Notes under the pieces: model-generated
Told to the model about the DNA's origin: nothing
The model's input: only the letters and a program-made list of their open reading frames with translations
The model's database searches: none
Made by a program: the position numbers and the translations under genes
In this document: positions 1 to 64,000 of the stretch, piece by piece
Numbering within the stretch: the first letter of the stretch is position 1
How the letters are laid out: the number at the start of each line of letters is the position of its first letter
Source: Haloferax gibbonsii ATCC 33959
GTDB taxonomy: Archaea > Halobacteriota > Halobacteria > Halobacteriales > Haloferacaceae
Length of the DNA stretch: 64,000 nt
Assembly: GCF_000336775.1 (NCBI RefSeq)
Contig: NZ_AOLJ01000011.1
Location: 450,366 to 514,365, forward strand
Direction: 5' to 3'

Positions 1-156
1 GGCTACGGTTTCATCTCTACTGACGACGCGGACGACGACGTGTTCTTCCACATGGAAGATGTTGGCGGTCCGGACCTCGAAGAGGGTCAGGAAGTGGAGT
101 TCGACATCGAACAGGCCCCCAAGGGCCCGCGCGCGACGAACGTCACGCGCCTGTAA
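1..156 (+). CDS. cspA: cold-shock domain protein, C-terminal part
   Basis: The reading frame is already open at the window edge and gives 51 residues ending in taa. The visible part holds the RNP2-like DDVFFHMED segment and the closing beta strands of a CspA-type OB fold (GYGFIS at the left edge, KGPRATNV at the end). Such proteins bind single-stranded RNA or DNA and act as RNA chaperones. The start lies outside the window; a full protein would be about 64 residues. A short stem-loop overlaps the stop codon. Confidence 0.93.
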   Translation, partial: GYGFISTDDADDDVFFHMEDVGGPDLEEGQEVEFDIEQAPKGPRATNVTRL

Positions 157-171
157 TTCGGTTTCCGAATT
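155..171 (+). terminator. stem-loop overlapping the cspA stop, followed by a T-tract
   Basis: AATTCGG (155-161) and CCGAATT (165-171) form a perfect 7-bp stem with a TTT loop; the stem begins within the taa stop. A run of seven T lies at about 200-206. Archaeal termination depends mainly on T-tracts, so the T-run is the better terminator and the stem may protect the 3' end. Functional assignment is inferred. Confidence 0.45.
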
Positions 172-338
172 CAGTAACAGACGAATCGATTTCTGAGAGT
201 TTTTTTACGCACCCCTGAGCCGTGAGGCTGTGCTGTAGGACCCCCGCCGCGAGTAGACGCAGTCCCGACCGGGCGTCACGAACCTGTCGAACCCAGAAGG
301 CTCTTATCCTCTCGTAGTTGTGCATCAAACGAACAACA

Positions 339-1064
339 ATGTCCGACGACGGGGAGCTGGAACCTCCCGCGGGAATAGACGACTCCCACATCGGCGCGGG
401 CGTCTTCGACGAGACGATGGGCCCTGGCTCGTCGTTTGCGCACCTATACCGGGGTGAGATACACCGGATGAAGTCGTGGCGCGAGCGACTCGACCGGACC
501 AGCAACTGGGCGATTACGCTGATGGCCGGGATTCTGACGTGGTCGTTTTCCGCACAAACGCACCCGCACTACATCATCCTCCTCGGGGTAGTGACGCTGA
601 GCATCTTCCTCTGTATCGAGGCGCGGCGCTTCCGCGCGTACGACATCTGGCGCTCTCGGGTCCGGATGATTCAGCAGAACGTCTGGGCGTACGCGCTCGA
701 CCCGGACGGCGGCGTCCTCGACGAGGACTGGCGGGAGAAACTCGGGGAGGACTACCGCACGCCGAACATGAAGATACCCTTCGAGGAGGCGCTTGCCCAC
801 CGGCTCCGCCGGGTGTACCTGCCGCTGTTCATCGTGATGCTCGTCGCGTGGGTCATCCAGCTCACGGCGTACACGGACGGGACGACGCTCGTCGGGAGCG
901 CCGGTGTCGGCGGCGTCCCCGGAAACATCGTCGTCGCCCTCGTCGCCGGGTTCTACGCGACCCTGCTCGGCATCTCGTTCCGCCCGCGCGAGTGGCACGT
1001 CAACGGCGAACTCATCCCGAGCGACGTCACGGGATGGGAGCAGTCGGAGTACGGCGACTCGTAG
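339..1064 (+). CDS. DUF2270 family integral membrane protein
   Basis: The protein has 241 residues and matches in layout the haloarchaeal DUF2270 family, of unknown function. An acidic cytoplasmic start (about 1-40) is followed by a conserved YRGEIHRMKSWRERLDRTSNWA segment, then membrane stretches at about 57-71 and 77-95, a long soluble loop with several Arg/Trp residues, and two more membrane stretches near 160-180 and 200-220. I chose the ATG at 339 over one seven codons upstream because a TATA-like cttatcc sits about 30 bases before it, typical of leaderless haloarchaeal mRNAs. It stands alone between cspA and tRNA-Phe. Confidence 0.85.
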   Translation: MSDDGELEPPAGIDDSHIGAGVFDETMGPGSSFAHLYRGEIHRMKSWRERLDRTSNWAITLMAGILTWSFSAQTHPHYIILLGVVTLSIFLCIEARRFRAYDIWRSRVRMIQQNVWAYALDPDGGVLDEDWREKLGEDYRTPNMKIPFEEALAHRLRRVYLPLFIVMLVAWVIQLTAYTDGTTLVGSAGVGGVPGNIVVALVAGFYATLLGISFRPREWHVNGELIPSDVTGWEQSEYGDS

Positions 1065-1113
1065 CGTCGCAATTCGAAATGGTTTTTTCGCTCCTGCGCG
1101 TCTGTCGAACCGC

Positions 1114-1187
1114 GCCGCCTTAGCTCAGACTGGGAGAGCACTCGACTGAAGATCGAGCTGTCCCCGGTTCAAATCCGGGAGGCGGCA
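1114..1187 (+). tRNA. tRNA-Phe (GAA)
   Basis: The acceptor stem gccgcct (1114-1120) pairs with aggcggc (1180-1186) and the discriminator base is a. The anticodon stem ctcga/tcgag frames the loop ctgaaga with anticodon GAA at 1148-1150. D-arm gctc...gagc and T-arm cccgg-ttcaaat-ccggg are complete. No CCA is encoded. A T-rich ggttttttcg upstream may be the TATA box. Its 3' tail is repeated several times downstream. Confidence 0.97.
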
Positions 1188-1453
1188 TATTCTGAGATTC
1201 TGAGCGGAGCGAAGAATCGAAGAAACGACGCCGGACTGATTTGAACCCAAGAAGTCGAACGGAGTTAGTCTTCTTTCGGTTCAAATCCGGGAGGCGGCAT
1301 ATTCCTGCGAACTACCGAGGGAGTGGAGCGACCGAGCCGTGAGCAGTGGAGATGCGACTCGACCGGATTTGAACCAGCGAGCAAATCGAAGATTTGCGAG
1401 TGAGGTCCAAATCCGGGAGGCGACCCTTCTCAGACTGAGTTCAAATCCGGGAG
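1165..1453 (+). repeat. cluster of tRNA-Phe tail copies forming T-arm stem-loops
   Basis: The last part of tRNA-Phe plus five flanking bases (1165-1192) is repeated perfectly over 28 bases at 1277-1304. A third copy at 1404-1422 has one mismatch, and a fourth (1439-1453) covers only the T-arm. Inverted copies of the T-arm lie at 1238-1247 and 1363-1375. They pair with the direct copies at 1278-1287 and 1404-1416. Each pair encloses an inner stem: aagaag/cttctt in the first, and gcaaatc-GAA-gatttgc (1381-1397) in the second. None of the copies has an anticodon arm, so they are not tRNA genes. A related element follows tRNA-Ser in this window. Confidence 0.85.
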
Positions 1454-1475
1454 AAAAACGAAACCGACACCCCGC

Positions 1476-2291
1476 TTAGGCCCGCGCCTCGTCGAGCCAC
1501 GCGGGTTCGTCAACGGTCGTCGAACCGACGCCCGTAAGCGAGTACTCCCACGACCCGCGGACCTCGGTGCCGTCGTCCATCCGCCCCGAGAACGCCCACG
1601 ATTCGTGACGCGAGAGGCCGTCTTCGTCGACGAGGACGGCGTACTCGAAGTTCGTAACCTCCAGGTTCCCGGGCTCGCCCTGCGCCGCGGCCGACCCGGC
1701 GAGAATCAGCGCCTCGCTCGCGGACGAAAGTTCGTAGCGCTCGACGGACACGCCGTCGAACGTCTCGGTGCCGGCGAACGTCAGGTCGTCGTCAGCGCCG
1801 TACGCGCGGGCCTGCGAGAGCGCGATGGCGGTGGCGAGAACCTCCATCGACCCCTCGTAAGAGGTGTACGTGGCCTCGTCGCCGTCGCCAATCCGGACGT
1901 ACGTCACGCCGTCGGCGACGTACTGCTCGACGCCTCCCGCGTCGGGTTGGCCGTCGGTCGCCGAGGTCGTTCGACTGTACGACCGCTCGGCTTCGAGGTC
2001 GGCGTAGAACTCGCGGGTGACTTCGGTCTCGACGCCGTTCGCGTCGACGCCGGTGTACGACCAACTGACGGAGAAGCTCCCGGCGTCGCGGAGGAGACGC
2101 TCGGGGTCGCTCAGTTCGAAGTCGTCGGTTCCGCTCGCGTCGGAATCCGCGCTGTCGCCGCCTCCATCGGGCTCGTCGATGTCGTCGGTTGGGGCGGCCG
2201 GCGCGACGTCCGCGCCGCCGGTACAGCCGGCGAGGAGCACGAGAACCGCGACAATCAGGACGGGGATACGGTTGGAATACACGACAACCAT
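1476..2291 (-). CDS. secreted lipoprotein, function unknown
   Basis: The 271-residue protein starts with a hydrophobic signal segment ending in a lipobox, VLLAGC, with the lipidated cysteine at residue 23. A low-complexity acidic linker rich in Asp, Ser, Gly and Ala follows (about 25-60). The rest is a beta-rich domain with many Tyr, Thr and Glu residues (for example VADGVTYVRIGDGDE), typical of a large family of haloarchaeal extracellular lipoproteins of unknown role. There is no twin-arginine motif, so export is probably through Sec. A cttaag TATA-like box lies about 25 bases before the ATG. The 3' end faces the tRNA-tail repeats. Confidence 0.85.
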   Translation of the reverse strand: MVVVYSNRIPVLIVAVLVLLAGCTGGADVAPAAPTDDIDEPDGGGDSADSDASGTDDFELSDPERLLRDAGSFSVSWSYTGVDANGVETEVTREFYADLEAERSYSRTTSATDGQPDAGGVEQYVADGVTYVRIGDGDEATYTSYEGSMEVLATAIALSQARAYGADDDLTFAGTETFDGVSVERYELSSASEALILAGSAAAQGEPGNLEVTNFEYAVLVDEDGLSRHESWAFSGRMDDGTEVRGSWEYSLTGVGSTTVDEPAWLDEARA

Positions 2292-2383
2292 ACGACGAGT
2301 AGAATCTTAAGTAGGTACCGCAAATCGCGTCGGTTCGGCGCGGCCGGCGGGGAAACTCACGAGTGAAGAGGTGAGCGGAGCGT

Positions 2384-2776
2384 TCAGACCGTCACCGACG
2401 CCGACTTCGCCACGTCGCGGTGCGAGACGCGGACCTCGACGCCCGACGGGGTGACGGAGACGGTCACGTCGTCGACGGTGCGTTCGTACTCGGCGGTGTG
2501 GCTGCCGGACCGGGAAACGCGCAGGCGCTTCGAGAGGAGGCCGGCGTCCACGAGCGGGTCGAGTTTTCGGTACGTCGTCGAGAGCGGGAGGTCGCACGCC
2601 TCCGAGAGTTCGCTCGCGGACCGGGCGACGCCGTCTGTCGCGTCGAGAATGCATCGGCAGTCGTCGTCTTCGAGAAGCGAAAAGAGCGCGTCGACCGCGG
2701 CGTGGTCGTCGACGACGCGGGGTTCGGACGAGGCGGTCGGGGAGCGGACGGCGAAGGGAAACGAGGCCTGACTCAT
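2384..2776 (-). CDS. winged-helix transcription regulator, paralogue A
   Basis: This 130-residue protein carries an ArsR-like winged helix at about residues 35-88 (SELSEACDLPLSTTYRKLDPLVDAGLLSKRLRV), followed by a short beta-rich tail. The family is common in haloarchaea; targets are unknown. The start at 2776 is preferred over an ATG ten codons upstream because both paralogues in this window share an acttc/aagt sequence directly before this position. A strong TATA box, tatataaa, lies at about 2830-2837. Protein, promoter and leader resemble those of 4607-5008, so the pair looks like a gene duplication that kept its control region. Confidence 0.85.
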   Translation of the reverse strand: MSQASFPFAVRSPTASSEPRVVDDHAAVDALFSLLEDDDCRCILDATDGVARSASELSEACDLPLSTTYRKLDPLVDAGLLSKRLRVSRSGSHTAEYERTVDDVTVSVTPSGVEVRVSHRDVAKSASVTV

Positions 2777-2824
2777 ACTTCTGTAGACTCGACGGACGGG
2801 GACCAACGGATAACCACGATAGCG

Positions 2825-2845
2825 TGGGACGTTTATATACTCGGG
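2825..2845 (-). promoter_or_regulatory. promoter of winged-helix regulator A
   Basis: On the minus strand the sequence reads gagtatataaacgtccc, a clear TATA box about 54 bases before the ATG at 2776. The same arrangement, gagtacttaaacctcccc, precedes paralogue B, and the leaders match near the start codon (gtccgtcg...gaagtATG). Confidence 0.6.
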
Positions 2846-2872
2846 CGGACGCGGGCGCGGCCGTCTCGACCG

Positions 2873-3520
2873 CTACCCCTCTTCGAGGACGTCGCCGAGC
2901 AGCTTCGTCAGGGCGGCCGCGAGATGTTCCGAAAAGGTCGACTGGTTGATTTCGAGTTCGGCCGCAACCTCGGTCGCGTTGGCTCCGCGCGGGCGCTCGA
3001 AGTAGCCCATGTCGTAGGCCGTCTGGAGGACTTCGAGCTGACGGGCGGTGAGCTTCCCGCGGTCGACGAAGACGCTGTCGCCGGGGGCGTCGCCGGTGGG
3101 CGAGCGCACGAGGCGCTTGATGTCGAGTCCGGGAAAGCGGTCGCGAAGCTCGCCGATGACGGCCTGCAGCTGTTCGTAGTCGGCGGCGTGGAAGACGAGC
3201 GTCAGACTGCCGCGCTGGGCGAAGTAGCGGTCGACCGGACAGCCGAACTCGCCGAGGCACTCGCACGGGCAGCCGGCGCTCCCGTCGTGGGTGTAGCGGT
3301 AGAGGTGCTTCGAGCCGTAGGAGAAGATGGGGTCGAGCGCGGACGCCTCCGGCGGGTCGTCGGCCTCGAGGACGAACTCGGAGACGCTGACGTCGCCCGG
3401 TGTGGAGACGACGCTGGTCGAGACGGAGTCGACGACGGAGTCCGTCGAGTGAGCGACCGAGGCGACGGGGCAGACCGACGGCGAGTCGAATTCGACCGTG
3501 GCGCGGATACCGGCGGGCAT
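2873..3520 (-). CDS. Bat-type (HTH_10) transcription regulator with a cysteine cluster
   Basis: The last 55 residues of this 215-residue protein (from LTARQLEVLQTAYDMGYF) match the HTH_10 DNA-binding domain of the bacterio-opsin activator family. The upstream domain is a sensor-like region. It includes a compact cysteine cluster, GCPCECLGEFGCPV, with Cys84, 86, 88 and 94, which could bind metal or sense redox state; that role is inferred. It lies between a winged-helix regulator and a flavin-fold protein, all on the minus strand. The start is the only ATG that keeps the first beta strand intact. Confidence 0.88.
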   Translation of the reverse strand: MPAGIRATVEFDSPSVCPVASVAHSTDSVVDSVSTSVVSTPGDVSVSEFVLEADDPPEASALDPIFSYGSKHLYRYTHDGSAGCPCECLGEFGCPVDRYFAQRGSLTLVFHAADYEQLQAVIGELRDRFPGLDIKRLVRSPTGDAPGDSVFVDRGKLTARQLEVLQTAYDMGYFERPRGANATEVAAELEINQSTFSEHLAAALTKLLGDVLEEG

Positions 3521-3573
3521 GTGTTACGCGCGGGCGCGCCGGTGCTCGCCGCGGGACGCGACGACCGCGGACA

Positions 3574-4035
3574 TTACTTGTCGGACTCCGCGGCGTCCAG
3601 TTCGACGGCCCGGCCGCCGAGCGTCTCGGGGTCGAGTTCGAACAGCTGGATGTCGAGGTCGCGCTTCGTCTCGCCCCAGATTTCGAACAGCGGGCGCTTG
3701 GCCTTGCCGTACTGGACGATGCGTTCGACGGTCAGCTCGTCGGGGTCGACGCGTTCGAGCGTCCCCTCGGCGATGATGCTCCGGTAGCTCCCGTCGTTCG
3801 ACTCGTGGACGACGAGTCGGGCCCGCGGGGACGACGTGAGGAACTGCCGCTTTTCGCTTTCGGGCGTGGAGACGAGACGGAGATAGAAGCGACCGCTCTC
3901 GCCGTCGTAGCCGTAGGAGATTGGAATCGCGTATGGTTCGTCCGCCTTCGCGAGCGAGAGGACGCCCGTCTCGTGACGGGACAGGACCTCGCGTATCTCG
4001 TCGGGCGAGAGTTCGGTCTGTTGGTCCAGAGACAT
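3574..4035 (-). CDS. pyridoxamine 5'-phosphate oxidase-family (PPOX) flavin-fold protein, copy 1
   Basis: This 153-residue protein has the split-barrel fold signature of small FMN- or F420-binding proteins: ETGVLSLAKADEPYAIPISYGYDG near the N terminus, then GRFYLRLV and ARLVVHESNDGSYRSIIAEGTLERV. Members act as flavin reductases, nitro-reductases or FMN carriers; the substrate cannot be read from the sequence. A second copy lies at 6006-6458. The gene starts at an ATG at 4035, 53 bases upstream of the Bat-type regulator. Confidence 0.88.
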   Translation of the reverse strand: MSLDQQTELSPDEIREVLSRHETGVLSLAKADEPYAIPISYGYDGESGRFYLRLVSTPESEKRQFLTSSPRARLVVHESNDGSYRSIIAEGTLERVDPDELTVERIVQYGKAKRPLFEIWGETKRDLDIQLFELDPETLGGRAVELDAAESDK

Positions 4036-4160
4036 CGGTTCGTACCACCAGACTCGCGGCCGACGTAATTACTGTTACTTCTCGGCGGTGTCCGAGAGAC
4101 CCCAATCGGGCGATATCGGCGGGGTCGGTCGCAGGCGCGAGTCGCTCAGGCGGTCGAAAA

Positions 4161-4307
4161 TCAGGTGGTCGAGAAGGCGTCGGTCGTGAGCGCGGCGCTA
4201 CAGATGACACAGCCGTTTTCGAGGAGGGCGTCGCGCATGGAGTCGTTGACCAGCATGGACTCCGCACACTCCGGGCAGACGAATGTGTAGTCCGCGCTGT
4301 CGCTCAT
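4161..4307 (-). CDS. tiny zinc-ribbon protein, copy 1
   Basis: The minus-strand reading frame encodes 48 residues with two Cys pairs, CPEC (11-14) and CVIC (33-36), spaced as a treble-clef or zinc-ribbon. The core reads SMLVNDSMRDALLENGCVIC. It is clearly paralogous to the next gene upstream (4414-4575), which shares the VNDxMRxAxLExGCxIC pattern. Such haloarchaeal zinc microproteins are often regulators of metabolism, but no role is known for this one. The conserved pattern in two adjacent genes is good evidence that it is coding. Confidence 0.85.
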   Translation of the reverse strand: MSDSADYTFVCPECAESMLVNDSMRDALLENGCVICSAALTTDAFSTT

Positions 4308-4413
4308 GTGGTTCGTAGTACGCGTGGCACACGTATATGTAGCCTACTGTTTTTCGAACGCCGAGGGCGCGGTGGAGCGAACGCCCCAACCGGGCACGGA
4401 GAAGAATGGAACC

Positions 4414-4575
4414 TCACGCGGAACACGGAGCGAACGCCTCGGTCGAGGTCGGACTCCCGCAGATGGGACAGCCGCGTTCGAGGACCGCCGCCCGCATCCC
4501 GTCGTTGACGGCGAACCCCTCGCCGCACTGCGGGCACGTGAACTCGTAGTCGTCCGTCGGCGACGTGGCGCTCAT
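4414..4575 (-). CDS. tiny zinc-ribbon protein, copy 2
   Basis: The frame encodes 53 residues with the cysteine pairs CPQC (14-17) and CPIC (36-39). It shares the spacing and the VNDGMRAAVLERGC core with the 48-residue neighbour downstream. The ATG at 4575 lies 31 bases after the stop of winged-helix regulator B, so the two are probably co-transcribed. A partner protein of the regulator or a nucleic-acid-binding microprotein would fit; both are guesses. Confidence 0.86.
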   Translation of the reverse strand: MSATSPTDDYEFTCPQCGEGFAVNDGMRAAVLERGCPICGSPTSTEAFAPCSA

Positions 4576-4606
4576 CAGTCCACCTCCGGCGGTGCGAGCG
4601 TCGCCG

Positions 4607-5008
4607 TCATCGCGACCGCCCCTCTTCGCCGTCTTCGCCGCCGTCCGTGGCGACCTGCCGGAACGCGAGCGACACGCCGGCGTCGTCGAACGAAAACGAG
4701 AGCGTGTCGAAGGTGGTCGCGAACTCCCGCGGGTGGTGCGTCGCGGTCTGAATCCGCAGTCGCTCGTCGAGGAGCGACGCCTCGGTGAGCAGGTCGAGTT
4801 TCCGGTAGACCGTCGACAGCGGCACGTCGCAGAGTTCGGCGCACTCCTGCGCGGTCCGCGGGGCCCCGTCGCAGGCGGCGAGGATTCGCCGGCTGTCGCC
4901 GTCGCTGAGCGCAGAGAGGACGGCCGACGGCTCCGCGGCGACCTGCTGGGGTCGGGTCAGGTCGAGCGTCGATGCACCACGTGCGGCGAAAGCGGAAGAG
5001 GAGTTCAT
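4607..5008 (-). CDS. winged-helix transcription regulator, paralogue B
   Basis: This 133-residue protein is a paralogue of 2384-2776: the winged helix reads AQECAELCDVPLSTVYRKLDLLTEASLLDERLRI (about residues 54-87), followed by a beta-rich tail and an acidic GGEDGEEG end. The start at 5008 is chosen by comparison with paralogue A; an ATG seven codons upstream is in the shared leader. A TATA-like tacttaaa lies about 60 bases before the start. The zinc-ribbon gene follows 31 bases downstream. Confidence 0.85.
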   Translation of the reverse strand: MNSSSAFAARGASTLDLTRPQQVAAEPSAVLSALSDGDSRRILAACDGAPRTAQECAELCDVPLSTVYRKLDLLTEASLLDERLRIQTATHHPREFATTFDTLSFSFDDAGVSLAFRQVATDGGEDGEEGRSR

Positions 5009-5064
5009 ACTTCGATAGACGACGGACAACGGGAGGTATCTCCGCCCGCGCTATCCGGGGAGGT

Positions 5065-5922
5065 TTAAGTACTCGACCCGTCTCCGGCTTCGAGTTGGGC
5101 CAGTCTGCGGCGCACCGCGGGGTTCGAACTCGGCGCGAGGATGAAGTGGCCCGCACCCATCGTGAGACTCCGCAGGTACCAGTAGACCGCGCGCTCGACC
5201 GGGCGGAACCGGCCGTCGGTCAGCGCGACCGCGCCGCGCCACGCGTTCCGCCGTCCCTCGCGGAGCGTGAAAAACGACAGCGCCTCGTCGAACCGACCCA
5301 GCGACTCGTCGATGTCGGCGACGCCGTCGGCGTACCGCTCGGCGATGAGGTCCTGTTCCTCGTCGACGAGGCGGCGGAGGACCCGATTTATCCGGCGGTG
5401 GTCGTCGTACTTCGCGGGTCGGTCGGGGTCGATGCCGACCTCGTGGAGCGCCAGCGCGAGGTCGTAGTTCACGTGCGCGTTGACGCCGAGCAACACGTCC
5501 TGCACCACGAGCGACTCCCCGGCGAGCGCCGTCTCGAAGGAGAGTTGCCACGGGTCGGGCACGTCGTCGTGGTCGCCGCGCTCGAAGGCGCGGAACGCCC
5601 GGCGGTAGTGGTCCGCGAAGGTGACGAGGTAGTCGGCGACCCACTCGGGGTCGGTGAACTCGCCGCCGCCGAGTCCGCGGTCGACCTCGGCGGTCACGCG
5701 GACGTAGATGGTCAGGAAGGCGGCGCGGCGGTCGCCACGCTCGTACAGGAGCGATTCGAGCGCCGACAGCCGCTCGTGGGCGTCGGCCACGTCCCGGAAC
5801 GGCGCGTCGACGAGTTCGAGAACCTCCTCGGTCGCGTCGCGGGCGACGCCGGCGAGCGACGGGTTCGGCGTCCGCACCGCGGCCGCGAGCTTTCGTCCCT
5901 CCTCGAACGTCGTCCGTCGCAT
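5065..5922 (-). CDS. DUF5995 family protein
   Basis: The product has 285 residues and looks mostly alpha-helical, with conserved stretches such as YVRVTAEVDRGLGGGEFTDPEWVADYLVTFADHYRRAF, NAHVNYDLALAL and HFILAP. These match the DUF5995 family, found in archaea and bacteria and of unknown activity; several His and Asp residues could bind metal. I start at the ATG at 5922 because upstream codons are low-complexity and the family begins near this point. It lies between winged-helix B and the second PPOX gene. Confidence 0.8.
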   Translation of the reverse strand: MRRTTFEEGRKLAAAVRTPNPSLAGVARDATEEVLELVDAPFRDVADAHERLSALESLLYERGDRRAAFLTIYVRVTAEVDRGLGGGEFTDPEWVADYLVTFADHYRRAFRAFERGDHDDVPDPWQLSFETALAGESLVVQDVLLGVNAHVNYDLALALHEVGIDPDRPAKYDDHRRINRVLRRLVDEEQDLIAERYADGVADIDESLGRFDEALSFFTLREGRRNAWRGAVALTDGRFRPVERAVYWYLRSLTMGAGHFILAPSSNPAVRRRLAQLEAGDGSST

Positions 5923-6005
5923 GGGTTGGCCGTCCAGACGGTCCCGCCTTCGATAACGATACCGGCGCGCACGCGCTCGTGGCCGAGAATCCGCGGGTGG
6001 GACGC

Positions 6006-6458
6006 TCACGCCCGTCGCTGGAGACCGGACCGCGAGTCGATGCGAAGCTCCCACCCGAGGATGTCCTGCATCGGCTCCGTCTCCGAAAAGAGGGTCGGAT
6101 ACCAGGCGTTGTCTTCGAGCACGTCGTGGACGCGGTCCCAATCGCCGTCGTCGACCCGGCGGAGTTCGCCGTCGACGACGACACTCTCCCATTCGTCCCG
6201 CGAGGGAGCGTTCCAGACGGCGAAGCTCGCGCGGGCGGTCCGCTCGGCGAACTCGGTCTTCTTCGAGGACTCGCCGGGACGGAGGAAGACGAAGTAGAGT
6301 CGTCCCCGGTCGGCGTCGTAGCCGAACGAGAGGGGAATCCCGTAGGCGACGCCGTCGTCGGCGAGCGAGAGAACGCCGACGCCCTCCTCGCGGAGCAGGC
6401 GGTCTATCTCCTCCGACGGCATCTCGATTCGGTTGTGTTCGGCGAAGTCAGGGGCCAT
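6006..6458 (-). CDS. PPOX flavin-fold protein, copy 2
   Basis: The protein has 150 residues with the same split-barrel pattern as copy 1: GVGVLSLADDGVAYGIPLSFGYDADRGRLYFVFL, then ASFAVWNAPSRDEWESVVVDGELRRV. The ATG at 6458 is preferred over one five codons upstream because it brings MAPDFAEHNRIEMPSEEID to the N terminus, as in related proteins. The two PPOX genes each sit near one of the two winged-helix paralogues, which suggests an old duplication of a regulator plus flavoprotein set. Cofactor and substrate are unknown. Confidence 0.86.
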   Translation of the reverse strand: MAPDFAEHNRIEMPSEEIDRLLREEGVGVLSLADDGVAYGIPLSFGYDADRGRLYFVFLRPGESSKKTEFAERTARASFAVWNAPSRDEWESVVVDGELRRVDDGDWDRVHDVLEDNAWYPTLFSETEPMQDILGWELRIDSRSGLQRRA

Positions 6459-6613
6459 GGGAAATATACGCACGGAGATGGCATAAGCCTGCCATCGACC
6501 CGGAGACCGGCGACCAGCGACCGACGGGCGGCCTCGGCGCGCTCGCTCGCTCGGCCCCGACGCGCGACGCGGGGCTTATCCCCGACGGCGACGAACCGCG
6601 GGACGACACCCGG

Positions 6614-7441
6614 ATGACGGTGAACACACTCCACCGGCCGACGCACCGCGACGCCCTCGTCCACCTCGAAGCCGCCTTCGAACGCGGCGACATGGTGACC
6701 GTGTTCGGCCGGTGCACGGTCGACTACGACGGCCGCGCGACGAGCGAACTCGGCCCCGGCGACCGGCTCGTCGTCCTGAAGCCGGACGGCTCGATTCTGG
6801 TCCACACCGACGAGAAGCGGACGCCCGTCAACTGGCAGCCGCCGGGGTGTACCCACTCCGCGAGCGTCCGCGACGGCCGGCTTCGAGTCCGGAGCACGCG
6901 CACGAGCCCCGACGAGCGACTCGACGTGCACTTCGAGCGCGTCGAGCAGTGTTCGGCCTACGCCGTGAACGACCGCAGCGACCTCGAACTGGTCGGCAGC
7001 GAGGAGGACCTGCGGCAGCACATCCTCTCGGACCCCGACATCCTCGAACCGGGCTTCGAGCCGCTCGAGACCGAGCGGCAGAGCGACGCGGGCGCAATCG
7101 ACATCTTCGGCGAGGACGCCGACGGCGTCCCGGTCGTCGTGGAGTTGAAGCGCCGGCGCGTCGGCCCCTCGGCGGCGAGTCAGCTCCGGCGGTACGTGGA
7201 CGCGCTCCACCGCGAGTTCGGCGACGACGAGCCGGTTCGCGGCGTCCTCGTCGCTCCCTCGGTGACCGAGCGAGCGGCGGACATGCTCGACCGCGAGGGA
7301 CTGGAGTTCGTCGCGCTCGACCCCGAGACGGGCGCACCGCCGGTCGAGGAGGACGACGGCGAAACCGACGGGTCGGACGGGAACGGGGAGAGGGACGGAG
7401 CGGAAGAAGACGGCGATGACACCGACGGCGACGGCGACTAA
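6614..7441 (+). CDS. nucS: endonuclease NucS (mismatch endonuclease)
   Basis: NucS/EndoMS cleaves both strands at mismatches or branched DNA and works with the PCNA clamp. The 275-residue sequence has the N-terminal dimerisation barrel (VFGRCTVDYDGRATSELGPGDRLVVLKPDGS and VNWQPPG) and a C-terminal RecB-like nuclease. Its active-site residues are visible: Asp163 in GAIDIFG, Glu177 and Lys179 in VVELKRRRVGPSAASQLRRYVD. A highly acidic tail of about 35 residues follows. The stop codon abuts the stop of the convergent amidotransferase with no bases between. The start at 6614 gives the usual length. Confidence 0.96.
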   Translation: MTVNTLHRPTHRDALVHLEAAFERGDMVTVFGRCTVDYDGRATSELGPGDRLVVLKPDGSILVHTDEKRTPVNWQPPGCTHSASVRDGRLRVRSTRTSPDERLDVHFERVEQCSAYAVNDRSDLELVGSEEDLRQHILSDPDILEPGFEPLETERQSDAGAIDIFGEDADGVPVVVELKRRRVGPSAASQLRRYVDALHREFGDDEPVRGVLVAPSVTERAADMLDREGLEFVALDPETGAPPVEEDDGETDGSDGNGERDGAEEDGDDTDGDGD

Positions 7442-8092
7442 TCAGTCCAGACCGGCGGCGGCGACGAAGTTCTCGACGGTCCGAGCGGCCGTCACGTCGT
7501 CGAAGTCGCGGTCGGCGTCGCCGTCGGGCCAGCCGAAGTCGTCGGCGATGCGGTCGAGGAGGTCGGCCGTGAACTCGGGGTGGTACTGGACCGTCCAGAC
7601 GGGCGCGTCCTCGTGGCGCGTCGCGAGGTGGTCGTAGTAGTCCGCGGCGGCGACGGTCTCCATGCGGTCGCCGGGGGCGACGACGTAGTCGCCGTGGACC
7701 ATCGGGATGCGCCCGGAGACGCCATCGAACAGGGGGTCGTCGCCGAGGTCGACGTCGGCGATGCCGCGGCGCTGGTCGCCGGCTTCGACGGTGCCACCGA
7801 GCGCGTCGTTGACGAGCTGGTGGCCGAAACAGACGCCGAGCGTGGGCAGTTCGCGGGCGACGAGGTCGCGAGCGAGCAGGCGCGCGTCGGCGAGCCACGG
7901 GCGCTCGTCGGCCTCGTAGACGCCCGCGGTGCTCCCGGTGAGCACGACGGCGTCGACGTTCGAGAGCGTCGGGAGGCCGTCGTCGGGGAGCGAGTGAACG
8001 GTCCCCTCGCGGCCGTCGAGGGCGAGGTCGGCGAGCGCGTCGGTGAAGTACGCGGGGCCGTCCGCAGGCATGCAGTCGCAGACGAGCAACAT
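7442..8092 (-). CDS. class I glutamine amidotransferase domain protein
   Basis: The 216-residue protein is a free-standing glutaminase domain. The nucleophile is Cys88 in LGVCFGHQL, and the catalytic His-Glu pair is in VQYHPEF (about 172-174). Such domains release ammonia from glutamine for an acceptor enzyme, or hydrolyse gamma-glutamyl bonds; the acceptor is not obvious here. It resembles the GMP-synthase-like GATase1 group rather than HisH or PdxT. The ATG at 8092 starts the first beta strand (MLLVCDCMP). It converges on nucS. Confidence 0.88.
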   Translation of the reverse strand: MLLVCDCMPADGPAYFTDALADLALDGREGTVHSLPDDGLPTLSNVDAVVLTGSTAGVYEADERPWLADARLLARDLVARELPTLGVCFGHQLVNDALGGTVEAGDQRRGIADVDLGDDPLFDGVSGRIPMVHGDYVVAPGDRMETVAAADYYDHLATRHEDAPVWTVQYHPEFTADLLDRIADDFGWPDGDADRDFDDVTAARTVENFVAAAGLD

Positions 8093-8248
8093 GGTCCGAA
8101 CCGTAGCGACGGCGGCGCATAAGCGTGTCTCCCGGTCGCGGGGTCGACTCGCCCGCCGCCGGGGACCGGCGGGACTCGATACGGTTCGGTGGCCCATCGC
8201 GGCGAACCGACGTGCGAGCCCCTGACACGACCGCGGCGGGCGAATGAA

Positions 8249-8266
8249 GCTTCGAAGCGTTTTTAG
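8249..8266 (+). promoter_or_regulatory. promoter of the L10e gene
   Basis: A perfect palindrome GCTTCGAAGC (8249-8258) sits directly before a TATA-like gtttttag (8259-8266). The box lies about 35 bases before the ATG, as in strong haloarchaeal ribosomal promoters. Confidence 0.5.
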
Positions 8267-8297
8267 CCCGCCTGACCCTTCGGTTTCACAAGTAACC

Positions 8298-8828
8298 ATG
8301 TCAGACAAACCCGCCTCTATGTACCGGGAGATTACGAACCCGGCGTACACCCGACGCGAGTACATCACGGGTATCCCCGGTTCGAAGATCGCACAGCACA
8401 ACATGGGCGACCTGAAAGCTGACCCCGAGGACTACCCCGTCCAGATCAGCCTGAAGGTCGAAGAGGAAGTGCAGATTCGCCACGGTTCGCTCGAATCCGC
8501 GCGTCTGTCTGCCAACCGTCTCATGCTCAAGCACGCGGGCGAAAAGCAGTACAAGATGATTCTGCGCAAGTTCCCGCACCACGTCATCCGCGAGAACAAG
8601 CAGGCGACCGGCGCGGGTGCGGACCGTGTCTCCGACGGGATGCGCCAGTCGTTCGGGAAGGTCGTCGGGACCGCCGCTCGCATCCCCAAGGGCGAGACCG
8701 TGTTCACCATCTACTGCGACGTCGAGGACGCCGCGACCGCGAAGGACGCCTTCCGCCGCGCGTACAACAAGATGTCGCCGCCGTGCCGCATCGTCGTCGA
8801 GCGCGGCGAAGAGCTGCTCGTCGCGTAA
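8298..8828 (+). CDS. rpl10e: 50S ribosomal protein L10e (uL16 family)
   Basis: The 176-residue protein has the L10e/L16 signature: [16 protein letters not shown] at the start, [27 protein letters not shown] and [22 protein letters not shown]. It sits at the base of the A-site tRNA and helps organise the peptidyl-transferase centre. The ATG at 8298 has a good TATA element upstream; an ATG eighteen codons earlier lies between that palindrome and the TATA element, so is not transcribed. The gene is monocistronic here. Confidence 0.98.
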
Positions 8829-8913
8829 GTTCGCGACCTCGCGCCGGCGCGTGCTCGGAACGCGCCTCGCCTCGAACCCACCATTTTTCCCCCGGGACCC
8901 CGCCTCGTAGCGT

Positions 8914-9786
8914 ATGCTTCGGTTGGCGGTCACCACCTCCAGCGAGACGTTCGAGCGAATGCGCGGCCCGCTCGGCGACCGCGGCATCGACGTGGGACAC
9001 CTCCCCGCCGAGGGGTTCGCGCTCGACCTCTCGACGCCGCCGGCCGAGTCGTTCGACGCCGGCTTCGTCTACCCCTCGCGTCCGATGGAAGGCGGCGTCG
9101 TCACCGCCAGACACGACATCCCGTGGGTGAACACGCGCGAAGACGTGCTCACCTCGCGGAACAAGGCGGGCGTCATCGCGACGCTCGAACGCGCCGGGCT
9201 GCCGGTTCCGCGGAGCGTCTACGTCTCCAACCCGGCCGACGAGTCCGACCTGCTCGACGCCGTCGAGTCGGCGGGTCTCGACTATCCGGTCGTCGTCAAG
9301 CCGAACTCCACGACGCGGGGCGTCGGCATCGCCAAGGCCCACGACCCGGACTCGCTTTCGGGGCACGCGGACGTGCTGAGCCTCGTCCACGACTTCCGCG
9401 CGACCGGCGACAAGTCGTTCCTGATTCAGGAATGGCTGCCGGACGCCCGCGACTACCGCGCGATGGTGCTCGACGGCGAGGTCGTCGGCGCGGTGGAGCG
9501 CCGACTGACGGAGGGCGCGCGCGACGGCGGGCGCTGGAAGCACAACGTCCACCGGGGCGCGGAGGCGGTCGGGACGGACCTCCCGAAGCGACACCGCGAC
9601 CTCGCCGAAGCGGTCGCCGACGAGTTGGGCATCCGCTATCTCGGGGTTGACCTGCTGGAATCCGACGGGCGGGTCGTCGTCTCGGAGACGAACGCCCGGC
9701 CGACCATCGACGACGACGCGAAGTACGACGACGGCTTTTTCGACCGACTGGCGGCGCTCGTCGAGCGGGTCGCAAAGAAGTCCTGA
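8914..9786 (+). CDS. RimK-like ATP-grasp ligase
   Basis: The 290-residue protein has the ATP-grasp layout of the RimK/LysX/MptN group: an N-terminal Rossmann-like part, then DVLTSRNKAGVIATLERAGLPVPRS, VVVKPNSTTRGVGI (phosphate-binding loop), LIQEWLPDARDYRAMVLDGEVV and VVVSETNARPTIDD with Mg-binding Glu and Asn. Members form amide bonds, adding Glu to ribosomal protein S6, to coenzyme F420 or to tetrahydromethanopterin, or acting in lysine biosynthesis. The acceptor cannot be decided here. Its position next to L10e, 85 bases downstream, is not proof of a ribosomal target. Confidence 0.9.
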   Translation: MLRLAVTTSSETFERMRGPLGDRGIDVGHLPAEGFALDLSTPPAESFDAGFVYPSRPMEGGVVTARHDIPWVNTREDVLTSRNKAGVIATLERAGLPVPRSVYVSNPADESDLLDAVESAGLDYPVVVKPNSTTRGVGIAKAHDPDSLSGHADVLSLVHDFRATGDKSFLIQEWLPDARDYRAMVLDGEVVGAVERRLTEGARDGGRWKHNVHRGAEAVGTDLPKRHRDLAEAVADELGIRYLGVDLLESDGRVVVSETNARPTIDDDAKYDDGFFDRLAALVERVAKKS

Positions 9787-9809
9787 GCGGGCCGCGCGAA
9801 GTCGAGTCG

Positions 9810-10172
9810 CTACTCGACGTCGATTGCGGCGGAGTCCTCGGCGCGGTCGAACGTGACCTGCAGGACGCCGTTGTTGAAGGTGGCCGATGCGGAGTGCTCG
9901 TCGACGCGGGCCGGGAGGCGGATGCGTTCGTCGTACTCGCGGCGGTCACCGGCGGCGCTGATAGTCAGCGTCTCACCGTCGCACTTGAGGTCGATGGCGT
10001 CTTTGTCGACGCCCGGGAGGTCCGCGACGAGTCGGAGTGTAGAGCCCTCATCGTACACGTCGATGTGGGTCTCGGAGGCGAATCCGGCGTCGCCTCCGGT
10101 CATGTCGTTCATCATCCGTTCGATTTCGTCGAAGATGTTGTCGAACGGGTCGTCGCGGTCGTCTCTGACCAT
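9810..10172 (-). CDS. Hsp20/alpha-crystallin family small heat-shock protein
   Basis: The 120-residue protein carries an alpha-crystallin domain: ETHIDVYDEGSTLRLVADLPGVDKDAIDLKCDGETLTI in the first half and ARVDEHSASATFNNGVLQVTFDRAE at the end, where the A-x-x-x-N-G-V-L motif is clear. It should act as an ATP-independent holdase. There are two more Hsp20 genes at 41.4-42.4 kb, of another subgroup. The ATG at 10172 is preferred over one seventeen codons upstream because it starts at the amphipathic segment. Confidence 0.93.
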   Translation of the reverse strand: MVRDDRDDPFDNIFDEIERMMNDMTGGDAGFASETHIDVYDEGSTLRLVADLPGVDKDAIDLKCDGETLTISAAGDRREYDERIRLPARVDEHSASATFNNGVLQVTFDRAEDSAAIDVE

Positions 10173-10394
10173 GGGGGCCGCTATGAAATCGGAGGATAAA
10201 ACGTTTCTGCCTGTGACAGTCACCTGGCAGCGAACCGCCAGTATTCGGCCGCGAGCGACCGTCTACGGACGGACGGCGCGTCCCCGTGCGGGCGTGTCAA
10301 TTCTCGTCCGTGTCTGATTGGTTGTGTTTGTTTCTGTGTCAATATTGATTGCTGATGAAAGGTAACGTTCGATTCAGTCGGATTTACCGAAACA

Positions 10395-10403
10395 GATATA
10401 CTC
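10395..10403 (+). promoter_or_regulatory. TATA box of gapI
   Basis: agatatactc lies about 40 bases before the gapI ATG in an AT-rich stretch (10310-10440) that contrasts with the GC-rich surroundings. The segment from 10173 to 10394 holds no gene. Confidence 0.55.
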
Positions 10404-10439
10404 TTGCGCCCGGCATATCAATACGGATACTACTCGAAC

Positions 10440-11492
10440 ATGAGTGAAAAATCCTACCTCAGCGCGGGCGAGAACGTGGATGAATCGGACGTGGTGCGGG
10501 TGGCACTCAACGGCTTCGGCCGCATCGGCCGAAACATCTTCCGTGCCGTCCTCGACAACCCGAAGGTCGAACTGGTCGCCATCAACGACGTCATGGACTT
10601 CGACGACATGGCGTACCTCGCGAAGTACGACTCCGTCATGGGCCGACTCGACGGCGTCGAGCGCGACGGCGATTCGCTGTCCATCGGCGGCACCTCGGTG
10701 AGCCTCTACAACGTCCAGTCCCCCGCGGAGCTTCCGTGGGGCGAACTCGACGTGGACGTGGCGCTCGAATGTACGGGCATCTTCCGCACGAAGGAAGACG
10801 CCTCCGCACACCTCGAAGCGGGCGCGGACAAGGTCGTCATCTCCGCGCCGCCGAAGGGCGACGAGCCGGTCAAGCAGATCGTCTACGGCGTCAACCACGA
10901 CGAGTACGACGGCGAGGACATCGTCTCGAACGCCTCCTGTACGACCAACTCCGTCACGCCGGTCGCGAAGGTGCTCGACGAGGAGTTCGGAATCGAGAAC
11001 GGTCTCCTGACGACCGTCCACGCCTACACGGGCAGCCAGAACCTCATCGACAGCCCCCACGCGAAGCAGCGCCGCGGGCGCGCCGCCGCCGAGAACATCG
11101 TCCCGACGACGACCGGCGCGGCGCAGGCGGCCACCGAGATTCTGCCCCAGCTCGACGGCAAGCTCGACGGCATGGCGATTCGCGTCCCCGTGCCGAACGG
11201 CTCGCTCACCGAGCTCGTCGTCCGCCTCGAAGACAAGCCCTCCGTCGAGGAGATCAACGACGCCTTCCGCGCCGCGGCCGACTCCGGCCCGCTCGCGGGC
11301 GTCCTCGGCTACACGGACGACGAAGTCACCTCGCGTGACATCCTCGGCCTGCCGTTCTCCAGCACCGTCGACCTCAACACGACGAACCAGGTCAACGACG
11401 GCGGCCTCTACAAGATTCTGACGTGGTACGACAACGAGTACGGCTTCTCCAACCGGATGCTCGACGTCGCCCACTTCGTCACCCACCAGTAG
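10440..11492 (+). CDS. gapI: glyceraldehyde-3-phosphate dehydrogenase, bacterial-type (GapI)
   Basis: This 350-residue enzyme oxidises and phosphorylates glyceraldehyde 3-phosphate with NAD. It has the class I GAPDH signature: NAD-binding VALNGFGRIGRN (21-32), active-site SNASCTTNSVTPV with Cys167, and WYDNEYGFSNRMLD near the end. In H. volcanii the class I enzyme acts in glycolysis while GapII serves gluconeogenesis. A short acidic N-terminal extension of about 18 residues precedes the fold. pgk follows 75 bases downstream on the same strand but has its own promoter-like element. Confidence 0.97.
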   Translation: MSEKSYLSAGENVDESDVVRVALNGFGRIGRNIFRAVLDNPKVELVAINDVMDFDDMAYLAKYDSVMGRLDGVERDGDSLSIGGTSVSLYNVQSPAELPWGELDVDVALECTGIFRTKEDASAHLEAGADKVVISAPPKGDEPVKQIVYGVNHDEYDGEDIVSNASCTTNSVTPVAKVLDEEFGIENGLLTTVHAYTGSQNLIDSPHAKQRRGRAAAENIVPTTTGAAQAATEILPQLDGKLDGMAIRVPVPNGSLTELVVRLEDKPSVEEINDAFRAAADSGPLAGVLGYTDDEVTSRDILGLPFSSTVDLNTTNQVNDGGLYKILTWYDNEYGFSNRMLDVAHFVTHQ

Positions 11493-11538
11493 ACGCCCCC
11501 ACGAACTGCCCGCCCTTTCAGCGCGACTTACCCACCAC

Positions 11539-11547
11539 TAAGTAATT
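11539..11547 (+). promoter_or_regulatory. TATA-like element before pgk
   Basis: taagtaatt lies 21-29 bases before the pgk ATG, a spacing typical of leaderless haloarchaeal transcripts, so pgk may be transcribed both alone and from gapI. Confidence 0.4.
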
Positions 11548-11567
11548 CCTCTACGTCCATCCACCCG

Positions 11568-12773
11568 ATGTTCAAGACCCTCGATGACCTCGACCCGGAG
11601 CAGCGCGTACTCGTCCGACTCGACCTCAATTCGCCGGTCGAAGACGGCGAGGTCCAAGACAACCGACGGTTCGACCGCCACGCGGAGACCGTCCGCGAAC
11701 TCGCCGAGGCCGGCCACCGCGTCGTCCTCATGGCCCACCAGGGCCGTCCCGGCGACGACGACTTCGTCTCGCTCGAACAGCACGCCGACATCCTCGCGAG
11801 CCACATCGGCCGCGACGTGGGATTCGTCGCCGACACCTACGGCGACGAGGCCATCGCCGCCATCGACGCGCTCGAAGCCGGCGAGGTGCTCCTCCTCGAA
11901 AACACGCGGATGTGCGACGAGGAGCTTCCCGAGGAGGACCCCGAGGTCAAGGCCGACACCGAGTTCGTCCGGACCCTCGCCGAGCACGTCGATGCCTACG
12001 TCAACGACGCCTACTCGGCGGCCCACCGCTCGCACGCCTCGCTGGTCGGCTTCCCGCTCGTGCTCCCCGCCTACGCGGGGCGCGTGATGCAGACGGAGTA
12101 CGAGGCCAACTCATCTATCGCCACCCGCGAGTTCGACGGGCAGGTGACGATGGTCGTCGGCGGGACGAAGGCCACCGACGTCATCGACGTGATGAACAAC
12201 CTCGGCGACAAGGTCGACCAGTTCCTCTTGGGCGGCATCGCCGGCGAACTGTTCCTCCGCGCCGCCGGCAACGACGTGGGCTTCGACCTCGAGGGCATGG
12301 ACTTCTTCGACGACCAGTGGGAGGCGAACCGCGAGACTATCGAGTCGCTCCTCGACGAGCGCGGCGACCAGATTAAGCTCGCCGTCGACCTCGCCTACGA
12401 GGACGAGACCGACGACCGCGGCGAAATCGCGGTCGCCAACATCACGGAGAAGGACCGCGCGTACCTCGACGTCGGCTCGATGACGGTCGACGAGTACGAC
12501 CCCATCATCCGCGACTCCGAGGCCGTGTTCGTGAAGGGCGCGCTCGGCCTGTTCGAAGACGAGCGCTTCGCGGTCGGCACGACCGGCGTCCTCCGCGCCA
12601 TCGCCGAGACCGACTGCTTCTCCGTCGTCGGCGGCGGCGACACCTCCCGCGCCATCGAGATGTACGGCATGGACGAAGGCGACTTCGGCCACGTCTCCAT
12701 CGCCGGCGGCGCGTACATCCGCGCGCTGACCGGCGCGCCGCTCGCCGGCGTCGAGGCGCTGCAGCAGGACTGA
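11568..12773 (+). CDS. pgk: phosphoglycerate kinase
   Basis: The enzyme interconverts 1,3-bisphosphoglycerate plus ADP with 3-phosphoglycerate plus ATP in both glycolysis and gluconeogenesis. The 401 residues show the usual two domains: RVLVRLDLNSPVEDGEV and HRVVLMAHQGRPG in the substrate domain, LLLENTRMCDEE, AYVNDAYSAAHRSHAS, then VVGGTKATD and the nucleotide-binding GGGDTSRAIEMYG near the C terminus. Length is normal for archaea. It lies directly after gapI, and gapII lies 1.7 kb downstream on the other strand. Confidence 0.97.
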   Translation: MFKTLDDLDPEQRVLVRLDLNSPVEDGEVQDNRRFDRHAETVRELAEAGHRVVLMAHQGRPGDDDFVSLEQHADILASHIGRDVGFVADTYGDEAIAAIDALEAGEVLLLENTRMCDEELPEEDPEVKADTEFVRTLAEHVDAYVNDAYSAAHRSHASLVGFPLVLPAYAGRVMQTEYEANSSIATREFDGQVTMVVGGTKATDVIDVMNNLGDKVDQFLLGGIAGELFLRAAGNDVGFDLEGMDFFDDQWEANRETIESLLDERGDQIKLAVDLAYEDETDDRGEIAVANITEKDRAYLDVGSMTVDEYDPIIRDSEAVFVKGALGLFEDERFAVGTTGVLRAIAETDCFSVVGGGDTSRAIEMYGMDEGDFGHVSIAGGAYIRALTGAPLAGVEALQQD

Positions 12774-12785
12774 ATCCGCGCAGCG

Positions 12786-13130
12786 TCACCCGTCTCTCTT
12801 CTCGGCGAACACGCCGGCCGCGCCATCGACGAGAATCGCGACGCCGCCCGCGAAGACCAACAACGTGAGGAGTCCGCCGACGGCGTTGTCGTCGGGGAAA
12901 TTTCCCGAGGCGCGAACCGCCAGCGTCCACCCGGCGCTGAACGCCGCGTAGCCCGCCATCGCCGCGCCGATGACGACGTTCGTGCCGCCGCCGAGCGTCA
13001 CGCTGAGCGCCGGCGACCCGACTTCCCCGGCGTCGTCGGCGGCGGTCTCGTCGGAGCCGTCCGTCTCGCTCGCGTCGCCGTCGGTGCCGTCTCGTTCTGA
13101 CACGCCCCGAACGGGGACCGCGCGGGACAT
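12786..13130 (-). CDS. small membrane protein
   Basis: A 114-residue protein with an acidic, low-complexity N terminus (Ser, Asp, Glu, Thr to about residue 40) and two hydrophobic stretches, TNVVIGAAMAGYAAFSAGWTLAV (about 49-72) and LLTLLVFAGGVAILVDGAAGV (about 86-107). No known domain is recognised. It is convergent with pgk, 12 bases apart, and divergent from the phosphoesterase gene, whose start is 45 bases away. Confidence 0.75.
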   Translation of the reverse strand: MSRAVPVRGVSERDGTDGDASETDGSDETAADDAGEVGSPALSVTLGGGTNVVIGAAMAGYAAFSAGWTLAVRASGNFPDDNAVGGLLTLLVFAGGVAILVDGAAGVFAEKRDG

Positions 13131-13175
13131 AAGTGTCACCCAACGTTGATAGCCGACGCCGCCGAACCGACGCGC

Positions 13176-13664
13176 ATGAAACTCGGCGTCGTCTCCGACA
13201 CGCACGACAACCTCGACTACGTCGAAGCCGCGGTCTCGCACTTCGAATCCGAGGGCGTGGACGCGGTCGTCCACTGCGGCGATATCGTCGCGCCCTTCTC
13301 GGCCGCGCCGTTCGACGCGGACTTCGACTTCCACGCCGTCCGCGGCAACAACGACGGCGAGTGGGCGCTCCGCGAGACGGTGGACTCGTTCGGCACCTAC
13401 CACGACGACTTCGCGCACCTGACGCTCGACGGCCAAGAGATAGCGGTCTACCACGGCACCGAGGCCGGCCTGGTCGACGCGCTCGTCGAGTCCGAGACGT
13501 ACGACTTCGTCCTGCGCGGCCACACCCACGAGCGGGTGGTCGAACACCGCGGGAAGACGACGCACATCAACCCCGGCGGCCTGCCGATTCCCGGCGCTGA
13601 CGACGCGTTCCACGTCGCGGTCGTGGACCTCGACACCGGGAACGTGGCGTCGCGGTCGCTCTGA
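13176..13664 (+). CDS. YfcE/MJ0936-type metallophosphoesterase
   Basis: The 162 residues contain all motifs of the calcineurin-like phosphodiesterases: VVSDTHDN (6-13), VVHCGDIV, VRGNNDGEW, HGTEAG and LRGHTHERVVEHRGKTTHINPGG. The metal centre is therefore intact. The family hydrolyses phosphodiesters in vitro and the natural substrate is generally unknown. The ATG at 13176 gives a standard N terminus; an in-frame start ten codons earlier would add unmatched residues. A stem-loop lies past the 3' end. Confidence 0.92.
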   Translation: MKLGVVSDTHDNLDYVEAAVSHFESEGVDAVVHCGDIVAPFSAAPFDADFDFHAVRGNNDGEWALRETVDSFGTYHDDFAHLTLDGQEIAVYHGTEAGLVDALVESETYDFVLRGHTHERVVEHRGKTTHINPGGLPIPGADDAFHVAVVDLDTGNVASRSL

Positions 13665-13704
13665 GGGAGCGAAGCGAGTGGGAGGCCCGTTTGGTTTTCC
13701 CAGT

Positions 13705-13730
13705 CAGCTGTTTGTCGTGTGAAACAGCTG
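13705..13730 (+). terminator. stem-loop between convergent genes
   Basis: CAGCTGTTT (13705-13713) and AAACAGCTG (13722-13730) are perfect 9-bp inverted arms around an 8-base loop. The structure lies between the 3' ends of the phosphoesterase gene (plus strand) and the TAT lipoprotein gene (minus strand), so a bidirectional 3'-end role is plausible. A gagcgaagcgagtg motif (about 13670-13683) precedes it. Confidence 0.45.
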
Positions 13731-13759
13731 CTCGGTAGTGCGTACGAACGTTCCGACTC

Positions 13760-14302
13760 TTATTCGACGATCTCGAATGGTGCGGCGAGTGCGATTCCCG
13801 TATCGTTATCGGAGAATCCCCAGTAGATGAATCGGTACGTTCCTGCCGTATGTATCGTACACCGTTGAAATGGCCCCCAGAAGTCGTTCGCACTGAGTTC
13901 CATCTCCCATCGGAGCTCGTCGCCAGGGGCCAGTATTTGTTCAGAGGATGACCACTCGTACTCGTCTCGCACACCGATTGTGTTTCGCCACGTCCCCTTA
14001 TCGACCAAGCGCTGAATCATGTATCGTGGTTTCCCGAGTGTGGTGAGGGAGTCAGTAGACTCGTTTGTGAGCGTCGCGACGAATTGCTCACCTGGCGAGA
14101 TAGATTGTGGCACTGTCAGAGACGCATATCGAAGGTAGTCCACTATCGGTCGATTGGTAAACACGTCCCCAACGTCTCGATAACCCGAAGAACAGACGTT
14201 CTGGTCACGTCGCGTAATAGTATTGAGGCACCCAGACAGGGCCGCCGTTCCGATTGCACCGGCGAGTGCGAGAAATCGGCGGCGGGGAAGAGGAGGGCTC
14301 AT
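13760..14302 (-). CDS. TAT-exported lipoprotein, function unknown; AT-rich island
   Basis: The 180-residue protein starts with a twin-arginine signal PRRRFLALAG and a lipobox ALSGC (Cys25), so it should be exported folded and lipid-anchored. The mature part looks like a beta-sandwich: SLTVPQSISPGEQFVATLTNES, then AGTYRFIYWGFSDND. No domain name is certain. Base composition is visibly lower in GC than both neighbours, with more AT-ending codons. It lies between the phosphoesterase and gapII genes, which suggests insertion into the glycolytic cluster. The start at 14302 is chosen because it places RRR at the correct signal-peptide position. Confidence 0.82.
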   Translation of the reverse strand: MSPPLPRRRFLALAGAIGTAALSGCLNTITRRDQNVCSSGYRDVGDVFTNRPIVDYLRYASLTVPQSISPGEQFVATLTNESTDSLTTLGKPRYMIQRLVDKGTWRNTIGVRDEYEWSSSEQILAPGDELRWEMELSANDFWGPFQRCTIHTAGTYRFIYWGFSDNDTGIALAAPFEIVE

Positions 14303-14503
14303 ATCAGTAACAGACGCTACTGCCGTCATATATTTATTCTAACCTGATACCGATGAATCCGACACCCCACGCGCTGGACTAGTTGAGATGTGGTTTCTCT
14401 GTACTAACCGCACAGCGTCAGACGACACCGTCTGCTGCGGATTCGAACAGCCGAATGGGTGAAAAAGCCGCGACTGCACCGAACTGAGCGGGCGATTCGC
14501 CGG
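14303..14503. other. AT-rich gap upstream of the TAT lipoprotein
   Basis: No gene is seen. The stretch holds the lipoprotein promoter region, including tatatatttattc near 14330, and an inverted repeat CAGACG-acac-CGTCTG (14419-14434). Confidence 0.5.
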
Positions 14504-15571
14504 TTAGTCGTCGGCGAACTCCGCGCGCGCCTGCTCAGCGAATCCGGACGGACTACCGGAGATACCGATACCGAGCGTCTGGTCCGTGAGTTCCATGCTC
14601 GTCTGCTGGTCTTCGACGTCGAACATCGCGCGGATGGCGTCGACGTTCTCGGGAATCACGTCGGACTGCTGGTGGATGGCCTGGAACAGGTAGAGATCCC
14701 GGCCGTTGACGCCGATGGACTCGCCCCACACGCAGTTCTCCCACATGTCGCCGCGCGGGCGGCCCGCGTCGAGCGCGAAGTCCATGAGCTTGCCCGCGCC
14801 GTCGATGCCCATTCCCTCCGGGATGACGTAGACGCGGTTCTCGCCTTCGAGCAGTTGCCGGACGTGCGCGCCGGTCACGTCGTCTTCGAGCGTGACGTTG
14901 AGCGCGTGGACGTGCATCAGCGTCGCCGGGACCTTCAGTCCGAGCGTGTCGATTTCGAGGTCCGGGAAGATGGTCTTCACGTCGGGGCCGTGGTGCGAGG
15001 GAATCTTGATGGGGTTCGGGAGAATGTCGTTTATCGGCCCGCGGGAGTTCTGACCGGGGTCGCCGCCGCGGCGGACGAGCGTCGCCCGGACCTTCTCGAC
15101 GCCGTACTCGGCTTCGAGCGGCGCGATGATGCGCGAGAGACCGGTCGTGTTACAGGAGACGACGCGGACGTAGTCGGCGTCGCGGGCGGCGTCGAAGTTG
15201 GCCCGCGCGTTGAAGCTCACGTCGGCCACGTCGGCGTCCTCGCCGCCCTGGAAGATGGCGGGCGTGTGGTGCGTCTCGTACAGTTCGCGGTTCTCCGCGC
15301 CGATGCCCGACGGTGTGCAGTCGACGATGACGTCCGCCTTGGCGACCAGTTCGTCCACCTCGCCGGCGAGGTCGACGCCGGCCTCGGAGAACAGCGGTGA
15401 ACGTTCGGGAATCGCGGCGTACATCGGGTAGCCGCGTTCGCCCGCGGTGTGCGCTTCGAAGTTGGGCTGGGTCTTGGCCACGCCGATGAGTTCCATGTCG
15501 GGCTGCGCGTTGATCGCGTCGGCGACGCGCTTTCCGATTGTGCCGTAGCCGTTGACACCCACTCGTATCAT
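14504..15571 (-). CDS. gapII: glyceraldehyde-3-phosphate dehydrogenase, archaeal type (GapII)
   Basis: The 355-residue protein is the archaeal class II enzyme: [20 protein letters not shown] at the start, [15 protein letters not shown], active-site [12 protein letters not shown] with Cys140, and [23 protein letters not shown]. It can use NADP. In H. volcanii the class II enzyme is needed for gluconeogenesis, while the class I enzyme encoded in the same cluster serves glycolysis. The ATG at 15571 starts exactly at the Rossmann strand; an ATG nine codons earlier is less likely. An AT-rich dyad lies 42-59 bases upstream. Confidence 0.97.
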
Positions 15572-15612
15572 GGGTGACAAACGACCGGGCCCGACCATAG
15601 TTATTTCGATGG

Positions 15613-15630
15613 TTAATACTTAGAAATTAA
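15613..15630 (-). promoter_or_regulatory. AT-rich dyad upstream of gapII
   Basis: TTAAT (15613-15617) and ATTAA (15626-15630) are inverted arms 8 bases apart in a very AT-rich patch just upstream of the likely TATA box (aaataact on the minus strand, about 15600-15607). The position suits a regulator or enhancer site for transcription factor B; this is inferred. Confidence 0.4.
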
Positions 15631-15760
15631 CTCTCGGGCGAGTGAGTCCCTCGATTACCTCCGAGGCGAGTGAAACCGACGGTTCGGGGCGACGGGGCGG
15701 GAACCGAGCGCGAGGGGGCAGATGGGAACGCCTAACAGCGCCGCCGGCGCAGGTTCTCCC

Positions 15761-16720
15761 ATGCCCGAATCCGACGCAGACCTCCGCGCCGCCAGCGAGA
15801 CGGCGGTCCGCCAGTGTCTCGACCTCCAGCCCGACGAGTCGCTCGTCGTCGTCACCGACGACAAGCGCGAGCGCATCGGCGAGGCGCTCTACGAGGTCGC
15901 CGGCGAGGTGACCGACGACGCCACAATCGTCCGCTACCCGCCGGGCAACCAACACGGCGAGGAGCCGCCCGCGCCGGTCGCCGCCGCGATGAAGTCCTGC
16001 GACGCCTTCCTCGCGCCGACGACGAAGAGCCTGAGCCACACCCGCGCCCGCGGCGACGCCTGCGACGCCGGCGCTCGCGGCGCGACGCTTCCGGGGATCA
16101 CCGAGGAGGTGTTCGTCACCGGCCTCGACGCCGACTACGACGCCATCTACGACCACAGCGCGGCGATGCTCGACGCCGTCGGCGACGCCGACGAACTCCG
16201 CGTCACGACCGAGAAGGGCACGGACATCACGTTCGTCCGCGGCGACCGCGAGTGGCTCGCCGACACCGGCGCAATCGCAGCGGCCGGTTCGTTCTCGAAC
16301 CTCCCCGCGGGCGAAATCTTCCTCAGCCCCGCGTCCGCGACGGGCACCTACGTCGTCGACGGGACGATGATGCCCCACGGCCTCCTCGACGAGGGACGGG
16401 AACTCCGCTTCGAGGTCGAAGACGGCTACGTCACGGAGATTTCCGACGACGACATCCGCGAGCAGGTCGAGGCCGCGGCCGAGGAGGTCGGCGACGACGC
16501 CTACAACCTCGCCGAGATCGGCATCGGCACGAACGTCGGCGTGACCGACCTCGTCGGCTCCGTCCTGCTCGACGAGAAGGCCGCGGGCACGGTCCACATC
16601 GCCATCGGCGACGACGCCGGCATCGGCGGCGACACCGACGCGCCGCTCCACCTCGACGGCATCATCCGCGAGCCGACGGTGTACGCCGACGGCGAGGAAG
16701 TCGACCTGCCGCAGCCCTGA
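15761..16720 (+). CDS. leucyl aminopeptidase-like metalloprotease (M29/aminopeptidase T-like)
   Basis: The 319-residue sequence resembles the small archaeal aminopeptidases related to family M29. Signature stretches are GIGTNVGVTDLVGSVLLDEKAAGTVHIAIGDD and GGDTDAPLHLDGIIREPTVYADGE, which supply Glu, His and Asp metal ligands, and NLPAGEIFLSPASATGTYVVDGTM in the middle. It should release N-terminal amino acids from peptides in the cytoplasm. The ATG at 15761 gives MPESDADLRAA; an ATG thirteen codons upstream adds only low-complexity sequence. Confidence 0.88.
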   Translation: MPESDADLRAASETAVRQCLDLQPDESLVVVTDDKRERIGEALYEVAGEVTDDATIVRYPPGNQHGEEPPAPVAAAMKSCDAFLAPTTKSLSHTRARGDACDAGARGATLPGITEEVFVTGLDADYDAIYDHSAAMLDAVGDADELRVTTEKGTDITFVRGDREWLADTGAIAAAGSFSNLPAGEIFLSPASATGTYVVDGTMMPHGLLDEGRELRFEVEDGYVTEISDDDIREQVEAAAEEVGDDAYNLAEIGIGTNVGVTDLVGSVLLDEKAAGTVHIAIGDDAGIGGDTDAPLHLDGIIREPTVYADGEEVDLPQP

Positions 16721-16840
16721 GCGGGTTCGCGCCGCGACCGCGGCCGGTTCGTCCGTGCGTCCGACGGGACACCTGCCACCGACTCCCACGCCGAAACGGA
16801 GAAAGGCGGCTTTTTACGGCCTGATGGGCTAGCGACCCGT

Positions 16841-17497
16841 ATGAGCCTACCCGACGCCGGCGAGCGCGTCCCCCTCTCCTGCCCGACGTGTTCGCCCGAC
16901 GAACCCACCGTCCACGAGGTGCTGAAGCCCGGCGGTCACTCGACCGTCCGGTGTACCGAATGCGGCCACGTCCACAAGGAGAACGTCGAGATTCCCGACG
17001 AAATCGAGATGAATGTCGTCGTCTCGCAGGACGGCGACTCCGTCTCGACCGGGGTGCCCGCGCCGGTCGGCGCGACCGTCGAGGTCGGCGACGAGTTCAT
17101 CGTCGACACGCCCGAGGCGATTCAGCTCGTGCGCATCACGGGCATCGAAGTCGGCCCCGAACAGCGCGCCGACGAGGCCGCGGTCGGAGACGTGAAGACC
17201 GTCTGGACCCGCGTCGTCGACAACGTCGCGGTCAACGTCACCATCCACCCGAAGGACGGCAAGCGCGAGGACACCCGCAGCGTCACCGTCAACGTCCCCG
17301 GCGACTACGAGTTCGTCGTCGGCGAGACCGAGTCGTTCGGCGACGAGGAGGTCGAAATCGAAGGCCTCGTCGTCCGCTCGGACGCCCCGGAGTACCGCCA
17401 CGGCAAGCTCGACCACCCCGGCGACATGGTGTACGCGAAGGACGCGAAACGCGTCTACGCCCGCGACCAGAGCTCGGCGGCGTGGTCGGCCTGGTAA
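16841..17497 (+). CDS. HVO_0476-family zinc-finger protein
   Basis: The 218-residue protein opens with a zinc finger, LSCPTC (Cys14, Cys17) and VRCTECGH (Cys38, Cys41), then has a long beta-rich region with VVSQDGDSVSTGVPAPVGATVEVGDEFIV and RITGIEVGPEQRADEA. It matches the family named after H. volcanii HVO_0476, found in haloarchaea and other Euryarchaeota. Function is unknown; nucleic-acid binding is an inference. It lies 120 bases after the aminopeptidase. Confidence 0.93.
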   Translation: MSLPDAGERVPLSCPTCSPDEPTVHEVLKPGGHSTVRCTECGHVHKENVEIPDEIEMNVVVSQDGDSVSTGVPAPVGATVEVGDEFIVDTPEAIQLVRITGIEVGPEQRADEAAVGDVKTVWTRVVDNVAVNVTIHPKDGKREDTRSVTVNVPGDYEFVVGETESFGDEEVEIEGLVVRSDAPEYRHGKLDHPGDMVYAKDAKRVYARDQSSAAWSAW

Positions 17498-17584
17498 GAC
17501 GGAACCGAACCACACCGACCCGCCGACGAGCCGTTCCGCTCGCCCAACGCACGACCTTTTGTCTCCCGACCCGTCGGTGCGACC

Positions 17585-18523
17585 ATGCCTACCCGCGACC
17601 GGTCGCAGTCGTCGGTCGAATCGCTCGCACTCCTGTGGGCCGCCCGCGAGAGCGGCGTCATCGACGCGCTCACGACGAGCGCCGGCACCGCCGAGGCCGT
17701 GGCCGAGACCGCCGGTATCGACCCCCGAGCCGCCCGCATCACCGTCGAGGCGCTGGCCGCGATGGGCTTCATCAAGCGCGTCGGCGACGAGTACGAGATA
17801 ACCAACCGCGCGCTCGGCTTCCTCGCCAAGCGCGACGTGCGCTCCATCGGTCGCCTCCCGCACGCGCTCGACCGCTTTTCGCTCTACGCCGACCTCCCGG
17901 AGACGATGGCGACCGGCGAGTCGCCTGCGTTTCCGGACGACTGGCTTCGGAACCGACTCGGCGCGCACGACGCCGCCGGGGAGTCGGTCGTCCGCGCCTG
18001 CGTGACCGCCGCGGTCCGCGAGGCCCCCGACGCGACGCGCGTCCTCGACCTCGGCGGCGCGTCGGGCGTCTTCGCCCGCGAGTTCGTCGTCCGCGGCCGC
18101 GACGTGACGCTCGTCGACGACGCGGACACCGTCGAAGTCGTCCGGCCGCTCCTCTCGCGCGCCGGCGTTGACCTCGTCGCGGGCGACCCGACCGACCCGC
18201 CGGCGACGGGATTCGGCCTCGTCTTCGCCGGCGACGCCTTCGCCGGGCGCGACCCCGAGGCCGCGCGGGCGCTCGTCTCGGGCGCGCACGACGCCCTCGA
18301 ATCCGGCGGTGCGGCGGTGTTCGTCGATAGTCTCCACGGGCGCTGCTCGACCGAGGCGACCGCGGGGCGGGCGGTGGACGCGCTCGCCACGGGCCGCGGC
18401 GACCTCCACGACGAGCCGACGGTTCGCTCGTGGGTCGAATCGGCCGGATTCGGCGGCTGTACGGTCCGAGACGTGCCGGGAACCGACCTGCAGGCGGTCG
18501 TCGGCGAGCGTGCGGTTGATTAG
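17585..18523 (+). CDS. SAM-dependent methyltransferase with dimerisation winged helix
   Basis: The 312-residue protein begins with a winged-helix dimerisation domain (residues 10-90: ALLWAARESGVIDALTTSAGTAEAVAETAGI, RITVEALAAMGFIKRVGDEYEITNRAL) as in O-methyltransferases. A class I methyltransferase fold follows, with motif I VLDLGGASGVF (153-163) and an acidic VTLVDDADTVE. The substrate is not evident. The next gene, a protein-repair methyltransferase, starts 21 bases after the stop, so the two probably share a transcript. Confidence 0.88.
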   Translation: MPTRDRSQSSVESLALLWAARESGVIDALTTSAGTAEAVAETAGIDPRAARITVEALAAMGFIKRVGDEYEITNRALGFLAKRDVRSIGRLPHALDRFSLYADLPETMATGESPAFPDDWLRNRLGAHDAAGESVVRACVTAAVREAPDATRVLDLGGASGVFAREFVVRGRDVTLVDDADTVEVVRPLLSRAGVDLVAGDPTDPPATGFGLVFAGDAFAGRDPEAARALVSGAHDALESGGAAVFVDSLHGRCSTEATAGRAVDALATGRGDLHDEPTVRSWVESAGFGGCTVRDVPGTDLQAVVGERAVD

Positions 18524-18544
18524 GACCGACCTCCGAGTTCGGCT

Positions 18545-19279
18545 ATGGACAACTCGGTGCTGCGCGACGACATGGTCGACGGCCTGGAGCACTCGCTGGA
18601 GTCGCTCCCGGAGGCCGTCTCCATCGCCATGCGCAGCGTCCCGCGACACGAGTTCGTCACCGACTCGCCGTATCAGAACCGCCCGACCGAGCACCGCGAC
18701 ACGAACACGACCATCCTCGCGCCGACGACGGTCGCGCGCCTCCTCTCCGCGCTCGACCCCCAGCCGGACGACGAGGTGCTCGTCGTCGGCGCGGGCGTCG
18801 GCTACACCGCCGCGGTCCTCGCCGAAATCGTCGGCGACGCTCACGTCCACGCGGTCGACATCACGCGCTCTCTGGTGTACGAGGCGCGCGAGAACCTCCA
18901 GCGCGCCGGCTACGGCGGCGTCCTCGTGGACTGCCGCGACGGCGCGGAGGGGCTGGCCGACTACGCGCCTTTCGACCGCATCCTCGTCGAGGCCTCGGCG
19001 GTCCGCCCGCCCGCGCGACTCCTCGCGCAACTCGCCGACGACGGCCGACTCGTCATGCCGAAAGGCGTCGGCGAGCAGACGCTCGTCGCCGTCGAGGACG
19101 GCGAGGTGGCCGAATCGTTCGGCCCGCTGTCGTTCAAACCGCTGCTCGTGGACGGCGAGCAGACGGGGAGCATCGTCAGAAACCGGACGCGACGCGAGGA
19201 CCCCGAGTACGAGGGCCGGGGCTGGCACGCCGGCCACGGCTGGGAACAAGACTGGATAGACTGGGGCGGTCGCGGGTAG
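18545..19279 (+). CDS. pcm: protein-L-isoaspartate O-methyltransferase
   Basis: The enzyme methylates L-isoaspartyl residues in damaged proteins with S-adenosylmethionine. The 244 residues show VPRHEFV (a hallmark of the family, 33-39), TTILAPTTVARLL (active-site loop), VLVVGAGVGYTAAVLAEIVG (motif I, 78-97), VHAVDIT and FDRILVEASA. A C-terminal extension rich in Gly, Trp and Arg (GRGWHAGHGWEQDWIDWGG) is unusual. The active-site stretch differs slightly from the standard QTISQP form, so it may be the second, diverged Pcm copy common in haloarchaea. Confidence 0.9.
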   Translation: MDNSVLRDDMVDGLEHSLESLPEAVSIAMRSVPRHEFVTDSPYQNRPTEHRDTNTTILAPTTVARLLSALDPQPDDEVLVVGAGVGYTAAVLAEIVGDAHVHAVDITRSLVYEARENLQRAGYGGVLVDCRDGAEGLADYAPFDRILVEASAVRPPARLLAQLADDGRLVMPKGVGEQTLVAVEDGEVAESFGPLSFKPLLVDGEQTGSIVRNRTRREDPEYEGRGWHAGHGWEQDWIDWGGRG

Positions 19280-19402
19280 AGTGAGGCGAAAGCGGGACGC
19301 TCCGACGCGTCGGCCGGCGCGACAGTCACGCTTCTCCGGGCGCGGGAATCACCAACCTACGATTTAGCTACGGAGCGCGTAGTTAGAGCCGGTGAATTAA
19401 CC

Positions 19403-19678
19403 ATGGAAAAGAACGTCGGCGGCTACGACCGTATCGCGCGCGCCGTCCTCGGACCGGTGCTCATCGTCGTCGGGGCGGCGAGCCTCGCGGGCTTCCTGAC
19501 CATCGCGGCCGGAACCCTCGGACTCGTCGTCGCGGTCGCGGCGCTCCTCGTCGGAGCGGTCCTCGCGGCCACGGCGGTCACCCAGAAGTGCCCGCTGAAC
19601 GCCCTGCTGGGCTTCAACACCTACGAGGGCGCGAAGACGACCGAGACTGAATCCGCGGGCAAGCCCCGCGCGCAATAA
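19403..19678 (+). CDS. DUF2892 (YgaP-like) inner-membrane protein
   Basis: The 91-residue protein has the NVGGYDRIARAVLGPVLIVVG start of the DUF2892 family, two hydrophobic helices (about 16-34 and 36-58) and the conserved QKCPLNALLGFNTYE segment, where the Cys-Pro is typical. In bacteria the domain is sometimes fused to rhodanese and linked to sulfur metabolism; here it stands alone. Role unknown. Confidence 0.9.
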   Translation: MEKNVGGYDRIARAVLGPVLIVVGAASLAGFLTIAAGTLGLVVAVAALLVGAVLAATAVTQKCPLNALLGFNTYEGAKTTETESAGKPRAQ

Positions 19679-19821
19679 TCATTTTCGAGTGAGATGCGGG
19701 CATCGGCCCGTGTTCCGATGTGTGAGCCGCGCAAGCGGACGCCTCGCAGCCAGCCCGGATTATCAAAACAGATAGCTCGCGGGAAACACCTTTCTCGCCC
19801 CTCCCGAGACCAGGAGTAGCG

Positions 19822-21129
19822 ATGACGCCACCACTCCCGACGCGGGAACAGCTCCCGGACGACCTCCTCGAACGGGCCAACTGGGTCGGGTGGCGAACAC
19901 AGACGCGCGGTGGAGCGGAAACGACGGTTCTGGAGGACGCGACCGGCGGGCCCGCGTCGGTGACCGACCCGTCGACGTGGACGACGTTCGACGAAGCGCT
20001 CGCGTCCGCGCGGGACGGCCCCACCGACGGGGTCGGGTACGTTTTCACCGACGACGACCCATTCGTCGTCGTCGACATCGGCGAGTGCCGCGACAGCGAG
20101 ACCGGCGCGACCGAGCGCTGGGCGTGGGAACTCGTCGACCGCCTCGACTCCCGCACGGAGGTAACGCCCTCGGGGACGGGGTATCGCGTCCTCGTCCGCG
20201 GGACGCTTCCGTCGGGGGGCGGCCGAACCGGGAACCTCGAACTCTCGGACGGTGCGGGCTTTTTCCCCGTGATCGGCGACCGCCTCGAGGGCACGTCCGC
20301 GGCGATTGCCGAGCGGAGCGACGTGCTCGCAGCGATTCACGGCGCGTACTTCGAATCCGACCCGGAGCCGTCGCCGACCCCGGCGGTCGAGTCGGTCGCG
20401 CCGGATTCGGACCGAGCGCCCGTCGACGCACGTCTCGACGAGGTGAGCGGCCCGGGCAACGACCTCGCTGACGACGAGGTTATCGACCGCGCGTCGACCG
20501 CCGTGAACGGCGTGAAGTTCACCCATCTGTGGCGGGGGGACACGAGCGGCTACGACGACCGCGACGAGGCTGACGCGGCGCTGTGTTCGATTCTCGCGTT
20601 CTGGACGGCCGGCGACGCGCGCCAGATGTGCCGCCTGTTTCGGGACTGCGGGCTCTTTCGGCCGAAGTGGGACGAGGTGGCGCACGCGGACGGGTCGACC
20701 TACGGCGCGAAGACGGTCCACCGCGCGATTCGAGAGACGAGCGAGTTCTACGACCCGTCCGGCTGGTCGAGCGCGGTTCGGCCCGCGGCGACGCCCACGG
20801 ACGAGGACCGACGGGGGGACGGCCGGTCCGACAGCGCGCTCGACGGGCGGTCCGACGACCCGGAGAGTGAACCGCGGGGACCGCCGCCGACCACCGCGTC
20901 GCCGGTCGGCGAGCGCGACGCGTTCGACCGCTTCAGCGAGCTCCGGGCGCGGCTCGACGAGGCTGTCGACGAGAACCAGCGACTCCGCGACGAACTCGAC
21001 GCGGAGCGCGAGCGACGACGCGACCTCGAAGCCCGGGGACGCGGCGGCGGGGCCGGAGAGAGAGACGAAAAAGTGGGGCGCGGGTGGTCGCTGTTCGACT
21101 GGCTTCGGTCGCGAGCGACGCTACGTTAG
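19822..21129 (+). CDS. NrS-1-type primase-polymerase relative with altered catalytic motifs
   Basis: The 435-residue protein has the layout of mobile-element primase-polymerases. An archaeo-eukaryotic primase-like domain (about 1-175) starts with LERANWVGWRT and contains FVVVDIGECRDSETG (81-95) and TPSGTGYRVLVRG (115-127). A helical helicase-binding-like domain (about 215-305) contains THLWRGDTSGYDDRDEADAAL and GSTYGAKTVHRAI. A charged coiled coil (about 365-410) follows. In active relatives the first motif reads DLDxxRDPETG and the second SGTGLH; here the second Asp is Gly87 and the His is Arg122. No helicase domain follows. It may be an inactivated or repurposed element remnant. Confidence 0.75.
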   Translation: MTPPLPTREQLPDDLLERANWVGWRTQTRGGAETTVLEDATGGPASVTDPSTWTTFDEALASARDGPTDGVGYVFTDDDPFVVVDIGECRDSETGATERWAWELVDRLDSRTEVTPSGTGYRVLVRGTLPSGGGRTGNLELSDGAGFFPVIGDRLEGTSAAIAERSDVLAAIHGAYFESDPEPSPTPAVESVAPDSDRAPVDARLDEVSGPGNDLADDEVIDRASTAVNGVKFTHLWRGDTSGYDDRDEADAALCSILAFWTAGDARQMCRLFRDCGLFRPKWDEVAHADGSTYGAKTVHRAIRETSEFYDPSGWSSAVRPAATPTDEDRRGDGRSDSALDGRSDDPESEPRGPPPTTASPVGERDAFDRFSELRARLDEAVDENQRLRDELDAERERRRDLEARGRGGGAGERDEKVGRGWSLFDWLRSRATLR

Positions 21130-21146
21130 CAGTGTTCTGAGCTGAT

Positions 21147-22250
21147 TCACGACTTGAGTCCGCTTCCGGTGAGCGGTACGACCACGTCGGCGTCGCGGTC
21201 GAGGACGCCCGAGAGCCGCAGTTCGCGGAGCGCCGCGGGCGCGACGGCGCAGGTCGGCTCCGTGTAGAAGCCGTGGCGGTGGAGCCTGTCGAGTTCGTCT
21301 TCGACCGCGTCGGACGAGAGCGCGATGGCGTCGCCGCCGGTGTCGTCGAGCGCCTCGTGAATCTGTGCCTCGCGGACGGGTTCGAGAATCTGGATGCCGT
21401 CGGCCACGTCGTTGGTCTCGTCGGGCGTGTGGTGGCGGGCGTCGGCGATGGGCGAGTAGCCGGCGGCCTGCGCGCCGTACAGTTCGGGCATCCGGTCGGT
21501 CCAGCCCGCCTCGTAGAGCGCGCGGAAGCCGCGGTACGCGCCGAGGAAGAGCGTCCCGTGGCCGAGCGGCGTGACGACCGCGTCGGGGACAGACCAGTCG
21601 CGCTGGGCGGCGATTTCGTAGGCGACGGTGGCCGTCCCCGCGAAGAAGGCGGGGTTCCACGCGTGGCTCGCGTACCACGCGTCGTCGGCCTCGACGGCCT
21701 CGACGCAGGCGTCGGTCACGTCCTGCCGGGTGCCTTCGATGCGGACCGGTTTGGCCCCGGCGCGCTCGATGGCGCGGAGCTTCGAGGGCTTGACCGACGC
21801 GGGCACGTAGATTTCGGCGTCGATGCCGGCGCGCGCGGCGTAGGTCGCGACGGCGGCCCCCGCGTTGCCCGACGAGTCCTCGACGACGCGCTCGACGCCG
21901 AGTTCGGAGGCGAGAGAGAGCATCGTCGTCGCGCCGCGGTCCTTGAACGAACCGGAGGGAAAGACGTACTCCAGTTTGAACGAGGCCTCCCACTCGGCGG
22001 CGTCGACGAGGGGCGTCATCCCCTCGCCGAGGGTCGCGTGCGGCTCGGTCGGAAGGAACTCGTCGAACGCCCAGAGCCCGTCGCGGTAGTCGAGGTCGGC
22101 GTCGCCGGGGGCGGCCGCCGACGGCGTCGGGTCGGCCGCGAAGTCCAGCGGCTCGCCGCAGGTGCAGCGCCAGCGCCACGCGTCGTACGTCTCGCCGCAG
22201 GCGTCGCACGCGAGTCGGAGCCGAGCGGGGAGGTCGTGTGATGTCGTCAT
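21147..22250 (-). CDS. thrC: threonine synthase-like PLP enzyme
   Basis: The 367 residues start with a zinc-ribbon-like patch (LACDACGETYDAWRWRCTCGEPLDF, four Cys) and continue with a fold type II PLP domain: GMTPLV, FPSGSFKDRGATTM with the PLP Lys103, DSSGNAGAAVATYAARAGI, and a closing VPLTGSGLKS. Threonine synthase converts O-phosphohomoserine to threonine. Haloarchaea often carry several paralogues, so a different substrate is possible. It follows an aspartoacylase-like gene on the same strand, 63 bases downstream. Confidence 0.88.
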   Translation of the reverse strand: MTTSHDLPARLRLACDACGETYDAWRWRCTCGEPLDFAADPTPSAAAPGDADLDYRDGLWAFDEFLPTEPHATLGEGMTPLVDAAEWEASFKLEYVFPSGSFKDRGATTMLSLASELGVERVVEDSSGNAGAAVATYAARAGIDAEIYVPASVKPSKLRAIERAGAKPVRIEGTRQDVTDACVEAVEADDAWYASHAWNPAFFAGTATVAYEIAAQRDWSVPDAVVTPLGHGTLFLGAYRGFRALYEAGWTDRMPELYGAQAAGYSPIADARHHTPDETNDVADGIQILEPVREAQIHEALDDTGGDAIALSSDAVEDELDRLHRHGFYTEPTCAVAPAALRELRLSGVLDRDADVVVPLTGSGLKS

Positions 22251-22251
22251 G

Positions 22252-22306
22252 GGAAGTGAGGTGGGTGTGGGGTAGGGGTGAGGTGAGGTGGTACGGGTGA
22301 AGTGAG
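22252..22306 (+). repeat. G-rich purine/T repeat before the threonine synthase start
   Basis: The plus strand reads as repeats of ggtgggtg, gggtaggggtg and aggtgaggtgg over about 55 bases. It lies in the leader of thrC (minus strand), so its mRNA is C-rich. Several short G-runs could form a weak G-quadruplex on the template strand. Confidence 0.5.
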
Positions 22307-22313
22307 CCAGCAG

Positions 22314-23270
22314 TCAGTACGTGTCGAGGTCGATGCCGACCGAGCAGACGTACTCGCCGGAGGCGACCTGCGGGAGGCGGCGCGCCCGCCAGAAGATGCC
22401 GTCGTGGTCGGCGGTGACGCGGGCTTTGAGCTTGCCGAACACGTCCGTCACCTCGAAGACCACGTCGCCGGCGGAGACGCGCTCGCCGAGGTCACGCTTG
22501 AACCGGACGAGGCCGCCGACCGGCGAACCGTACTGGTCGAAGCCGCGGGCGCGGGTCTGGGCTTCGAGCTCCACGTCGCCGTCGAGGAAGTCGTAGCCGC
22601 GGAGGACGTTGTAGACGCCGCGGACGCCCTTCTCGATGCTCTCTTCGTCCCAGCCGACGCACCCGCCGAGTTCGGGGTCGATAGTCGGGATGCCGGCGTC
22701 CGGGCCGGCGCGGGCGAGCTGGCCGTCCGGGCCCTTCTGGTCGAGGACGTAGCCGCAGCCGAACGTCTTGGCGAGCCGGAGGCATTTCGCGTGCATCCGG
22801 TGGTGGCGGCCGCAGCGGACGCGGACCTCGTCTATCATCTGGCTCGTCGAGCCCTGATGGAGGTCGACGATGAGGTCGGCGTCGCGGGCGGCGGCGAACG
22901 TCGCGGCCGCGATGCGCTCCGAGGAGGTGCCGCGCTCGTCGCCGGGGTACGCCCGGTTCATCTTCGTGTCGTCTATCGGGTTGCGGTGCTGTGCGACCTG
23001 AAAGGCGTGGTAGTTGACGATGCCGACGACGAGAATCGCGCCGGAAATCTCCGCGGGGTCGAGCTGCGGGACGACCCGCTGGATGACGCCGACGCCGTTG
23101 AGTTCGTCTCCGTCCGAGGCCGCCTGCATGTAGAGCGTCTTGCCCGACGACGCGCCGTTGATGACGGCGACGGGTAGGCCGACGCTCCCGCCGTCGCGGG
23201 ACTCGCCGACTTCGAGACGGCCCACGTCCATCTCCCCGGGGGCCGCACTCGCCGTTCCCAAGGTAATCAT
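22314..23270 (-). CDS. succinylglutamate desuccinylase/aspartoacylase-family protein
   Basis: The 318-residue protein has the M14-like carboxypeptidase fold of the AstE/AspA family: GASSGKTLYMQAASDGDELNGVGVIQRV, PIDDTKMNRAYPGD, DLIVDLHQGST, and a C-terminal barrel-like region with GERVSAGDVVFEVTD. Members hydrolyse N-acyl amino acids with zinc. The first zinc motif normally reads HGDExNG; here it is SDGDELNG, so the usual His is Asp. The second-domain His (DLHQG) is kept. Substrate unknown. The thrC-like gene follows on the same strand. Confidence 0.87.
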   Translation of the reverse strand: MITLGTASAAPGEMDVGRLEVGESRDGGSVGLPVAVINGASSGKTLYMQAASDGDELNGVGVIQRVVPQLDPAEISGAILVVGIVNYHAFQVAQHRNPIDDTKMNRAYPGDERGTSSERIAAATFAAARDADLIVDLHQGSTSQMIDEVRVRCGRHHRMHAKCLRLAKTFGCGYVLDQKGPDGQLARAGPDAGIPTIDPELGGCVGWDEESIEKGVRGVYNVLRGYDFLDGDVELEAQTRARGFDQYGSPVGGLVRFKRDLGERVSAGDVVFEVTDVFGKLKARVTADHDGIFWRARRLPQVASGEYVCSVGIDLDTY

Positions 23271-23340
23271 ATCGCCAACCTCGGACCGGCCTCCCTTTAG
23301 GGGTTCGGTCCGCTGAGCCCCCGAGGAAAGCGTTGCCGCT

Positions 23341-23658
23341 ATGGTCTCGCGGCCGCTACCGGCGACCGTGACAGACGACGTTCCCGAACGGCCGCCGACG
23401 GGGGGACTGGTACAGGCGCTTGACGTGCCACGAAACGCCGCTATCGGGGCGGCCGTCGGCCTCGCGTTGGCCGTCGTCGCCTACCTCTTTCGGGTCCTCG
23501 AACTGTTCGGCCCGTTCGCCGGCACCCGCGAGTACCCGATACTCGGCCCCGAGGGCTGGTTCCTCATCCTCGCGTTCGTCCTCGCCTCAGCGACGGCGCT
23601 GCTCGTCGCGACAGTGCTCACGCTCGTCTCGGCGTATCGACTGAGTAAAACGCTCTGA
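23341..23658 (+). CDS. small two-helix membrane protein
   Basis: A 105-residue protein with two clear membrane helices, AAIGAAVGLALAVVAYLFRVLELF (about 34-57) and GWFLILAFVLASATALLVATVLTLVSA (about 73-98), and a positively charged C terminus. The domain is not known to me. It stands alone between two minus-strand genes. Confidence 0.75.
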   Translation: MVSRPLPATVTDDVPERPPTGGLVQALDVPRNAAIGAAVGLALAVVAYLFRVLELFGPFAGTREYPILGPEGWFLILAFVLASATALLVATVLTLVSAYRLSKTL

Positions 23659-23696
23659 GCCGTCGGTTCGGTCGGTTCCGACAGTTCGTCCTCGGC

Positions 23697-24905
23697 CTAC
23701 TCGTCGAACTCGCGCTCGTCGCCGACGAGTTCGCCCAGTCGCTCCGCGCCGGCTCTGGTCCCTTTCGCGATGATGAGGTCGCCGCCGTGGAGCCGCGTTT
23801 CCGACCCCGGCGAGACGACCCACTCGCGGCCGCCGGCCCGGCGGACCGCGATGACGCGCATCCCCGTCTCGGTCTTGACGCGCCGGTCGCCGAGGGTCGC
23901 CTCCGCGAGGTCGCTCCGGGGGGCGACCCGCAGGCGGATGATGACCTCGTCGGACTCCTTGACCGCGGCGGCGACGACCGGGTGGGCGTCGATGCCGCGG
24001 AGGACGCCCTCGGCGATTTCGAGCGCGGCGTCGGAAATCATCTCGGTCGCGCCCGCGAGTTGGACGAGTCCGCGGAGCGAGACAGGGTCTTCGACGCGGC
24101 TCGCCGCGCGGAGCGTCCACGCCTCGAACCGGGACTTGAGCGCGTCCACCTCGGCTTCGAGCTCCTCGACCTCCTCGGCGACGCCCTCGCTGTCGAACAG
24201 CACCGCGCCGTAGGCGAGGTCGACCGCGAGTTCGCTCATGTCTTTCATCAGGACGATGGAGTCGACGGCGCGTTCGAGGTCCTCGATGGTCGACTCCGGC
24301 ACGTCCGGCGGGTCGTATCGGAGGCCCGTGGCGGCCTCGTGGACGGTCTGAAGGCCGTCGTCGCGGCCGCGGAGGAGGAGCACGTCGTCGGCGCGGAGCG
24401 CGGTCTCGTGGTCGGGGTTCGTCACCCACTCGCCGGCGCGGTGGATGGCGACGACGCGGACGCCCGTCTCGGTCTCCATGTTGATGTCGCCGAGCGTGCG
24501 ACCCGCGTACGGCGACTCGTCGGTGAGTTCGCACCGGATCGTCGTCTCGACCGCCTCCGGAAGCGCCGCGCGGATGGCGTCCGGGAGGCCGATGTCCTCG
24601 ATGACGACCTTGGCGATGTCGCCCGCGGCGTCCGAAATCTTCTCCGCCGCGCCGACGACGCCGAGGACGGGAGCGAGTTCCTCCGCGTCTTCGGGGCTGC
24701 GGGCGGCCATCATCAGGCTCATGCGCGCCTGTAGTTGGAGGATGTCCATCCGCTCTTCGAGGTCGAGAACCTCGGCCGCGAGGTCCTCGTTGCCGTGGAG
24801 GACGGCGGAGTACGAGAGGTCGATGAGTAACTCCGCGGTGTCTTTCATCTCGGCGAGGACGGCCTTGACGCTGACAGGCTCGTACTCGATGTCCTCCGGA
24901 TTCAT
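23697..24905 (-). CDS. PhoU/RCK_C tandem protein, potassium-transport type regulator
   Basis: The 402-residue protein is an internal duplication. Each half has a PhoU-like helical unit (KDTAELLIDLSYSAVLHGNEDLAAEVLDLEE and KDMSELAVDLAYGAVLFDSEGVAEEVEELE) followed by a TrkA-C domain (ETETGVRVVAIHRAGEWVTNPDHETALRADDVLLLRG and KTETGMRVIAVRRAGGREWVVSPGSETRLHGGDLIIAKG). RCK_C domains bind nucleotides or cyclic di-AMP and regulate K+ channels. No channel gene is adjacent, so it probably acts in trans. The ATG at 24905 starts MNPEDIEYEPVSVKAVL. Confidence 0.9.
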   Translation of the reverse strand: MNPEDIEYEPVSVKAVLAEMKDTAELLIDLSYSAVLHGNEDLAAEVLDLEERMDILQLQARMSLMMAARSPEDAEELAPVLGVVGAAEKISDAAGDIAKVVIEDIGLPDAIRAALPEAVETTIRCELTDESPYAGRTLGDINMETETGVRVVAIHRAGEWVTNPDHETALRADDVLLLRGRDDGLQTVHEAATGLRYDPPDVPESTIEDLERAVDSIVLMKDMSELAVDLAYGAVLFDSEGVAEEVEELEAEVDALKSRFEAWTLRAASRVEDPVSLRGLVQLAGATEMISDAALEIAEGVLRGIDAHPVVAAAVKESDEVIIRLRVAPRSDLAEATLGDRRVKTETGMRVIAVRRAGGREWVVSPGSETRLHGGDLIIAKGTRAGAERLGELVGDEREFDE

Positions 24906-25063
24906 GCGCCCGCCTTCACGACGGGACGGCAAAAGGCTTGCCAGGAGTAGTGGTGCCACCGTAGTTCGAGAGAACTACGTCGCCGGCGCATATGACTTCG
25001 TGGGTCGCCAGAACGGCGCGCGCGGCGCTCTCGGGAGCCCCCGTATAAGGGGACCGAAAACAA

Positions 25064-25126
25064 CGACAATTGTCGAACACTATTTTAGACACCGACTGCC
25101 CACGAAATCGGCAGACGGGGCTGCCG
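25064..25126 (+). promoter_or_regulatory. citZ promoter region with palindrome and leader hairpin
   Basis: CGACAATTGTCG (25064-25075) is a perfect 12-bp palindrome directly before a TATA-like tattttaga (25081-25089). Downstream, CGGCAG-acgggg-CTGCCG (25109-25126) can form a hairpin. The citZ start is 115 bases after the TATA box, so the mRNA may have a long leader. The rest of the gap from 24906 holds no gene. Confidence 0.5.
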
Positions 25127-25203
25127 TTGTATGTGTATGGCGGTCGATAACATATGAGTGAAAACGATAACGCTTTTTTGATATGGTAGGCAACGTTCTG
25201 GGT

Positions 25204-26343
25204 ATGTCAGGCGAACTGAAGCGGGGGCTGGAAGGTGTGCTGGTCACCGAATCGAAACTCAGCTTCATCGACGGCGACGCGGGACAACTCGTTTACTGCG
25301 GTTACGACATCGAAGACCTCGCACGGGACGCAAGTTACGAGGAGGTACTCTACCTCCTGTGGCACGGAGAGCTTCCGACGCGCGAGGAACTGGACGCGTT
25401 CTCCGACGAGCTGGCGGCCCACCGGGGCCTCGACGACGGGATTCTCGACGTGACGCGCGAGCTCGCAGAGCAGGACGAGTCGCCGATGGCGGCGCTCCGA
25501 ACGCTCGTCTCTTCGATGTCGGCGTACGACGAAAACGCCGACTTCGAGGACGTGACCGACCGCGAGGTCAACCTCGAGAAGGCAAAGCGCATCACGGCGA
25601 AGATGCCGTCGGTGCTCGCGGCCTACGCCCGCTTCCGTCGCGGCGACGACTACGTCGAACCCGACGAGAGCCTGAATCACGCGGCGAACTTCCTCTACAT
25701 GCTCAACGGCGAGGAGCCGAACGAGGTGCTCGCCGAGACGTTCGACATGGCGCTCGTGCTCCACGCCGACCACGGCCTGAACGCCTCGACGTTCTCCGCG
25801 ATGGTCACGTCCTCGACGCTCTCTGACCTCTACAGCGCGGTCACGTCCGCCATCGGCACGCTCTCGGGGTCGCTCCACGGCGGCGCGAACGCGAACGTCA
25901 TGCGGATGCTGAAGGACGTCGACGACAGCGACATGGACCCGACCGAGTGGGTCAAAGACGCCCTCGACCGCGGCGAGCGCGTCGCCGGGTTCGGCCACCG
26001 CGTCTACAACGTCAAGGACCCCCGCGCGAAGATTCTCGGCGCGAAGTCCGAGGCGCTCGGCGAGGCCGCCGGCGACATGAAGTGGTACGAGATGTCGGTC
26101 GCCATCGAGGAGTACATCGGCGAGGAGAAGGGCCTCGCGCCGAACGTGGACTTCTACTCCGCGTCGACGTACTACCAGATGGGCATCCCCATCGACCTCT
26201 ACACCCCCATCTTCGCCGTCTCGCGCGTCGGCGGCTGGATAGCGCACGTCCTCGAGCAGTACGAGGACAACCGCCTCATCCGCCCCCGCGCCCGCTACAC
26301 CGGCGAGAAGGGTCTCGACTTCCCGTCGGTCGACGAGCGATAG
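25204..26343 (+). CDS. citZ: citrate synthase
   Basis: This 379-residue enzyme condenses acetyl-CoA and oxaloacetate to citrate. The catalytic residues are in clear context: SGSLHGGANANV (His), GFGHRVYNVKDPRA (His) and NVDFYSAS (Asp). The small type II-like archaeal length is normal. I start at the ATG at 25204 (MSGELKRGLEGVLV), which agrees with the known haloarchaeal N terminus; an ATG seven codons upstream is possible. It has an elaborate upstream region and is convergent with the MATE gene. Confidence 0.97.
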   Translation: MSGELKRGLEGVLVTESKLSFIDGDAGQLVYCGYDIEDLARDASYEEVLYLLWHGELPTREELDAFSDELAAHRGLDDGILDVTRELAEQDESPMAALRTLVSSMSAYDENADFEDVTDREVNLEKAKRITAKMPSVLAAYARFRRGDDYVEPDESLNHAANFLYMLNGEEPNEVLAETFDMALVLHADHGLNASTFSAMVTSSTLSDLYSAVTSAIGTLSGSLHGGANANVMRMLKDVDDSDMDPTEWVKDALDRGERVAGFGHRVYNVKDPRAKILGAKSEALGEAAGDMKWYEMSVAIEEYIGEEKGLAPNVDFYSASTYYQMGIPIDLYTPIFAVSRVGGWIAHVLEQYEDNRLIRPRARYTGEKGLDFPSVDER

Positions 26344-26478
26344 GCAGCGAGTCGACGAATCGCACGCGACTTTTTCCCGTTCCCCGTCTCCCGGAGCGAC
26401 GCGTCGTCCCCCGCGGTCGCTCCCGTTCCCGCTTCCGCGTTCTCCGCGCCGTTCCGCGTCGCCGGTTCCGTCTCGCGG

Positions 26479-27870
26479 TCAGTCGTCTTCGCCCGCGTCG
26501 TCGACGCCGACGCTCCCGCGTTCGACCATGAGCGAGTCGGCGTGGCCCGCCCAGTCGGCGTAGTAGAACGCGACGAGCGCGAACAGCCCCATCCACGTGA
26601 ACGACAGGACGATGCCGATGCGTGCGCCGAGCGGGCCGTAGTCGAACACCTCGACGAGCAGGTAGGACGCGCCGACGAAGAAGCCGAACACCCCGGTCAG
26701 TCGAGCGACGAAGGGGATTCGCGTCGCGCCCGCGCCCTGAAGCGACCCGGAGAGACCGACGAAGAGCGCCAGTCCCGGCGCGGCGAGGCCGTAGGCGACG
26801 GCGAACTTCACGGCCCATTCGAGGTCCGCGCCGCCGCCGGAGCCGACGAGGCCGACGATGGGCTCGGTGAACGCCGCGAGGAAGAGCCCGATACCGCCGA
26901 CCGTGGCGACCGACAGGAGCGCCACCGCCCCGCCTTGATACCGCGCGGTCTCGCTGTCGCCCGCCCCGAGCGCCTGCCCGACGAGGACGCTGGCGGCGAC
27001 GTTGTAGCCGCGCGCCAGCGGGCTGGCGACCTGCTGGTAGACCCGGCGGCCGATTTGGAAGCCGGCGTTGACGGCGTCGCCGAAGCCGAGGAGCAGGGCG
27101 TTGAACGGGAACTCGGCGAGTTCGGCGGCGAGGCCCTCGCCGACCCGCGGGGTGGCGATACGCACGAGTTGGCTGGCGACCGTCCGGTCGCGGGGCCGAA
27201 CCAGCGAGGTCGGCGACGCGGGTCGGGCGAGCGCGGCGAGGAGCAGTCCCGCCGAGAGGACGTTGGCGGTCGAGGTCGCGAGTCCGACACCCAGCACGCC
27301 GAGCGCGGGCAGGCCGACGAGGCCGAAGCCGAGACCGACCGACAGCCCGATGTTGACGACGTTGGCGAAGACGTTGACCAGCATCGGCGTCCGGGTGTCG
27401 CCGACGCCCTGAAGCGACCGCGAGCCGACGAGCGAGACCAACCGGGCGGGCGAGGTGGCGAAGATGACCGCGAGATACGTCGTGCCCAAGGCGACCGCCC
27501 TGTCGCTCGCGGGAAACGCGCCGATGGCCGCCTCGCCCAGCGTGAACCCGAAAATCAGGAACGGGACGCCCGCGAGGAACGCGAGGAGGAGCGCCGTCGA
27601 GATTGCCTCGCTCCGGTTGGCGTCCGCGCCGCTCCCCGTGTCCTGACTGGAGAGCGCGATTGCGCCGCCGCCGAGTCCGAGACCGATTCGGAGGGGAAAC
27701 CGAGCGTAGAGGTCGGCGAGGCCGATAGCGACGACCGCGGCGGGAGAGAGCGCGGCGGTGACGGCCACGTCCACGGTCCGCATCGCCGTCTGGGCGGTCT
27801 GCTCGGCCATCACCGGCCAGGCGAGCGAGAAGATACGCTTCCAGACCCGCCGGAGGCGGCCGAGGTTCAT
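26479..27870 (-). CDS. MATE family efflux transporter
   Basis: The 463-residue protein has about twelve membrane helices in two similar halves, starting with FSLAWPVMAEQTAQTAMRTVDVAVTAAL and, in the second half, IATPRVGEGLAAELAEFPFNALLLGFGD. The first half shows GDTRTPMLVNVFANVVNIGL and the second GAGATRIPFVARLTGVFG, the repeated motif of the MATE/polysaccharide-exporter superfamily. It should extrude cationic drugs or metabolites in exchange for Na+ or H+. The start at 27870 precedes the first helix by about 12 residues. Confidence 0.9.
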   Translation of the reverse strand: MNLGRLRRVWKRIFSLAWPVMAEQTAQTAMRTVDVAVTAALSPAAVVAIGLADLYARFPLRIGLGLGGGAIALSSQDTGSGADANRSEAISTALLLAFLAGVPFLIFGFTLGEAAIGAFPASDRAVALGTTYLAVIFATSPARLVSLVGSRSLQGVGDTRTPMLVNVFANVVNIGLSVGLGFGLVGLPALGVLGVGLATSTANVLSAGLLLAALARPASPTSLVRPRDRTVASQLVRIATPRVGEGLAAELAEFPFNALLLGFGDAVNAGFQIGRRVYQQVASPLARGYNVAASVLVGQALGAGDSETARYQGGAVALLSVATVGGIGLFLAAFTEPIVGLVGSGGGADLEWAVKFAVAYGLAAPGLALFVGLSGSLQGAGATRIPFVARLTGVFGFFVGASYLLVEVFDYGPLGARIGIVLSFTWMGLFALVAFYYADWAGHADSLMVERGSVGVDDAGEDD

Positions 27871-28226
27871 GCCGAGGCCACGGACCTCGCGCAGTTGACG
27901 GTATCGGAAGCGGCGGTCCCGTCTGGCACTCTCGATGCGACGCGCGAATGACGGGTGTCATACGCGAGCGATGGGTCTCCGCTGTCGTGCGGTTTCACTT
28001 TCACTCCGGGTGGGGGACGTTTATATGCACGGGGACCAGAAAGACAGTTGCACGTCACACGCGTGCATTCCCCCTTTCCCCTTTCCCGACCGGCGAGCGA
28101 CGGCGACGGCGCGCGTCGACGGAGCCGAATCCGAGTCCTCAACCGACGACCATGAGGGTTGACATCACGGCCCTGATACGGACGAGTTCCCGAACGATTA
28201 AACACAGACACGGGCGATTTCTGACC
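27871..28226. promoter_or_regulatory. divergent promoter region of the MATE and ilvA genes
   Basis: This 356-base gap has a strong TATA box gtttatatg (28019-28027) and, near its expected start point, inverted arms TGCACG (28049-28054) and CGTGCA (28062-28067). A second TATA-like gattaaac (28195-28202) sits about 28 bases before the ilvA ATG. If ilvA uses the near box, the far one would drive a longer leader or a small RNA. No convincing gene is present. Confidence 0.5.
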
Positions 28227-29438
28227 ATGCTCACGCTTGACGACGTACGCGCCGCCCGCGAGCGCGTCGAAGCGGTCGCCCGATGGACACCGCTGGAGTA
28301 CTCGCACACCTTCTCGGAGATGACGGGTGCAGAGGTGTACCTGAAACTGGAGAACTCCCAGCGCACGGGGTCGTTCAAGATTCGCGGGGCGACGAACCGC
28401 ATCACCACGCTCTCCGACGAGGAGAAAGACGCCGGCGTCGTGACCGCGAGCGCCGGCAACCACGCGCAGGGCGTCGCGCTCGCGGCGTCGCGAGCGGGCG
28501 TGAACTCGAAAATCGTCATGCCGGAGTACGCGCCGATTTCGAAGGTGAAAGCCACCGAGCGCTACGGGGGCGACGTGGTCCTCTACGGCAACGACTACGA
28601 CGAGGCGCAGGCCAAGGCCCACGAAATCGAGGCGGACGAGGGCCGGACCTACGTCCACGCCTTCGACGACGAGTACGTCATGGCCGGACAGGGAACTATC
28701 GGTCTCGAAATCGCGGAGGACTGCCCCGACCTCGACACCGTGGTCGTCCCCATCGGCGGCGGCGGCCTCATCTCCGGCATCTCGACGGCCATCAAAGCGC
28801 AGTTCCCCGACGCCCGCGTCATCGGCGTGCAGGCGGAACAGGCCTCCAGCGCCGCGGATTCGCTGAACAAGGGGTCGATTCAGACCATCGACGAGGTTGA
28901 CACCATCGCCGACGGCATCGCCGTCCGCAGAATCGGCGACAAACCCTTCGAGGTCATCCGCGAGCGCGTCGACGAGGTCGTCACCGTCTCCGACGAGGAA
29001 ATCGCCGTGGCGCTGACCTACCTGCTCGAACGCTCGAAGACGCTGGTCGAGGGCGCGGGGGCCGTCGCGCTCGCGGCGCTGGTCTTCCAGAAGTTCGACT
29101 ACGAGGAGGGCGAGGTCGTCGTCCCCGCGCTGTGCGGCGGCAACATCGACATGAACACGCTGACGACCGTGGTGATGCGCGGGCTCGTCGAGACCGGCCG
29201 GTACCTCAAGATTCGGACCGAGCTGAAGGACCGCCCCGGCTCGCTCGAACAGCTCATCGAGATAATCGCCGCGGAGAAGGCGAACATCTACGCCGTCAGG
29301 CACGACCGCACCTCCCGGAAAATCGCGCTGAACGCGACGGAGGTCGAAATCGACCTCGAAATGCGCGGGCCCGACCACGTCGATTCGCTCCTCGGAGAGC
29401 TCCGCGACGCGGGCTACGACGTGGAAGTCCTCGACTGA
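28227..29438 (+). CDS. ilvA: threonine ammonia-lyase, biosynthetic type with ACT domain
   Basis: The enzyme deaminates threonine to 2-oxobutanoate, the first step toward isoleucine. The 403 residues have the PLP domain with RTGSFKIRGATN (Lys51), TASAGNHAQGVALAA, and VPIGGGGLISGISTAI, plus a C-terminal ACT domain from about residue 328 (TELKDRPGSLEQLIEIIA) for allosteric control. The ATG at 28227 gives MLTLDDVRAARERV, the usual start; an in-frame ATG 25 codons upstream would add a basic extension. RidA, which removes the reactive enamine by-product, is encoded 3 kb downstream. Confidence 0.95.
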   Translation: MLTLDDVRAARERVEAVARWTPLEYSHTFSEMTGAEVYLKLENSQRTGSFKIRGATNRITTLSDEEKDAGVVTASAGNHAQGVALAASRAGVNSKIVMPEYAPISKVKATERYGGDVVLYGNDYDEAQAKAHEIEADEGRTYVHAFDDEYVMAGQGTIGLEIAEDCPDLDTVVVPIGGGGLISGISTAIKAQFPDARVIGVQAEQASSAADSLNKGSIQTIDEVDTIADGIAVRRIGDKPFEVIRERVDEVVTVSDEEIAVALTYLLERSKTLVEGAGAVALAALVFQKFDYEEGEVVVPALCGGNIDMNTLTTVVMRGLVETGRYLKIRTELKDRPGSLEQLIEIIAAEKANIYAVRHDRTSRKIALNATEVEIDLEMRGPDHVDSLLGELRDAGYDVEVLD

Positions 29439-29483
29439 CCGCGTCGCCGGGGGCGGTCGGGAACCGGGTTCGAGGCCGGCCGC

Positions 29484-29690
29484 TCAGACGAGTCCAGTAA
29501 CGCCGATAAACACGAGGAGCGCGCCGATGCCGCGGTAGAGCCAGACGGGGGCGTCGGACTCGCGGGACTCCTCCGCGGGCGAGCGGCGGAGGAACTCGAA
29601 CCCGAACGCGTGGATTCGCGCGGGGAAAACGAGGTACGCGACGCCGAGAACCACGGCTCCGGCGTACCCGGCCTGCCACAGGAAGTTCAT
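29484..29690 (-). CDS. small membrane protein
   Basis: The 68 residues form two membrane helices, AGYAGAVVLGVAYLVFPARI and WLYRGIGALLVFIGVTGLV, joined by a charged loop (RRSPAEESRESDAP). The pattern is typical of short haloarchaeal hypothetical proteins. A perfect palindrome lies 9 bases upstream of its ATG. Confidence 0.75.
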   Translation of the reverse strand: MNFLWQAGYAGAVVLGVAYLVFPARIHAFGFEFLRRSPAEESRESDAPVWLYRGIGALLVFIGVTGLV

Positions 29691-29698
29691 GTTCTAAA

Positions 29699-29713
29699 TC
29701 CGAACTGTTCGGA
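29699..29713. promoter_or_regulatory. palindrome TCCGAA-ctg-TTCGGA, possible operator
   Basis: Perfect 6-bp arms with a 3-base spacer lie 9 bases upstream of the small membrane protein start and about 200 bases upstream of cydA. The position fits an operator or a leader hairpin for the minus-strand gene. Confidence 0.4.
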
Positions 29714-29857
29714 CATATCTTCGTCGGTTCGCGGTATCCGACGAACGCCGCCTTTTTTACCCGGACGATTATGTCGAATTCGGGCGGGAGACCCCGCCTA
29801 CGATGATTTTCAGTTCGTGGGAAGCATGCGGGGATTGACTCTCCCCCAATACGAAGG

Positions 29858-29866
29858 CCTTTAAGA
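29858..29866 (+). promoter_or_regulatory. TATA box of cydA
   Basis: cctttaag lies about 55-62 bases before the cydA ATG. A short hairpin ggcgg-gagacc-ccgcc lies upstream near 29785. Confidence 0.45.
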
Positions 29867-29919
29867 AGGAAGTCCCCGCTTCCCGGTTCGCCTCGGCGCC
29901 AGCGACCCCGCACCCAACC

Positions 29920-31344
29920 ATGCTCGACCCAGTCATCGCCAGTCGGCTGCAGTTCGCGCTCACGACCATCGTCCACATCATCTTCCCGGTGATGAGCATG
30001 GGCCTCGCGCCCTTCCTCATCTACTTCACGTGGAAGGATATCCGAACCGACGACCCCGTGTACGAACAGCTCAGGCGGTTCTGGACGAAGATTTTCGCCG
30101 TCTCGTTCGTCGTCGGCACCGTGACCGGCATCGTCCTCGAGTTCGAGTTCGGGACGAACTTCGCGGCGTTCTCGACGGCGGCCGGCGAGCTGTTCGGCGG
30201 CCCGCTCGCCACCGAGGGGATGATGGCGTTCATGCTCGAAGCGACGTTCCTCGGGGTGTTCGTCTTCGGCCGCGAGAAGGTTTCGGACGCCCTGTACATG
30301 GTTTCGGCCGTCGCCGTCGGCCTCGGTACGTGGCTCTCGGCGGTGTGGATTCTCGTCGCCAACTCGTGGATGCAGACGCCGCGAGGGTACGAACTCGCCA
30401 GCGAGAGCGGCCAACTCGTCGTCTCGCTCGTCGACCCCATCGCGGCGTACGCCAACCCGCGGTTCCCGTGGATGTTCGTCCACATGCAGAACGCCGCGGT
30501 GCTGTCGGTCGCGCTGTTCATGGCCGGCGTCGCGGCGTACCACGTCTGGCAGCGCGGCATCGACGCCGACGACGACCGCGAGGCCGCGCGCTTCTGGCGG
30601 AAGACGCTCAAAATCGCGCTCGTCGTCCTGCTCGTGACCGCGCCGTTTCAGGCGATTCACGGCGACGCCTACGGCCGCCACGTCTACGAGACCCAGCCGC
30701 AGAAGTTCGCCGCCATGGAGGCTGTCTGGGAGACCGACAGCTACGTCCCGGAGTACATCTTCGCCATCCCGACGAGCCTCGAACACATCACCGACCCGCG
30801 CGCCAAGGAACTGCTCGGCATCGGGATTCCCGGCGGGGCGTCGTGGCTGGCGAGCGGGGGTGACCCCCAAGCCGAAATCACCGGCCTGAACGAGTTCGAC
30901 ACGGAGGCCCCGCCGGTCGCAATCGTCTTCTGGTCGTTCCGGCTCATGGTCGCCGCCGGCTTCTGGTTCATCCTGTTGGCCTTCTGGGCGGCCTACCGCT
31001 GGTGGACCGACGACCTGTACGACGACGACCTGTTGCACAAGGCGTTCGTCGGGTCGTCGCTCCTCGGTATCTTCGCCGTCGAGGTCGGCTGGATAGTCAC
31101 CGAGGTGGGCCGACAGCCGTGGGTCATCCAGGGCGTCCTCAAGACGAGTGACGGCGTCTCACCGGGGCTCACCGGCTTCGAGGCGACGCTCACGCTCGTC
31201 GGCTTCGCGGTCGTGTACTCCGGCCTGCTCGCGCTCTACACCTACGTGATTCGCCGCATCATCCGCGAGGGGCCGCCGAGCGTCGACGAGACGGCGGCGG
31301 GCGCGGAGACCGCTTCCCCCGCGGGGGTGAGCGGCGATGACTGA
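29920..31344 (+). CDS. cydA: cytochrome bd ubiquinol oxidase subunit I
   Basis: CydA carries the haems of the bd-type quinol oxidase, which reduces oxygen with high affinity and generates a proton gradient without pumping. The 474 residues begin SRLQFALTTIVHIIFPVMSMGL with the haem-ligand His18 and continue with about nine helices. GWIVTEVGRQPW near 385, the motif close to haem b595/d, is intact. The quinol loop is of the short type. The gene overlaps cydB by 8 bases. Confidence 0.96.
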   Translation: MLDPVIASRLQFALTTIVHIIFPVMSMGLAPFLIYFTWKDIRTDDPVYEQLRRFWTKIFAVSFVVGTVTGIVLEFEFGTNFAAFSTAAGELFGGPLATEGMMAFMLEATFLGVFVFGREKVSDALYMVSAVAVGLGTWLSAVWILVANSWMQTPRGYELASESGQLVVSLVDPIAAYANPRFPWMFVHMQNAAVLSVALFMAGVAAYHVWQRGIDADDDREAARFWRKTLKIALVVLLVTAPFQAIHGDAYGRHVYETQPQKFAAMEAVWETDSYVPEYIFAIPTSLEHITDPRAKELLGIGIPGGASWLASGGDPQAEITGLNEFDTEAPPVAIVFWSFRLMVAAGFWFILLAFWAAYRWWTDDLYDDDLLHKAFVGSSLLGIFAVEVGWIVTEVGRQPWVIQGVLKTSDGVSPGLTGFEATLTLVGFAVVYSGLLALYTYVIRRIIREGPPSVDETAAGAETASPAGVSGDD

Positions 31345-32335
31345 CTACGGCGCGTTCGCCACCGGCCCGCTCTTCGGCCTGCCGCTGCAAGAGCTGTGGT
31401 TCGGGCTCGTGTTCTTCATCCTCGGGATGTTCCTGTTCCTCGACGGCTTCGACTTCGGCGTCGGGGCCATCTTCGCGACCCGCGACGACGACGAGGAGCG
31501 CGAGACGCTGCTCGCCGCCATCGGCCCCTTCTGGGACGGCAACGAGGTGTGGCTCGTCGTGTTCGGCGGCGCGCTGTTCGCCGCGTTCCCGGCGGTGTAC
31601 GCGAACCTCTTCAGCCGCCACTACCTGCTCATGTTCGCCATCCTCGGGGCGCTCATCCTCCGCGGGCTCGCCCCCGAGATGTACGAACAGCGCCACGACG
31701 AGGCGTGGCAGACGTGGTGGGGCCGGGCGTTCGTCGTCGGCAGCGTGAGCACGCCCTTTTTGCTCGGCGTGTTCGCCGCTCACTGGCTCCTCGGCGTGGA
31801 GTCGCTCCTGTCGCTCCCCGGCGTCGTCGTCGGCCTCGCCGTCGTCGCGCTCACCGTCGTCGCCGGGGTCGGCTTCCTCGCCATGAAGACCCGCGGGAGC
31901 CTCCAGCGCGACGTGGCCGACTACGGCCCCCGTGCGATGGCGGCCTACCTCGCGCTCGTCGTCGTCACGCTGGGTTATCTCGTCGCCGTCCGGCCCGACC
32001 TCGGCGTCCTCGCGCCGATTCCGCTGGCGCTCGTCGTCGTCAGTCTCGCCGCCGCCGCGGGCTACCTGCTCGCGCTCCGCGACGGGCGCTACACGCTCGC
32101 GTTCGCGACCGTGCCGGTCCTCGTGTTCGCGTTCGTCGCGCTCGTGGCGACGCTCATGTTCCCCTTGGCCGACCCCGCGACCGGACTGACCGTCGCGGAC
32201 GCCATCGTCTCGGTGCTCCCGTTGAACATCATGAGCGTCGCGTCGGCGCTCCTCCTGCCGCTCGTGTTCGCCTACTTCGGCATCCTCTACTCGACGTTCA
32301 GCGGGCCAATCGAGACCGGCGAATCGTACTCCTGA
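31337..32335 (+). CDS. cydB: cytochrome bd ubiquinol oxidase subunit II
   Basis: The 332-residue subunit has eight membrane helices and the family start LPLQELWFGLVFFILGMFLFLDGFDFGVGAI, followed by IGPFWDGNEVWLVVFGGALFAAFP and RHYLLMFAILGALILRGLAPEM. It stabilises CydA and forms part of the oxygen path. The start at 31337 lies within the end of cydA (8-base overlap), a sign of translational coupling. Confidence 0.96.
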   Translation: MTDYGAFATGPLFGLPLQELWFGLVFFILGMFLFLDGFDFGVGAIFATRDDDEERETLLAAIGPFWDGNEVWLVVFGGALFAAFPAVYANLFSRHYLLMFAILGALILRGLAPEMYEQRHDEAWQTWWGRAFVVGSVSTPFLLGVFAAHWLLGVESLLSLPGVVVGLAVVALTVVAGVGFLAMKTRGSLQRDVADYGPRAMAAYLALVVVTLGYLVAVRPDLGVLAPIPLALVVVSLAAAAGYLLALRDGRYTLAFATVPVLVFAFVALVATLMFPLADPATGLTVADAIVSVLPLNIMSVASALLLPLVFAYFGILYSTFSGPIETGESYS

Positions 32336-32374
32336 CCGACTGCAATCGACCCATCCCCCACAACCAATCCACCC

Positions 32375-32581
32375 ATGGCTACGCTCCCCAACACAACCCC
32401 CACCGCCGAATCGCTCACGAAACCGCTGACCCTCCTCGGCCTCGGACTGGTCGCCGTCAGCGTCGCCGTCGCGGGGTTCGCGCTCCGAGACGGCGACGTC
32501 GTCACCGCCCTCGGGATGGGGCTGTTGTTCGCCTCGGGCGTCCTCACGACCGGCATCAGCCTCTCCGGGAAGTCGATCTAA
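32375..32581 (+). CDS. small membrane protein of the cyd operon
   Basis: The 68-residue protein has two hydrophobic helices (PLTLLGLGLVAVSVAVAGFAL and VVTALGMGLLFASGVLTTGISL). It starts 39 bases after cydB on the same strand, so it is probably co-transcribed. Bacterial bd oxidases carry small subunits such as CydX, but CydX has only one helix and no similarity to it is evident. Confidence 0.78.
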   Translation: MATLPNTTPTAESLTKPLTLLGLGLVAVSVAVAGFALRDGDVVTALGMGLLFASGVLTTGISLSGKSI

Positions 32582-32664
32582 CTGACGGGCTGCGACCGGC
32601 TCGCTCCGCCGCGGACCCGGTCGTTCCACCCTATTTTATCACGTCGTGGCGAAATCCACCGCGT

Positions 32665-33051
32665 ATGAAGCGCGTCATCGAGACCGACGAAGCGCCGGCC
32701 GCGGTCGGTGCGTACAGTCAGGCGACGACCAACGGCTCGCTGCTCTACACGGCGGGGCAGATTCCGCTGACGCCGGACGGCGAACTCCTCGACGACGAGG
32801 ACATCACGACGCAGACGACGCAGTCGCTCGACAACGTGATGGCCATCCTCGCGGAGGCCGGCGCGGACGCGAGCGACGTGCTGAAGACGACCGTGTTCCT
32901 CGCCGACATCGACGACTTCGAGGAGATGAACGAGACGTACGCGACCTACTTCGACGAGGAGCCGCCGGCCCGCTCGGCGGTCGAGGTCGGCAACCTGCCG
33001 AAGGGCGTCGGCGTCGAAATCGAGGCCGTCGCCGTCGTCGACGAGGAGTAA
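32665..33051 (+). CDS. ridA: RidA family reactive-intermediate deaminase
   Basis: The 128-residue trimeric enzyme hydrolyses enamine/imine intermediates such as 2-aminoacrylate made by PLP enzymes like IlvA. Signature stretches are APAAVGAYSQATTNGSLLYTAGQIPLTPDGEL, VLKTTVFLADIDDFEEMNETYATYF and PPARSAVEVGNLPKGVGVEIEAVAVV, with the active-site Arg in PPARSAV. The start at 32665 gives the usual length. A small membrane protein gene follows after one base. Confidence 0.95.
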   Translation: MKRVIETDEAPAAVGAYSQATTNGSLLYTAGQIPLTPDGELLDDEDITTQTTQSLDNVMAILAEAGADASDVLKTTVFLADIDDFEEMNETYATYFDEEPPARSAVEVGNLPKGVGVEIEAVAVVDEE

Positions 33052-33052
33052 C

Positions 33053-33259
33053 GTGGCCCGCCGCGTCCGGTCCGCGCTCGCGTGGGGCGCAGCGAGCCTC
33101 CTCCTCGTGGGCGTCCTCGCGCAGGGCGCGGTCCTCCTCGGACTCGGCATCGACGTGTCGTTCGGGGCGGTCGCCGCGGTGGCGGTCGCGTCCGGCGTCG
33201 CCGTCGGGTCCGTGACATACGTCATCGAACCCCGACTCGAACGGAAAGGAAGGGCTTAA
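33053..33259 (+). CDS. small membrane protein, GTG start
   Basis: The gene starts with GTG one base after the ridA stop and encodes 68 residues. Two hydrophobic helices (LAWGAASLLLVGVLAQGAVLLGL and FGAVAAVAVASGVAVGSVTYVI) are followed by a basic tail. Tight spacing suggests co-translation with ridA. Function unknown. Confidence 0.75.
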   Translation: MARRVRSALAWGAASLLLVGVLAQGAVLLGLGIDVSFGAVAAVAVASGVAVGSVTYVIEPRLERKGRA

Positions 33260-33288
33260 ATTATCCAGGCGGGAACGTTGCGTTGTAA

Positions 33289-33369
33289 GCCAGGATGGCC
33301 GAGCGGTAAGGCGCACGCCTGGAAAGCGTGTTCCCTCTGGGATCGGGGGTTCAAATCCCTCTCCTGGCG
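33289..33369 (+). tRNA. tRNA-Ser (GGA)
   Basis: The acceptor stem gccagga (33289-33295) pairs with tcctggc (33362-33368), and the discriminator is g. The anticodon stem cacgc/gcgtg frames ctggaaa with GGA at 33321-33323. A long variable arm (ttccctctgggatc) marks a class II tRNA, as expected for Ser. The T-arm ggggg-ttcaaat-ccctc is complete, and CCA is not encoded. Confidence 0.97.
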
Positions 33370-33445
33370 CTTCTTCCGAACTCAACTCACGTAGCAGCGC
33401 GTCTCGTCGCGCTGCGGGCGGCGAGTTCGGGAGAACGCCGCCGGA

Positions 33446-33557
33446 GGATTTGAACCAAGGAGCGAAGCGAACAGAGTGAGCAATGTGCGACACGAAGTGT
33501 CGCAGTGAGACGAACGGCGGAGCCGCGAGTCGTGAGCGACTGAGGTTCAAATCCCTC
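33446..33557 (+). repeat. T-arm stem-loop element after tRNA-Ser
   Basis: An inverted T-arm copy, ggatttgaacc (33446-33456), and a direct one, ggttcaaatcc (33544-33554), are perfect 11-bp inverted repeats 87 bases apart. The 14 bases from 33544 are identical to the tail of tRNA-Ser (33348-33361). Between them is an inner stem, gcgacac-GAA-gtgtcgc (33487-33503), followed by agtgag. The element behind tRNA-Phe has the same outer arms, a GAA-loop stem and gagtgag. Confidence 0.85.
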
Positions 33558-33794
33558 ACCTTCGCATCCGGTGCACATAGCTTCTCCCGCAATCGCCGGC
33601 CGGCGAGAACCGTCGCCGGAGTCTATGGCCCCACTCGCCAAGGACCACTTACGTCGAAACTGGCAGGGCACCCCCAGTTCGACGCGACCCGAGGCACTAC
33701 CACAGACCCAACCTACGGTACCACCACAGAAGCGACCGTATCAACTGTTCGGACAAAACATTCATCCCCATGGGATACGATACCATGATTGACA
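33558..33794. other. AT-richer gap after the tRNA-Ser element
   Basis: No gene is seen. The stretch has lower GC than the surroundings, with many acc/aca repeats near 33700-33790, and leads to a short acidic protein gene. Confidence 0.45.
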
Positions 33795-33977
33795 ATGCCT
33801 GACACCAAGACCGGCCGCGAGAAGAAGGGCCTCAACAAGCGGACCCAGCTCACCGAGCGGCTGTACGAACGAGAGTTATCGGTGTTAGACGAAGACGACG
33901 ACGAGCCCCCGCTCGACGCCGCGAGAGACGAGACCGACGGCGAGTTCCTCGCGGACGAACTCCCCGACGACGACTGA
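33795..33977 (+). CDS. short acidic protein, haloarchaeal hypothetical
   Basis: The 60-residue protein starts with a basic MPDTKTGREKKGLNKRTQLTERLYERELS segment, predicted helical, and ends in an acidic tail (LDEDDDEPPLDAARDE, DELPDDD). I know of no function. The ATG at 33795 is preferred over an upstream TTG. Clear halophile-style composition and separation from other genes support coding. Confidence 0.7.
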   Translation: MPDTKTGREKKGLNKRTQLTERLYERELSVLDEDDDEPPLDAARDETDGEFLADELPDDD

Positions 33978-34034
33978 CGGCGCGGCCAACGCTGCCGCCG
34001 ACCACGCGAATTTTTATCGGGCGCAACAGAACGT

Positions 34035-34433
34035 GTGAGCGTGCACCACCGCGCGAACTACGCGACCGTGTTTATCGGGTCGCACCTCCACCCCGAAGGA
34101 GAGACGCTGGACCTCGACTGGGCGGACGACGCCGGAAACGAGACGGCGACGTTCGAGTTCGACGTCCCGACCGACGACCCGCGAGAGCCGTACCTCGGTA
34201 TCCAGGCGTTCGACGTGGGCGAGTACGGCCACGAGATTCGAATCAACGGCGACTCGCTTTCGGGGTTCGACATCCCGCCGGGCGACGGCTGGCAGTACTG
34301 GGTCGACACCGTGACCGGCGCGAGCCTCGTCGAGGGCTCGAACACCATCCGAGTCGTCCGCGACGACGACGGCGACGACGCGTTCGCCGTCGGAACGGTG
34401 ACGGTCCACTGGAAAGAGCCGGTCGAAGAGTAG
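34035..34433 (+). CDS. beta-sandwich hypothetical protein (DUF7383-like)
   Basis: The GTG at 34035 starts a 132-residue protein with ANYATVFIGSHLHPEGETLDLDWADD, DVPTDDPREPYLGIQAFDVGEYGHEIRING and IPPGDGWQYWVDTVTG. The alternation of polar and hydrophobic residues suggests a jelly-roll or C2-like beta sandwich. There is no signal peptide. A second GTG two codons later is an alternative start. Similar proteins are frequent in haloarchaea; no role is known. Confidence 0.75.
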   Translation: MSVHHRANYATVFIGSHLHPEGETLDLDWADDAGNETATFEFDVPTDDPREPYLGIQAFDVGEYGHEIRINGDSLSGFDIPPGDGWQYWVDTVTGASLVEGSNTIRVVRDDDGDDAFAVGTVTVHWKEPVEE

Positions 34434-34577
34434 CGTATAAAGCGCCCCGGCCGGGACAGAATTGTGGTGTGAAATGACGTACCACAGTAACTCCCCGAAC
34501 ACCCGAGAGGAGGCATCTGTCGCGCGGTTACCGGGATAACGCGGCGAACGCGCGGAGTTCAGTGCTCGATTCGTCGG

Positions 34578-34592
34578 CGAAGCTTTTTTATA
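34578..34592 (+). promoter_or_regulatory. heat-shock-like promoter of the thermosome gene
   Basis: CGAA (34578-34581) precedes ttttttata (34584-34592), which lies 27-35 bases before the ATG. H. volcanii chaperonin promoters carry a CGAA element near a TTTATA box that is needed for heat response, and this sequence matches that form. Confidence 0.6.
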
Positions 34593-34618
34593 GAATCACA
34601 AACAATCAAGGCCTGTCT

Positions 34619-36292
34619 ATGAGCCAGCGAATGCAGCAGGGTCAGCCGATGATCATCATGGGCGAGGATGCACAGCGCGTCAAGGACCGCGACGCGCAGG
34701 CGTACAACATCCGCGCCGCACGAGCAGTCGCCGAGGCGGTACGTTCTACACTCGGCCCGAAGGGGATGGACAAGATGCTCGTCGACTCGATGGGCGACGT
34801 CACCATCACGAACGACGGCGTCACCATCCTCAAGGAGATGGACATCGACAACCCGACGGCCGAGATGATCGTCGAGGTCGCCGAGACGCAGGAGGACGAA
34901 GCCGGCGACGGAACGACGACGGCGGTCGCCATCGCGGGTGAACTCCTCAAGAACGCCGAGGACCTCCTCGAACAGGACATCCACCCGACGGCCATCATCC
35001 GCGGCTTCAACCTCGCCTCCGAGAAGGCGCGCGAGGAAATCGACAACATCGCGGAGCGCGTCGACCCCGACGACGAGGAACTCCTGAAGAAGGTCGCCGA
35101 GACCTCCATGACGGGCAAGAGCTCCGAGCTCAACAAGGAGCTGCTCGCGGACCTCATCGTCCGCGCCGTCCGGCAGGTCACCGTCGAAGCCAACGATGGC
35201 TCCCACGTCGTCGACCTCGAGAACATCTCCATCGAGACGCAGACCGGTCGCTCGGCGTCCGAGTCCGAGCTCCTCACCGGTGCCGTCATCGACAAGGACC
35301 CCGTCCACGACGACATGCCGGTCCAGTTCGACGAGGCCGACGTGCTGCTGCTCAACGAGCCCGTCGAGGTCGAGGAGACCGACATCGACACGAACGTCTC
35401 CATCGAGAGCCCCGACCAGCTCCAGAAGTTCCTCGACCAGGAGGAGGCCCAGCTGAAGGCGAAGGTCGACCAGATCGTCGACTCCGGCGCTGACGTGGTC
35501 TTCTGCCAGAAGGGCATCGACGACCTCGCCCAGCACTACCTCGCGAAGCAGGGCATCCTCGCGGTCCGCCGGACGAAGAAGTCCGACATCCGCTTCCTCA
35601 AGAACATCACCGGTGCGGCGGTCGTCTCCGACCTCGACTCCATCGAGGCCGGCGACCTCGGTCGCGCCTCCATCCGCCGCGACGAGGCCGACGAGCTGTT
35701 CTACGTCGAGGGCATCGGCGACGACGTCCACGGCGTCACGCTCCTGCTCCGCGGCTCCACCGACCACGTCGTCGACGAACTCGAACGCGGCGTCCAGGAC
35801 GCCCTCGACGTCGTCGCGTCGACGGTCGCCGACGGTCGAGTGCTCGCCGGCGGCGGCGCTATCGAGGTCGAACTCGCCTCGCGCCTCCGCAACTACGCCG
35901 ACTCCGTCTCCGGCCGCGAGCAGCTCGCGGTCGAGGCGTTCGCCGACGCGCTCGAACTCGTCCCGCGCGTCCTCGCGGAGAACGCCGGTCTCGACTCCAT
36001 CGACACGCTCGTCGACCTCCGCGCGGCCCACGAAGAGGGTCAGGTCCGCGCCGGTCTGAACGTCTTCACCGGCGAGGTCGAAGACGCGTTCGAAGCGGGC
36101 GTCGTCGAGACGGCTCACGCGAAGGAGCAGGCCGTCGCCTCCGCCTCCGAAGCCGCGAACCTCGTCCTCAAGATAGACGACATCATCGCGGCCGGTGACC
36201 TCTCCACCGGCGGCGACGACGACGACGAGGGCGGCGCACCCGGCGGCATGGGTGGCATGGGCGGCATGGGCGGTATGGGCGGCGCGATGTGA
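34619..36292 (+). CDS. cct2: thermosome (group II chaperonin) subunit
   Basis: The 557-residue subunit forms an ATP-dependent protein-folding double ring. Hallmarks are VRSTLGPKGMDKMLVDSMGDVTITNDGVTILKEM and EDEAGDGTTTAVAIAGELL (ATP and Mg binding), NITGAAVVSDLDSIEAGDLG in the apical part, and VLAGGGAIEVELASRLRNYA near the end. It ends in a Gly-Gly-Met repeat tail, as other archaeal chaperonins do. H. volcanii has three subunits; the order of genes suggests this is the second (CCT2). It is the only gene of its transcript; a T-run (36353-36358) follows. Confidence 0.97.
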   Translation: MSQRMQQGQPMIIMGEDAQRVKDRDAQAYNIRAARAVAEAVRSTLGPKGMDKMLVDSMGDVTITNDGVTILKEMDIDNPTAEMIVEVAETQEDEAGDGTTTAVAIAGELLKNAEDLLEQDIHPTAIIRGFNLASEKAREEIDNIAERVDPDDEELLKKVAETSMTGKSSELNKELLADLIVRAVRQVTVEANDGSHVVDLENISIETQTGRSASESELLTGAVIDKDPVHDDMPVQFDEADVLLLNEPVEVEETDIDTNVSIESPDQLQKFLDQEEAQLKAKVDQIVDSGADVVFCQKGIDDLAQHYLAKQGILAVRRTKKSDIRFLKNITGAAVVSDLDSIEAGDLGRASIRRDEADELFYVEGIGDDVHGVTLLLRGSTDHVVDELERGVQDALDVVASTVADGRVLAGGGAIEVELASRLRNYADSVSGREQLAVEAFADALELVPRVLAENAGLDSIDTLVDLRAAHEEGQVRAGLNVFTGEVEDAFEAGVVETAHAKEQAVASASEAANLVLKIDDIIAAGDLSTGGDDDDEGGAPGGMGGMGGMGGMGGAM

Positions 36293-36592
36293 AAATCGGC
36301 TAACGCCTTTCACCCATCCCCCGACGCCTGCACCGCGCGACGAATCACTCATTTTTTGGCGCAAAGCGGCTGCCGAGCATCCGAAGAGCCGCGGCTGCGC
36401 CTCCGAACGACGGTACGCGGGGGAGAAGCAACCGATGAGCGTCGATTCCGACTCTCGCGACGATCGGACGAGAGCCCCACGCTGATTCACCGATGTCAGA
36501 GAAGTTGGATAATTATCTCACTTTCTCAGATACACTTGCAGTTGTGTTCAGAAATGGAACGAACTAAGTAGCAGGTACGGCAACGTGTCTCT
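36293..36592. other. gap between thermosome and alanine dehydrogenase genes
   Basis: Nothing coding is seen in these 300 bases. The sequence gets AT-rich from about 36485, where ggataattatctcac (36509-36523) and aactaagtag (36563-36572) are candidate promoter parts for the next gene. Confidence 0.45.
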
Positions 36593-37588
36593 ATGCGCAA
36601 GACGCTGCTGTTGAACAAGGACGACGTTCACGAGAACGTCCAGATGCCGGAGCTCATCTCGGCCATCGAGGACGCCTTCGCCGCCTACGAGTCCGGCGAC
36701 GCCCAGATGCCGCCGAAGTCCTACATCGACCTGCCGCAGTACAACGGCGACTTCCGGTCGATGCCCGCCTACTTAGACGCGGGCGACTGGGACGCCGCGG
36801 GCATCAAGTGGGTCAACGTCCACCCCGACAACGGCGACAAGTACGACCTGCCCACCGTCATGGGCACGATGATTTACTCCGACCCCGAGAACGCCTTCCC
36901 GCTGGCGCTCCTCGACGGGACGGAGCTCACGATGCTCCGCACCGGCGCGGCCGCGGCCGTCGCCACCGACTACCTCGCCGTCGAGGACGCCTCCTCGATG
37001 GGTATCGTCGGCGCGGGCGTCCAGTCGTACACGCAGCTTCGCGCCATCAGCGAGGTCCGCGACATCGAGGAAGTCGTCATCTCCGACCTCGACGAGGAGC
37101 GCGTCGCCGACTTCATCGACGCCTTCGAAGACGAGTTCGACATCCGCGCCGGCTCCATCGAGGAGGCCGCAAGCTGTGACGTGCTGTCGACGGTGACGCC
37201 CGTCGAGTCGCCCATCGTCCCGCGCGACGCGGTCGGCGACCACACCCACATCAACGCGATGGGTGCCGACGCCGAAGGCAAACACGAACTCGCAGACGAG
37301 GTGCTCTTGGACGCCAAGCTCGTCATCGACGACCACGCCCAGACCACCCACTCCGGCGAAATCAACGTCCCGTACAATCAGGGCGTCCTCACCGACGACG
37401 ACATCTACGGCGCAATCGGCGACATCGTCCTCGGGAACCTCGACGGCCGCACCGACGCCGACGGCATCAGCGTCTTCGACTCCACGGGACTCGCGATTCA
37501 GGACGTCGCGGCGGCCCACGTCGCCTACGAGCACGCGTTCGAGAACGACAACGGCTACGCGTTCGACCTCCTCGGTCTCGCCGAGTAA
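36593..37588 (+). CDS. ornithine cyclodeaminase/alanine dehydrogenase (mu-crystallin family)
   Basis: The 331-residue protein has the OCD/mu-crystallin fold: LLNKDDVHENVQMPELISAIEDAF, FRSMPAYL, GIKWVNVHPDNGDKYDLPTVMGTMIYSD, MLRTGAAAAVATDYLA, and the NAD-binding MGIVGAGVQSYTQLRAI. Archaeal members include alanine dehydrogenase, which converts alanine and pyruvate, as well as ornithine cyclodeaminase. The sequence cannot decide between them, although the short loops resemble the archaeal alanine enzyme. It stands alone with its own AT-rich promoter. Confidence 0.9.
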   Translation: MRKTLLLNKDDVHENVQMPELISAIEDAFAAYESGDAQMPPKSYIDLPQYNGDFRSMPAYLDAGDWDAAGIKWVNVHPDNGDKYDLPTVMGTMIYSDPENAFPLALLDGTELTMLRTGAAAAVATDYLAVEDASSMGIVGAGVQSYTQLRAISEVRDIEEVVISDLDEERVADFIDAFEDEFDIRAGSIEEAASCDVLSTVTPVESPIVPRDAVGDHTHINAMGADAEGKHELADEVLLDAKLVIDDHAQTTHSGEINVPYNQGVLTDDDIYGAIGDIVLGNLDGRTDADGISVFDSTGLAIQDVAAAHVAYEHAFENDNGYAFDLLGLAE

Positions 37589-37647
37589 GGTCGACCGACC
37601 CGACGCTGCTGGCATTCACCGTTCTCTTTTGCGGTCCGACCCCCGAG

Positions 37648-37866
37648 CTACGGGCTCGGCCCCCGCTGTGCGTTGAGGTAGCCGAACACCTTCGAGAGCA
37701 CGTAGACGATGGCGATGAAGGGCAAGAACGGAACCATCAGGACGACGAGGATGAGAAACATCGTCCACCCGATGGAGTCCATCTCGCTGTTCGTCCGCGG
37801 TCGGGTCCCCGGCGTAACGGTGTGGTAGGCCTTCTGTGCGAGGCTCAGCGAGTCGTCTTCGCTCAT
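37648..37866 (-). CDS. small membrane protein (DUF7535-like)
   Basis: The 72 residues begin with an acidic and polar stretch, then a motif PGTRPRTNSEMDS, and a single long hydrophobic helix IGWTMFLILVVLMVPFLPFIAIVYVLSKVFG. The pattern recurs in haloarchaea under a DUF name. A role in the membrane is clear; function is not. Confidence 0.8.
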   Translation of the reverse strand: MSEDDSLSLAQKAYHTVTPGTRPRTNSEMDSIGWTMFLILVVLMVPFLPFIAIVYVLSKVFGYLNAQRGPSP

Positions 37867-37922
37867 GAAATAGTGTTAGTTCGGCGAGACGATAAACCGA
37901 ACGCCGGACCGCGGGGCCGACC

Positions 37923-38057
37923 TCACCAATGTCGGTACTTCGCCCGCTCTTCGGTCGCGCCGCAGTCGGGGCACTCGTAGGTCCGCCTGTCTTCGAGGTC
38001 GGTCCGCTTTTCGTCGTCCACGCGATACATCTCGACTTCGCATGCCTCGCACAGCAT
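37923..38057 (-). CDS. tiny zinc-ribbon protein
   Basis: This short minus-strand frame encodes 44 residues with the pairs CEAC (3-6) and CPDC (29-32) spaced as a zinc ribbon, plus a closing AKYRHW. The region between carries Asp/Glu/Arg-rich sequence (VDDEKRTDLEDRRTYE). The composition and the CxxC spacing support a real gene, though I cannot name a family. It lies 135 bases downstream of leuS with its own AT-rich upstream sequence. Confidence 0.8.
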   Translation of the reverse strand: MLCEACEVEMYRVDDEKRTDLEDRRTYECPDCGATEERAKYRHW

Positions 38058-38192
38058 GTATTAATTATCGTATGTGATACCGTAAATCTAGGGGAGCGCC
38101 CGGATAGTCGGCTTAGTTGGCATTCTTAGCAGTGCTCGCGGCTGCGTATCAGCGCTGAAAAATAGAACCCGGTCGTGTCTCGGCGCGCCCGG

Positions 38193-41069
38193 CTATTCGA
38201 GGTGGACCGCGGGGCGGAACGGAATCGCCTTCGAGGCGCGGTCGGCGGGGTCGACGATGTCGGGGTCGTCCTCGGCGAACACCTCGACCTCGGCGTCGAA
38301 CTCGCGGGCGAGGAAGTCGGCCGCGCGCTCGTAGGTGCCGGCCTCGTCCAGTTCGAGCTGCGCGCGGAGCGTCGATTCGTCGCGCCCGCGGGTCTGGTCG
38401 ACGAGGTCCTGCACGAGGTCGTTCACGTCGTTGCCCTTCTCGCGGAGGTCGGGGTCCTGCATGACCTGACCCATGATTGCGCCGACGTTGTCGCCGTTGT
38501 CGACGACCGTCTCGAACACGTCGCGCTTCCAGTCGGCGGCGACGTAGACCCGGATGGTGTCGGGGTCGGAGTCGGTCACGTCGATGATGTCGCGCACGTC
38601 CTCGGTCAGGCGCTCGACCTGTCGCTCTTCGAGTTCGACCGACTCGTCTTCGAACTCGGCGTCCGGTTCGGGCCATGGCGCGTCCTCCGCGGGCGTGCCG
38701 GTCAACTGCTCGTGCAGCTCGTTCGTCATGAACGGGATGAACGGCGCGAGCAGGCGCAGACGAGTTTCGAGGACCGTCCGGAGCGTCCACTTCGCGGCCG
38801 GGCGGTCGAGGTCGGTCCGGCGGCGGTACCACCGCAGCGACTCCTCGAAGTTGTAGAATGCCGCCTGACTGGCCGAGCGCGTCTCGGACTCGTCCATCGC
38901 GGTCGTCACGTCGCGAACGGTGTCCTGCAGCTTCGACAGGAGCCAGCGGTCGACCGTCTCCAGTTCGGGCCGCTCGTCCGGTCCGGGGTCGGCGATAATC
39001 TCCTGCGCGCGGTTCCAGAACCGTTCGAGCTGGTCGTGGACCGAGCCGACGAGGTCGTCGCGCCAGTCGTAGTCCTGCCACGGCTCCGCGGAGTTGAGCA
39101 GGAAGAAGCGGACGGTGTCCGCGCCGTACTCGCCGATGGCCTCGCCGGGGAGGACGACGTGACCCTTCGAGGACGACATCTTCTGGCCTTCGAGCAGGCC
39201 CATGCCCATGATGACGATGCCCTGGGGCCACTGCGGCTCGTCGAACAGTTCGCCGTGGTGGAACTGGTAGAACGTCAGGTGGTTCGTGATGAGGTCGTTC
39301 CCGGAGAACCGGTAGTCGACGGGGTACCAGTAGTCCCACTCCTCGCGCAGTTCGAGCGCTTTCTCGGGGGCGTCGTCGACCGCGTCGGCCCCGTAGAACA
39401 GCGCGTCGAAGAACTCCTGGGTGAGTTCCTCGGTCGGAATCTCCTGCAGGCGGTGGGCGATGGTGTAGTACGCCATGTAGATGGTCGAGTCCGAGAGGGG
39501 CTCGATGACGAACTGGTCGTCCCACGGCAGGCGGGTTCCGAGGCCGTAGTTGCGGATACACGGCCACCCGTTGAGCCAGTCGATGGTGTGGTGGTACTCG
39601 TCGCGGGTGTTCTCGGGGATGGCGTCCAGCCCGTCGGCCACGTCGTGGGCGAGTCGCTTCCAGTCCTCGTCGTCGTACGAGAGGAACCACGTGTCCTGTT
39701 CGGCGACGACGACGTCGCCGCCGCAGCGGCAGACGACCTCCTCGGAGAACTCCTGCATCACGTCGAACTGGCCGGCCTCGATGCCGTCGGCCTTGTAGTC
39801 GTCGCGGACCTCCTCGACGAGGCCGCCGGCGTAGTCGCCGTAGAACTCCTTGAGGCGACCCGCGTGGAACTCCTTGTTGTAGAGGTCCTTCGTGGCCTTT
39901 TCGAGGGCAGGGTCGTCAGAGGACTCGATTCCGCGGTTCTCGACGGCCGACTTCGCGGGAATCTCGCCGTACGCGTCGTCCTCGGAGTCGATGTCGAGAA
40001 TCGGAATCGGTTCGATGGCCGCCACGTCGGCGGGGTCGATGCCGAACGATTCGAGGTAGTCGGCGTCGGCCTTGGCCTCCTGCAGCGCCACGTAGTCGTC
40101 GGGGCTGTGGGCCGGGACGGACATGACGACGCCCGTCGCGTTGTCGGCGTCGACGAAGTCGGCCGGCAGGACGAGCACGTCGTCGCCGGTGACGGGGTTC
40201 TCGACCGTCTGGCCGACGAGTTCGGCACCCTCGACGGTTTCGAGAATCTCCACGTCGCGGGCCTGATATTCGAGTTTGTCGGCCGCGTACTCGGAGACGA
40301 ACCACGTCTCACCGTCGACCTCGGCGACCACGTAGGTCGCCTCGGGGTCGATGTAGGCGTTGGTCACGCCGCGGACCGTCTCGGGGCGCAGGGTCGCCAT
40401 CGGGACGACCACGTCGCCGCCGTCTCGCTCCCAGCCGAAGCGGACCAGCGTGTACTCTTGGAACTCGGCGTTCTCGCCTTCGAGCAGGTCGTGGGTCGTG
40501 ACCGGCTGTTCCTCGTTCGTACAGAACTTGACGGGGTGGAGGCCCTTCTCCAGTCGCCCGCGCTCGCGGAGCGTCCGGTACTGCCACTCGACGAACTTCG
40601 AGTAGCGCTCGTTGTTCGTGGTGAACTCGCGCCGCCAGTCCACCGACAGACCGAGCGACTGCATCCCCTTCTTGTAGTGTTCCTCGATGAAGTACCGCGC
40701 CCAGCCCATGGGCGATTCGAGGTCCGAAAGCGTGTCCTCGGGGACGTTGTAGGTGTCGGTCAGAACCGAGAGCTGTTTCTCCTCGCGGTTTTTCAGGCGC
40801 TCGACCGCGCCGATGATGGGCGTTCCGGTGACGTGCCACGCGATGGGAAACAGGACGTTGTCGCCCTGCTGTCGTCGGTAGCGAGCGTACACGTCGGGAA
40901 CGGTGTACGTCCGCGCGTGCCCGATGTGCATCCCGCCGCTGGGGTACGGATAGGGCACCGTCACGAACGTCGCGTCGTCGGCGTCTGCGTCCGGGTCGGC
41001 CTCGTATCGGCCGGTCTCGGACCAGCGCTCCCGCCAACGCGCTTCGAGTTCCTGCGGGTCGTAGTCCAT
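38193..41069 (-). CDS. leuS: leucyl-tRNA synthetase
   Basis: The 958-residue class I enzyme charges tRNA-Leu. The HIGH motif is at residues 48-51 (GGMHIGHARTYTVPDVYAR) and the second signature is GQKMSSSKGHVV. An editing domain (about 220-420, with TLRPETVRGVTNAYIDP and VMSVPAHSPDDYVAL) clears mischarged residues. The C-terminal part contains the anticodon-binding helices and an archaeal-type C-terminal domain. The ATG at 41069 gives MDYDPQELEARWRERW, the usual start; an upstream frame extension lacks conserved residues. Confidence 0.97.
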   Translation of the reverse strand: MDYDPQELEARWRERWSETGRYEADPDADADDATFVTVPYPYPSGGMHIGHARTYTVPDVYARYRRQQGDNVLFPIAWHVTGTPIIGAVERLKNREEKQLSVLTDTYNVPEDTLSDLESPMGWARYFIEEHYKKGMQSLGLSVDWRREFTTNNERYSKFVEWQYRTLRERGRLEKGLHPVKFCTNEEQPVTTHDLLEGENAEFQEYTLVRFGWERDGGDVVVPMATLRPETVRGVTNAYIDPEATYVVAEVDGETWFVSEYAADKLEYQARDVEILETVEGAELVGQTVENPVTGDDVLVLPADFVDADNATGVVMSVPAHSPDDYVALQEAKADADYLESFGIDPADVAAIEPIPILDIDSEDDAYGEIPAKSAVENRGIESSDDPALEKATKDLYNKEFHAGRLKEFYGDYAGGLVEEVRDDYKADGIEAGQFDVMQEFSEEVVCRCGGDVVVAEQDTWFLSYDDEDWKRLAHDVADGLDAIPENTRDEYHHTIDWLNGWPCIRNYGLGTRLPWDDQFVIEPLSDSTIYMAYYTIAHRLQEIPTEELTQEFFDALFYGADAVDDAPEKALELREEWDYWYPVDYRFSGNDLITNHLTFYQFHHGELFDEPQWPQGIVIMGMGLLEGQKMSSSKGHVVLPGEAIGEYGADTVRFFLLNSAEPWQDYDWRDDLVGSVHDQLERFWNRAQEIIADPGPDERPELETVDRWLLSKLQDTVRDVTTAMDESETRSASQAAFYNFEESLRWYRRRTDLDRPAAKWTLRTVLETRLRLLAPFIPFMTNELHEQLTGTPAEDAPWPEPDAEFEDESVELEERQVERLTEDVRDIIDVTDSDPDTIRVYVAADWKRDVFETVVDNGDNVGAIMGQVMQDPDLREKGNDVNDLVQDLVDQTRGRDESTLRAQLELDEAGTYERAADFLAREFDAEVEVFAEDDPDIVDPADRASKAIPFRPAVHLE

Positions 41070-41384
41070 ATCCGTGGTAGTGGTACCCCGGCCTAAAATA
41101 ACTCCTATACTCGACTTGTGTGGCCGTCTGATTGCGGCAGATATTGCCACACGGTGGCACGAGACAAACGGGAGAGACTGGCCGCGAAACGGCGTCGAGT
41201 CCTCGTTTCGCCAGAATCGGGACCGGTACAGAACTGACGGCGCAAATCGCGACCGTGACGCGCCGCCGTGCGGGCAAAGAAACGAAAATGGAAACGAAAA
41301 CGGGAACGAAAGCAGCGAGCGACCCACCAAGAGAGAGCCTGTCGCGGGCGATGCGCCAGCGGGTATCGGGGCGGCGACGCCGGC
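41070..41384. promoter_or_regulatory. leuS upstream region with inverted repeat TGCCAC-acg-GTGGCA
   Basis: Arms at 41145-41150 and 41154-41159 are perfect, 75-90 bases upstream of the leuS ATG. The TATA-like ttatttta on the minus strand lies about 30 bases before the start. Further out, three imperfect 12-base units beginning gaaacgaaaatg (41279-41314) read as T-rich on the minus strand after the hsp20 stop and could act as terminator. No gene is seen. Confidence 0.45.
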
Positions 41385-41828
41385 TCAGTCGATGTCGATG
41401 CGGCGGGAGTCGTCGGGTTCGACGTCGCGCTTGGGGAGGGTGACCGTCAGGACGCCGTTGTGGTAGCCGGCGGACGCGCCGTCCTCGTCGACCGACTCGG
41501 GGAGGCGAATCGTGCGGCGGGCGGACTCGTGGCGGCGCTCGCGGCGGAGGTATTCGCCGTCGGCGCGTTCCTCGTCGAGTTCGCGCGTCGCGTCGACCGT
41601 CAGCGTGCGGTTGGCGACCGACAGGGAGATGTCCTCCTTCTCGTAGCCCGGGAGGTCGATGGTGACGACGATTTCGCCGTCGTGGTCGGTGACGTCGATT
41701 GCCATCTCGTGGCGGACCTGCGCCATCACGCCCGAACGGTCGAACTGCCGTCCCATCTCGTCGAACTGGCGGGACATTCGCTCGAACAGTTCCTCGAAGT
41801 CGTCGAAGGGGTTGGTACGTCGCATCAT
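41385..41828 (-). CDS. Hsp20 family small heat-shock protein
   Basis: The 147-residue protein has an N-terminal FDDFEELFERMSRQFDEMGRQFD segment, which drives oligomer formation, then the alpha-crystallin domain: VRHEMAIDVTDHDGEIVVTIDLPGYEKEDISL and ASAGYHNGVLTVTLPKRD. It is a tandem paralogue of the next gene upstream (41945-42355) and differs from the shorter Hsp20 at 9810. ATG at 41828 or 41825 are both possible starts. Confidence 0.94.
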   Translation of the reverse strand: MMRRTNPFDDFEELFERMSRQFDEMGRQFDRSGVMAQVRHEMAIDVTDHDGEIVVTIDLPGYEKEDISLSVANRTLTVDATRELDEERADGEYLRRERRHESARRTIRLPESVDEDGASAGYHNGVLTVTLPKRDVEPDDSRRIDID

Positions 41829-41944
41829 GTGTGTTTTCACCGAGGCATATGGACGCCGTCTGAGGAGATAATCGTTTCCGGAACGTAGATAGCAATTCGC
41901 ACGCTACAGGACTGGAGACACCGATATTCAAACGGTGAGCCGCG

Positions 41945-42355
41945 TCACTCGATGTCGATTTGCGTGGAGTCGTCGCCCGCGGGTTCGGCCTTCGGGAGCG
42001 TCACGGTCAGGACGCCGTTTTTGTACGACGCCGTCACCTCGTCGCGGACGACCTGGGCGGGGAGCGTAATCGTCCGGGAGACGGACCGCTGGCTCCGCTC
42101 GCGGCGGACGTACCGGTCGTCGTCGACCTCCGACGACTCCTCGTGGTCGGCCGCGATGGTGAGTCGCCGCCCGCTGACGCTCACGTCGAGGTCGTCCTTC
42201 TCGAAGCCGGGGAGGTCGGCGACGACCTCGATTGCTTCGTCGTCGTCGACGACGTCGAGGGAGATGTCTTGGAACCGACCGATACCGGACTCCTCGAACG
42301 ACCGGCCCATCCGGTCGAACAGGTCTTCTATCTCGTCGAACGGGTTTCGCTGCAT
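41945..42355 (-). CDS. Hsp20 family small heat-shock protein
   Basis: This 136-residue protein begins QRNPFDEIEDLFDRMGRSFEES and carries the alpha-crystallin fold: VDDDEAIEVVADLPGFEKDDLDVSVSGRRLTI and VTASYKNGVLTVTLPKAEP, with the A/S-x-Y-x-N-G-V-L motif. The close similarity of the N-terminal helix to that of the downstream gene points to tandem duplication. It probably binds unfolded proteins under heat or salt stress. Confidence 0.94.
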   Translation of the reverse strand: MQRNPFDEIEDLFDRMGRSFEESGIGRFQDISLDVVDDDEAIEVVADLPGFEKDDLDVSVSGRRLTIAADHEESSEVDDDRYVRRERSQRSVSRTITLPAQVVRDEVTASYKNGVLTVTLPKAEPAGDDSTQIDIE

Positions 42356-42451
42356 ACGCGTCCGAGTACGTCGCCGACGGCAAAGAAAGATGTGCTCAGA
42401 CCCACATATCGAGAGCGCCCGGCCGGACCGCGGAACGGGGGCCGCGGATGC

Positions 42452-43258
42452 TCAGTACAGGACGTGCCGCGTGTCGTACGACCCGAGGACGCGAACCCAG
42501 CCGTTGCGGGCGATGCCCTCGACCTCTTCGAGCGCCTCCTGCATCCGCTCTTCGTAGAGGCCGGCGTCGGCGTCGATGTGGAACAGGTAGTCGCCGAGGC
42601 GGTTGCCGCTCGGGCGCGACTCGATGCGCGAGAGGTTGATGTCGCGTTCGGCGAACGCTTCGAGCAGTTCCAAGAGGAGTCCGGGGTAGTTGGCGTTGGG
42701 GTAGACGACGAGCGAACTCTTGCCGCCGGCGTCCGAGCGGGCGGACTCGGGCGCGATGACGAGGAACCGCGTCGCGTTCGACGACTGGTCCTGGATGTCC
42801 TCGGCGATGATTTCGAGGTCGTCGCCAACGTTGTCGGGGTGACCGATGCCCGCGACCGACGGGTCCGCGCGGGCGCGTTCGACGCCGCGGGCCGTGCTGG
42901 CGACGGCTTCGAGCTTCGCGTCGGGGTAGTTCTCTTCGAGGTAGGACCGACACTGCGCGAGCGCCTGCGAGTGGCTGGCGACGACGTCGAAGTTCGCGCT
43001 CTGGGCCAACAGCGCGTGGCGGATGGGCGTGACGATTTCCTGGACGACGCTCACGTCCGAGTTCGCCACGGCGTCGAGGCTCTCGGTGACGCTCCCTTCG
43101 ATGCTGTTTTCGATGGGAACGACGCCGCGCTCGAACGACCCGTCGGCGACCGCTTGGACGATGGAGGTGACCGATTCTCGGAAGGCGACGTCGTCGGCGA
43201 CCGCGCGGGCGGCGCGATGGGAGTACGTGCCCGCCGGGCCGAGCGTGACTGCCTGCAT
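42452..43258 (-). CDS. pheA: prephenate dehydratase
   Basis: The enzyme converts prephenate to phenylpyruvate in phenylalanine synthesis. The 268 residues have the catalytic domain with GPAGTYSHRAARAVADD, VPIENSIEGSV, ARADPSVAGIG and NATRFLVIA (TRF motif), and a C-terminal ACT domain with LLELLEAFAERDINLSRIESRPSG, which carries the ESRP phenylalanine-binding motif. It is a free-standing monofunctional enzyme, as usual in archaea. The ATG at 43258 sits immediately before the first strand. hisH lies upstream on the same strand with a 54-base gap. Confidence 0.96.
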   Translation of the reverse strand: MQAVTLGPAGTYSHRAARAVADDVAFRESVTSIVQAVADGSFERGVVPIENSIEGSVTESLDAVANSDVSVVQEIVTPIRHALLAQSANFDVVASHSQALAQCRSYLEENYPDAKLEAVASTARGVERARADPSVAGIGHPDNVGDDLEIIAEDIQDQSSNATRFLVIAPESARSDAGGKSSLVVYPNANYPGLLLELLEAFAERDINLSRIESRPSGNRLGDYLFHIDADAGLYEERMQEALEEVEGIARNGWVRVLGSYDTRHVLY

Positions 43259-43312
43259 GGACACCCCTTCACGAAGCGGCGACAAAAGACCGTCGGGGCA
43301 GGCAGATTCGGC

Positions 43313-43972
43313 CTATCGCTCCGCGCAGAACTCGACGAAGTTGCGGAGGATGGTCAGCCCGGTCTCGCCGGACTTCTCGGGGTGGAACTGCGTGCCGAAG
43401 ACGGTTCCCTCCTCGTTGGCGACGACCGCGGGGAACTCCACGCCGTAGTCGGTCGACGCGACGACCGCGTCCTCGTCGTCGGGGTCGGCGTAGTACGAGT
43501 GGACGAAGTAGGCGTACTCGCCGTCGACGCCCTCGACGAGCGGGTGGTCGCGCCGGACGTTGAGTTCGTTCCAGCCCATGTGCGGGACCTTCTGTCCCTC
43601 GTCGAAGCGGACGTTGCGGCCGGGGATGAAGTCGAGCCCCTCGACCTCGCCCTCGCCCGCGTGGTCGGCCTCCTCGGAGGAGGTCAGCAGCATCTGCATC
43701 CCGAGACAGATACCGAAGATGGGCGTCCCGTCGGCGGCGGCCTCGGCGAGCGGTTCGCGGAAGGGGCCGGCGTTCTCCATCCCCTCGGAGAACGCGCCGA
43801 CGCCGGGGAGAACGATGCCGTCGGCGTCGTCGAAGTCGGCCGGGTCGTCGGAGACGACGACGTTCGCCCCCGCGCGTTCGAGTCCTCGCATGGCGCTCCG
43901 GAGGTTTCCGAGCCCGTAGTCGACCATCACCACGTCGGCGAGGGTCTCTTCGGGCGACTGTGTCGTGCTCAT
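43313..43972 (-). CDS. hisH: imidazole glycerol phosphate synthase subunit HisH
   Basis: The glutaminase subunit supplies ammonia to HisF in histidine biosynthesis. The 219 residues show VMVDYGLGNLRSAMRGLERAG, LPGVGAFSEGMEN, nucleophile Cys89 in FGICLGMQMLL, the YFVHSYY motif, and the His-Glu pair in GTQFHPEKSG. These features separate it from the other class I amidotransferases in the window (7442-8092 and pdxT). No hisF is present nearby, so the pathway is scattered. The ATG at 43972 is the best fit. Confidence 0.96.
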   Translation of the reverse strand: MSTTQSPEETLADVVMVDYGLGNLRSAMRGLERAGANVVVSDDPADFDDADGIVLPGVGAFSEGMENAGPFREPLAEAAADGTPIFGICLGMQMLLTSSEEADHAGEGEVEGLDFIPGRNVRFDEGQKVPHMGWNELNVRRDHPLVEGVDGEYAYFVHSYYADPDDEDAVVASTDYGVEFPAVVANEEGTVFGTQFHPEKSGETGLTILRNFVEFCAER

Positions 43973-44099
43973 GCGTACACGTGCGAGACCGGGAGGCAAG
44001 TGAGTTTCCGTCGCGGCGACGGTCGCCCGATGACCGCGGAACCGACGCGGTATCACAAAATCGCCCGACTGTTCTATGTTTACTCACAGAGTACGCAAT

Positions 44100-44152
44100 A
44101 TGACTTTATATCTATGTATCTATACGGAGAAAGAATAGGAAGATTTAACCTC
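44100..44152 (+). promoter_or_regulatory. AT-rich promoter region of phnDCE
   Basis: A long AT-rich run includes tttatatcta (44105-44114) and agatttaacc (44141-44150). The second lies 31-40 bases before the phnD ATG and is the likelier TATA box. The AT-rich patch stands out against the GC-rich neighbours, as at nutrient-regulated promoters, but no regulator site can be named. Confidence 0.5.
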
Positions 44153-44180
44153 AGTGTGTCTGAGTGTTCTGACGAATCAC

Positions 44181-45146
44181 ATGTCTTCCCGACGGAGTTT
44201 CCTCAAGAAGACCGGCGCGCTCGGCGCGCTCGGCGTTTCGGGGTTGAGCGGGTGTATCGGCAGCGTCACGGGTGGGTCGGACTCGGTCAACTTCCTCCTC
44301 ACGCCGTCCGAATCGGACGTGGACATCAAACAGCAGTATCAGCCGCTGTTCGAGTACCTCGAATCCGAGGCCGACGTGACGGTCGAATCGTCGGTCGCCG
44401 CGGACTACGCCGCGGTGTACCAGGCGTTCAAGTCCGGGCAGGCCGACCTCGCCGATTCGTCGCCGACCATCGCCATTCAGGGCGGCAACGAGGGCGTGAC
44501 CGAAGTCATGGGTATCCGCGTCGCCTACGGCGCGGCGAAGTACTTCTCCATCATGACGACGACGCCCGACAGCGGTATCGAGGAACTCGCCGACCTCGAA
44601 GGCGAGACCGTCGCGTTCGCCGACCGCCTCTCGACGAGCGGGTCGCTGTTCCCGCTTTTCATGCTGAATCAGGCCGGCCTCGACACGGGCAACGCCCCCG
44701 ACGGCGAGCCCGTCGACTTCACCGGCCAGTGGTCCGACCACGCGACCGCCCGCGAGACGCTCGTCAACCGCGACGAGGTCGTCGCCGCCGGCACGGGCGC
44801 GTTCTCGACCGCGCCGCACGTCCCGAAAGACCAGTTCCCCCAGCAGTTCCTCGACACCTCCGCCGAGAACGACGGCGACCTCGGAACCGCGGACCCCGAA
44901 CTCCAACTGCTCGCGGCTTCCGACCCCATCCCCCGCGCACCGATAATCGTGCGCTCCGAGCTGGAGTCCGGACTGAAGTCGTCGCTGACGGACGCGCTCA
45001 CGAGCGTCACGCAGGACGACCTCATCAACGAGGACCTCTCCGACGACCAACAGCTCTGGTTCACCGGCGTCGAGCCGGGCACCGTCGAGGACTACCAGCC
45101 GATTCAGAACGTCATCGACACGCTCGGAATCTCTCTCGGACAGTAA
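44181..45146 (+). CDS. phnD: phosphate/phosphite/phosphonate ABC transporter, substrate-binding lipoprotein
   Basis: The 321-residue protein has a twin-arginine signal (SRRSFLKKTG) and a lipobox LSGC with Cys25, so it is exported folded and anchored outside the cell. The mature part is the PhnD-type binding fold: NFLLTPSESDVDIKQQYQPLFEYLESEADVTVE, DYAAVYQAFKSGQADLADSSPTIA, and VAFADRLSTSGSLFPLFML. It should deliver phosphonate, phosphite or phosphate to the PhnCE transporter encoded next. No phosphonate-lyase genes occur in the window, so the ligand is open. Confidence 0.93.
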   Translation: MSSRRSFLKKTGALGALGVSGLSGCIGSVTGGSDSVNFLLTPSESDVDIKQQYQPLFEYLESEADVTVESSVAADYAAVYQAFKSGQADLADSSPTIAIQGGNEGVTEVMGIRVAYGAAKYFSIMTTTPDSGIEELADLEGETVAFADRLSTSGSLFPLFMLNQAGLDTGNAPDGEPVDFTGQWSDHATARETLVNRDEVVAAGTGAFSTAPHVPKDQFPQQFLDTSAENDGDLGTADPELQLLAASDPIPRAPIIVRSELESGLKSSLTDALTSVTQDDLINEDLSDDQQLWFTGVEPGTVEDYQPIQNVIDTLGISLGQ

Positions 45147-45231
45147 TCAACTCACAAACAATTCCATTGCAGTATCATTTTGGCGGTGCCGCGCCCACGA
45201 ACCGTAGACGCGGGAAGTCCGCCCACACACT

Positions 45232-45987
45232 ATGAGTACCATCGAAGTACGTAACCTCACGAAAGCGTTCGGCGACGTCCGGGCGTTGGACGACGTCTCT
45301 TTCACCATCGAGGACGGCGAGTTCGCCGTGCTCCTCGGGCAGTCGGGGGCGGGGAAGTCCACGCTCCTTCGCTGTCTGAACGGCCTGACGAACCCGACGT
45401 CCGGCGAGATTCGAATCGACGGCGAGCCGGTCAAAGGCCCGCGCGACGACGTGGCCATGATTTTCCAGCAACACTACGTGCTGGGACAGCTCAGCGCCTA
45501 CGGCAACGCGCTGACCGGCGCGCTCAACCGCACCTCGTTCTTCCGTAGTCTCGTCGGCTGGCACGCGGAAGAAGACAAGTTCGAGGCGCTCCGCGCGCTG
45601 GAGACGGTCGGACTGCTCGACCAGGCGAACCAGCGGACCCGAAGCATGAGCGGCGGCCAGCAACAGCGCGTCGGCATCGCCCGCGCGCTCGTCCAGGGGC
45701 CGAACCTGCTTTTGGCCGACGAACCCGTCGCCAGCCTCGACCCCGCCAGCGCCGAGACGGTGATGGGGTACATCCGGAGCGCGGCCGCGGAGCGCGACCT
45801 CTCGACGCTCGCGAGCCTCCACCAGGTGAACCTCGCCCGGGAGTTCGGCGAGCGGTTCCTCGCGCTCCGCGACGGGAAGCTCGTCTTCGACGGCTACCGC
45901 GAGGACCTGACGGTCGACGTCATCGACCGCATCTACGGCGACGTCCAGACCGCGGACATCCGCGAGGGGACCGAGGTGAGCGCATGA
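45232..45987 (+). CDS. phnC: phosphonate-type ABC transporter, ATP-binding protein
   Basis: The 251-residue ATPase has Walker A GQSGAGKST (about 37-45), the signature SGGQQQRVGIARAL and Walker B LLLADEPVASLDP, all standard. The PhnC group is recognised by the similarity around HYVLGQLSAYGNALTGALNRTSF. It energises uptake with PhnD and PhnE. The gene follows phnD after 85 bases and overlaps phnE by 4 bases (ATGA). Confidence 0.95.
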   Translation: MSTIEVRNLTKAFGDVRALDDVSFTIEDGEFAVLLGQSGAGKSTLLRCLNGLTNPTSGEIRIDGEPVKGPRDDVAMIFQQHYVLGQLSAYGNALTGALNRTSFFRSLVGWHAEEDKFEALRALETVGLLDQANQRTRSMSGGQQQRVGIARALVQGPNLLLADEPVASLDPASAETVMGYIRSAAAERDLSTLASLHQVNLAREFGERFLALRDGKLVFDGYREDLTVDVIDRIYGDVQTADIREGTEVSA

Positions 45988-47000
45988 GCGGCGGCGACTC
46001 GACCTCGGACGACGGCGCGCGAAGCGGCGAGGACCGACCCCGCGACGCCCGAGCCGACGGCGGCACCGAGGCCCAGTCAGGGACGCTCGACCGCGCGCTC
46101 CGAGACATCACCCTCACCAAGCGCATCAAGTGGGGGATGGCGTTCCTCATCTCGGTCGTCTTCGGCTTTTTCTTCTTCGAGGCGCTCTCGGAGGTCGGCT
46201 TCTCGGTCGCGGAAATCCTCTACTACTGGCCCGAGTTCCAGGAGGCGCTCGGGGACTTCTTCCCGCGGACGACGCTGTTCGGCCTCCCGTTCGTCGATTT
46301 CGGCTCCTACTGGCAGTTCATCCAGGAGCGGGACCTGTTCGGCGCGGCCATCGTCACGCTGGCGATGGGCTTCGCCGGAACCGTCCTCGGCATCCCCGGT
46401 GCGCTCCTCCTCGGCGTCCTCGGCTCCGAGCGCGTGACGCCCTACCCCTTCAACTTCATCTTCCGCGGCACGATGAGCGTCATCCGCGCCATCCCGGCGC
46501 TCGTCTGGGCGCTCATCTACATCCCGCTCGGCGGCGTCTCGCCGTTCACGGCGACGCTCGCCATCGGGACCGACACGATGGGCAACCTCGGCCGCCTGTT
46601 TACCGACGCGCTCGAAGAGGTCGAAGACGGACCGATAGAGGCCATCGAGTCGACCGGCGCGAACCGCCGGCAGACGGTCGTCTTCGGGATGCTCTCGCAG
46701 GTCTTTACGCCCTTCATCGCGTGGACGATGTACATCCTCGAAATCAACACGCGTATCGCCGTCACGATGGGGCTCATCGGCGGCGGTGGCATCGGCTACG
46801 TCCTGCAGACCCAGCGGAGCCTGTTCAAGTACACGAACATGATGGCGACGATTCTCGTCATCTTCGTGCTCGTCGTCTCCGTCGAGTTCGTGAGCCAGCG
46901 CGTTCGCTCGTACATCCGCGGCGAGGAAGAAGAGGGCATGAGCGTCCTCAAACTCGTCATCGAGTTCCCCCAGCGGATGGTCCGCTCCATCTGGGAGTAA
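45984..47000 (+). CDS. phnE: phosphonate-type ABC transporter, permease
   Basis: The 338-residue permease has an acidic cytoplasmic extension of about 35 residues, then about six membrane helices. The EAA-like coupling motif lies in ALEEVEDGPIEAIESTGANRRQTVVFGMLSQVFTPF (about 208-243), and the fold follows the PhnE pattern TLAMGFAGTVLGIPGALLLGVL, FIFRGTMSVIRAIPALVWALIYI. It overlaps phnC by ATGA, which is good evidence of one operon phnDCE. Confidence 0.95.
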   Translation: MSGGDSTSDDGARSGEDRPRDARADGGTEAQSGTLDRALRDITLTKRIKWGMAFLISVVFGFFFFEALSEVGFSVAEILYYWPEFQEALGDFFPRTTLFGLPFVDFGSYWQFIQERDLFGAAIVTLAMGFAGTVLGIPGALLLGVLGSERVTPYPFNFIFRGTMSVIRAIPALVWALIYIPLGGVSPFTATLAIGTDTMGNLGRLFTDALEEVEDGPIEAIESTGANRRQTVVFGMLSQVFTPFIAWTMYILEINTRIAVTMGLIGGGGIGYVLQTQRSLFKYTNMMATILVIFVLVVSVEFVSQRVRSYIRGEEEEGMSVLKLVIEFPQRMVRSIWE

Positions 47001-47073
47001 CCCCGGCGACCCGACTCGGCGGTTCTCTCGCGGTACGGTTTTTATCGGTCCGTCGCGTCTCACAGCGTAGCCT

Positions 47074-47868
47074 ATGCCGTCGTCGCCGCGTTCCACTCCT
47101 TCGCCGTCGCACGCCGCCTCCTCGGGGTCTGGTCTCGCCGCCTCGCCCGTCGCCCTCGCCGCGCTCGTGGTCGCGAACCTCGTCCCCCTCGTCGGCGTCG
47201 TCTGGTTCGACTGGAGCCTGAAGGCGCTGCTCGTCGCCTACTGGCTCGAAAGCGGCGTCGTCGGCCTGCTGAACGTCCCGAAGATTCTCGCCGCCAGCGG
47301 CCGCGGCGACGGCGGGTCGAGCATCAACGCCACCATCAACGGTCGGCGGGTGGACCTCTCGCCGCCCGAATCGCCCCGCGACGGCTTTCACTTCTACCCC
47401 TCGAACGTCCCCATCGCGGGCTTTTTCGCCATGCACTACGGGATTTTCTGGGTCGTCCACGGCGTGTTCGTCTGGTCGTTCGACGCCTTCGCGGGCGGGG
47501 CGGCCGGCGCGGTCGGCGACGTCCCGCTCGGCGCGGTCCTCCTCGCGGCGGGCGCGACGGTCCTCAGCCACGGCGGGTCGTTCGCCGCCAACTTCGTCGG
47601 CCGCGAGGAGTACCGGAGCGTCTCGCCCGGCACGCAGATGTCCGAGCCCTACCGCCGGGTCATCGTCCTCCACCTGACCATCATCCTCGGCGCGTTCCTC
47701 GTCGCCGCCTCGGGCGCGCCCGCCGCGGCGCTCGTCGTCATGGTCGTCGTCAAAACCGCGCTCGACGCGGGCGCGCACCTCAGGGAACACGCCCGGGCAG
47801 AAAAGCGGGCAAAACGGCCCGAAGAACCGGTAGGCGAGCGAATCGAAGTCAACGACGCCTCGGCCTGA
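47074..47868 (+). CDS. DUF6498 membrane protein
   Basis: The 264-residue protein has about five or six hydrophobic stretches, such as PVALAALVVANLVPLVGVVWFDWSLKALLVAYWLESGVVGLLNVPKI, FFAMHYGIFWVVHGVFVWSF and RVIVLHLTIILGAFLVAASGAPAAALVVMVVVKTALDAGAHLREH. The combination YWLESGVVG...PKI and FFxxHYGxFxxVHGVF matches the DUF6498 family of unknown function. A C-terminal charged tail follows the last helix. It stands after phnE but with its own TATA-like ttttatcgg. Confidence 0.87.
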   Translation: MPSSPRSTPSPSHAASSGSGLAASPVALAALVVANLVPLVGVVWFDWSLKALLVAYWLESGVVGLLNVPKILAASGRGDGGSSINATINGRRVDLSPPESPRDGFHFYPSNVPIAGFFAMHYGIFWVVHGVFVWSFDAFAGGAAGAVGDVPLGAVLLAAGATVLSHGGSFAANFVGREEYRSVSPGTQMSEPYRRVIVLHLTIILGAFLVAASGAPAAALVVMVVVKTALDAGAHLREHARAEKRAKRPEEPVGERIEVNDASA

Positions 47869-47898
47869 GCGCCGGGGTGAACGGGCGCTCTCGCGAAC

Positions 47899-48495
47899 TC
47901 AGAAGTCGCCGAGGCTGGCCTGTCCGTCCGAGGAGTCGGCGAGTCCCGAGAGGTCGGCGGCGCGCGCGATGGTCTCGAAGAAGCCCTCGCGCTGGCTCCG
48001 GTCGTAGAGCGTCGCCGCGGGGTGAACCGAGAGGAGGACGCGGTAGGAGGCGTCGCCGACGCGGGCGTCCACGACCGACCCTGACTCGTTCGTGATGGCG
48101 ACGCCGCGGTCGAGCAGGTGCTGCGAGGGCACTTTCCCGAGGGTGACGATTAGCTCGGGGTCGACGAGTTCGAGTTCGCGGGCGAGGTAGCCCCGGCAGT
48201 TCGACAGTTCGTCGCTCGTCGGGTCGCGGTTGTCCGGCGGGCGGCAGCGCACGCAGTTGGTGATGCGAACGTCGGCGCGGGCGAGGCCGGCCTCGCGGAG
48301 CGCGTCGTCCAGCACGGAGCCGGAGCGGCCCACGAACGGCTCGCCGCCCTCGTCTTCCTTCGCGCCCGGCGCTTCGCCGAGGAAGAGCAGGTCGGCGTCG
48401 TCGGGACCGACCCCGTTGACGATGCGACTCCGCGAGTCGACGAGTTCGGGGCACTGCTCGCAGCCCGTCACGCAGAGGCCCTCCATGTGTTCCAT
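47899..48495 (-). CDS. udg: uracil-DNA glycosylase, family 4 type (Fe-S)
   Basis: The enzyme removes uracil from DNA. The 198 residues have the family signature LFLGEAPGAKEDEGGEPFVGRSG and the SVHPAATLY active-site segment. Cysteines in CEQC (about 12-15) and NCVRC and NCRGYL fit the 4Fe-4S cluster of the thermophilic-type enzymes. It ends in a PCNA-like tail GQASLGDF, typical of PIP boxes (QxxLxxF), which suggests clamp binding. The DUF99 gene lies 24 bases upstream on the same strand. Confidence 0.93.
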   Translation of the reverse strand: MEHMEGLCVTGCEQCPELVDSRSRIVNGVGPDDADLLFLGEAPGAKEDEGGEPFVGRSGSVLDDALREAGLARADVRITNCVRCRPPDNRDPTSDELSNCRGYLARELELVDPELIVTLGKVPSQHLLDRGVAITNESGSVVDARVGDASYRVLLSVHPAATLYDRSQREGFFETIARAADLSGLADSSDGQASLGDF

Positions 48496-48519
48496 ACTCG
48501 GTTCGAGGGCGGGGACGGC

Positions 48520-49131
48520 TTAATCCCCGGCGAAGCGTCGCGCGGCGCGGGCGGCCATCCGGGCCACGCGAATCGGTTCGGGACGACCGCCGACCGGGGT
48601 GAACCCGCGGACGACCCGCGCGGCCTCGTCGTCGTCGCAGCCGGCGGCCCGGACGAACACCGTCTCGCCGTTCACATCGAGCCGTCGACGGGGCGGGGCC
48701 GCGCGGTACGTGGCGAGTCGCCGGTCGAGCGCCGCGCCCGAGAAGTGAGCCGAGAGCGCGGGTTCGAGCCCATCGCTCTCCTCGAAGGAGACCGAGACTA
48801 CCGGGCGGTCGAGGTCCACGGCGAGGCGCTCGACGTCGACGAGGTTGAACCACGCCGGGGCGATGCCGGAGACGAGCAGGTAGCGCACGTCCTCGCGGTC
48901 GAGCGAGGCGTACAGCGAGGCGATGGCGTCGGTCGCGTCGTCGCCGCCGACGGTGCACGTCTCGAAGGCGAGGCCGTCGACGACCCGGTCGGCGCGGACG
49001 ACCGCGCCGCAGAGGACGCTCTCCGGAGACGGGTCTGTCGAAAAATGAACGTCGTCAGCGTCGTCTGTGGGTGCGCGCGCCGCCCCGGGGAAAGATTCCG
49101 CGACCCCGAGGGCGCGAGACCCCGGCTTCAC
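48520..49131 (-). CDS. DUF99 (endonuclease dU-like) protein
   Basis: The 203-residue protein belongs to the archaeal DUF99/UPF0215 family, which is related to endonuclease V and has been named endonuclease dU. Visible motifs are LGVAESF at the start, VLCGAVVRADRVVDGLAF, DVRYLLVSGIAPAWFNLVD and RPVVSVSFEESDG. It starts with GTG at 49131, and the GTG overlaps the TGA of the upstream gene. With the uracil-DNA glycosylase downstream, the operon suggests repair of deaminated DNA. Confidence 0.88.
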   Translation of the reverse strand: MKPGSRALGVAESFPGAARAPTDDADDVHFSTDPSPESVLCGAVVRADRVVDGLAFETCTVGGDDATDAIASLYASLDREDVRYLLVSGIAPAWFNLVDVERLAVDLDRPVVSVSFEESDGLEPALSAHFSGAALDRRLATYRAAPPRRRLDVNGETVFVRAAGCDDDEAARVVRGFTPVGGRPEPIRVARMAARAARRFAGD

Positions 49132-49298
49132 TCGTCTTTAATCTCCTGGAGCCGGTCGAGGAGTTCGTCGTTGGACGCGCCGATTTCGAAATCGACCTCG
49201 CCCTCGTGTTTCTCCTCGCTCGTCGTGACGCCGTCTTCCTCGTCGAAGTCGACGTTCTGGTCTCCTTGTTCGGACTCGTCGTAGCTCCCAAATCCCAT
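49128..49298 (-). CDS. DUF5786 family short acidic protein
   Basis: The 56-residue protein begins MGFGSYDESEQ, the hallmark of a small haloarchaeal family, followed by an acidic middle (DFDEEDG, HEGEVDF) and a C-terminal helix SNDELLDRLQEIKDE. Its stop codon TGA overlaps the GTG start of the DUF99 gene (GTGA), so translation of the two is probably coupled. Function is unknown; the context suggests a link with DNA repair. Confidence 0.85.
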   Translation of the reverse strand: MGFGSYDESEQGDQNVDFDEEDGVTTSEEKHEGEVDFEIGASNDELLDRLQEIKDE

Positions 49299-49429
49299 AC
49301 AGTCATACGTACACGACCGAGCCCCAAAAAGGATTTGTCGCGCGAGTTCGACGTTCGGGGGCGAGTTGCGGTGTCGCGGGGAACGTCTCGCCCGTCCGAC
49401 TTTTTCCGTTCGGGCGCGTACGCGGAGGT

Positions 49430-50056
49430 ATGGAAGTCATCCCAGTCACCGCCGACGCCGAGAGCTTCACCTGCAACGCCTATCTCGTCCTCGGCGCGCG
49501 AACCGTCCTCGTCGACGCCGGAACGATGCCCGGCGTCGAGGAGGTCGTCGCCGAGCACACCGACGACCTCGACGCGGTGGTCGTCACCCATCAGCACTCG
49601 GACCACGTGGGCGAACTCGACGCGGTGGTCGAGCGGTTCGCCCCGGACGTGTACGCCTACGCCGACCACCCGCTTCGAACGCACGAACTCGAAGACGGCG
49701 ACCGCGTCGAGATGGGCGACGAGACGTTCGAGGTCATCTACACGCCGGGTCACGCCGACGACCACGTCTCGCTCGTGAGCGGGCGGTCGCTGTTTTCCGG
49801 CGACGTGTTCGTCTACAACGACGGCGCGTTCGACGACGGCAGTTTCGGTCGCACCGACATGCCGGGACAGTCCCGCGAGCGCCTCATCAGCAGCCTGCAC
49901 ACGCTCCTCGACCGCCTCCCGTCGACCGTCGAGGCGCTGTACGCCGGCCACGGCGACCCCTTCGAGAACGAGGTCGGGGGCGACACCGTCCGCGACGCGC
50001 TCGAACGCGCGCTCGAACGCGCGGAGCGCCGCGAACCGAAGTACCCGGAGGCCTGA
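49430..50056 (+). CDS. MBL-fold metallohydrolase (glyoxalase II-like)
   Basis: The 208-residue protein has the metal-binding motif THQHSDHV (His54, His56, Asp58, His59), VIYTPGHADDHVSLV, LFSGDVFV and LYAGHGDPF. It lies near the glyoxalase II/hydrolase group by size. Possible substrates are thioesters or lactones. The next gene starts one base after its stop. Confidence 0.92.
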   Translation: MEVIPVTADAESFTCNAYLVLGARTVLVDAGTMPGVEEVVAEHTDDLDAVVVTHQHSDHVGELDAVVERFAPDVYAYADHPLRTHELEDGDRVEMGDETFEVIYTPGHADDHVSLVSGRSLFSGDVFVYNDGAFDDGSFGRTDMPGQSRERLISSLHTLLDRLPSTVEALYAGHGDPFENEVGGDTVRDALERALERAERREPKYPEA

Positions 50057-50057
50057 G

Positions 50058-50438
50058 ATGGCGACCGACACGACCGGGGGCGCGGGCGGCGACCTGACGC
50101 GACTGCACTACGTCGGCGTCGGCCTCGCGGCCGTGACCGGCGTGATTCACCTCGTCCTCGGGGCGGGCGCGCTGGCCGCGAACCTCGCCGACCCGCTCGG
50201 CATCGCGTTCATCGGGGCCGCGGCGGGCTTCGCCGCCGGCATCGTCGGCGTCCTGCGCGGCGACGAGCGCCTCCGCTCGCGGGTGGTGTTGCTCGGCATC
50301 CCCTTCACCGTCGGACAGGTGGTCCTCTACGTCGCGCTGAACTGGCCGAATATCTTCGGAATCGGCGGCATCGTGGACAAGCTCGTCCAGCTCGCGCTGC
50401 TCGCGGTGCTGGTCGAACTGTATCGGCGAGACGCCTGA
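50058..50438 (+). CDS. four-helix membrane protein (DUF7475-like)
   Basis: The 126 residues form about four helices: LHYVGVGLAAVTGVIHLVLGAGAL, IAFIGAAAGFAAGIVGVL, RVVLLGIPFTVGQVVLYVALN and LVQLALLAVLVELYRRDA, with a conserved His in the first. The family is common in haloarchaea and unnamed in function. It follows the MBL gene after one base, so it is co-transcribed. Confidence 0.82.
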   Translation: MATDTTGGAGGDLTRLHYVGVGLAAVTGVIHLVLGAGALAANLADPLGIAFIGAAAGFAAGIVGVLRGDERLRSRVVLLGIPFTVGQVVLYVALNWPNIFGIGGIVDKLVQLALLAVLVELYRRDA

Positions 50439-50455
50439 GAGAGAAGCGTGCGGGC

Positions 50456-50602
50456 TTACGCGGCGCGGCGTTCCTTCGACTTGGGTCGAAGGTGCTTGTA
50501 GCCGCACTTGCGGCACTGCTTTGCCTTCTGGGGGTTGCGCGCGTTGCACCGCATGCAGATCTGCTTCTCGAGCGTCCGCTTCGTCGCAGCGTCACTAGCC
50601 AT
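50456..50602 (-). CDS. rpl40e: 50S ribosomal protein L40e
   Basis: The 48-residue zinc protein reads [26 protein letters not shown] with four Cys in a zinc finger and a basic tail. In archaea L40e stands alone rather than as a ubiquitin fusion. The ATG at 50602 ([13 protein letters not shown]) gives the family length; an upstream ATG in the frame is not used. Confidence 0.97.
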
Positions 50603-50715
50603 GCATACGAGTCCCCCCGCCGGTCGTATAACGCTTGCGAGACACACCGCCGGCGCTCGCGGCGCTCTCGGCGGCCATCTGGATGGGTCGGAAAACGCGG
50701 CGGTCCGCGGCGCGC

Positions 50716-50982
50716 CTACGCGCCGGCCTGGCTCAGCGCCGATTCGATGTCGTCGCGCTGGGTGACGCCCACGAAGCGGTCGACGATGCCGTCGTCGTTC
50801 TCGACGATGAGCGTCGGGAGCGAGCGAACCTGATACTGGTTGGCAACGTCCTGTTCCTCGTCGACGTCGACCTTGACGAACTCGACGTTCTCGTAGTCGC
50901 CCTCGAGGTCGTCGAGAATCGGGTCCTGCGTCTTACAAGGGCCGCACCAGTCCGCGTAGAAGTCCAAGAGTCGAACAGTCAT
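50716..50982 (-). CDS. thioredoxin
   Basis: The 88-residue protein has the active-site WCGPC (12-16) in [19 protein letters not shown], then [29 protein letters not shown] with the cis-Pro loop. It lacks the usual N-terminal helix, so it is a short form. It reduces protein disulfides in the cytoplasm. The ATG at 50982 gives MTVRLLDF; an upstream start is less likely. L40e follows on the same strand 113 bases later. Confidence 0.93.
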
Positions 50983-51202
50983 CGTATCCCGACGCAACTT
51001 GCCTGCCCCCGCGCATAAGGATTACTCATGGGCCCGCACCTCTCCGGTTGTGCTTCCGGTCATTCAAAACGGATTCCGACCCGTCGACCCCCGAGACGGC
51101 CGCGAGCGGGCTCGTCCGATGAGCGAGGTTTTCCGGCCGCGGCGGGGCGCGTTCCGAGCGCGAGCCGAAACGTTTACGCGGCGGACGCACGGACGGTGGA
51201 AC

Positions 51203-51367
51203 ATGAGCAAGGGCCAGAACAGCGGCGGTCTGATGTCGAGCGCGGGCCTCGTCCGCTACTTCGACGCGGAGGACCGCAACGCGATTCGAGTCGACCCCAA
51301 GACCGTCGTCGCCACGGGAGCGCTGTTCGGCATCGGCATTCTGGTGCTGAACGCGCTCGCGCTCTGA
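51203..51367 (+). CDS. preprotein translocase subunit Sec61-beta
   Basis: The 54-residue tail-anchored protein starts [32 protein letters not shown], the archaeal Sec61-beta signature, and ends in one membrane helix ([20 protein letters not shown]). It joins SecY and SecE in the translocon. An in-frame upstream start lies before the TATA-like gtttacgc (about 51172-51179), so the ATG at 51203 is preferred. Confidence 0.95.
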
Positions 51368-51422
51368 ACCGCGCCGACCGCCGAACGGACGCTTTTTGTC
51401 CGCGGCTTCCCGAGACCCCTCC

Positions 51423-52031
51423 ATGACCACGCTACGCGCCGGCGTCGTCGCCGTGCAGGGCGACGTGTCCGAGCACGCCGACGCCGTCGAGCGGGCCGCC
51501 GCGGCCCACGGCGTCGACGCCGAAATCGTCGAGATTCGAAGCGACGGCCTCGTCCCCGACTGCGACGTGTTACTCATGCCGGGCGGCGAGTCCACGACCA
51601 TCTCCCGACTCCTCGAACGCGAGGGCATCGACGACGAGATTCGCGCCCACGTCGACGCCGGGAAACCCGTCCTCGCCACCTGCGCCGGCCTCATCGTCGC
51701 CTCCCGCGACGCCAAGGACGACCGCGTGACCACGCTCGACCTCCTCGACGTGACGGTCGACCGCAACGCCTTCGGCCGGCAGGTCGACAGCTTCGAGGCT
51801 CCGCTGGACGTGGCCGGCCTCGACTCGCCGTTCCCCGCGGTGTTCATCCGCGCGCCCCTCATCGACGAGGTCGGCGACGGCGTGGAGGTGCTCGCCGAGT
51901 GGGACGGCAACCCGGTCGCCGTCCGCGACGGCCCCGTCGTCGGCACCTCCTTCCACCCCGAACTGACGCCCGACAGCCGCATCCACGACCTCGCGTTCTT
52001 CGACGAACTGGCGGTCGAAGTCGACGCCTGA
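51423..52031 (+). CDS. pdxT: pyridoxal 5'-phosphate synthase glutaminase subunit
   Basis: PdxT supplies ammonia to PdxS for PLP synthesis. The 202 residues show AGVVAVQGDVSEHADAVERAAA, LLMPGGESTTISRLL, the nucleophile Cys87 in LATCAGLIV, VDRNAFGRQVDSFEAPLDV and the catalytic His-Glu in GTSFHPELT. PdxS is not in the window. It follows the Sec61-beta gene after 55 bases. Confidence 0.96.
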   Translation: MTTLRAGVVAVQGDVSEHADAVERAAAAHGVDAEIVEIRSDGLVPDCDVLLMPGGESTTISRLLEREGIDDEIRAHVDAGKPVLATCAGLIVASRDAKDDRVTTLDLLDVTVDRNAFGRQVDSFEAPLDVAGLDSPFPAVFIRAPLIDEVGDGVEVLAEWDGNPVAVRDGPVVGTSFHPELTPDSRIHDLAFFDELAVEVDA

Positions 52032-52127
52032 GCGGAGCGCTCGACCGGCGGCGCGGACTCCCCGACGGGGGTGCCGCCGGTCACCGGAACCAGAGGGTCT
52101 TTTTCCGCGCCCGCCCGTCGTGCGACC

Positions 52128-52430
52128 ATGGACGCCGACACCCCGACCGACGAGGTCCTAGACGAGCTCTTTGCGACCATCGAGTCGCGCAAGGCGGAAC
52201 TCCCCGAGGGCTCCTACACGACGACGCTTTTCACCCACGAGAAAGGCGAGAACTACGTCCTCGAAAAGCTCGGCGAGGAGACGACCGAGGCCATCCTCGC
52301 GGCCAAGGACGACGACCGCGAGGAACTGCTCTACGAGAGCGCCGACCTCGTCTACCACCTGCTCGTCCTGCTGTCGATGAAGGACGCCTCGCTCGACGAC
52401 CTGCGCGAAGAGCTGAAAGCCCGCTTCTGA
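52128..52430 (+). CDS. hisE: phosphoribosyl-ATP pyrophosphatase
   Basis: HisE performs the second step of histidine synthesis, releasing pyrophosphate from phosphoribosyl-ATP. The 100 residues have the MazG-like fold: LFATIESRKAELPEGSYTTTLF, YVLEKLGEETTEAILAAKDDDREELLYESADLVYHLLVLL, with EExxE and ExxD metal residues. The ATG at 52128 gives the usual start. hisH is 8 kb away on the other strand. Confidence 0.95.
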   Translation: MDADTPTDEVLDELFATIESRKAELPEGSYTTTLFTHEKGENYVLEKLGEETTEAILAAKDDDREELLYESADLVYHLLVLLSMKDASLDDLREELKARF

Positions 52431-52644
52431 GACGGCCGCGGCGGCTCCCGCGACCGCAACGTTCGACCGCCGCCGCTCGCCGCCCGCAGTTCCCGGACGA
52501 GACGGCCCGATTGCAAAGCACCAAGGGCGTGCACCCACGATAGCGCACTCTCTCGATGCACGCCTCCCGAAGCCGCGTCCGCCAGTTCGCTCCCGCGCCC
52601 TCCACGCCCCACCGCGCCGCGCCCGTCACCCGAGGGTCGGCCGC
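52431..52644. other. gap between hisE and the MFS transporter gene
   Basis: I see no gene in these 214 GC-rich bases; the only AT-richer patch is near 52510. Confidence 0.4.
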
Positions 52645-53898
52645 GTGAGTCGGCTGTTCGGCGGCGACGAGCCGTCAGTCGAGTTCGTCGCCGGGAGCCT
52701 CATCGCGGGCGTCTTCTTCGGCGGCGTCGGCGCGGGCGTCGCCTTCCCGACGCTGCCGACGCTCGGTCCCATCATCGGCATCACGCCGTTCGTGGTCGGC
52801 CTCATCCTCTCGGCGAACCGCTTCACTCGGCTGGTCGTGAACACGCCCGCCGGGCAGATACTCGACCGGATGGGGACGCGCCGGCCGATGATAGCCGGGT
52901 TCGTCGTGCAGGGGCTGTCGCCGTTCGGCTACGTCCTCGGGCTGAACCCCGGCCCGATTCCGCTCGACAGCGCGACTATCTTCCTCCTGTCGCGGGCCTG
53001 CTGGGGCGTCGGCTCGGCGTTCGTCTTCGTCGGCGCGTTCAGCACCATCACGCACGTCACCTCGGGCGAAAACCGCGGGAAGTGGGTCGGCTACATGCGC
53101 GGCGGCCAGAGCCTCGGGTTCCCCGCGGGCCTCGTCGTCGGCGGTCTCGTCACCGACGCGTTCGGCTACGCCACCGCGTTCGCCGTCGCGGGCTGTGCGG
53201 GCCTGTTCGCCGCCCTCGTCGCCATCTCCGTCCTCCCGGACGTGCAGACCGACGTGACGGCGGCGAGTTCGCTCCGCGACGTGCCGCGGCTGGTGCGGTC
53301 GGACATCCGCATCTTCACCGTCGGCACCGTGAACTTCGCCGTCCGCTTTCTGTTTGCGGGCGTCCTCCTCTCGACGGCCGTGCTGTACGCGACGGCGAAC
53401 GACATCTCGCTCGGCGGCCTCTCGGGGGCGGGCGTCAGCGGCGTCGTGATGGCCGTCGGCGTCGTCGCGTCGAGCGTCACGACGCTCGTCGTCGGGCGGT
53501 ACTCCGACCGCCTGTCGAACCGCGCGGCGCTGACGCTGCCCGCGCTCGGCGTCCTCGCGTCCGGATTCACCCTGCTGGCGCTCGTGCCGACGCTCCCGTC
53601 GACGCTCGCGGGCGTGGCGCTCATCGGCGTCGGCGTCGGCGGGTCGAACCCGCCGCTGTTAGCCTATCTCGGCGACCTCAGCCCGGCCGACGACGTGGGC
53701 AAACTCGGCGGCGTCTACAACGTCTTCGGCGACTCGGGGTCGACTCTCGGCCCGCTCGTGGCCGTTCCGATGGCCGAGGTGGTCGGCTTCCGCGTCGAGT
53801 ACCTCGCCTGCGTCGCGCTCGTCGCCGTCGTCGGACTGCTCGTGGCGCGGACGCTCTACGGGGAGGCGGCGACGGTGCCGCGGTCGGAACCGTCGTGA
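52645..53898 (+). CDS. MFS transporter
   Basis: The GTG at 52645 begins a 417-residue protein of about twelve helices. The motif between helices 2 and 3, NTPAGQILDRMGTRRPMI, matches the major-facilitator signature G-x-L-x-D-R-x-G-R-R. Later stretches include GRYSDRLSNRAAL between helices 8 and 9. Substrate cannot be told; the sequence is nearest to drug or sugar exporters of the MFS-1 type. It converges on the F420-dependent gene. Confidence 0.89.
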   Translation: MSRLFGGDEPSVEFVAGSLIAGVFFGGVGAGVAFPTLPTLGPIIGITPFVVGLILSANRFTRLVVNTPAGQILDRMGTRRPMIAGFVVQGLSPFGYVLGLNPGPIPLDSATIFLLSRACWGVGSAFVFVGAFSTITHVTSGENRGKWVGYMRGGQSLGFPAGLVVGGLVTDAFGYATAFAVAGCAGLFAALVAISVLPDVQTDVTAASSLRDVPRLVRSDIRIFTVGTVNFAVRFLFAGVLLSTAVLYATANDISLGGLSGAGVSGVVMAVGVVASSVTTLVVGRYSDRLSNRAALTLPALGVLASGFTLLALVPTLPSTLAGVALIGVGVGGSNPPLLAYLGDLSPADDVGKLGGVYNVFGDSGSTLGPLVAVPMAEVVGFRVEYLACVALVAVVGLLVARTLYGEAATVPRSEPS

Positions 53899-53928
53899 GA
53901 AATCGCGTCAGGCGCGGGTCGAACGCCG

Positions 53929-54597
53929 TTACTTGAACTCGATGCCGAGGTCGTGCATGCCGTCGTTGTTCTGTGCGACGTTGATGAGAAGCGGCGTCAC
54001 CGCCTCGATTTCGGCGGCGTTGGCGAGGCCGCCGCCGTCGAGGGCGCGGAGGCCGTCGATGCCCTCGGCGAGCAGGCGCACGGTCTCCTTTGCGTCCTCG
54101 TCGTCGGCGACGAGGAGCGTGTCGATGCCGAGGTCGGCGTCGAGGTCGGCCAGTCGACCGGCCGCGAGGTTGTGGAACGCGCCGACCACCGGCACGTCGT
54201 CGGGGGCCGCGTCGGCGACGAGCGCCGTCACGCTCCCCGCTTTCGGCGGGTGGTAGTGGAAGCCGTCGTCGTCGCGCTTGATGCCCGCGGCGGGCGTGAC
54301 GAGCACGTCGCCCTCGGACAGGGAGTCGGCGACGGCCTCGACGGTGTCGGAGACGTGGTACGGCGGCACGGCGAGGACGACCACGGAGGCGCGGTCGGCG
54401 GCCATCTCGTTCGTGAAGCCGTTTACCTTCACGTCGCGGCCGCGGCTGGAGAGTTCGGTCTCGTACTCGTCGGCCTTCTCGCGGGCCTTGTCGGGGTCGC
54501 GCGACCCGATGATGACCTCGTGGTCGGTGTGGTAGGCCCAGCGGAGGGCGAGGCCCTCGCCGATGTCGCCGGTCCCACCGAGGAGTGCGATTCGCAT
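53929..54597 (-). CDS. npdG: F420-dependent NADP oxidoreductase-like protein
   Basis: The 222-residue protein carries the NADP-binding start IALLGGTGDIGEGLALRWAYHTDHEVIIGSRD and VVLAVPPYHVSDTVEAVADSL, with VGAFHNLAAGRL later. This is the F420H2:NADP oxidoreductase (NpdG) group, which moves electrons between coenzyme F420 and NADP. Haloarchaea make F420, so the role is plausible. The ATG at 54597 starts at the first strand. Confidence 0.93.
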   Translation of the reverse strand: MRIALLGGTGDIGEGLALRWAYHTDHEVIIGSRDPDKAREKADEYETELSSRGRDVKVNGFTNEMAADRASVVVLAVPPYHVSDTVEAVADSLSEGDVLVTPAAGIKRDDDGFHYHPPKAGSVTALVADAAPDDVPVVGAFHNLAAGRLADLDADLGIDTLLVADDEDAKETVRLLAEGIDGLRALDGGGLANAAEIEAVTPLLINVAQNNDGMHDLGIEFK

Positions 54598-54674
54598 ACT
54601 CACACCTCCGGACCGAGCCGACCTAAAGGGTTGTGCGACCGGTCGGTTCTGCCTGTGTCCGCGACCGGGGGGAA

Positions 54675-54890
54675 CTATCGACTGTCGTCGTCGGACTCGA
54701 CGAGCGCCTGCACCCGCTCGAAGCCGTCGCGGTAGACGAGCCACCACGCGACCACCGGGGCCAACAGCAACAGCGGCCCGACGAGGAACAACTGCGTGAA
54801 CGGGTCCGGCGGGAGGAGGTACGTCCCGACGACGACCACGAGCGCGTCGAGCGCGAGCAGCGTGACGACGAAGGCGCGGAGGTGTCCCAT
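54675..54890 (-). CDS. small two-helix membrane protein
   Basis: The 71 residues form two helices, LRAFVVTLLALDALVVVVGTYLL and LFLVGPLLLLAPVVAWWLVYR, with an acidic tail. The start ATG overlaps the TGA of a 16-codon frame (TGATG), which in turn overlaps the HAD gene stop in the same way. Function unknown. Confidence 0.77.
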   Translation of the reverse strand: MGHLRAFVVTLLALDALVVVVGTYLLPPDPFTQLFLVGPLLLLAPVVAWWLVYRDGFERVQALVESDDDSR

Positions 54891-54940
54891 CAGCGGCCCT
54901 CCGGCGGCGAAACGGGAGTCGGAGTCGGAGTCGGTGCCAT
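54890..54940 (-). CDS. 16-residue micro-ORF bridging two genes by TGATG overlaps
   Basis: The ATG at 54940 shares its A with the TGA stop of the HAD gene, and its own TGA shares its A with the ATG of the small membrane protein. The peptide would be [16 protein letters not shown], rich in Pro-Thr. The two exact overlaps are unlikely to be chance in one 51-base gap, but the product is so short that the frame may serve only to carry ribosomes across. Expression is not shown. Confidence 0.4.
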   Translation of the reverse strand: MAPTPTPTPVSPPEGR

Positions 54941-55794
54941 CAGTCGAGGAGGTCCGGAACCTCGTTCACGTCCTCGACGACGGCGGCCGCGCCGATTTCG
55001 GAGAACTTCCGTCGGCCGTCGTCGCCGGTCAGGCCGCCCGAGAGGACGCCGACGCCGTAGTAGACGCGGTCGGGGTCCGCGGCGTCGGCGTTCAGCGCCG
55101 TCTTCACGTCGTCGAGGGTGTCGCCGACGAAGACGACCGACTCGGCTCCGAGGCGCTCCGCGACCGTCACGAGCGCGGCCGGGTGGGGCTTTCCCTCCTC
55201 CCAGTCGTCCATCGTGAACCGGTGGTCGTCGGCCACGTCGAGGGCGACGCGGTCGAGCGCGATGTCGGCCTCGGCGCTGGGGCGGCCGGTGACGACGCCG
55301 AGTTCGCGGTCGCCGAGCGCGTCGAGCGTCTCCGGGCGGAGGAGCACGGGTTCGTCGTGGATGTAGCCGGCGGCCTCGAACGGCGGGTCGCCGCCTTCGA
55401 GGTCGCCGTAAAGGTCGCTTCCGAGGTAGAGCGCCTGAAACGTCTCCCGGAGCGCCTCGGGGTCCCACTCGTCGAAGACGACGCTCGGGTCGGAAAACAG
55501 GGCTTCGACAGTCGCCTCGGCGGCGTCGAGGCCGCCGCCGCGGGCCTCGATTTCGTCGGTGAACTCGGCGACCGACAGGTCGGTCTCGCGGGCGGCGAGG
55601 ACGTACAGCGCCGCCGCGTACGTCAGTTCCCAGTCGTTGTTGAAGCCGCCGGCGTCCTTGAACAGTTGGACCTCGTCGCGGGAGATGGTCGTGCCGTAGT
55701 GTCGGTCCACGGATTCGACGATGGCGCGCCGGTAGGAGTCGGCGACGTCGACGAGCACTCCGTCGATATCGAGGACGACAGCGTCCGCGTGCAT
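54940..55794 (-). CDS. HAD-superfamily phosphatase (TIGR01548-like)
   Basis: The 284-residue protein has the HAD motifs: DIDGVLVD (Asp9, Asp11), VVTGRPS, KPHPAAL and [14 protein letters not shown] helical cap lies between about 30 and 130 ([22 protein letters not shown]). It matches the TIGR01548 group, which is limited to some archaea and bacteria; the substrate is a small phosphate ester but not known. The stop overlaps the next start by TGATG. Confidence 0.9.
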
Positions 55795-55846
55795 ACCGGA
55801 AGCGCGCGGCGAGCGGGCAAGTGCCTTACTCTTGGGCCCGGGCGGG

Positions 55847-56278
55847 CTAGTCCCGCCGGGCGCGCTGGCCCCGTCGCCCGTGCTCGGCGACGTACAGCGT
55901 GTCGCCCGGAAGCGTCTCGCGGGCGACCGGAATCGAGGGTTCGTCGTAGCCGAGCGTGGTGAACAGGAAGTCGGCGTCGGCGCGGCGGGCGACCTCGACC
56001 GCGGGTCCGTGGAGTTCGACGGGGACGTTCAGGGCGTAGACGACATCGGCGTCGGCGTAGGGGCCGAGGTCGGAGGCGTCAGCGCGGGCGAACACGTCGT
56101 CGCGGACGAACGAGACGGCCTCGGGAACGGGGAACTCGTGCACGTCGACGGCGACCACGTCGACCCCGCGGTCGGCGAGGGCGGCCGCCACCGACGGCTC
56201 CCGACCGACCCCGAGTTCGACCGCGCGGTCGTACCCCGACAACCGTCCGACGAGCGCGTCGCGCAGCGATTTTTTCAC
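55847..56278 (-). CDS. UPF0146 family protein
   Basis: The GTG at 56278 begins a 143-residue protein with [31 protein letters not shown] and [37 protein letters not shown], matching the archaeal UPF0146 family. It looks like a reduced Rossmann-type methyltransferase fold. It is divergent from amzA with only 39 bases between the starts. Confidence 0.92.
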
Positions 56279-56317
56279 GTCGGGATATTTATGAAGCGTC
56301 CCCGCTTAATCCCTCGC
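56279..56317. promoter_or_regulatory. shared 39-base divergent promoter of UPF0146 and amzA
   Basis: atatttatg (56284-56292) lies about 30 bases before the amzA ATG. For the minus strand, attaag (about 56306-56311) is about 30 bases before the UPF0146 GTG. Both transcripts would be leaderless and their core promoters overlap. Confidence 0.5.
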
Positions 56318-56839
56318 ATGCTCGTCGATATCGTGCCTATCGGGGATATTTCTGCGGCCGTCAAGCGGGAGGCATCCGCCGGACTCCGCTCCGTCTACGA
56401 CTGCGACGTGACCGTGCACTCGAATCAGGCGATACCCGAGGGCGCGTTCGACCGGAGCCGAAACCAGTACCGGGCCGAGCAGTTCATCGAGCTGGCGAGC
56501 CGCATCGGTCGCGGCGAGAAGAACATCGGCATCACCGAAAAGGACCTCTACTACCGCCGCCGAAACTACGTCTTCGGCCTCGCGTACCTCAACGGCAACG
56601 GCTCCGTCATCTCCACGTACCGCCTCCAGACCTCCACCGACGGCGGCATCACGAACAAACCCGCCGACGAGGTGCTGTCCGACCGCGTGCGAAAGGAGGT
56701 CGTCCACGAGATCGGCCACACCCTCGGCCTCGAACACTGCGACAACAACAAGTGCGTCATGTCCTTCTCGCCGACGGTCCGCGAGGTGGACGTGAAAGAA
56801 GAGAACCTCTGCGGCACCTGCAGTCGGCTCGTCCACTAG
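56318..56839 (+). CDS. amzA: archaemetzincin
   Basis: The 173-residue metalloprotease has the metzincin zinc motif HEIGHTLGLEH (residues 130-140), followed by CDNNKCVM and CGTCSRL, whose four Cys form a second zinc site typical of archaemetzincins. The Met-turn is in CVMSFS. The protease probably removes N-terminal residues, though its cell role is unclear. The start ATG has a TATA box 30 bases upstream. Confidence 0.95.
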   Translation: MLVDIVPIGDISAAVKREASAGLRSVYDCDVTVHSNQAIPEGAFDRSRNQYRAEQFIELASRIGRGEKNIGITEKDLYYRRRNYVFGLAYLNGNGSVISTYRLQTSTDGGITNKPADEVLSDRVRKEVVHEIGHTLGLEHCDNNKCVMSFSPTVREVDVKEENLCGTCSRLVH

Positions 56840-56854
56840 CGCTCGGGAACCGGT

Positions 56855-56940
56855 CTCGGTTCGTCTGGGCTCGGTTCGTCTGGGCTCGGTTTGTCTCGTC
56901 TCGGCTCGCCCCGTCTCGGCTCGCCCCGTCTCGTCTCACC
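56855..56940 (+). repeat. 15-base tandem repeat
   Basis: Five 15-base units follow one another with slight changes: CTCGGTTCGTCTGGG twice (56855-56884), CTCGGTTTGTCTCGT, then CTCGGCTCGCCCCGT twice (to 56929), and a partial unit. The array fills most of the gap between amzA and the UspA gene. Confidence 0.85.
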
Positions 56941-56971
56941 CTTTTTCTCGTCGCGGCACGTGTGTACAACC

Positions 56972-57421
56972 ATGAACTTCGTCGTTGCAGTAGACGGCTC
57001 TGCGGCCGCCGACAGAGCGCTCGACCACGCGCTCACGATGCTCGAACCGCTGGGTGCGACGGTCACCATCGTCCACGCGGTCGAACCGCAGGTCCTCGTC
57101 GAAGGCGGCGAGGAACCCGTCGCGGGCGTCGCCAGAACCGGCGACCGAATCGTCGCCGAGAGCCTCGAAGACGCGGAATCGCGCGCCGAACGCGTCCTGC
57201 AAGCGGCCGCCGAACGCGCGGCCGACGCGGGCGTCGAAGCGACCACGGAACTCCTCTACGGCGACCCCGTGGAGGCGATTCCGACCTACGCCGACGAGGC
57301 GGACGCCGACGGCATCTTCGTCGGCCACCGCGGCCTCTCGAAGCGCTACGAGGGGCTGGTCGGCAGCGTCGCCAAGGAACTGGTCGAGCGGGCGTCCTGC
57401 CCCGTCACCGTCGTCCGCTGA
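56972..57421 (+). CDS. universal stress protein (UspA)
   Basis: The 149 residues have the UspA fold: VVAVDGSAAADRALDHALTMLEPLGATVTIVHAV, ELLYGDPVEAIPTYADEADADGIFVGHRGLSKRYEGLVGSVAKELVERASCPVTVVR. The ATP-binding form has G-x2-G-x9-G-S; here HRGLSKRYEGLVGSVA fits loosely. The TGA stop is followed directly by the rtcA ATG (TGAATG), so the two are likely translated together. The ATG at 56972 is preferred over a start inside the repeat array. Confidence 0.94.
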   Translation: MNFVVAVDGSAAADRALDHALTMLEPLGATVTIVHAVEPQVLVEGGEEPVAGVARTGDRIVAESLEDAESRAERVLQAAAERAADAGVEATTELLYGDPVEAIPTYADEADADGIFVGHRGLSKRYEGLVGSVAKELVERASCPVTVVR

Positions 57422-58537
57422 ATGCGCCGACTCGACGGGCGCGACGGCGGCGGACAGCCCCTCAGGACCGCCCTCGCGCTCTCGGTCGTGACCGGCGAGC
57501 CGTTCGAGATGACGAACGTCCGCGGGAACCGCTCGACGCCCGGACTGAAGGCCCAGCACGTCGCCTGCGTCTCCGTCGCCGCGGCCGTCTCGAACGCCGA
57601 CGTCGCCGGCGACGAGGTCGGGTCGTCGACGCTCCGCTTTTCGCCCCGCGAGGTCCGAGCCGACCCGGTCGAGGCGGCCGTCGGCACCGCCGGGAGCGCG
57701 ACGCTCGTTTGCGAGACGCTGCTCCCCGCGGCCGTCGCCCTCGACGACCCGCTTTCCCTCACCGTCACCGGCGGCACCGACGTTCGGTGGTCGCCGCCGA
57801 CGGACTACCTCCGGTACGCGAAGCGCCCGCTGTGTTCGGCGTTCGGCGTCGAGTTCGGCCTCTCGGTGCCTCGTCGCGGCTTCTACCCGGCCGGCGGCGG
57901 CACGCTTTCGCTCCGCATCGCGCCGGCCGAGCCGACACCGGTCGAACTGACCCGCCGCGCGGAGCCCGACGAACTCCGGGTCTACTCGGTCGCGAGCGAG
58001 TCGCTCGCGGACGCCGCGGTGGCCGAGCGACAGGTCGAGGGCGTCCGCGACGCGCTCGCCGAGGCGGGCGTCGACCTCCCGATTCGGTCGTCGGTCTCGT
58101 CGGCCGAGAGCGACTCGCCCGGTTCGGCTGTGGTCGTCGTCGCTCGGGGCGGAGAAGACGAGAGAGCAGGCGACGGTTCCGCGTCGCTCGTCGCCGGCTT
58201 CGACGCCTACGGCGAGCGCGGCACGCCGGCCGAGACGGTCGGGTCGCGGGCGGCCGACTCGCTTCTCGACTGGCTCGGCGGCGACGCGCCGGTTGACCGC
58301 CACATGGCCGACCAACTGCTCGTCTGGGTCGCGCTCGCCGGGGGTCGCGTGCGGATTCCCGCCGTCACGGACCACGTGCGGACGAACCTCGACGTGATTC
58401 GTGCCTTCGGCTACGACGTGACGCCCCGGGCGGGCGAAGACGGGGACCGCGGCGCGGGGGCGGGCGCTGGCGCAGGTCCGGGGGCGGAGACGGAGGCGAG
58501 GACCGGCGCAGTCGTCGAGTCAGACGGCGGCCGCTGA
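57422..58537 (+). CDS. rtcA: RNA 3'-terminal phosphate cyclase
   Basis: RtcA converts RNA 3'-phosphate to a 2',3'-cyclic phosphate with ATP. The 371 residues show LDGRDGGGQPLRTALALSVVTGEPFEM, GNRSTPGLKAQHVACVSVAA, RRGFYPAGGGTLSL and the active-site His in PVDRHMADQLL. An acidic and Gly-rich C-terminal tail of about 35 residues is extra. It starts right at the UspA stop; rtcB is not in the window. Confidence 0.95.
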   Translation: MRRLDGRDGGGQPLRTALALSVVTGEPFEMTNVRGNRSTPGLKAQHVACVSVAAAVSNADVAGDEVGSSTLRFSPREVRADPVEAAVGTAGSATLVCETLLPAAVALDDPLSLTVTGGTDVRWSPPTDYLRYAKRPLCSAFGVEFGLSVPRRGFYPAGGGTLSLRIAPAEPTPVELTRRAEPDELRVYSVASESLADAAVAERQVEGVRDALAEAGVDLPIRSSVSSAESDSPGSAVVVVARGGEDERAGDGSASLVAGFDAYGERGTPAETVGSRAADSLLDWLGGDAPVDRHMADQLLVWVALAGGRVRIPAVTDHVRTNLDVIRAFGYDVTPRAGEDGDRGAGAGAGAGPGAETEARTGAVVESDGGR

Positions 58538-58561
58538 CCCGAAGCTCCGGCTTCGGCAGCC

Positions 58562-59044
58562 TCAGGGCGCGTATTTTCCGGTCAGTTGCGTCTCGGCGGT
58601 GACGTGTCCCGCGATGGCGCGTTTCAGGTCGGCTTTCGTCGCGCCGGCGTCGAGGTCGAGGGAGGTGTCGAGCGCGTACAACAGGAACCGATAGGTGTGC
58701 TCGCCGTCCGGCGGGTTCGGGCCGCCGTAGCCCGTCTCGCCGTAGCTGTTAGTTCCCTCGACCGCGTCCGGCGGCGTCTCGCCCGCCTCGATGGCGTCGG
58801 TGTCGGGGTCGATGTTCCAGACCAGCCAGTGGTCCCACACCTTGCCCGCGGGTTTCACCGCGTCGGGGTCGTCCATCACGAGCGCGAGCGAGGCGGTCCC
58901 GGGGGGAACGCCCCCGATTCGGAGCGGCGGGCTCTCGTTTTCGGTCGCGTAGCCGTGGGTGCGGGGTATCGGGCTTCCGTCGTCGAACGCCGGGCTTCGG
59001 AGGGTGAGCCCGCGGCGGCGCTCGCTCGAATCACTCGATATCAT
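58562..59044 (-). CDS. YbhB/YbcL-type PEBP family protein
   Basis: The 160 residues match the phosphatidylethanolamine-binding (Raf kinase inhibitor-like) fold: LRSPAFDDGSPIPRTHGYATENESPPL, ALVMDDPDAVKPAGKVWDHWLVWNI and GETGYGGPNPPDGEHTYRFLLYALD, with the DPD and GPxPPxGxHxY motifs. The bacterial proteins bind small anions; the substrate is unclear. ATG at 59044 is the family start. Confidence 0.94.
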   Translation of the reverse strand: MISSDSSERRRGLTLRSPAFDDGSPIPRTHGYATENESPPLRIGGVPPGTASLALVMDDPDAVKPAGKVWDHWLVWNIDPDTDAIEAGETPPDAVEGTNSYGETGYGGPNPPDGEHTYRFLLYALDTSLDLDAGATKADLKRAIAGHVTAETQLTGKYAP

Positions 59045-59099
59045 TACCCGCCCGTTGGGCGACCAACGACAAAACGATTCGTTCGGCCGAATCGACCCG

Positions 59100-60032
59100 T
59101 CAGCGGCCGTGAACGACGCGGATTTCGATTCCATCAGGGTCGGAGACGACGAGCGAGTCGGTCGCGCCGGCCGCGCCGGCCGCGTCGCCGTCGCCGGGTT
59201 CGTCCCCGCCGAACCCGCCCTCGTCGAACTCGTGGCCGCCGTCGACCAGCGACTCCCGGACCGCGTCGAGCGTCGCGGCGTCGGGGACGACGACTTCGAA
59301 CCACTCGATGCCGCGGCCCTCGCCGGCGGGGGCGCTTCGGGTGTTCCAACTGTTCAGACCGACGTGGTGGTGGTACTCGCCGGCGGCGACGAACGACGCG
59401 CTGGGGTAACCCTCGTCGCGGACGCGCATGCCGAGCGCGTCGACGTAGAAGTCCCGCGAACGGGGGACGTTCGTGACTTCGAGGTGGACGTGGCCGAGGT
59501 CGGTGCCGTCGGGCGCGCGGTCCCCGCCGGCGGCGTCGTCGGCGAGCGACCCGAGGTCGAGCGCGAGCGTGTCCATCGACACCCGGCGGTCGTCGGTCCA
59601 CGGCCACTCCTCGCGGGGCCGGTCGTAGTAGACCTCGACGCCGTTTCCCTCCGGGTCGCGGAAGTACAGCGCCTCGCTGACGAGGTGGTCGGACGCGCCG
59701 GAGAGGGTCGCGCCGGCGTCGGTTGCGCGGGTTCTGGCGCGGGAGAGCACGTCGCCGAGCGCGCCCCGGTCGGGCACGCGAACCGCGAGGTGGAACAGCC
59801 CGGCCTCCCGGCGACCGCGCTCCGGGGCGTCGGGGTCCTCGTCGAGGACGACGACGGGGGTCTCGCCGGCCGAGAGGACCGCCCGCGAACCGTCGCGCTC
59901 GCGCTCGACCGCGAGGCCGACCACGTCGCGGTAGAACGGGACGACGCGGTCGAGCGAGCCGACGCGGAGCGCGACCCGGCCGAGGTGGGAGTCGTCCGTG
60001 AGCGAGCCATCCGAGGGGGAAGCGTTCGTCAT
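59100..60032 (-). CDS. VOC-superfamily dioxygenase/glyoxalase (CatE-like)
   Basis: The 310-residue protein contains two or more vicinal-oxygen-chelate units: HLGRVALRVGSLDRVVPFYRDVVGLAVERERDG, LFHLAVRVPDRGAL, ALYFRDPEGNGVEVYYDRP, then LGHVHLEVTNVPRSRDFYVDALGMRVRDEGYPSASFVAAGEYHHHVGLNSWN. Metal-ligand His and Glu are in place. It looks like the catechol 2,3-dioxygenase/CatE type. The ATG at 60032 gives MTNASPSDGS. Confidence 0.9.
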   Translation of the reverse strand: MTNASPSDGSLTDDSHLGRVALRVGSLDRVVPFYRDVVGLAVERERDGSRAVLSAGETPVVVLDEDPDAPERGRREAGLFHLAVRVPDRGALGDVLSRARTRATDAGATLSGASDHLVSEALYFRDPEGNGVEVYYDRPREEWPWTDDRRVSMDTLALDLGSLADDAAGGDRAPDGTDLGHVHLEVTNVPRSRDFYVDALGMRVRDEGYPSASFVAAGEYHHHVGLNSWNTRSAPAGEGRGIEWFEVVVPDAATLDAVRESLVDGGHEFDEGGFGGDEPGDGDAAGAAGATDSLVVSDPDGIEIRVVHGR

Positions 60033-60156
60033 ACCCACGTCTTCGAGCGTGACCGTGAAAACGCCCGTAGTAACATCGGAGTCACTCGCGGCGCGAGGCG
60101 TAACCGAGGGTGAGAGAGCGAAGAACGGAGGGGTGGAAACGCGAGCGAACGGGTCG

Positions 60157-61971
60157 CTATTCGGCGTAGTAGTACTCGCCGGCGCGCTTCTGCTCGCGGT
60201 CGAGTTGCGAGTCGGGCTTGTTGATGCGCGGGCGCTGGGTGCGCTCGTCGCGGCGGAACGTGATGTCGAGGTCCGACAGGAAGTCGTTCATGCCGTCGCG
60301 CATCTCCTGGGGCTTCGAGGCGTGGCCCTCGATGGACGGCTCGCCGTCGAACACCATCAGGCGGTCCGCGAGCAGGTCCATCATGTAGATGTCGTGGTCG
60401 ATGACCATGACCGTCGCGTCGTGGTTCTCGGCGTAGCGGCGGATGGCCGAGGTGGCCTGCACGCGCTGTTCCACGTCGAGGTGGGCCGACGGCTCGTCGA
60501 GCAGGTAGAGGTCGGCATCCTGCGAGAGGCACGCCGCGATGGCGACGCGCTGGCGCTCGCCGCCGGAGAGGTCGGTGAGGTTGCGCTCCATGATGCGGTT
60601 GAGCTGGAGCGGGTTCGCGATTTCGGTGTTCCAGTACGACGAACCGAACTGGTCGGTGATAGACGAGAGGAACGCGTCGACCCGCATCGGCTGGTCGATT
60701 TCGATGTACTGCGGCTTGTACGAGATGTCGAGCGCGAAGTCGAGTTCGCCCATGTCGGGCGTCAGGTCGCCCGTAAAGAGCTGTGCGAGCGTGGACTTCC
60801 CGATGCCGTTGGGACCGACGATGCCGAGCACTTCGCCGTTGTAGATGGTGCCGGCCTCGACGTCGAGGGAGAACTCGCCGTCGCCGTAGGACTTGGCGAG
60901 TTCGGGGTACTCGACGAGGGGTTCGGCCTTCGTCGTCTCGCGCGGCGCGTGCTCCTCGAAGGTGATTGCCTCCGGGCGGATGCGCATGTTCTCGTTCGAG
61001 AGATACCCCTTCAGGTACTCGTTGATGCCGTTTCTGACCGACTTGGGGTCGGTGATGACACCGTACGCGCCGGGCTCACCGTAGGCGACGTGGAGCGTGT
61101 CGGCGAGCAGGTCGAGGATGGCGAGGTCGTGTTCGACCACGAGCACCGCGCGGTCTTCTTCCTCCGCGAGTTCGCGGATGAGCCGCGCGGCGGTGACGCG
61201 CTGGCCGATGTCGAGGTACGGCGAAATCTCGTCGAGGAAGTAGAAGTCGCGGTCGCGGGCGAGCGTCGCCGCGAGGGCGACCCGCTGAAGCTCGCCGCCG
61301 GAGAGCGTCTCGATGTCGTTGTCGACGACGGGACCGATGTCGAGGCGGTCGATGTAGGAGTCGAGCGCGCCGCGCTCGTCGGTCGCCTCCAGGAGGTCGC
61401 GGGCCGAGCCGTCGAACTGCTTGGGAATCTGGTCGACGTACTGCGGCTTGCGCGCGATGGAGACCTCGCCGTCGCGGACCTGCTCGACGTAGTTCTGGAG
61501 TTCGGTCCCGCGGAAGCGGTCGAGGACGGCCTCCCACGTCGGCTCGTCGCCGTAGTTGCCGAGGTTGGGGACCATCTCGCCTGCGAGGGCGCGGACGGCC
61601 GTGGTCTTCCCGATGCCGTTCGGTCCGAGGATACCCGTGACCGAGCCGGACTCGGGGACCGGAAGGCCGTACAGCGAGAAAGCGTTCTCGCCGTAGCGGT
61701 GGGTCGGCTCCTCGTCGAGCTCCGAGGGGAGGTTGATGATTTCGATTGCATCGAAGGGGCACTTCTCGACGCAGATGCCGCAGGTCTCGCCGAGGCAGAT
61801 TTCCTCGGAGATTCGCACCTGGTCGGGACCGCCCTGCTCGGCGTCCTCGCCGCGGAGCGTGATGCACTCTTTGCCCGTCCGGTTCGGCGGACAGAAGTTC
61901 GAGCACTCGTAGCTACAGCGGTCGGGGGAACACCGGTCTAAGTCGACGACGGCGATACTATCGTCGGCCAT
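60157..61971 (-). CDS. rli1: ribosome recycling ATPase Rli1 (ABCE1)
   Basis: The 604-residue factor splits ribosomes after termination. It has two [4Fe-4S] units (CSPDRCSYECSNFCPPNR and CLGETCGICVEKCPFDAI, about 14-72), two ABC domains with Walker A GPNGIGKTT and GPNGIGKST, signatures LSGGELQRVALA and LSGGERQRVAIA, and the hinge between. All residues look intact. The EMC6-like gene lies 2 bases upstream of the start on the same strand. Confidence 0.98.
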   Translation of the reverse strand: MADDSIAVVDLDRCSPDRCSYECSNFCPPNRTGKECITLRGEDAEQGGPDQVRISEEICLGETCGICVEKCPFDAIEIINLPSELDEEPTHRYGENAFSLYGLPVPESGSVTGILGPNGIGKTTAVRALAGEMVPNLGNYGDEPTWEAVLDRFRGTELQNYVEQVRDGEVSIARKPQYVDQIPKQFDGSARDLLEATDERGALDSYIDRLDIGPVVDNDIETLSGGELQRVALAATLARDRDFYFLDEISPYLDIGQRVTAARLIRELAEEEDRAVLVVEHDLAILDLLADTLHVAYGEPGAYGVITDPKSVRNGINEYLKGYLSNENMRIRPEAITFEEHAPRETTKAEPLVEYPELAKSYGDGEFSLDVEAGTIYNGEVLGIVGPNGIGKSTLAQLFTGDLTPDMGELDFALDISYKPQYIEIDQPMRVDAFLSSITDQFGSSYWNTEIANPLQLNRIMERNLTDLSGGERQRVAIAACLSQDADLYLLDEPSAHLDVEQRVQATSAIRRYAENHDATVMVIDHDIYMMDLLADRLMVFDGEPSIEGHASKPQEMRDGMNDFLSDLDITFRRDERTQRPRINKPDSQLDREQKRAGEYYYAE

Positions 61972-61973
61972 CG

Positions 61974-62288
61974 TTAGATCTGAACACCCGAAGTCAGGAG
62001 GATGGCGAACGTGATGAACCAGAGCGCGAAGGTCATGAACACCACGTAGAGGTAGTCCTTCGCGCCGAACCCGTTGACGTCGACGCCGACGACGCGAAGC
62101 ACCGGGAACTGGACGAGGACGAACGCCCCGAGGATACCCACGGCCAACTGATTGGTCGCGGCCTCGGGACTCGTCCCCACCACAGCCCCGGAGAGCACCG
62201 CGGCGGCGATGCCGGCGAGGCAGGAGAGTGTCGTGACCGTCACTCCTCGAATATGACTGGAGAGACCGGTCTGCGTTTCCGTGGCCAT
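61974..62288 (-). CDS. EMC6-like membrane protein
   Basis: The 104-residue protein has three helices: TTLSCLAGIAAAVLSGAVVG, NQLAVGILGAFVLVQFPVL and YLYVVFMTFALWFITFAILLTSGVQI, with a conserved NGFGAKDYLYV before the third. It resembles archaeal relatives of EMC6, the core of the ER membrane insertase. Its stop lies 2 bases before the rli1 start, so the two form one operon. ATG at 62288 starts MATETQTGLS. Confidence 0.87.
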   Translation of the reverse strand: MATETQTGLSSHIRGVTVTTLSCLAGIAAAVLSGAVVGTSPEAATNQLAVGILGAFVLVQFPVLRVVGVDVNGFGAKDYLYVVFMTFALWFITFAILLTSGVQI

Positions 62289-62378
62289 GTGTTCCTCTGC
62301 GATATCCGGCGTCAAAAGGCGTTCGTTCCTGCCGCCGCCGCGCGGATAAAGCGTTGTCGGCCGGTCGCGGGCCAACAA

Positions 62379-62388
62379 GGTTTATGCT
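62379..62388 (+). promoter_or_regulatory. TATA box before the winged-helix gene
   Basis: gtttatgctg lies 25-34 bases before the ATG at 62413. Confidence 0.5.
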
Positions 62389-62412
62389 GGTAGCGCGTTT
62401 CGATTCGTAACG

Positions 62413-62706
62413 ATGGCTGGAACAGAAGAGGAGAGTCTCGACGACCTCCCACCGAGTGCGAAGCTCGTTTTCAAAGTGCTCGAATACAACGGTCCGCTCA
62501 CCCAGAAAGGCATCGTCGAAGAGTCGATGCTCTCGGCGCGAACCGTTCGCTACGCGCTCGAACGACTCGAGGGAATCGGTATCGTCGACGAGGACGTCTA
62601 CTTCGCCGACGCCCGACAGAACCTCTATCAGTTGACCGATCTCGCGCCGCAGCAGGCGCAGGCCAAAGCCGACGGCGGCAAGGAAAAGGCCTGCTGCGCC
62701 GAGTAA
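62413..62706 (+). CDS. MarR-like winged-helix protein with C-terminal Cys pair
   Basis: The 97 residues form a winged helix: SAKLVFKVLEYNGPLTQKGIVEESMLSARTVRYALERLEGIGIVDEDVYFADARQNLYQLTD. It ends in EKACCAE, where the vicinal Cys pair may sense redox state or metals; that is inferred. The short form, without an effector domain, is common in haloarchaea. The TATA box is 30 bases upstream. Confidence 0.88.
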   Translation: MAGTEEESLDDLPPSAKLVFKVLEYNGPLTQKGIVEESMLSARTVRYALERLEGIGIVDEDVYFADARQNLYQLTDLAPQQAQAKADGGKEKACCAE

Positions 62707-62826
62707 CTAGAACCGCCGCGGAACCACCGCACGCTTCGCAGTCGGTGTCGGAAGAGACCAGTTGCGACGCGTCGCCCCGGTCGAAAACGACCGACAGACG
62801 ACGAAAACGACGATTCGGCCGTTCTC

Positions 62827-64000
62827 CTAGGCCGGAACGACCGTAATCTGCTGTTTTCTATCGATAGCGTTCTCCAGTTCTTCGGCGATGGCGCTGCCGC
62901 GCGAGACCTGAATGTCCCCGCCGCGGCCGACCGTCGCCGTGAACAGGTATTCGTCGTCCGCGCGGACCTCGACGGTCTCGCCGACGTGGCCGTCCATCCG
63001 GACGATGACGTGCCGCGAGGTGACCTCGGGCGTCACGACGACGCCCTCGCCGGCCCCGCCGGCCCCGCCGCCGGAACCGGACGCGCCGGACTGACCGCCG
63101 GCGTTCGCGCCCGCGTGCTGGCCCGACGACGAGGGCTTTTCGTCGTGGGTCCGCACGTCGATGTCGATGCCGAGGCGGTCTTCGACGTCCGAGATGCGGC
63201 CGCCTCCCTTCCCGATGACGTAGGAGATGTCGTCTTCCTCGACGTAGACGACCGCGCGGTTCTGTCCCTTCAGGTCGACGTCGACGTGGCCGCGGGCGAT
63301 GGAGCGAATCTCGCGTTCGATCTCCTGTTTCGCCAGCCGGGAGACGCCGCTTTCTTTCTCTTCTCCGCCCTCGCCGAGCGGGACGGTGACGACCTGCCGG
63401 TTGAACGTGTAAATCTCGTACTCCGGCGTGCCGGTCTCGAAGTCCCGAATCTGGATGACCGGGCGGGCGAGGTCCTCCGCGAAGAGGCCCTCGGGCACCT
63501 TGACCTCGGTGCTCACGTCGTACACCGTGTGGACCTCGCCGTCCTCGATGTAGACGACGGTGTCGACGACCTGCGGAATCATGCCGAGTTCGACCCGGCC
63601 GACGAGGCGCTGGAGCGCGTCGATGGCGCGGGTGGCGTGGACGACGCCGACCATGCCGACGCCCGCGAGGCGCATGTCGGAGAACACCGAGAAGTCCTCG
63701 GTCTTTCTGACCTCGTCGTAGATGGTGTAGTCCGGGCGCACGAGGAGCAGGGAGTCGGCCGTCTTCGCCATATCGCCGCCGAGGGCGGTGTACTGGGTGA
63801 TGTCGGGGCCGACCTGCAGGTCGCGGGGCTTTTCCATCGTCTTGACCGCGTAGTCGCTGTCGTTGAGGAACTCGGCGACCGCCTGCGCGAACGTGGACTT
63901 CCCGGCACCGGGCGACCCGGCGATGAGGACGCCGCGCTGGCGCTCGGCGAGTCGGTCGCGGAGTTCGTCGGCGAACTCGTAGTCGTCGAGCTCGGTCTTG
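62827..64000 (-). CDS. PINc/VapC-type ATPase with KH domain, N terminus beyond the edge
   Basis: The minus-strand frame stays open to the window edge, giving about 391 residues. It begins with an ATPase core, including Walker A AGSPGAGKST (about 63890-63920) and KTADSLLLVRPDYTIYDEVRKTEDF, then VIGKGGGRISDVEDRLGIDIDV, a KH-type RNA-binding motif, a Gly/Ser-rich linker, and a closing beta domain. This matches the archaeal ATPase related to PilT with an N-terminal PINc nuclease, which lies outside. It is not a type IV pilus motor. The 5' part is cut by the window, not truncated. Confidence 0.9.
   Translation of the reverse strand, partial: KTELDDYEFADELRDRLAERQRGVLIAGSPGAGKSTFAQAVAEFLNDSDYAVKTMEKPRDLQVGPDITQYTALGGDMAKTADSLLLVRPDYTIYDEVRKTEDFSVFSDMRLAGVGMVGVVHATRAIDALQRLVGRVELGMIPQVVDTVVYIEDGEVHTVYDVSTEVKVPEGLFAEDLARPVIQIRDFETGTPEYEIYTFNRQVVTVPLGEGGEEKESGVSRLAKQEIEREIRSIARGHVDVDLKGQNRAVVYVEEDDISYVIGKGGGRISDVEDRLGIDIDVRTHDEKPSSSGQHAGANAGGQSGASGSGGGAGGAGEGVVVTPEVTSRHVIVRMDGHVGETVEVRADDEYLFTATVGRGGDIQVSRGSAIAEELENAIDRKQQITVVPA

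Follow-up and report, generated by a model that had tools for sequence, protein, structure and literature searches.

The window analysed here, a stretch of 64,000 nucleotides from Haloferax gibbonsii ATCC 33959, holds a tRNA-Phe gene whose 3' end returns, in direct and in inverted orientation, in the DNA behind it, and the locus raises the question of what kind of sequence carries the end of a tRNA gene as its own ends, and whether it acts as DNA or as RNA. A sequence-only reading of the window had described an exact 28-base repeat of the tRNA-Phe tail, two weaker tail copies, two reverse T-arms and, inside the reverse/direct pairs, the stems aagaag/cttctt and gcaaatc-GAA-gatttgc. All of these are present in the sequence (Table 1), the inner stems lying at 1249-1254/1270-1275 in the first unit and at 1381-1397 in the second. 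The inverted T-arm of the second unit is kept at 13/13 nt, and the weaker copy behind it reaches 71% identity to the tRNA-Phe 28-mer over positions 1403-1430. The same reading had overlooked the hairpin that directly follows the tRNA, a further instance of the structure behind tRNA-Ser, and the spread of such units across the genome and the class.

Table 1. Features of the repeat units behind the tRNA-Phe and tRNA-Ser genes; coordinates are positions in the window.
Feature	Position	Strand	Remarks
tRNA-Phe (GAA), host gene with copied tail	1114..1187	+	copied part begins at about G53/T54
HP1 of unit 1, hairpin abutting the tRNA end (variant D, our label)	1188..1225	+	folding; other Haloferax have this variant at Phe loci
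HP2 of unit 1: inverted T-arm 1238-1247, inner stem 1249-1275, T-arm copy 1278-1290	1229..1296	+	sequence comparison and folding
Exact 28-nt copy of tRNA-Phe tail 1165-1192	1277..1304	+	
HP1 of unit 2 (variant A, degenerate in the window)	1298..1354	+	better kept at other Phe loci
HP2 of unit 2: inverted T-arm 1363-1375, core CAGC-GA-[GCAAATC GAA GATTTGC]-GA-GTGAG, tail copy 1404-1422	1360..1422	+	
Third tail copy, truncated, 15 nt exact	1439..1453	+	
tRNA-Ser (GGA) with second instance of the structure	33289..33370	+	
HP1 behind tRNA-Ser	33370..33425	+	fold equalled by 5/200 shuffles
HP2 behind tRNA-Ser: inverted GGATTTGAAC 33446-33455, direct tail copy 33544-33561 (17/18 nt)	33446..33561	+	repeat finder itself gave no inverted pair here

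Comparison of loci by eye gives the order of a unit as the tRNA 3' end, a first hairpin (HP1) that begins at or near that end, a short link and a second hairpin (HP2). HP2 is composed of the 5' strand of the T-stem, an inverted T-loop of the ATTTGAA type, an inner stem, TTCAAAT, the 3' strand of the T-stem and the 3' strand of the acceptor; the direct tail copy runs from G53/T54 to about the tRNA 3' end. Units measure about 90-150 bp, are non-coding, and occur alone or in short arrays. Folding was assessed with RNA and with DNA parameters against 200 dinucleotide shuffles each, and both HP2 hairpins of the tRNA-Phe array beat every shuffle: unit 1 (1229-1296) reached -27.3 as RNA (z -3.3) and -15.9 as DNA (z -3.7), unit 2 (1360-1420) -30.4 (z -6.3) and -15.8 (z -5.5). 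The HP1 of unit 1 was equalled by 8/200 shuffles as DNA and 2/200 as RNA, and that of unit 2 (1300-1352) folded no better than shuffles. When the window was searched with the Rfam 15 covariance models, the only matches at gathering score were the two tRNAs, the units matching no Rfam family. In the surroundings of the tRNA-Phe array, Pfam integrase models matched none of the 10 ORFs between 318 and 8404. A gene for a NucS-type endonuclease (Pfam NucS_N and NucS_C) lies at 6614-7441, 5 kb from the array.

The window stretch 1277-1422 has an 88% homologue behind the other tRNA-Phe gene of the genome, 2 kb upstream, and weaker matches elsewhere in it, including behind Thr, Ala, Tyr, Ser and Pro tRNAs. 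The sequence-only reading had suggested a search behind all tRNA genes in Haloferax genomes. In the assembly, of 4.06 Mb in 30 contigs, we scored an exact stretch of at least 12 nt from each tRNA's own last 24 nt within 300 nt of the gene; 7 of the 52 distinct tRNAs, with N within 300 nt downstream, were dropped because N-joined overlapping contig ends duplicate sequence. Own-tail copies lie downstream of 22/45 tRNA genes and upstream of 5/45, every one of the latter being a tandem tRNA gene, and inverted own-tail stretches of at least 10 nt number 18 downstream and 0 upstream of the same 45 genes. Such N joins (L009 around 9958; L003, L006, L016, L047 and L078) also give pairs of Thr-ggt, Tyr and Arg-tct genes a falsely tandem look. 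Behind tRNA-Arg-tct (L047) stands an array of a different type, made of tandem 25-nt acceptor-tail repeats (CGTCGCGCTC and TTTTGATGTCTGCTC).

The same asymmetry is found across the class Halobacteria. In the 47 of 59 class genomes that made up the tRNA-Phe sample, direct tail copies follow the gene in 22/47 and precede it in 0/47, inverted copies follow it in 16/47 and precede it in none, and both kinds are found together in 11/47. Among archaea of the same phylum outside the class, two Halobacteria loci having been left out, an own-tail copy of 12 nt was found behind 0/30 tRNAs. It should be noted that the unbiased counts are those from the 45 tRNAs of one genome and from tRNA-Phe in 47 genomes; the collection of 202-216 tRNAs used for the chance control, arm mismatches, acceptor stems, loops, arm scores, HP1 and array polarity is biased, many of its loci having been fetched by the HP2 pattern. 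Chance and local duplication are ruled out by the controls (18 entries with N were dropped from one of the chance controls), by the counts in the window's genome and by those for tRNA-Phe in the class. Confinement of the copies to a single locus, which the earlier reading had named as telling against an element class, is likewise not what we observe, as units stand behind different tRNAs, in several genera and families.

Two conserved cores reveal how such units are built. The class-1 core with its T-loop (CAGCGAGC...GCGAGTGAG...TTCAAATC) occurs in 36/148 genomes of the family and 9/28 genera, while the reversed pattern occurs in 0/148; it was also found in 51 stretches of named genomes, all haloarchaeal by title (Haloferax, Halogeometricum, Halobellus, Halorubrum, Halonotius, Halohasta, Halomarina, Halobium and a Haloferacaceae MAG). 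The distinct matches number 64, and 62 of them follow a same-strand tRNA at a distance of 32-461 nt; of the two exceptions, one begins at a contig edge (L103) and the other, which has a Pro-type tail, lies 28 kb from its tRNA-Pro (L115). When the T-loop was not required, all nine matches in the window's genome were again behind tRNAs and on their strand. The second core, GGTTCTGCGAGCGANGCGAGNAGGTTCTC, gave 19 matches in 17/242 genomes, 12/74 genera and four families, and 18 of these lie 56-291 nt behind a same-strand tRNA (Phe 8, Val 3, Leu 2, and Pro, Met, Glu, Ser and Arg 1 each), flanked by the inverted T-arm and the tail of that very tRNA, in some cases with a few changes. The nineteenth (L255) is 20.5 kb behind a same-strand tRNA-Phe. 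One core thus sits between the own arms of different tRNAs, which bears out the earlier proposal of an element class with tRNA T-arms as its ends. To our knowledge there is no precedent for a repeat family with a shared core whose ends are always the tail of the preceding gene.

In virus, phage and plasmid collections the units are scarce. Viral contigs scanned with the class-1 pattern and phage collections yielded no match, and neither did a plasmid collection searched with the window stretch. The core query matched 17 plasmid records, one of them real (Natronorubrum, E 9e-11) and 16, mostly Sinorhizobium, at E 0.5 and hence at chance level; a weak match of the core to a Natronococcus plasmid has no tRNA within 2 kb. 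In Natronorubrum bangense a unit behind tRNA-Gly carries the Gly tail and a core with one change, and is followed by a second, decayed unit. Two tRNA-Gly genes and genes for the ribosomal proteins L2, L23, L4 and L3 are located on the 828-kb Natronorubrum replicon L283 (NZ_CP031306.1), whose record describes it as a plasmid.

The correspondence between a unit and its host gene is quantitative. Inverted arms score on average 18.7 against the own tail and 15.0 against swapped tRNA tails, with the own tail higher in 178/209 units. Two T-stem variants of tRNA-Phe exist, and the tail copy matches the variant of its gene in 39/40 cases (33 C/C, 6 G/G, 1 G/C), which indicates that tails are recopied from the gene or kept like it; at two loci (L212 and L213) the direct copies follow the variant and the inverted arm does not. 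The left edge of the copied tail, measured in 172/209 units, is sharp at G53: 66, 60, 26, 14 and 3 units match the gene for 0, 1, 2, 3 and 4 nt further leftward, and the remaining 3/172, which match for 40 nt, are tandem duplications. There is more variation at the right edge: in 27 of the 172 units the exact match stops at the tRNA end, in 44 it runs past this point and in 101 it falls short. An inverted arm was found in 184/209 units and, at the threshold used, none in the other 25.

Related loci differ in the units that they carry. At the two Phe loci, compared across 15 Haloferax genomes, several HP1 types and inner cores are combined in many ways. Paralogous genes differ next to the tRNA by whole units, as in tRNA-Ala-ggc with one versus two, and at Phe loci of paralogues and sister species the tRNA-proximal unit is present in some and absent in others. 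Among 49 arrays with at least two called copies, the first was better kept in 25, the second in 10, and 14 were ties (p 0.017); in some Val and Tyr rows the copy caller also picks inverted arms, so that some of the 10 reversals are caller errors. The anatomy and distribution of the units are firmly established.

Whether the hairpins matter as RNA or as DNA can be approached through their mismatches, with the caveat that neither mismatch nor variant counts are independent, since units are related by descent. Under a scoring that treats all mismatches alike, the outer arms of the 184 units with an inverted arm show 13 G·U and 23 A·C, as against 20 G·U and 0 A·C in tRNA acceptor stems (92 distinct sequences, stems of at least 5 pairs). 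An excess of G·U like that of acceptor stems would be expected of arms selected as RNA, and the arms therefore give no support for action at the RNA level, including the joint processing with the tRNA by tRNase Z that the sequence-only reading had put forward. The inner stems, counted by hand on the cores, have 5 G·U and 2 A·C, and they vary on both sides, with 17 distinct tips and several pair types at positions 1 to 4. Setting aside the 83/209 regions without a perfect 4-bp stem, 61 of 126 inner loops are triloops, 26 of them GNA, and none of the 15 tetraloops is GNRA or UNCG; GA flanks the inner stem on both sides in 51/126. GNA triloops and tandem GA form very stable DNA hairpins.

We tentatively favour the reading that the units are DNA cassettes, gained at the tRNA end and recombining, which make up a non-coding family in the class Halobacteria whose members almost always follow tRNA genes. 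Units would then act at the DNA level, with the tRNA tail (T54 to 3' end) as the probable site of recombination or insertion. A new unit would be gained beside the tRNA with duplication of the tail, by analogy with a leader-end CRISPR repeat or an integron cassette, and a folded HP2 strand would show the same double-stranded T-arm sequence as the target. Candidate drivers are template switching combined with recombination, or tyrosine recombinases working in trans, of the kind for which these tails are existing targets. This interpretation gains support because own-tail copies lie downstream only (the upstream ones being tandem tRNAs) and start at a sharp edge, because a shared core is combined with tRNA-specific arms and a shared T-stem variant, because units are present or absent next to the tRNA in paralogues and sister species with the first copy better kept, and because arm mismatches lack a G·U bias and GNRA and UNCG loops are absent. 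It is weakened because unit gain and precise loss between tails look alike and because the polarity is modest, with 10 of 35 untied arrays reversed. The lean of the inner stems to G·U, the shared descent of the units, the 25 units lacking an inverted arm, the two loci whose inverted arms do not follow the T-stem variant, and the near-empty virus, phage and plasmid searches detract from it further, and the same-strand location, the changes on both sides of inner stems and the presence behind the same tRNA in several genera would equally fit a transcribed structure.

That alternative, possible if on balance unlikely, sees HP1 and HP2 as hairpins of the pre-tRNA trailer that would steer 3' processing, termination or turnover or give rise to a small RNA, the T-arm with its tail copy perhaps mimicking a substrate of tRNase Z or RNase P. 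Units do lie on the tRNA strand and close behind the tRNA, HP2 is predicted to fold very stably as RNA, inner stems change on both sides, and several genera share units behind the same tRNA, yet arm mismatches free of wobble bias, the lack of GNRA or UNCG among 126 loops, the patchy presence behind 22/47 Phe genes and the 101/172 exact tail matches that end short of the tRNA end all sit poorly with a trailer under selection as RNA. A tRNA-splicing reading may also be conceived, the insert lying at 53/54, a known intron position in archaeal tRNAs.

We consider it unlikely that the units are a mutational by-product without function or mobility, in which replication forks stalled at tRNA genes would switch templates and leave inverted and direct tail copies that gene conversion then keeps tRNA-like. 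Two template switches would indeed yield inverted and direct copies of the own tail, and the symmetric mismatch spectrum, the turnover of units between species and the way in which tail copies track their tRNA agree with such an origin. What it leaves unexplained is that one 29-nt core stands behind ten tRNA species in four families, that copies have a fixed start at G53, that HP1-like pairing (score at least 16) accompanies 65/147 loci with a tail copy and 5/52 without one in the biased collection, and that nothing comparable appeared in the 30 tRNAs outside Halobacteria. Doubtful, too, is a more elaborate form of the DNA-cassette reading, according to which tRNA genes would be the att platforms of a gene-less, integron-like system: the coding strand of HP2 would fold as single-stranded DNA and mimic the T-arm duplex, and a recombinase would insert it at T54 with duplication of the tail, each tRNA growing its own array.

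Integrative elements that do use tRNA tails allow a direct comparison with the units. Two elements at tRNA-Phe, in each of which a Phage_integrase gene adjoins or overlaps attR, duplicate gene positions 44-74, with the copy about 20 kb away, and 42-74, about 10 kb away (genome G057), and in neither is there an HP1 or HP2 in front of attR. In G057 the tail units sit behind attR. Similarly, in Haloferax G049 an insertion of ~28 kb (L115; L321:11475 to L320:19600) separates tRNA-Pro from its unit and terminates in an imperfect Pro tail copy, directly behind which HP1 and then HP2 follow, the HP1 being identical to that behind tRNA-Pro of the window's genome. The location of the units behind the distant tail copy in both cases implies that the insertion entered between the tRNA and its units. 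Two loci (L263/L241 and L243), of which one has an integrase element, share the 12-mer GATTTGAACCGG, an inverted piece of the T-arm about 75 nt behind tRNA-Phe, and the inverted arm of the units may derive from att arms of this kind. The 10-kb element of G057 (L317 149-10040) encodes a tyrosine recombinase and an HNH endonuclease protein, shows a weak match, below the cut-off, to the AbiJ N-terminal domain, and is possibly a defence island.

That the units are residues left between attL and attR once a virus or plasmid had integrated at the tRNA and decayed is very improbable, for although integrase elements use these tails, att arms may have supplied the inverted arm and two units lie far from a tRNA (L115 at 28 kb and L255 at 20.5 kb, the latter of which might form part of an element's far end), true att copies begin at gene position 42-44 with no HP2 in front, HP1 and HP2 are outside the insertion in G057 and L115, and units share a common size and core. 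The remnant of repeated tRNA-targeted integration envisaged by the sequence-only reading is not supported in its simple form, since the duplications of 31-33 nt made by the two integrase elements start at position 42-44 and have no HP2 before the distant copy; the distant unit L255 may be an exception. An att scar is also disfavoured by the duplicated interval, from 42/44 to 74 in the two intact elements against a start at G53 in the 172 units measured. A role as decoy attB is unlikely, as the sequence ahead of G53, which is duplicated in the two intact elements, is missing from the tail copies.

Among known systems, integron attC sites are the closest working analogue, and from each known family tested the units differ in at least one feature. 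Like the units, integron cassettes with a folded attC form arrays, and folding of one strand into an imperfect hairpin presents the recombinase with a double-stranded site; extrahelical single bases in the stem and the addition of a new member beside a fixed target site are further likenesses. The units have the corresponding hairpin with paired outer arms in the 184/209 cases with an inverted arm. Of 203 units, 21 carry an extra C at one outer-stem step in the 5' arm and 11 carry it in the 3' arm; none has it in both arms. Unlike integrons, they are without cassette genes, no integrase lies beside the window's array (Pfam, 10 ORFs), many independent genes serve as targets, a single common core site is replaced by outer arms that match the tRNA, and recombination of the units is conjectural.

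CRISPR arrays resemble the units in having roughly regular, half-palindromic repeats behind a fixed, leader-like gene, with the proximal repeat tending to be best kept. Unlike CRISPR, the repeat of the units is the tail of the host tRNA and differs between arrays, and the spacers are related hairpins rather than unique foreign DNA, the window stretch having no phage or plasmid match. REP/BIME palindromes and MITEs are also short, non-coding, palindromic, modular and present at many genomic sites, but they have constant ends and dispersed locations, whereas the units lie almost only behind tRNAs with ends customised to each gene; a general haloarchaeal REP palindrome is ruled out, as the core in the window's genome is behind tRNAs only (9/9). 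Haloarchaeal t-elements and pre-tRNA trailers are likewise foldable, tRNA-derived sequences near a stable RNA gene, but of the tRNA the units contain no more than the T-arm half and the 3' strand of the acceptor, and they sit behind tRNAs. The tail duplications of attL/attR, also direct copies of the 3' end of a tRNA gene, differ from the units in starting at 42-44 instead of G53/T54, whereas unit copies lie mostly within a few hundred nt and come with an inverted arm and a conserved core. No description of such units was found in the open-licence literature, subscription papers being outside the scope of the search, and the portions available of PMC8371274, PMC7714728, PMC3432209, PMC3119063, PMC2841640, PMC12558985 and PMC4946936 contain no account of them.

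If the DNA-cassette reading is correct, haloarchaea would possess a recombination system for which the ends of tRNAs are landing sites, and in these archaea it might involve folded single strands; if the units instead act as RNA, about half of the tRNA genes in the one Haloferax genome counted would be followed by RNA structures of a class not seen before. In either case, tail duplications behind tRNAs are by themselves no mark of integrated viruses.

Some units depart from the common plan. One hairpin sequence (GCACACCCGATCGC...GCGATCGGTGTG, with TACTATAG at its end) interrupts HP2 in two genomes (L255/L322 and L272) and resembles a mobile element from a different family. At four further loci (L221, L281, L267 and L317:10040-10180) the copy also takes in the anticodon arm, tRNA nt about 25-53; two hairpins come next and then the T54-76 tail, an arrangement that resembles a 3' half tRNA with hairpins inserted into its T-loop.
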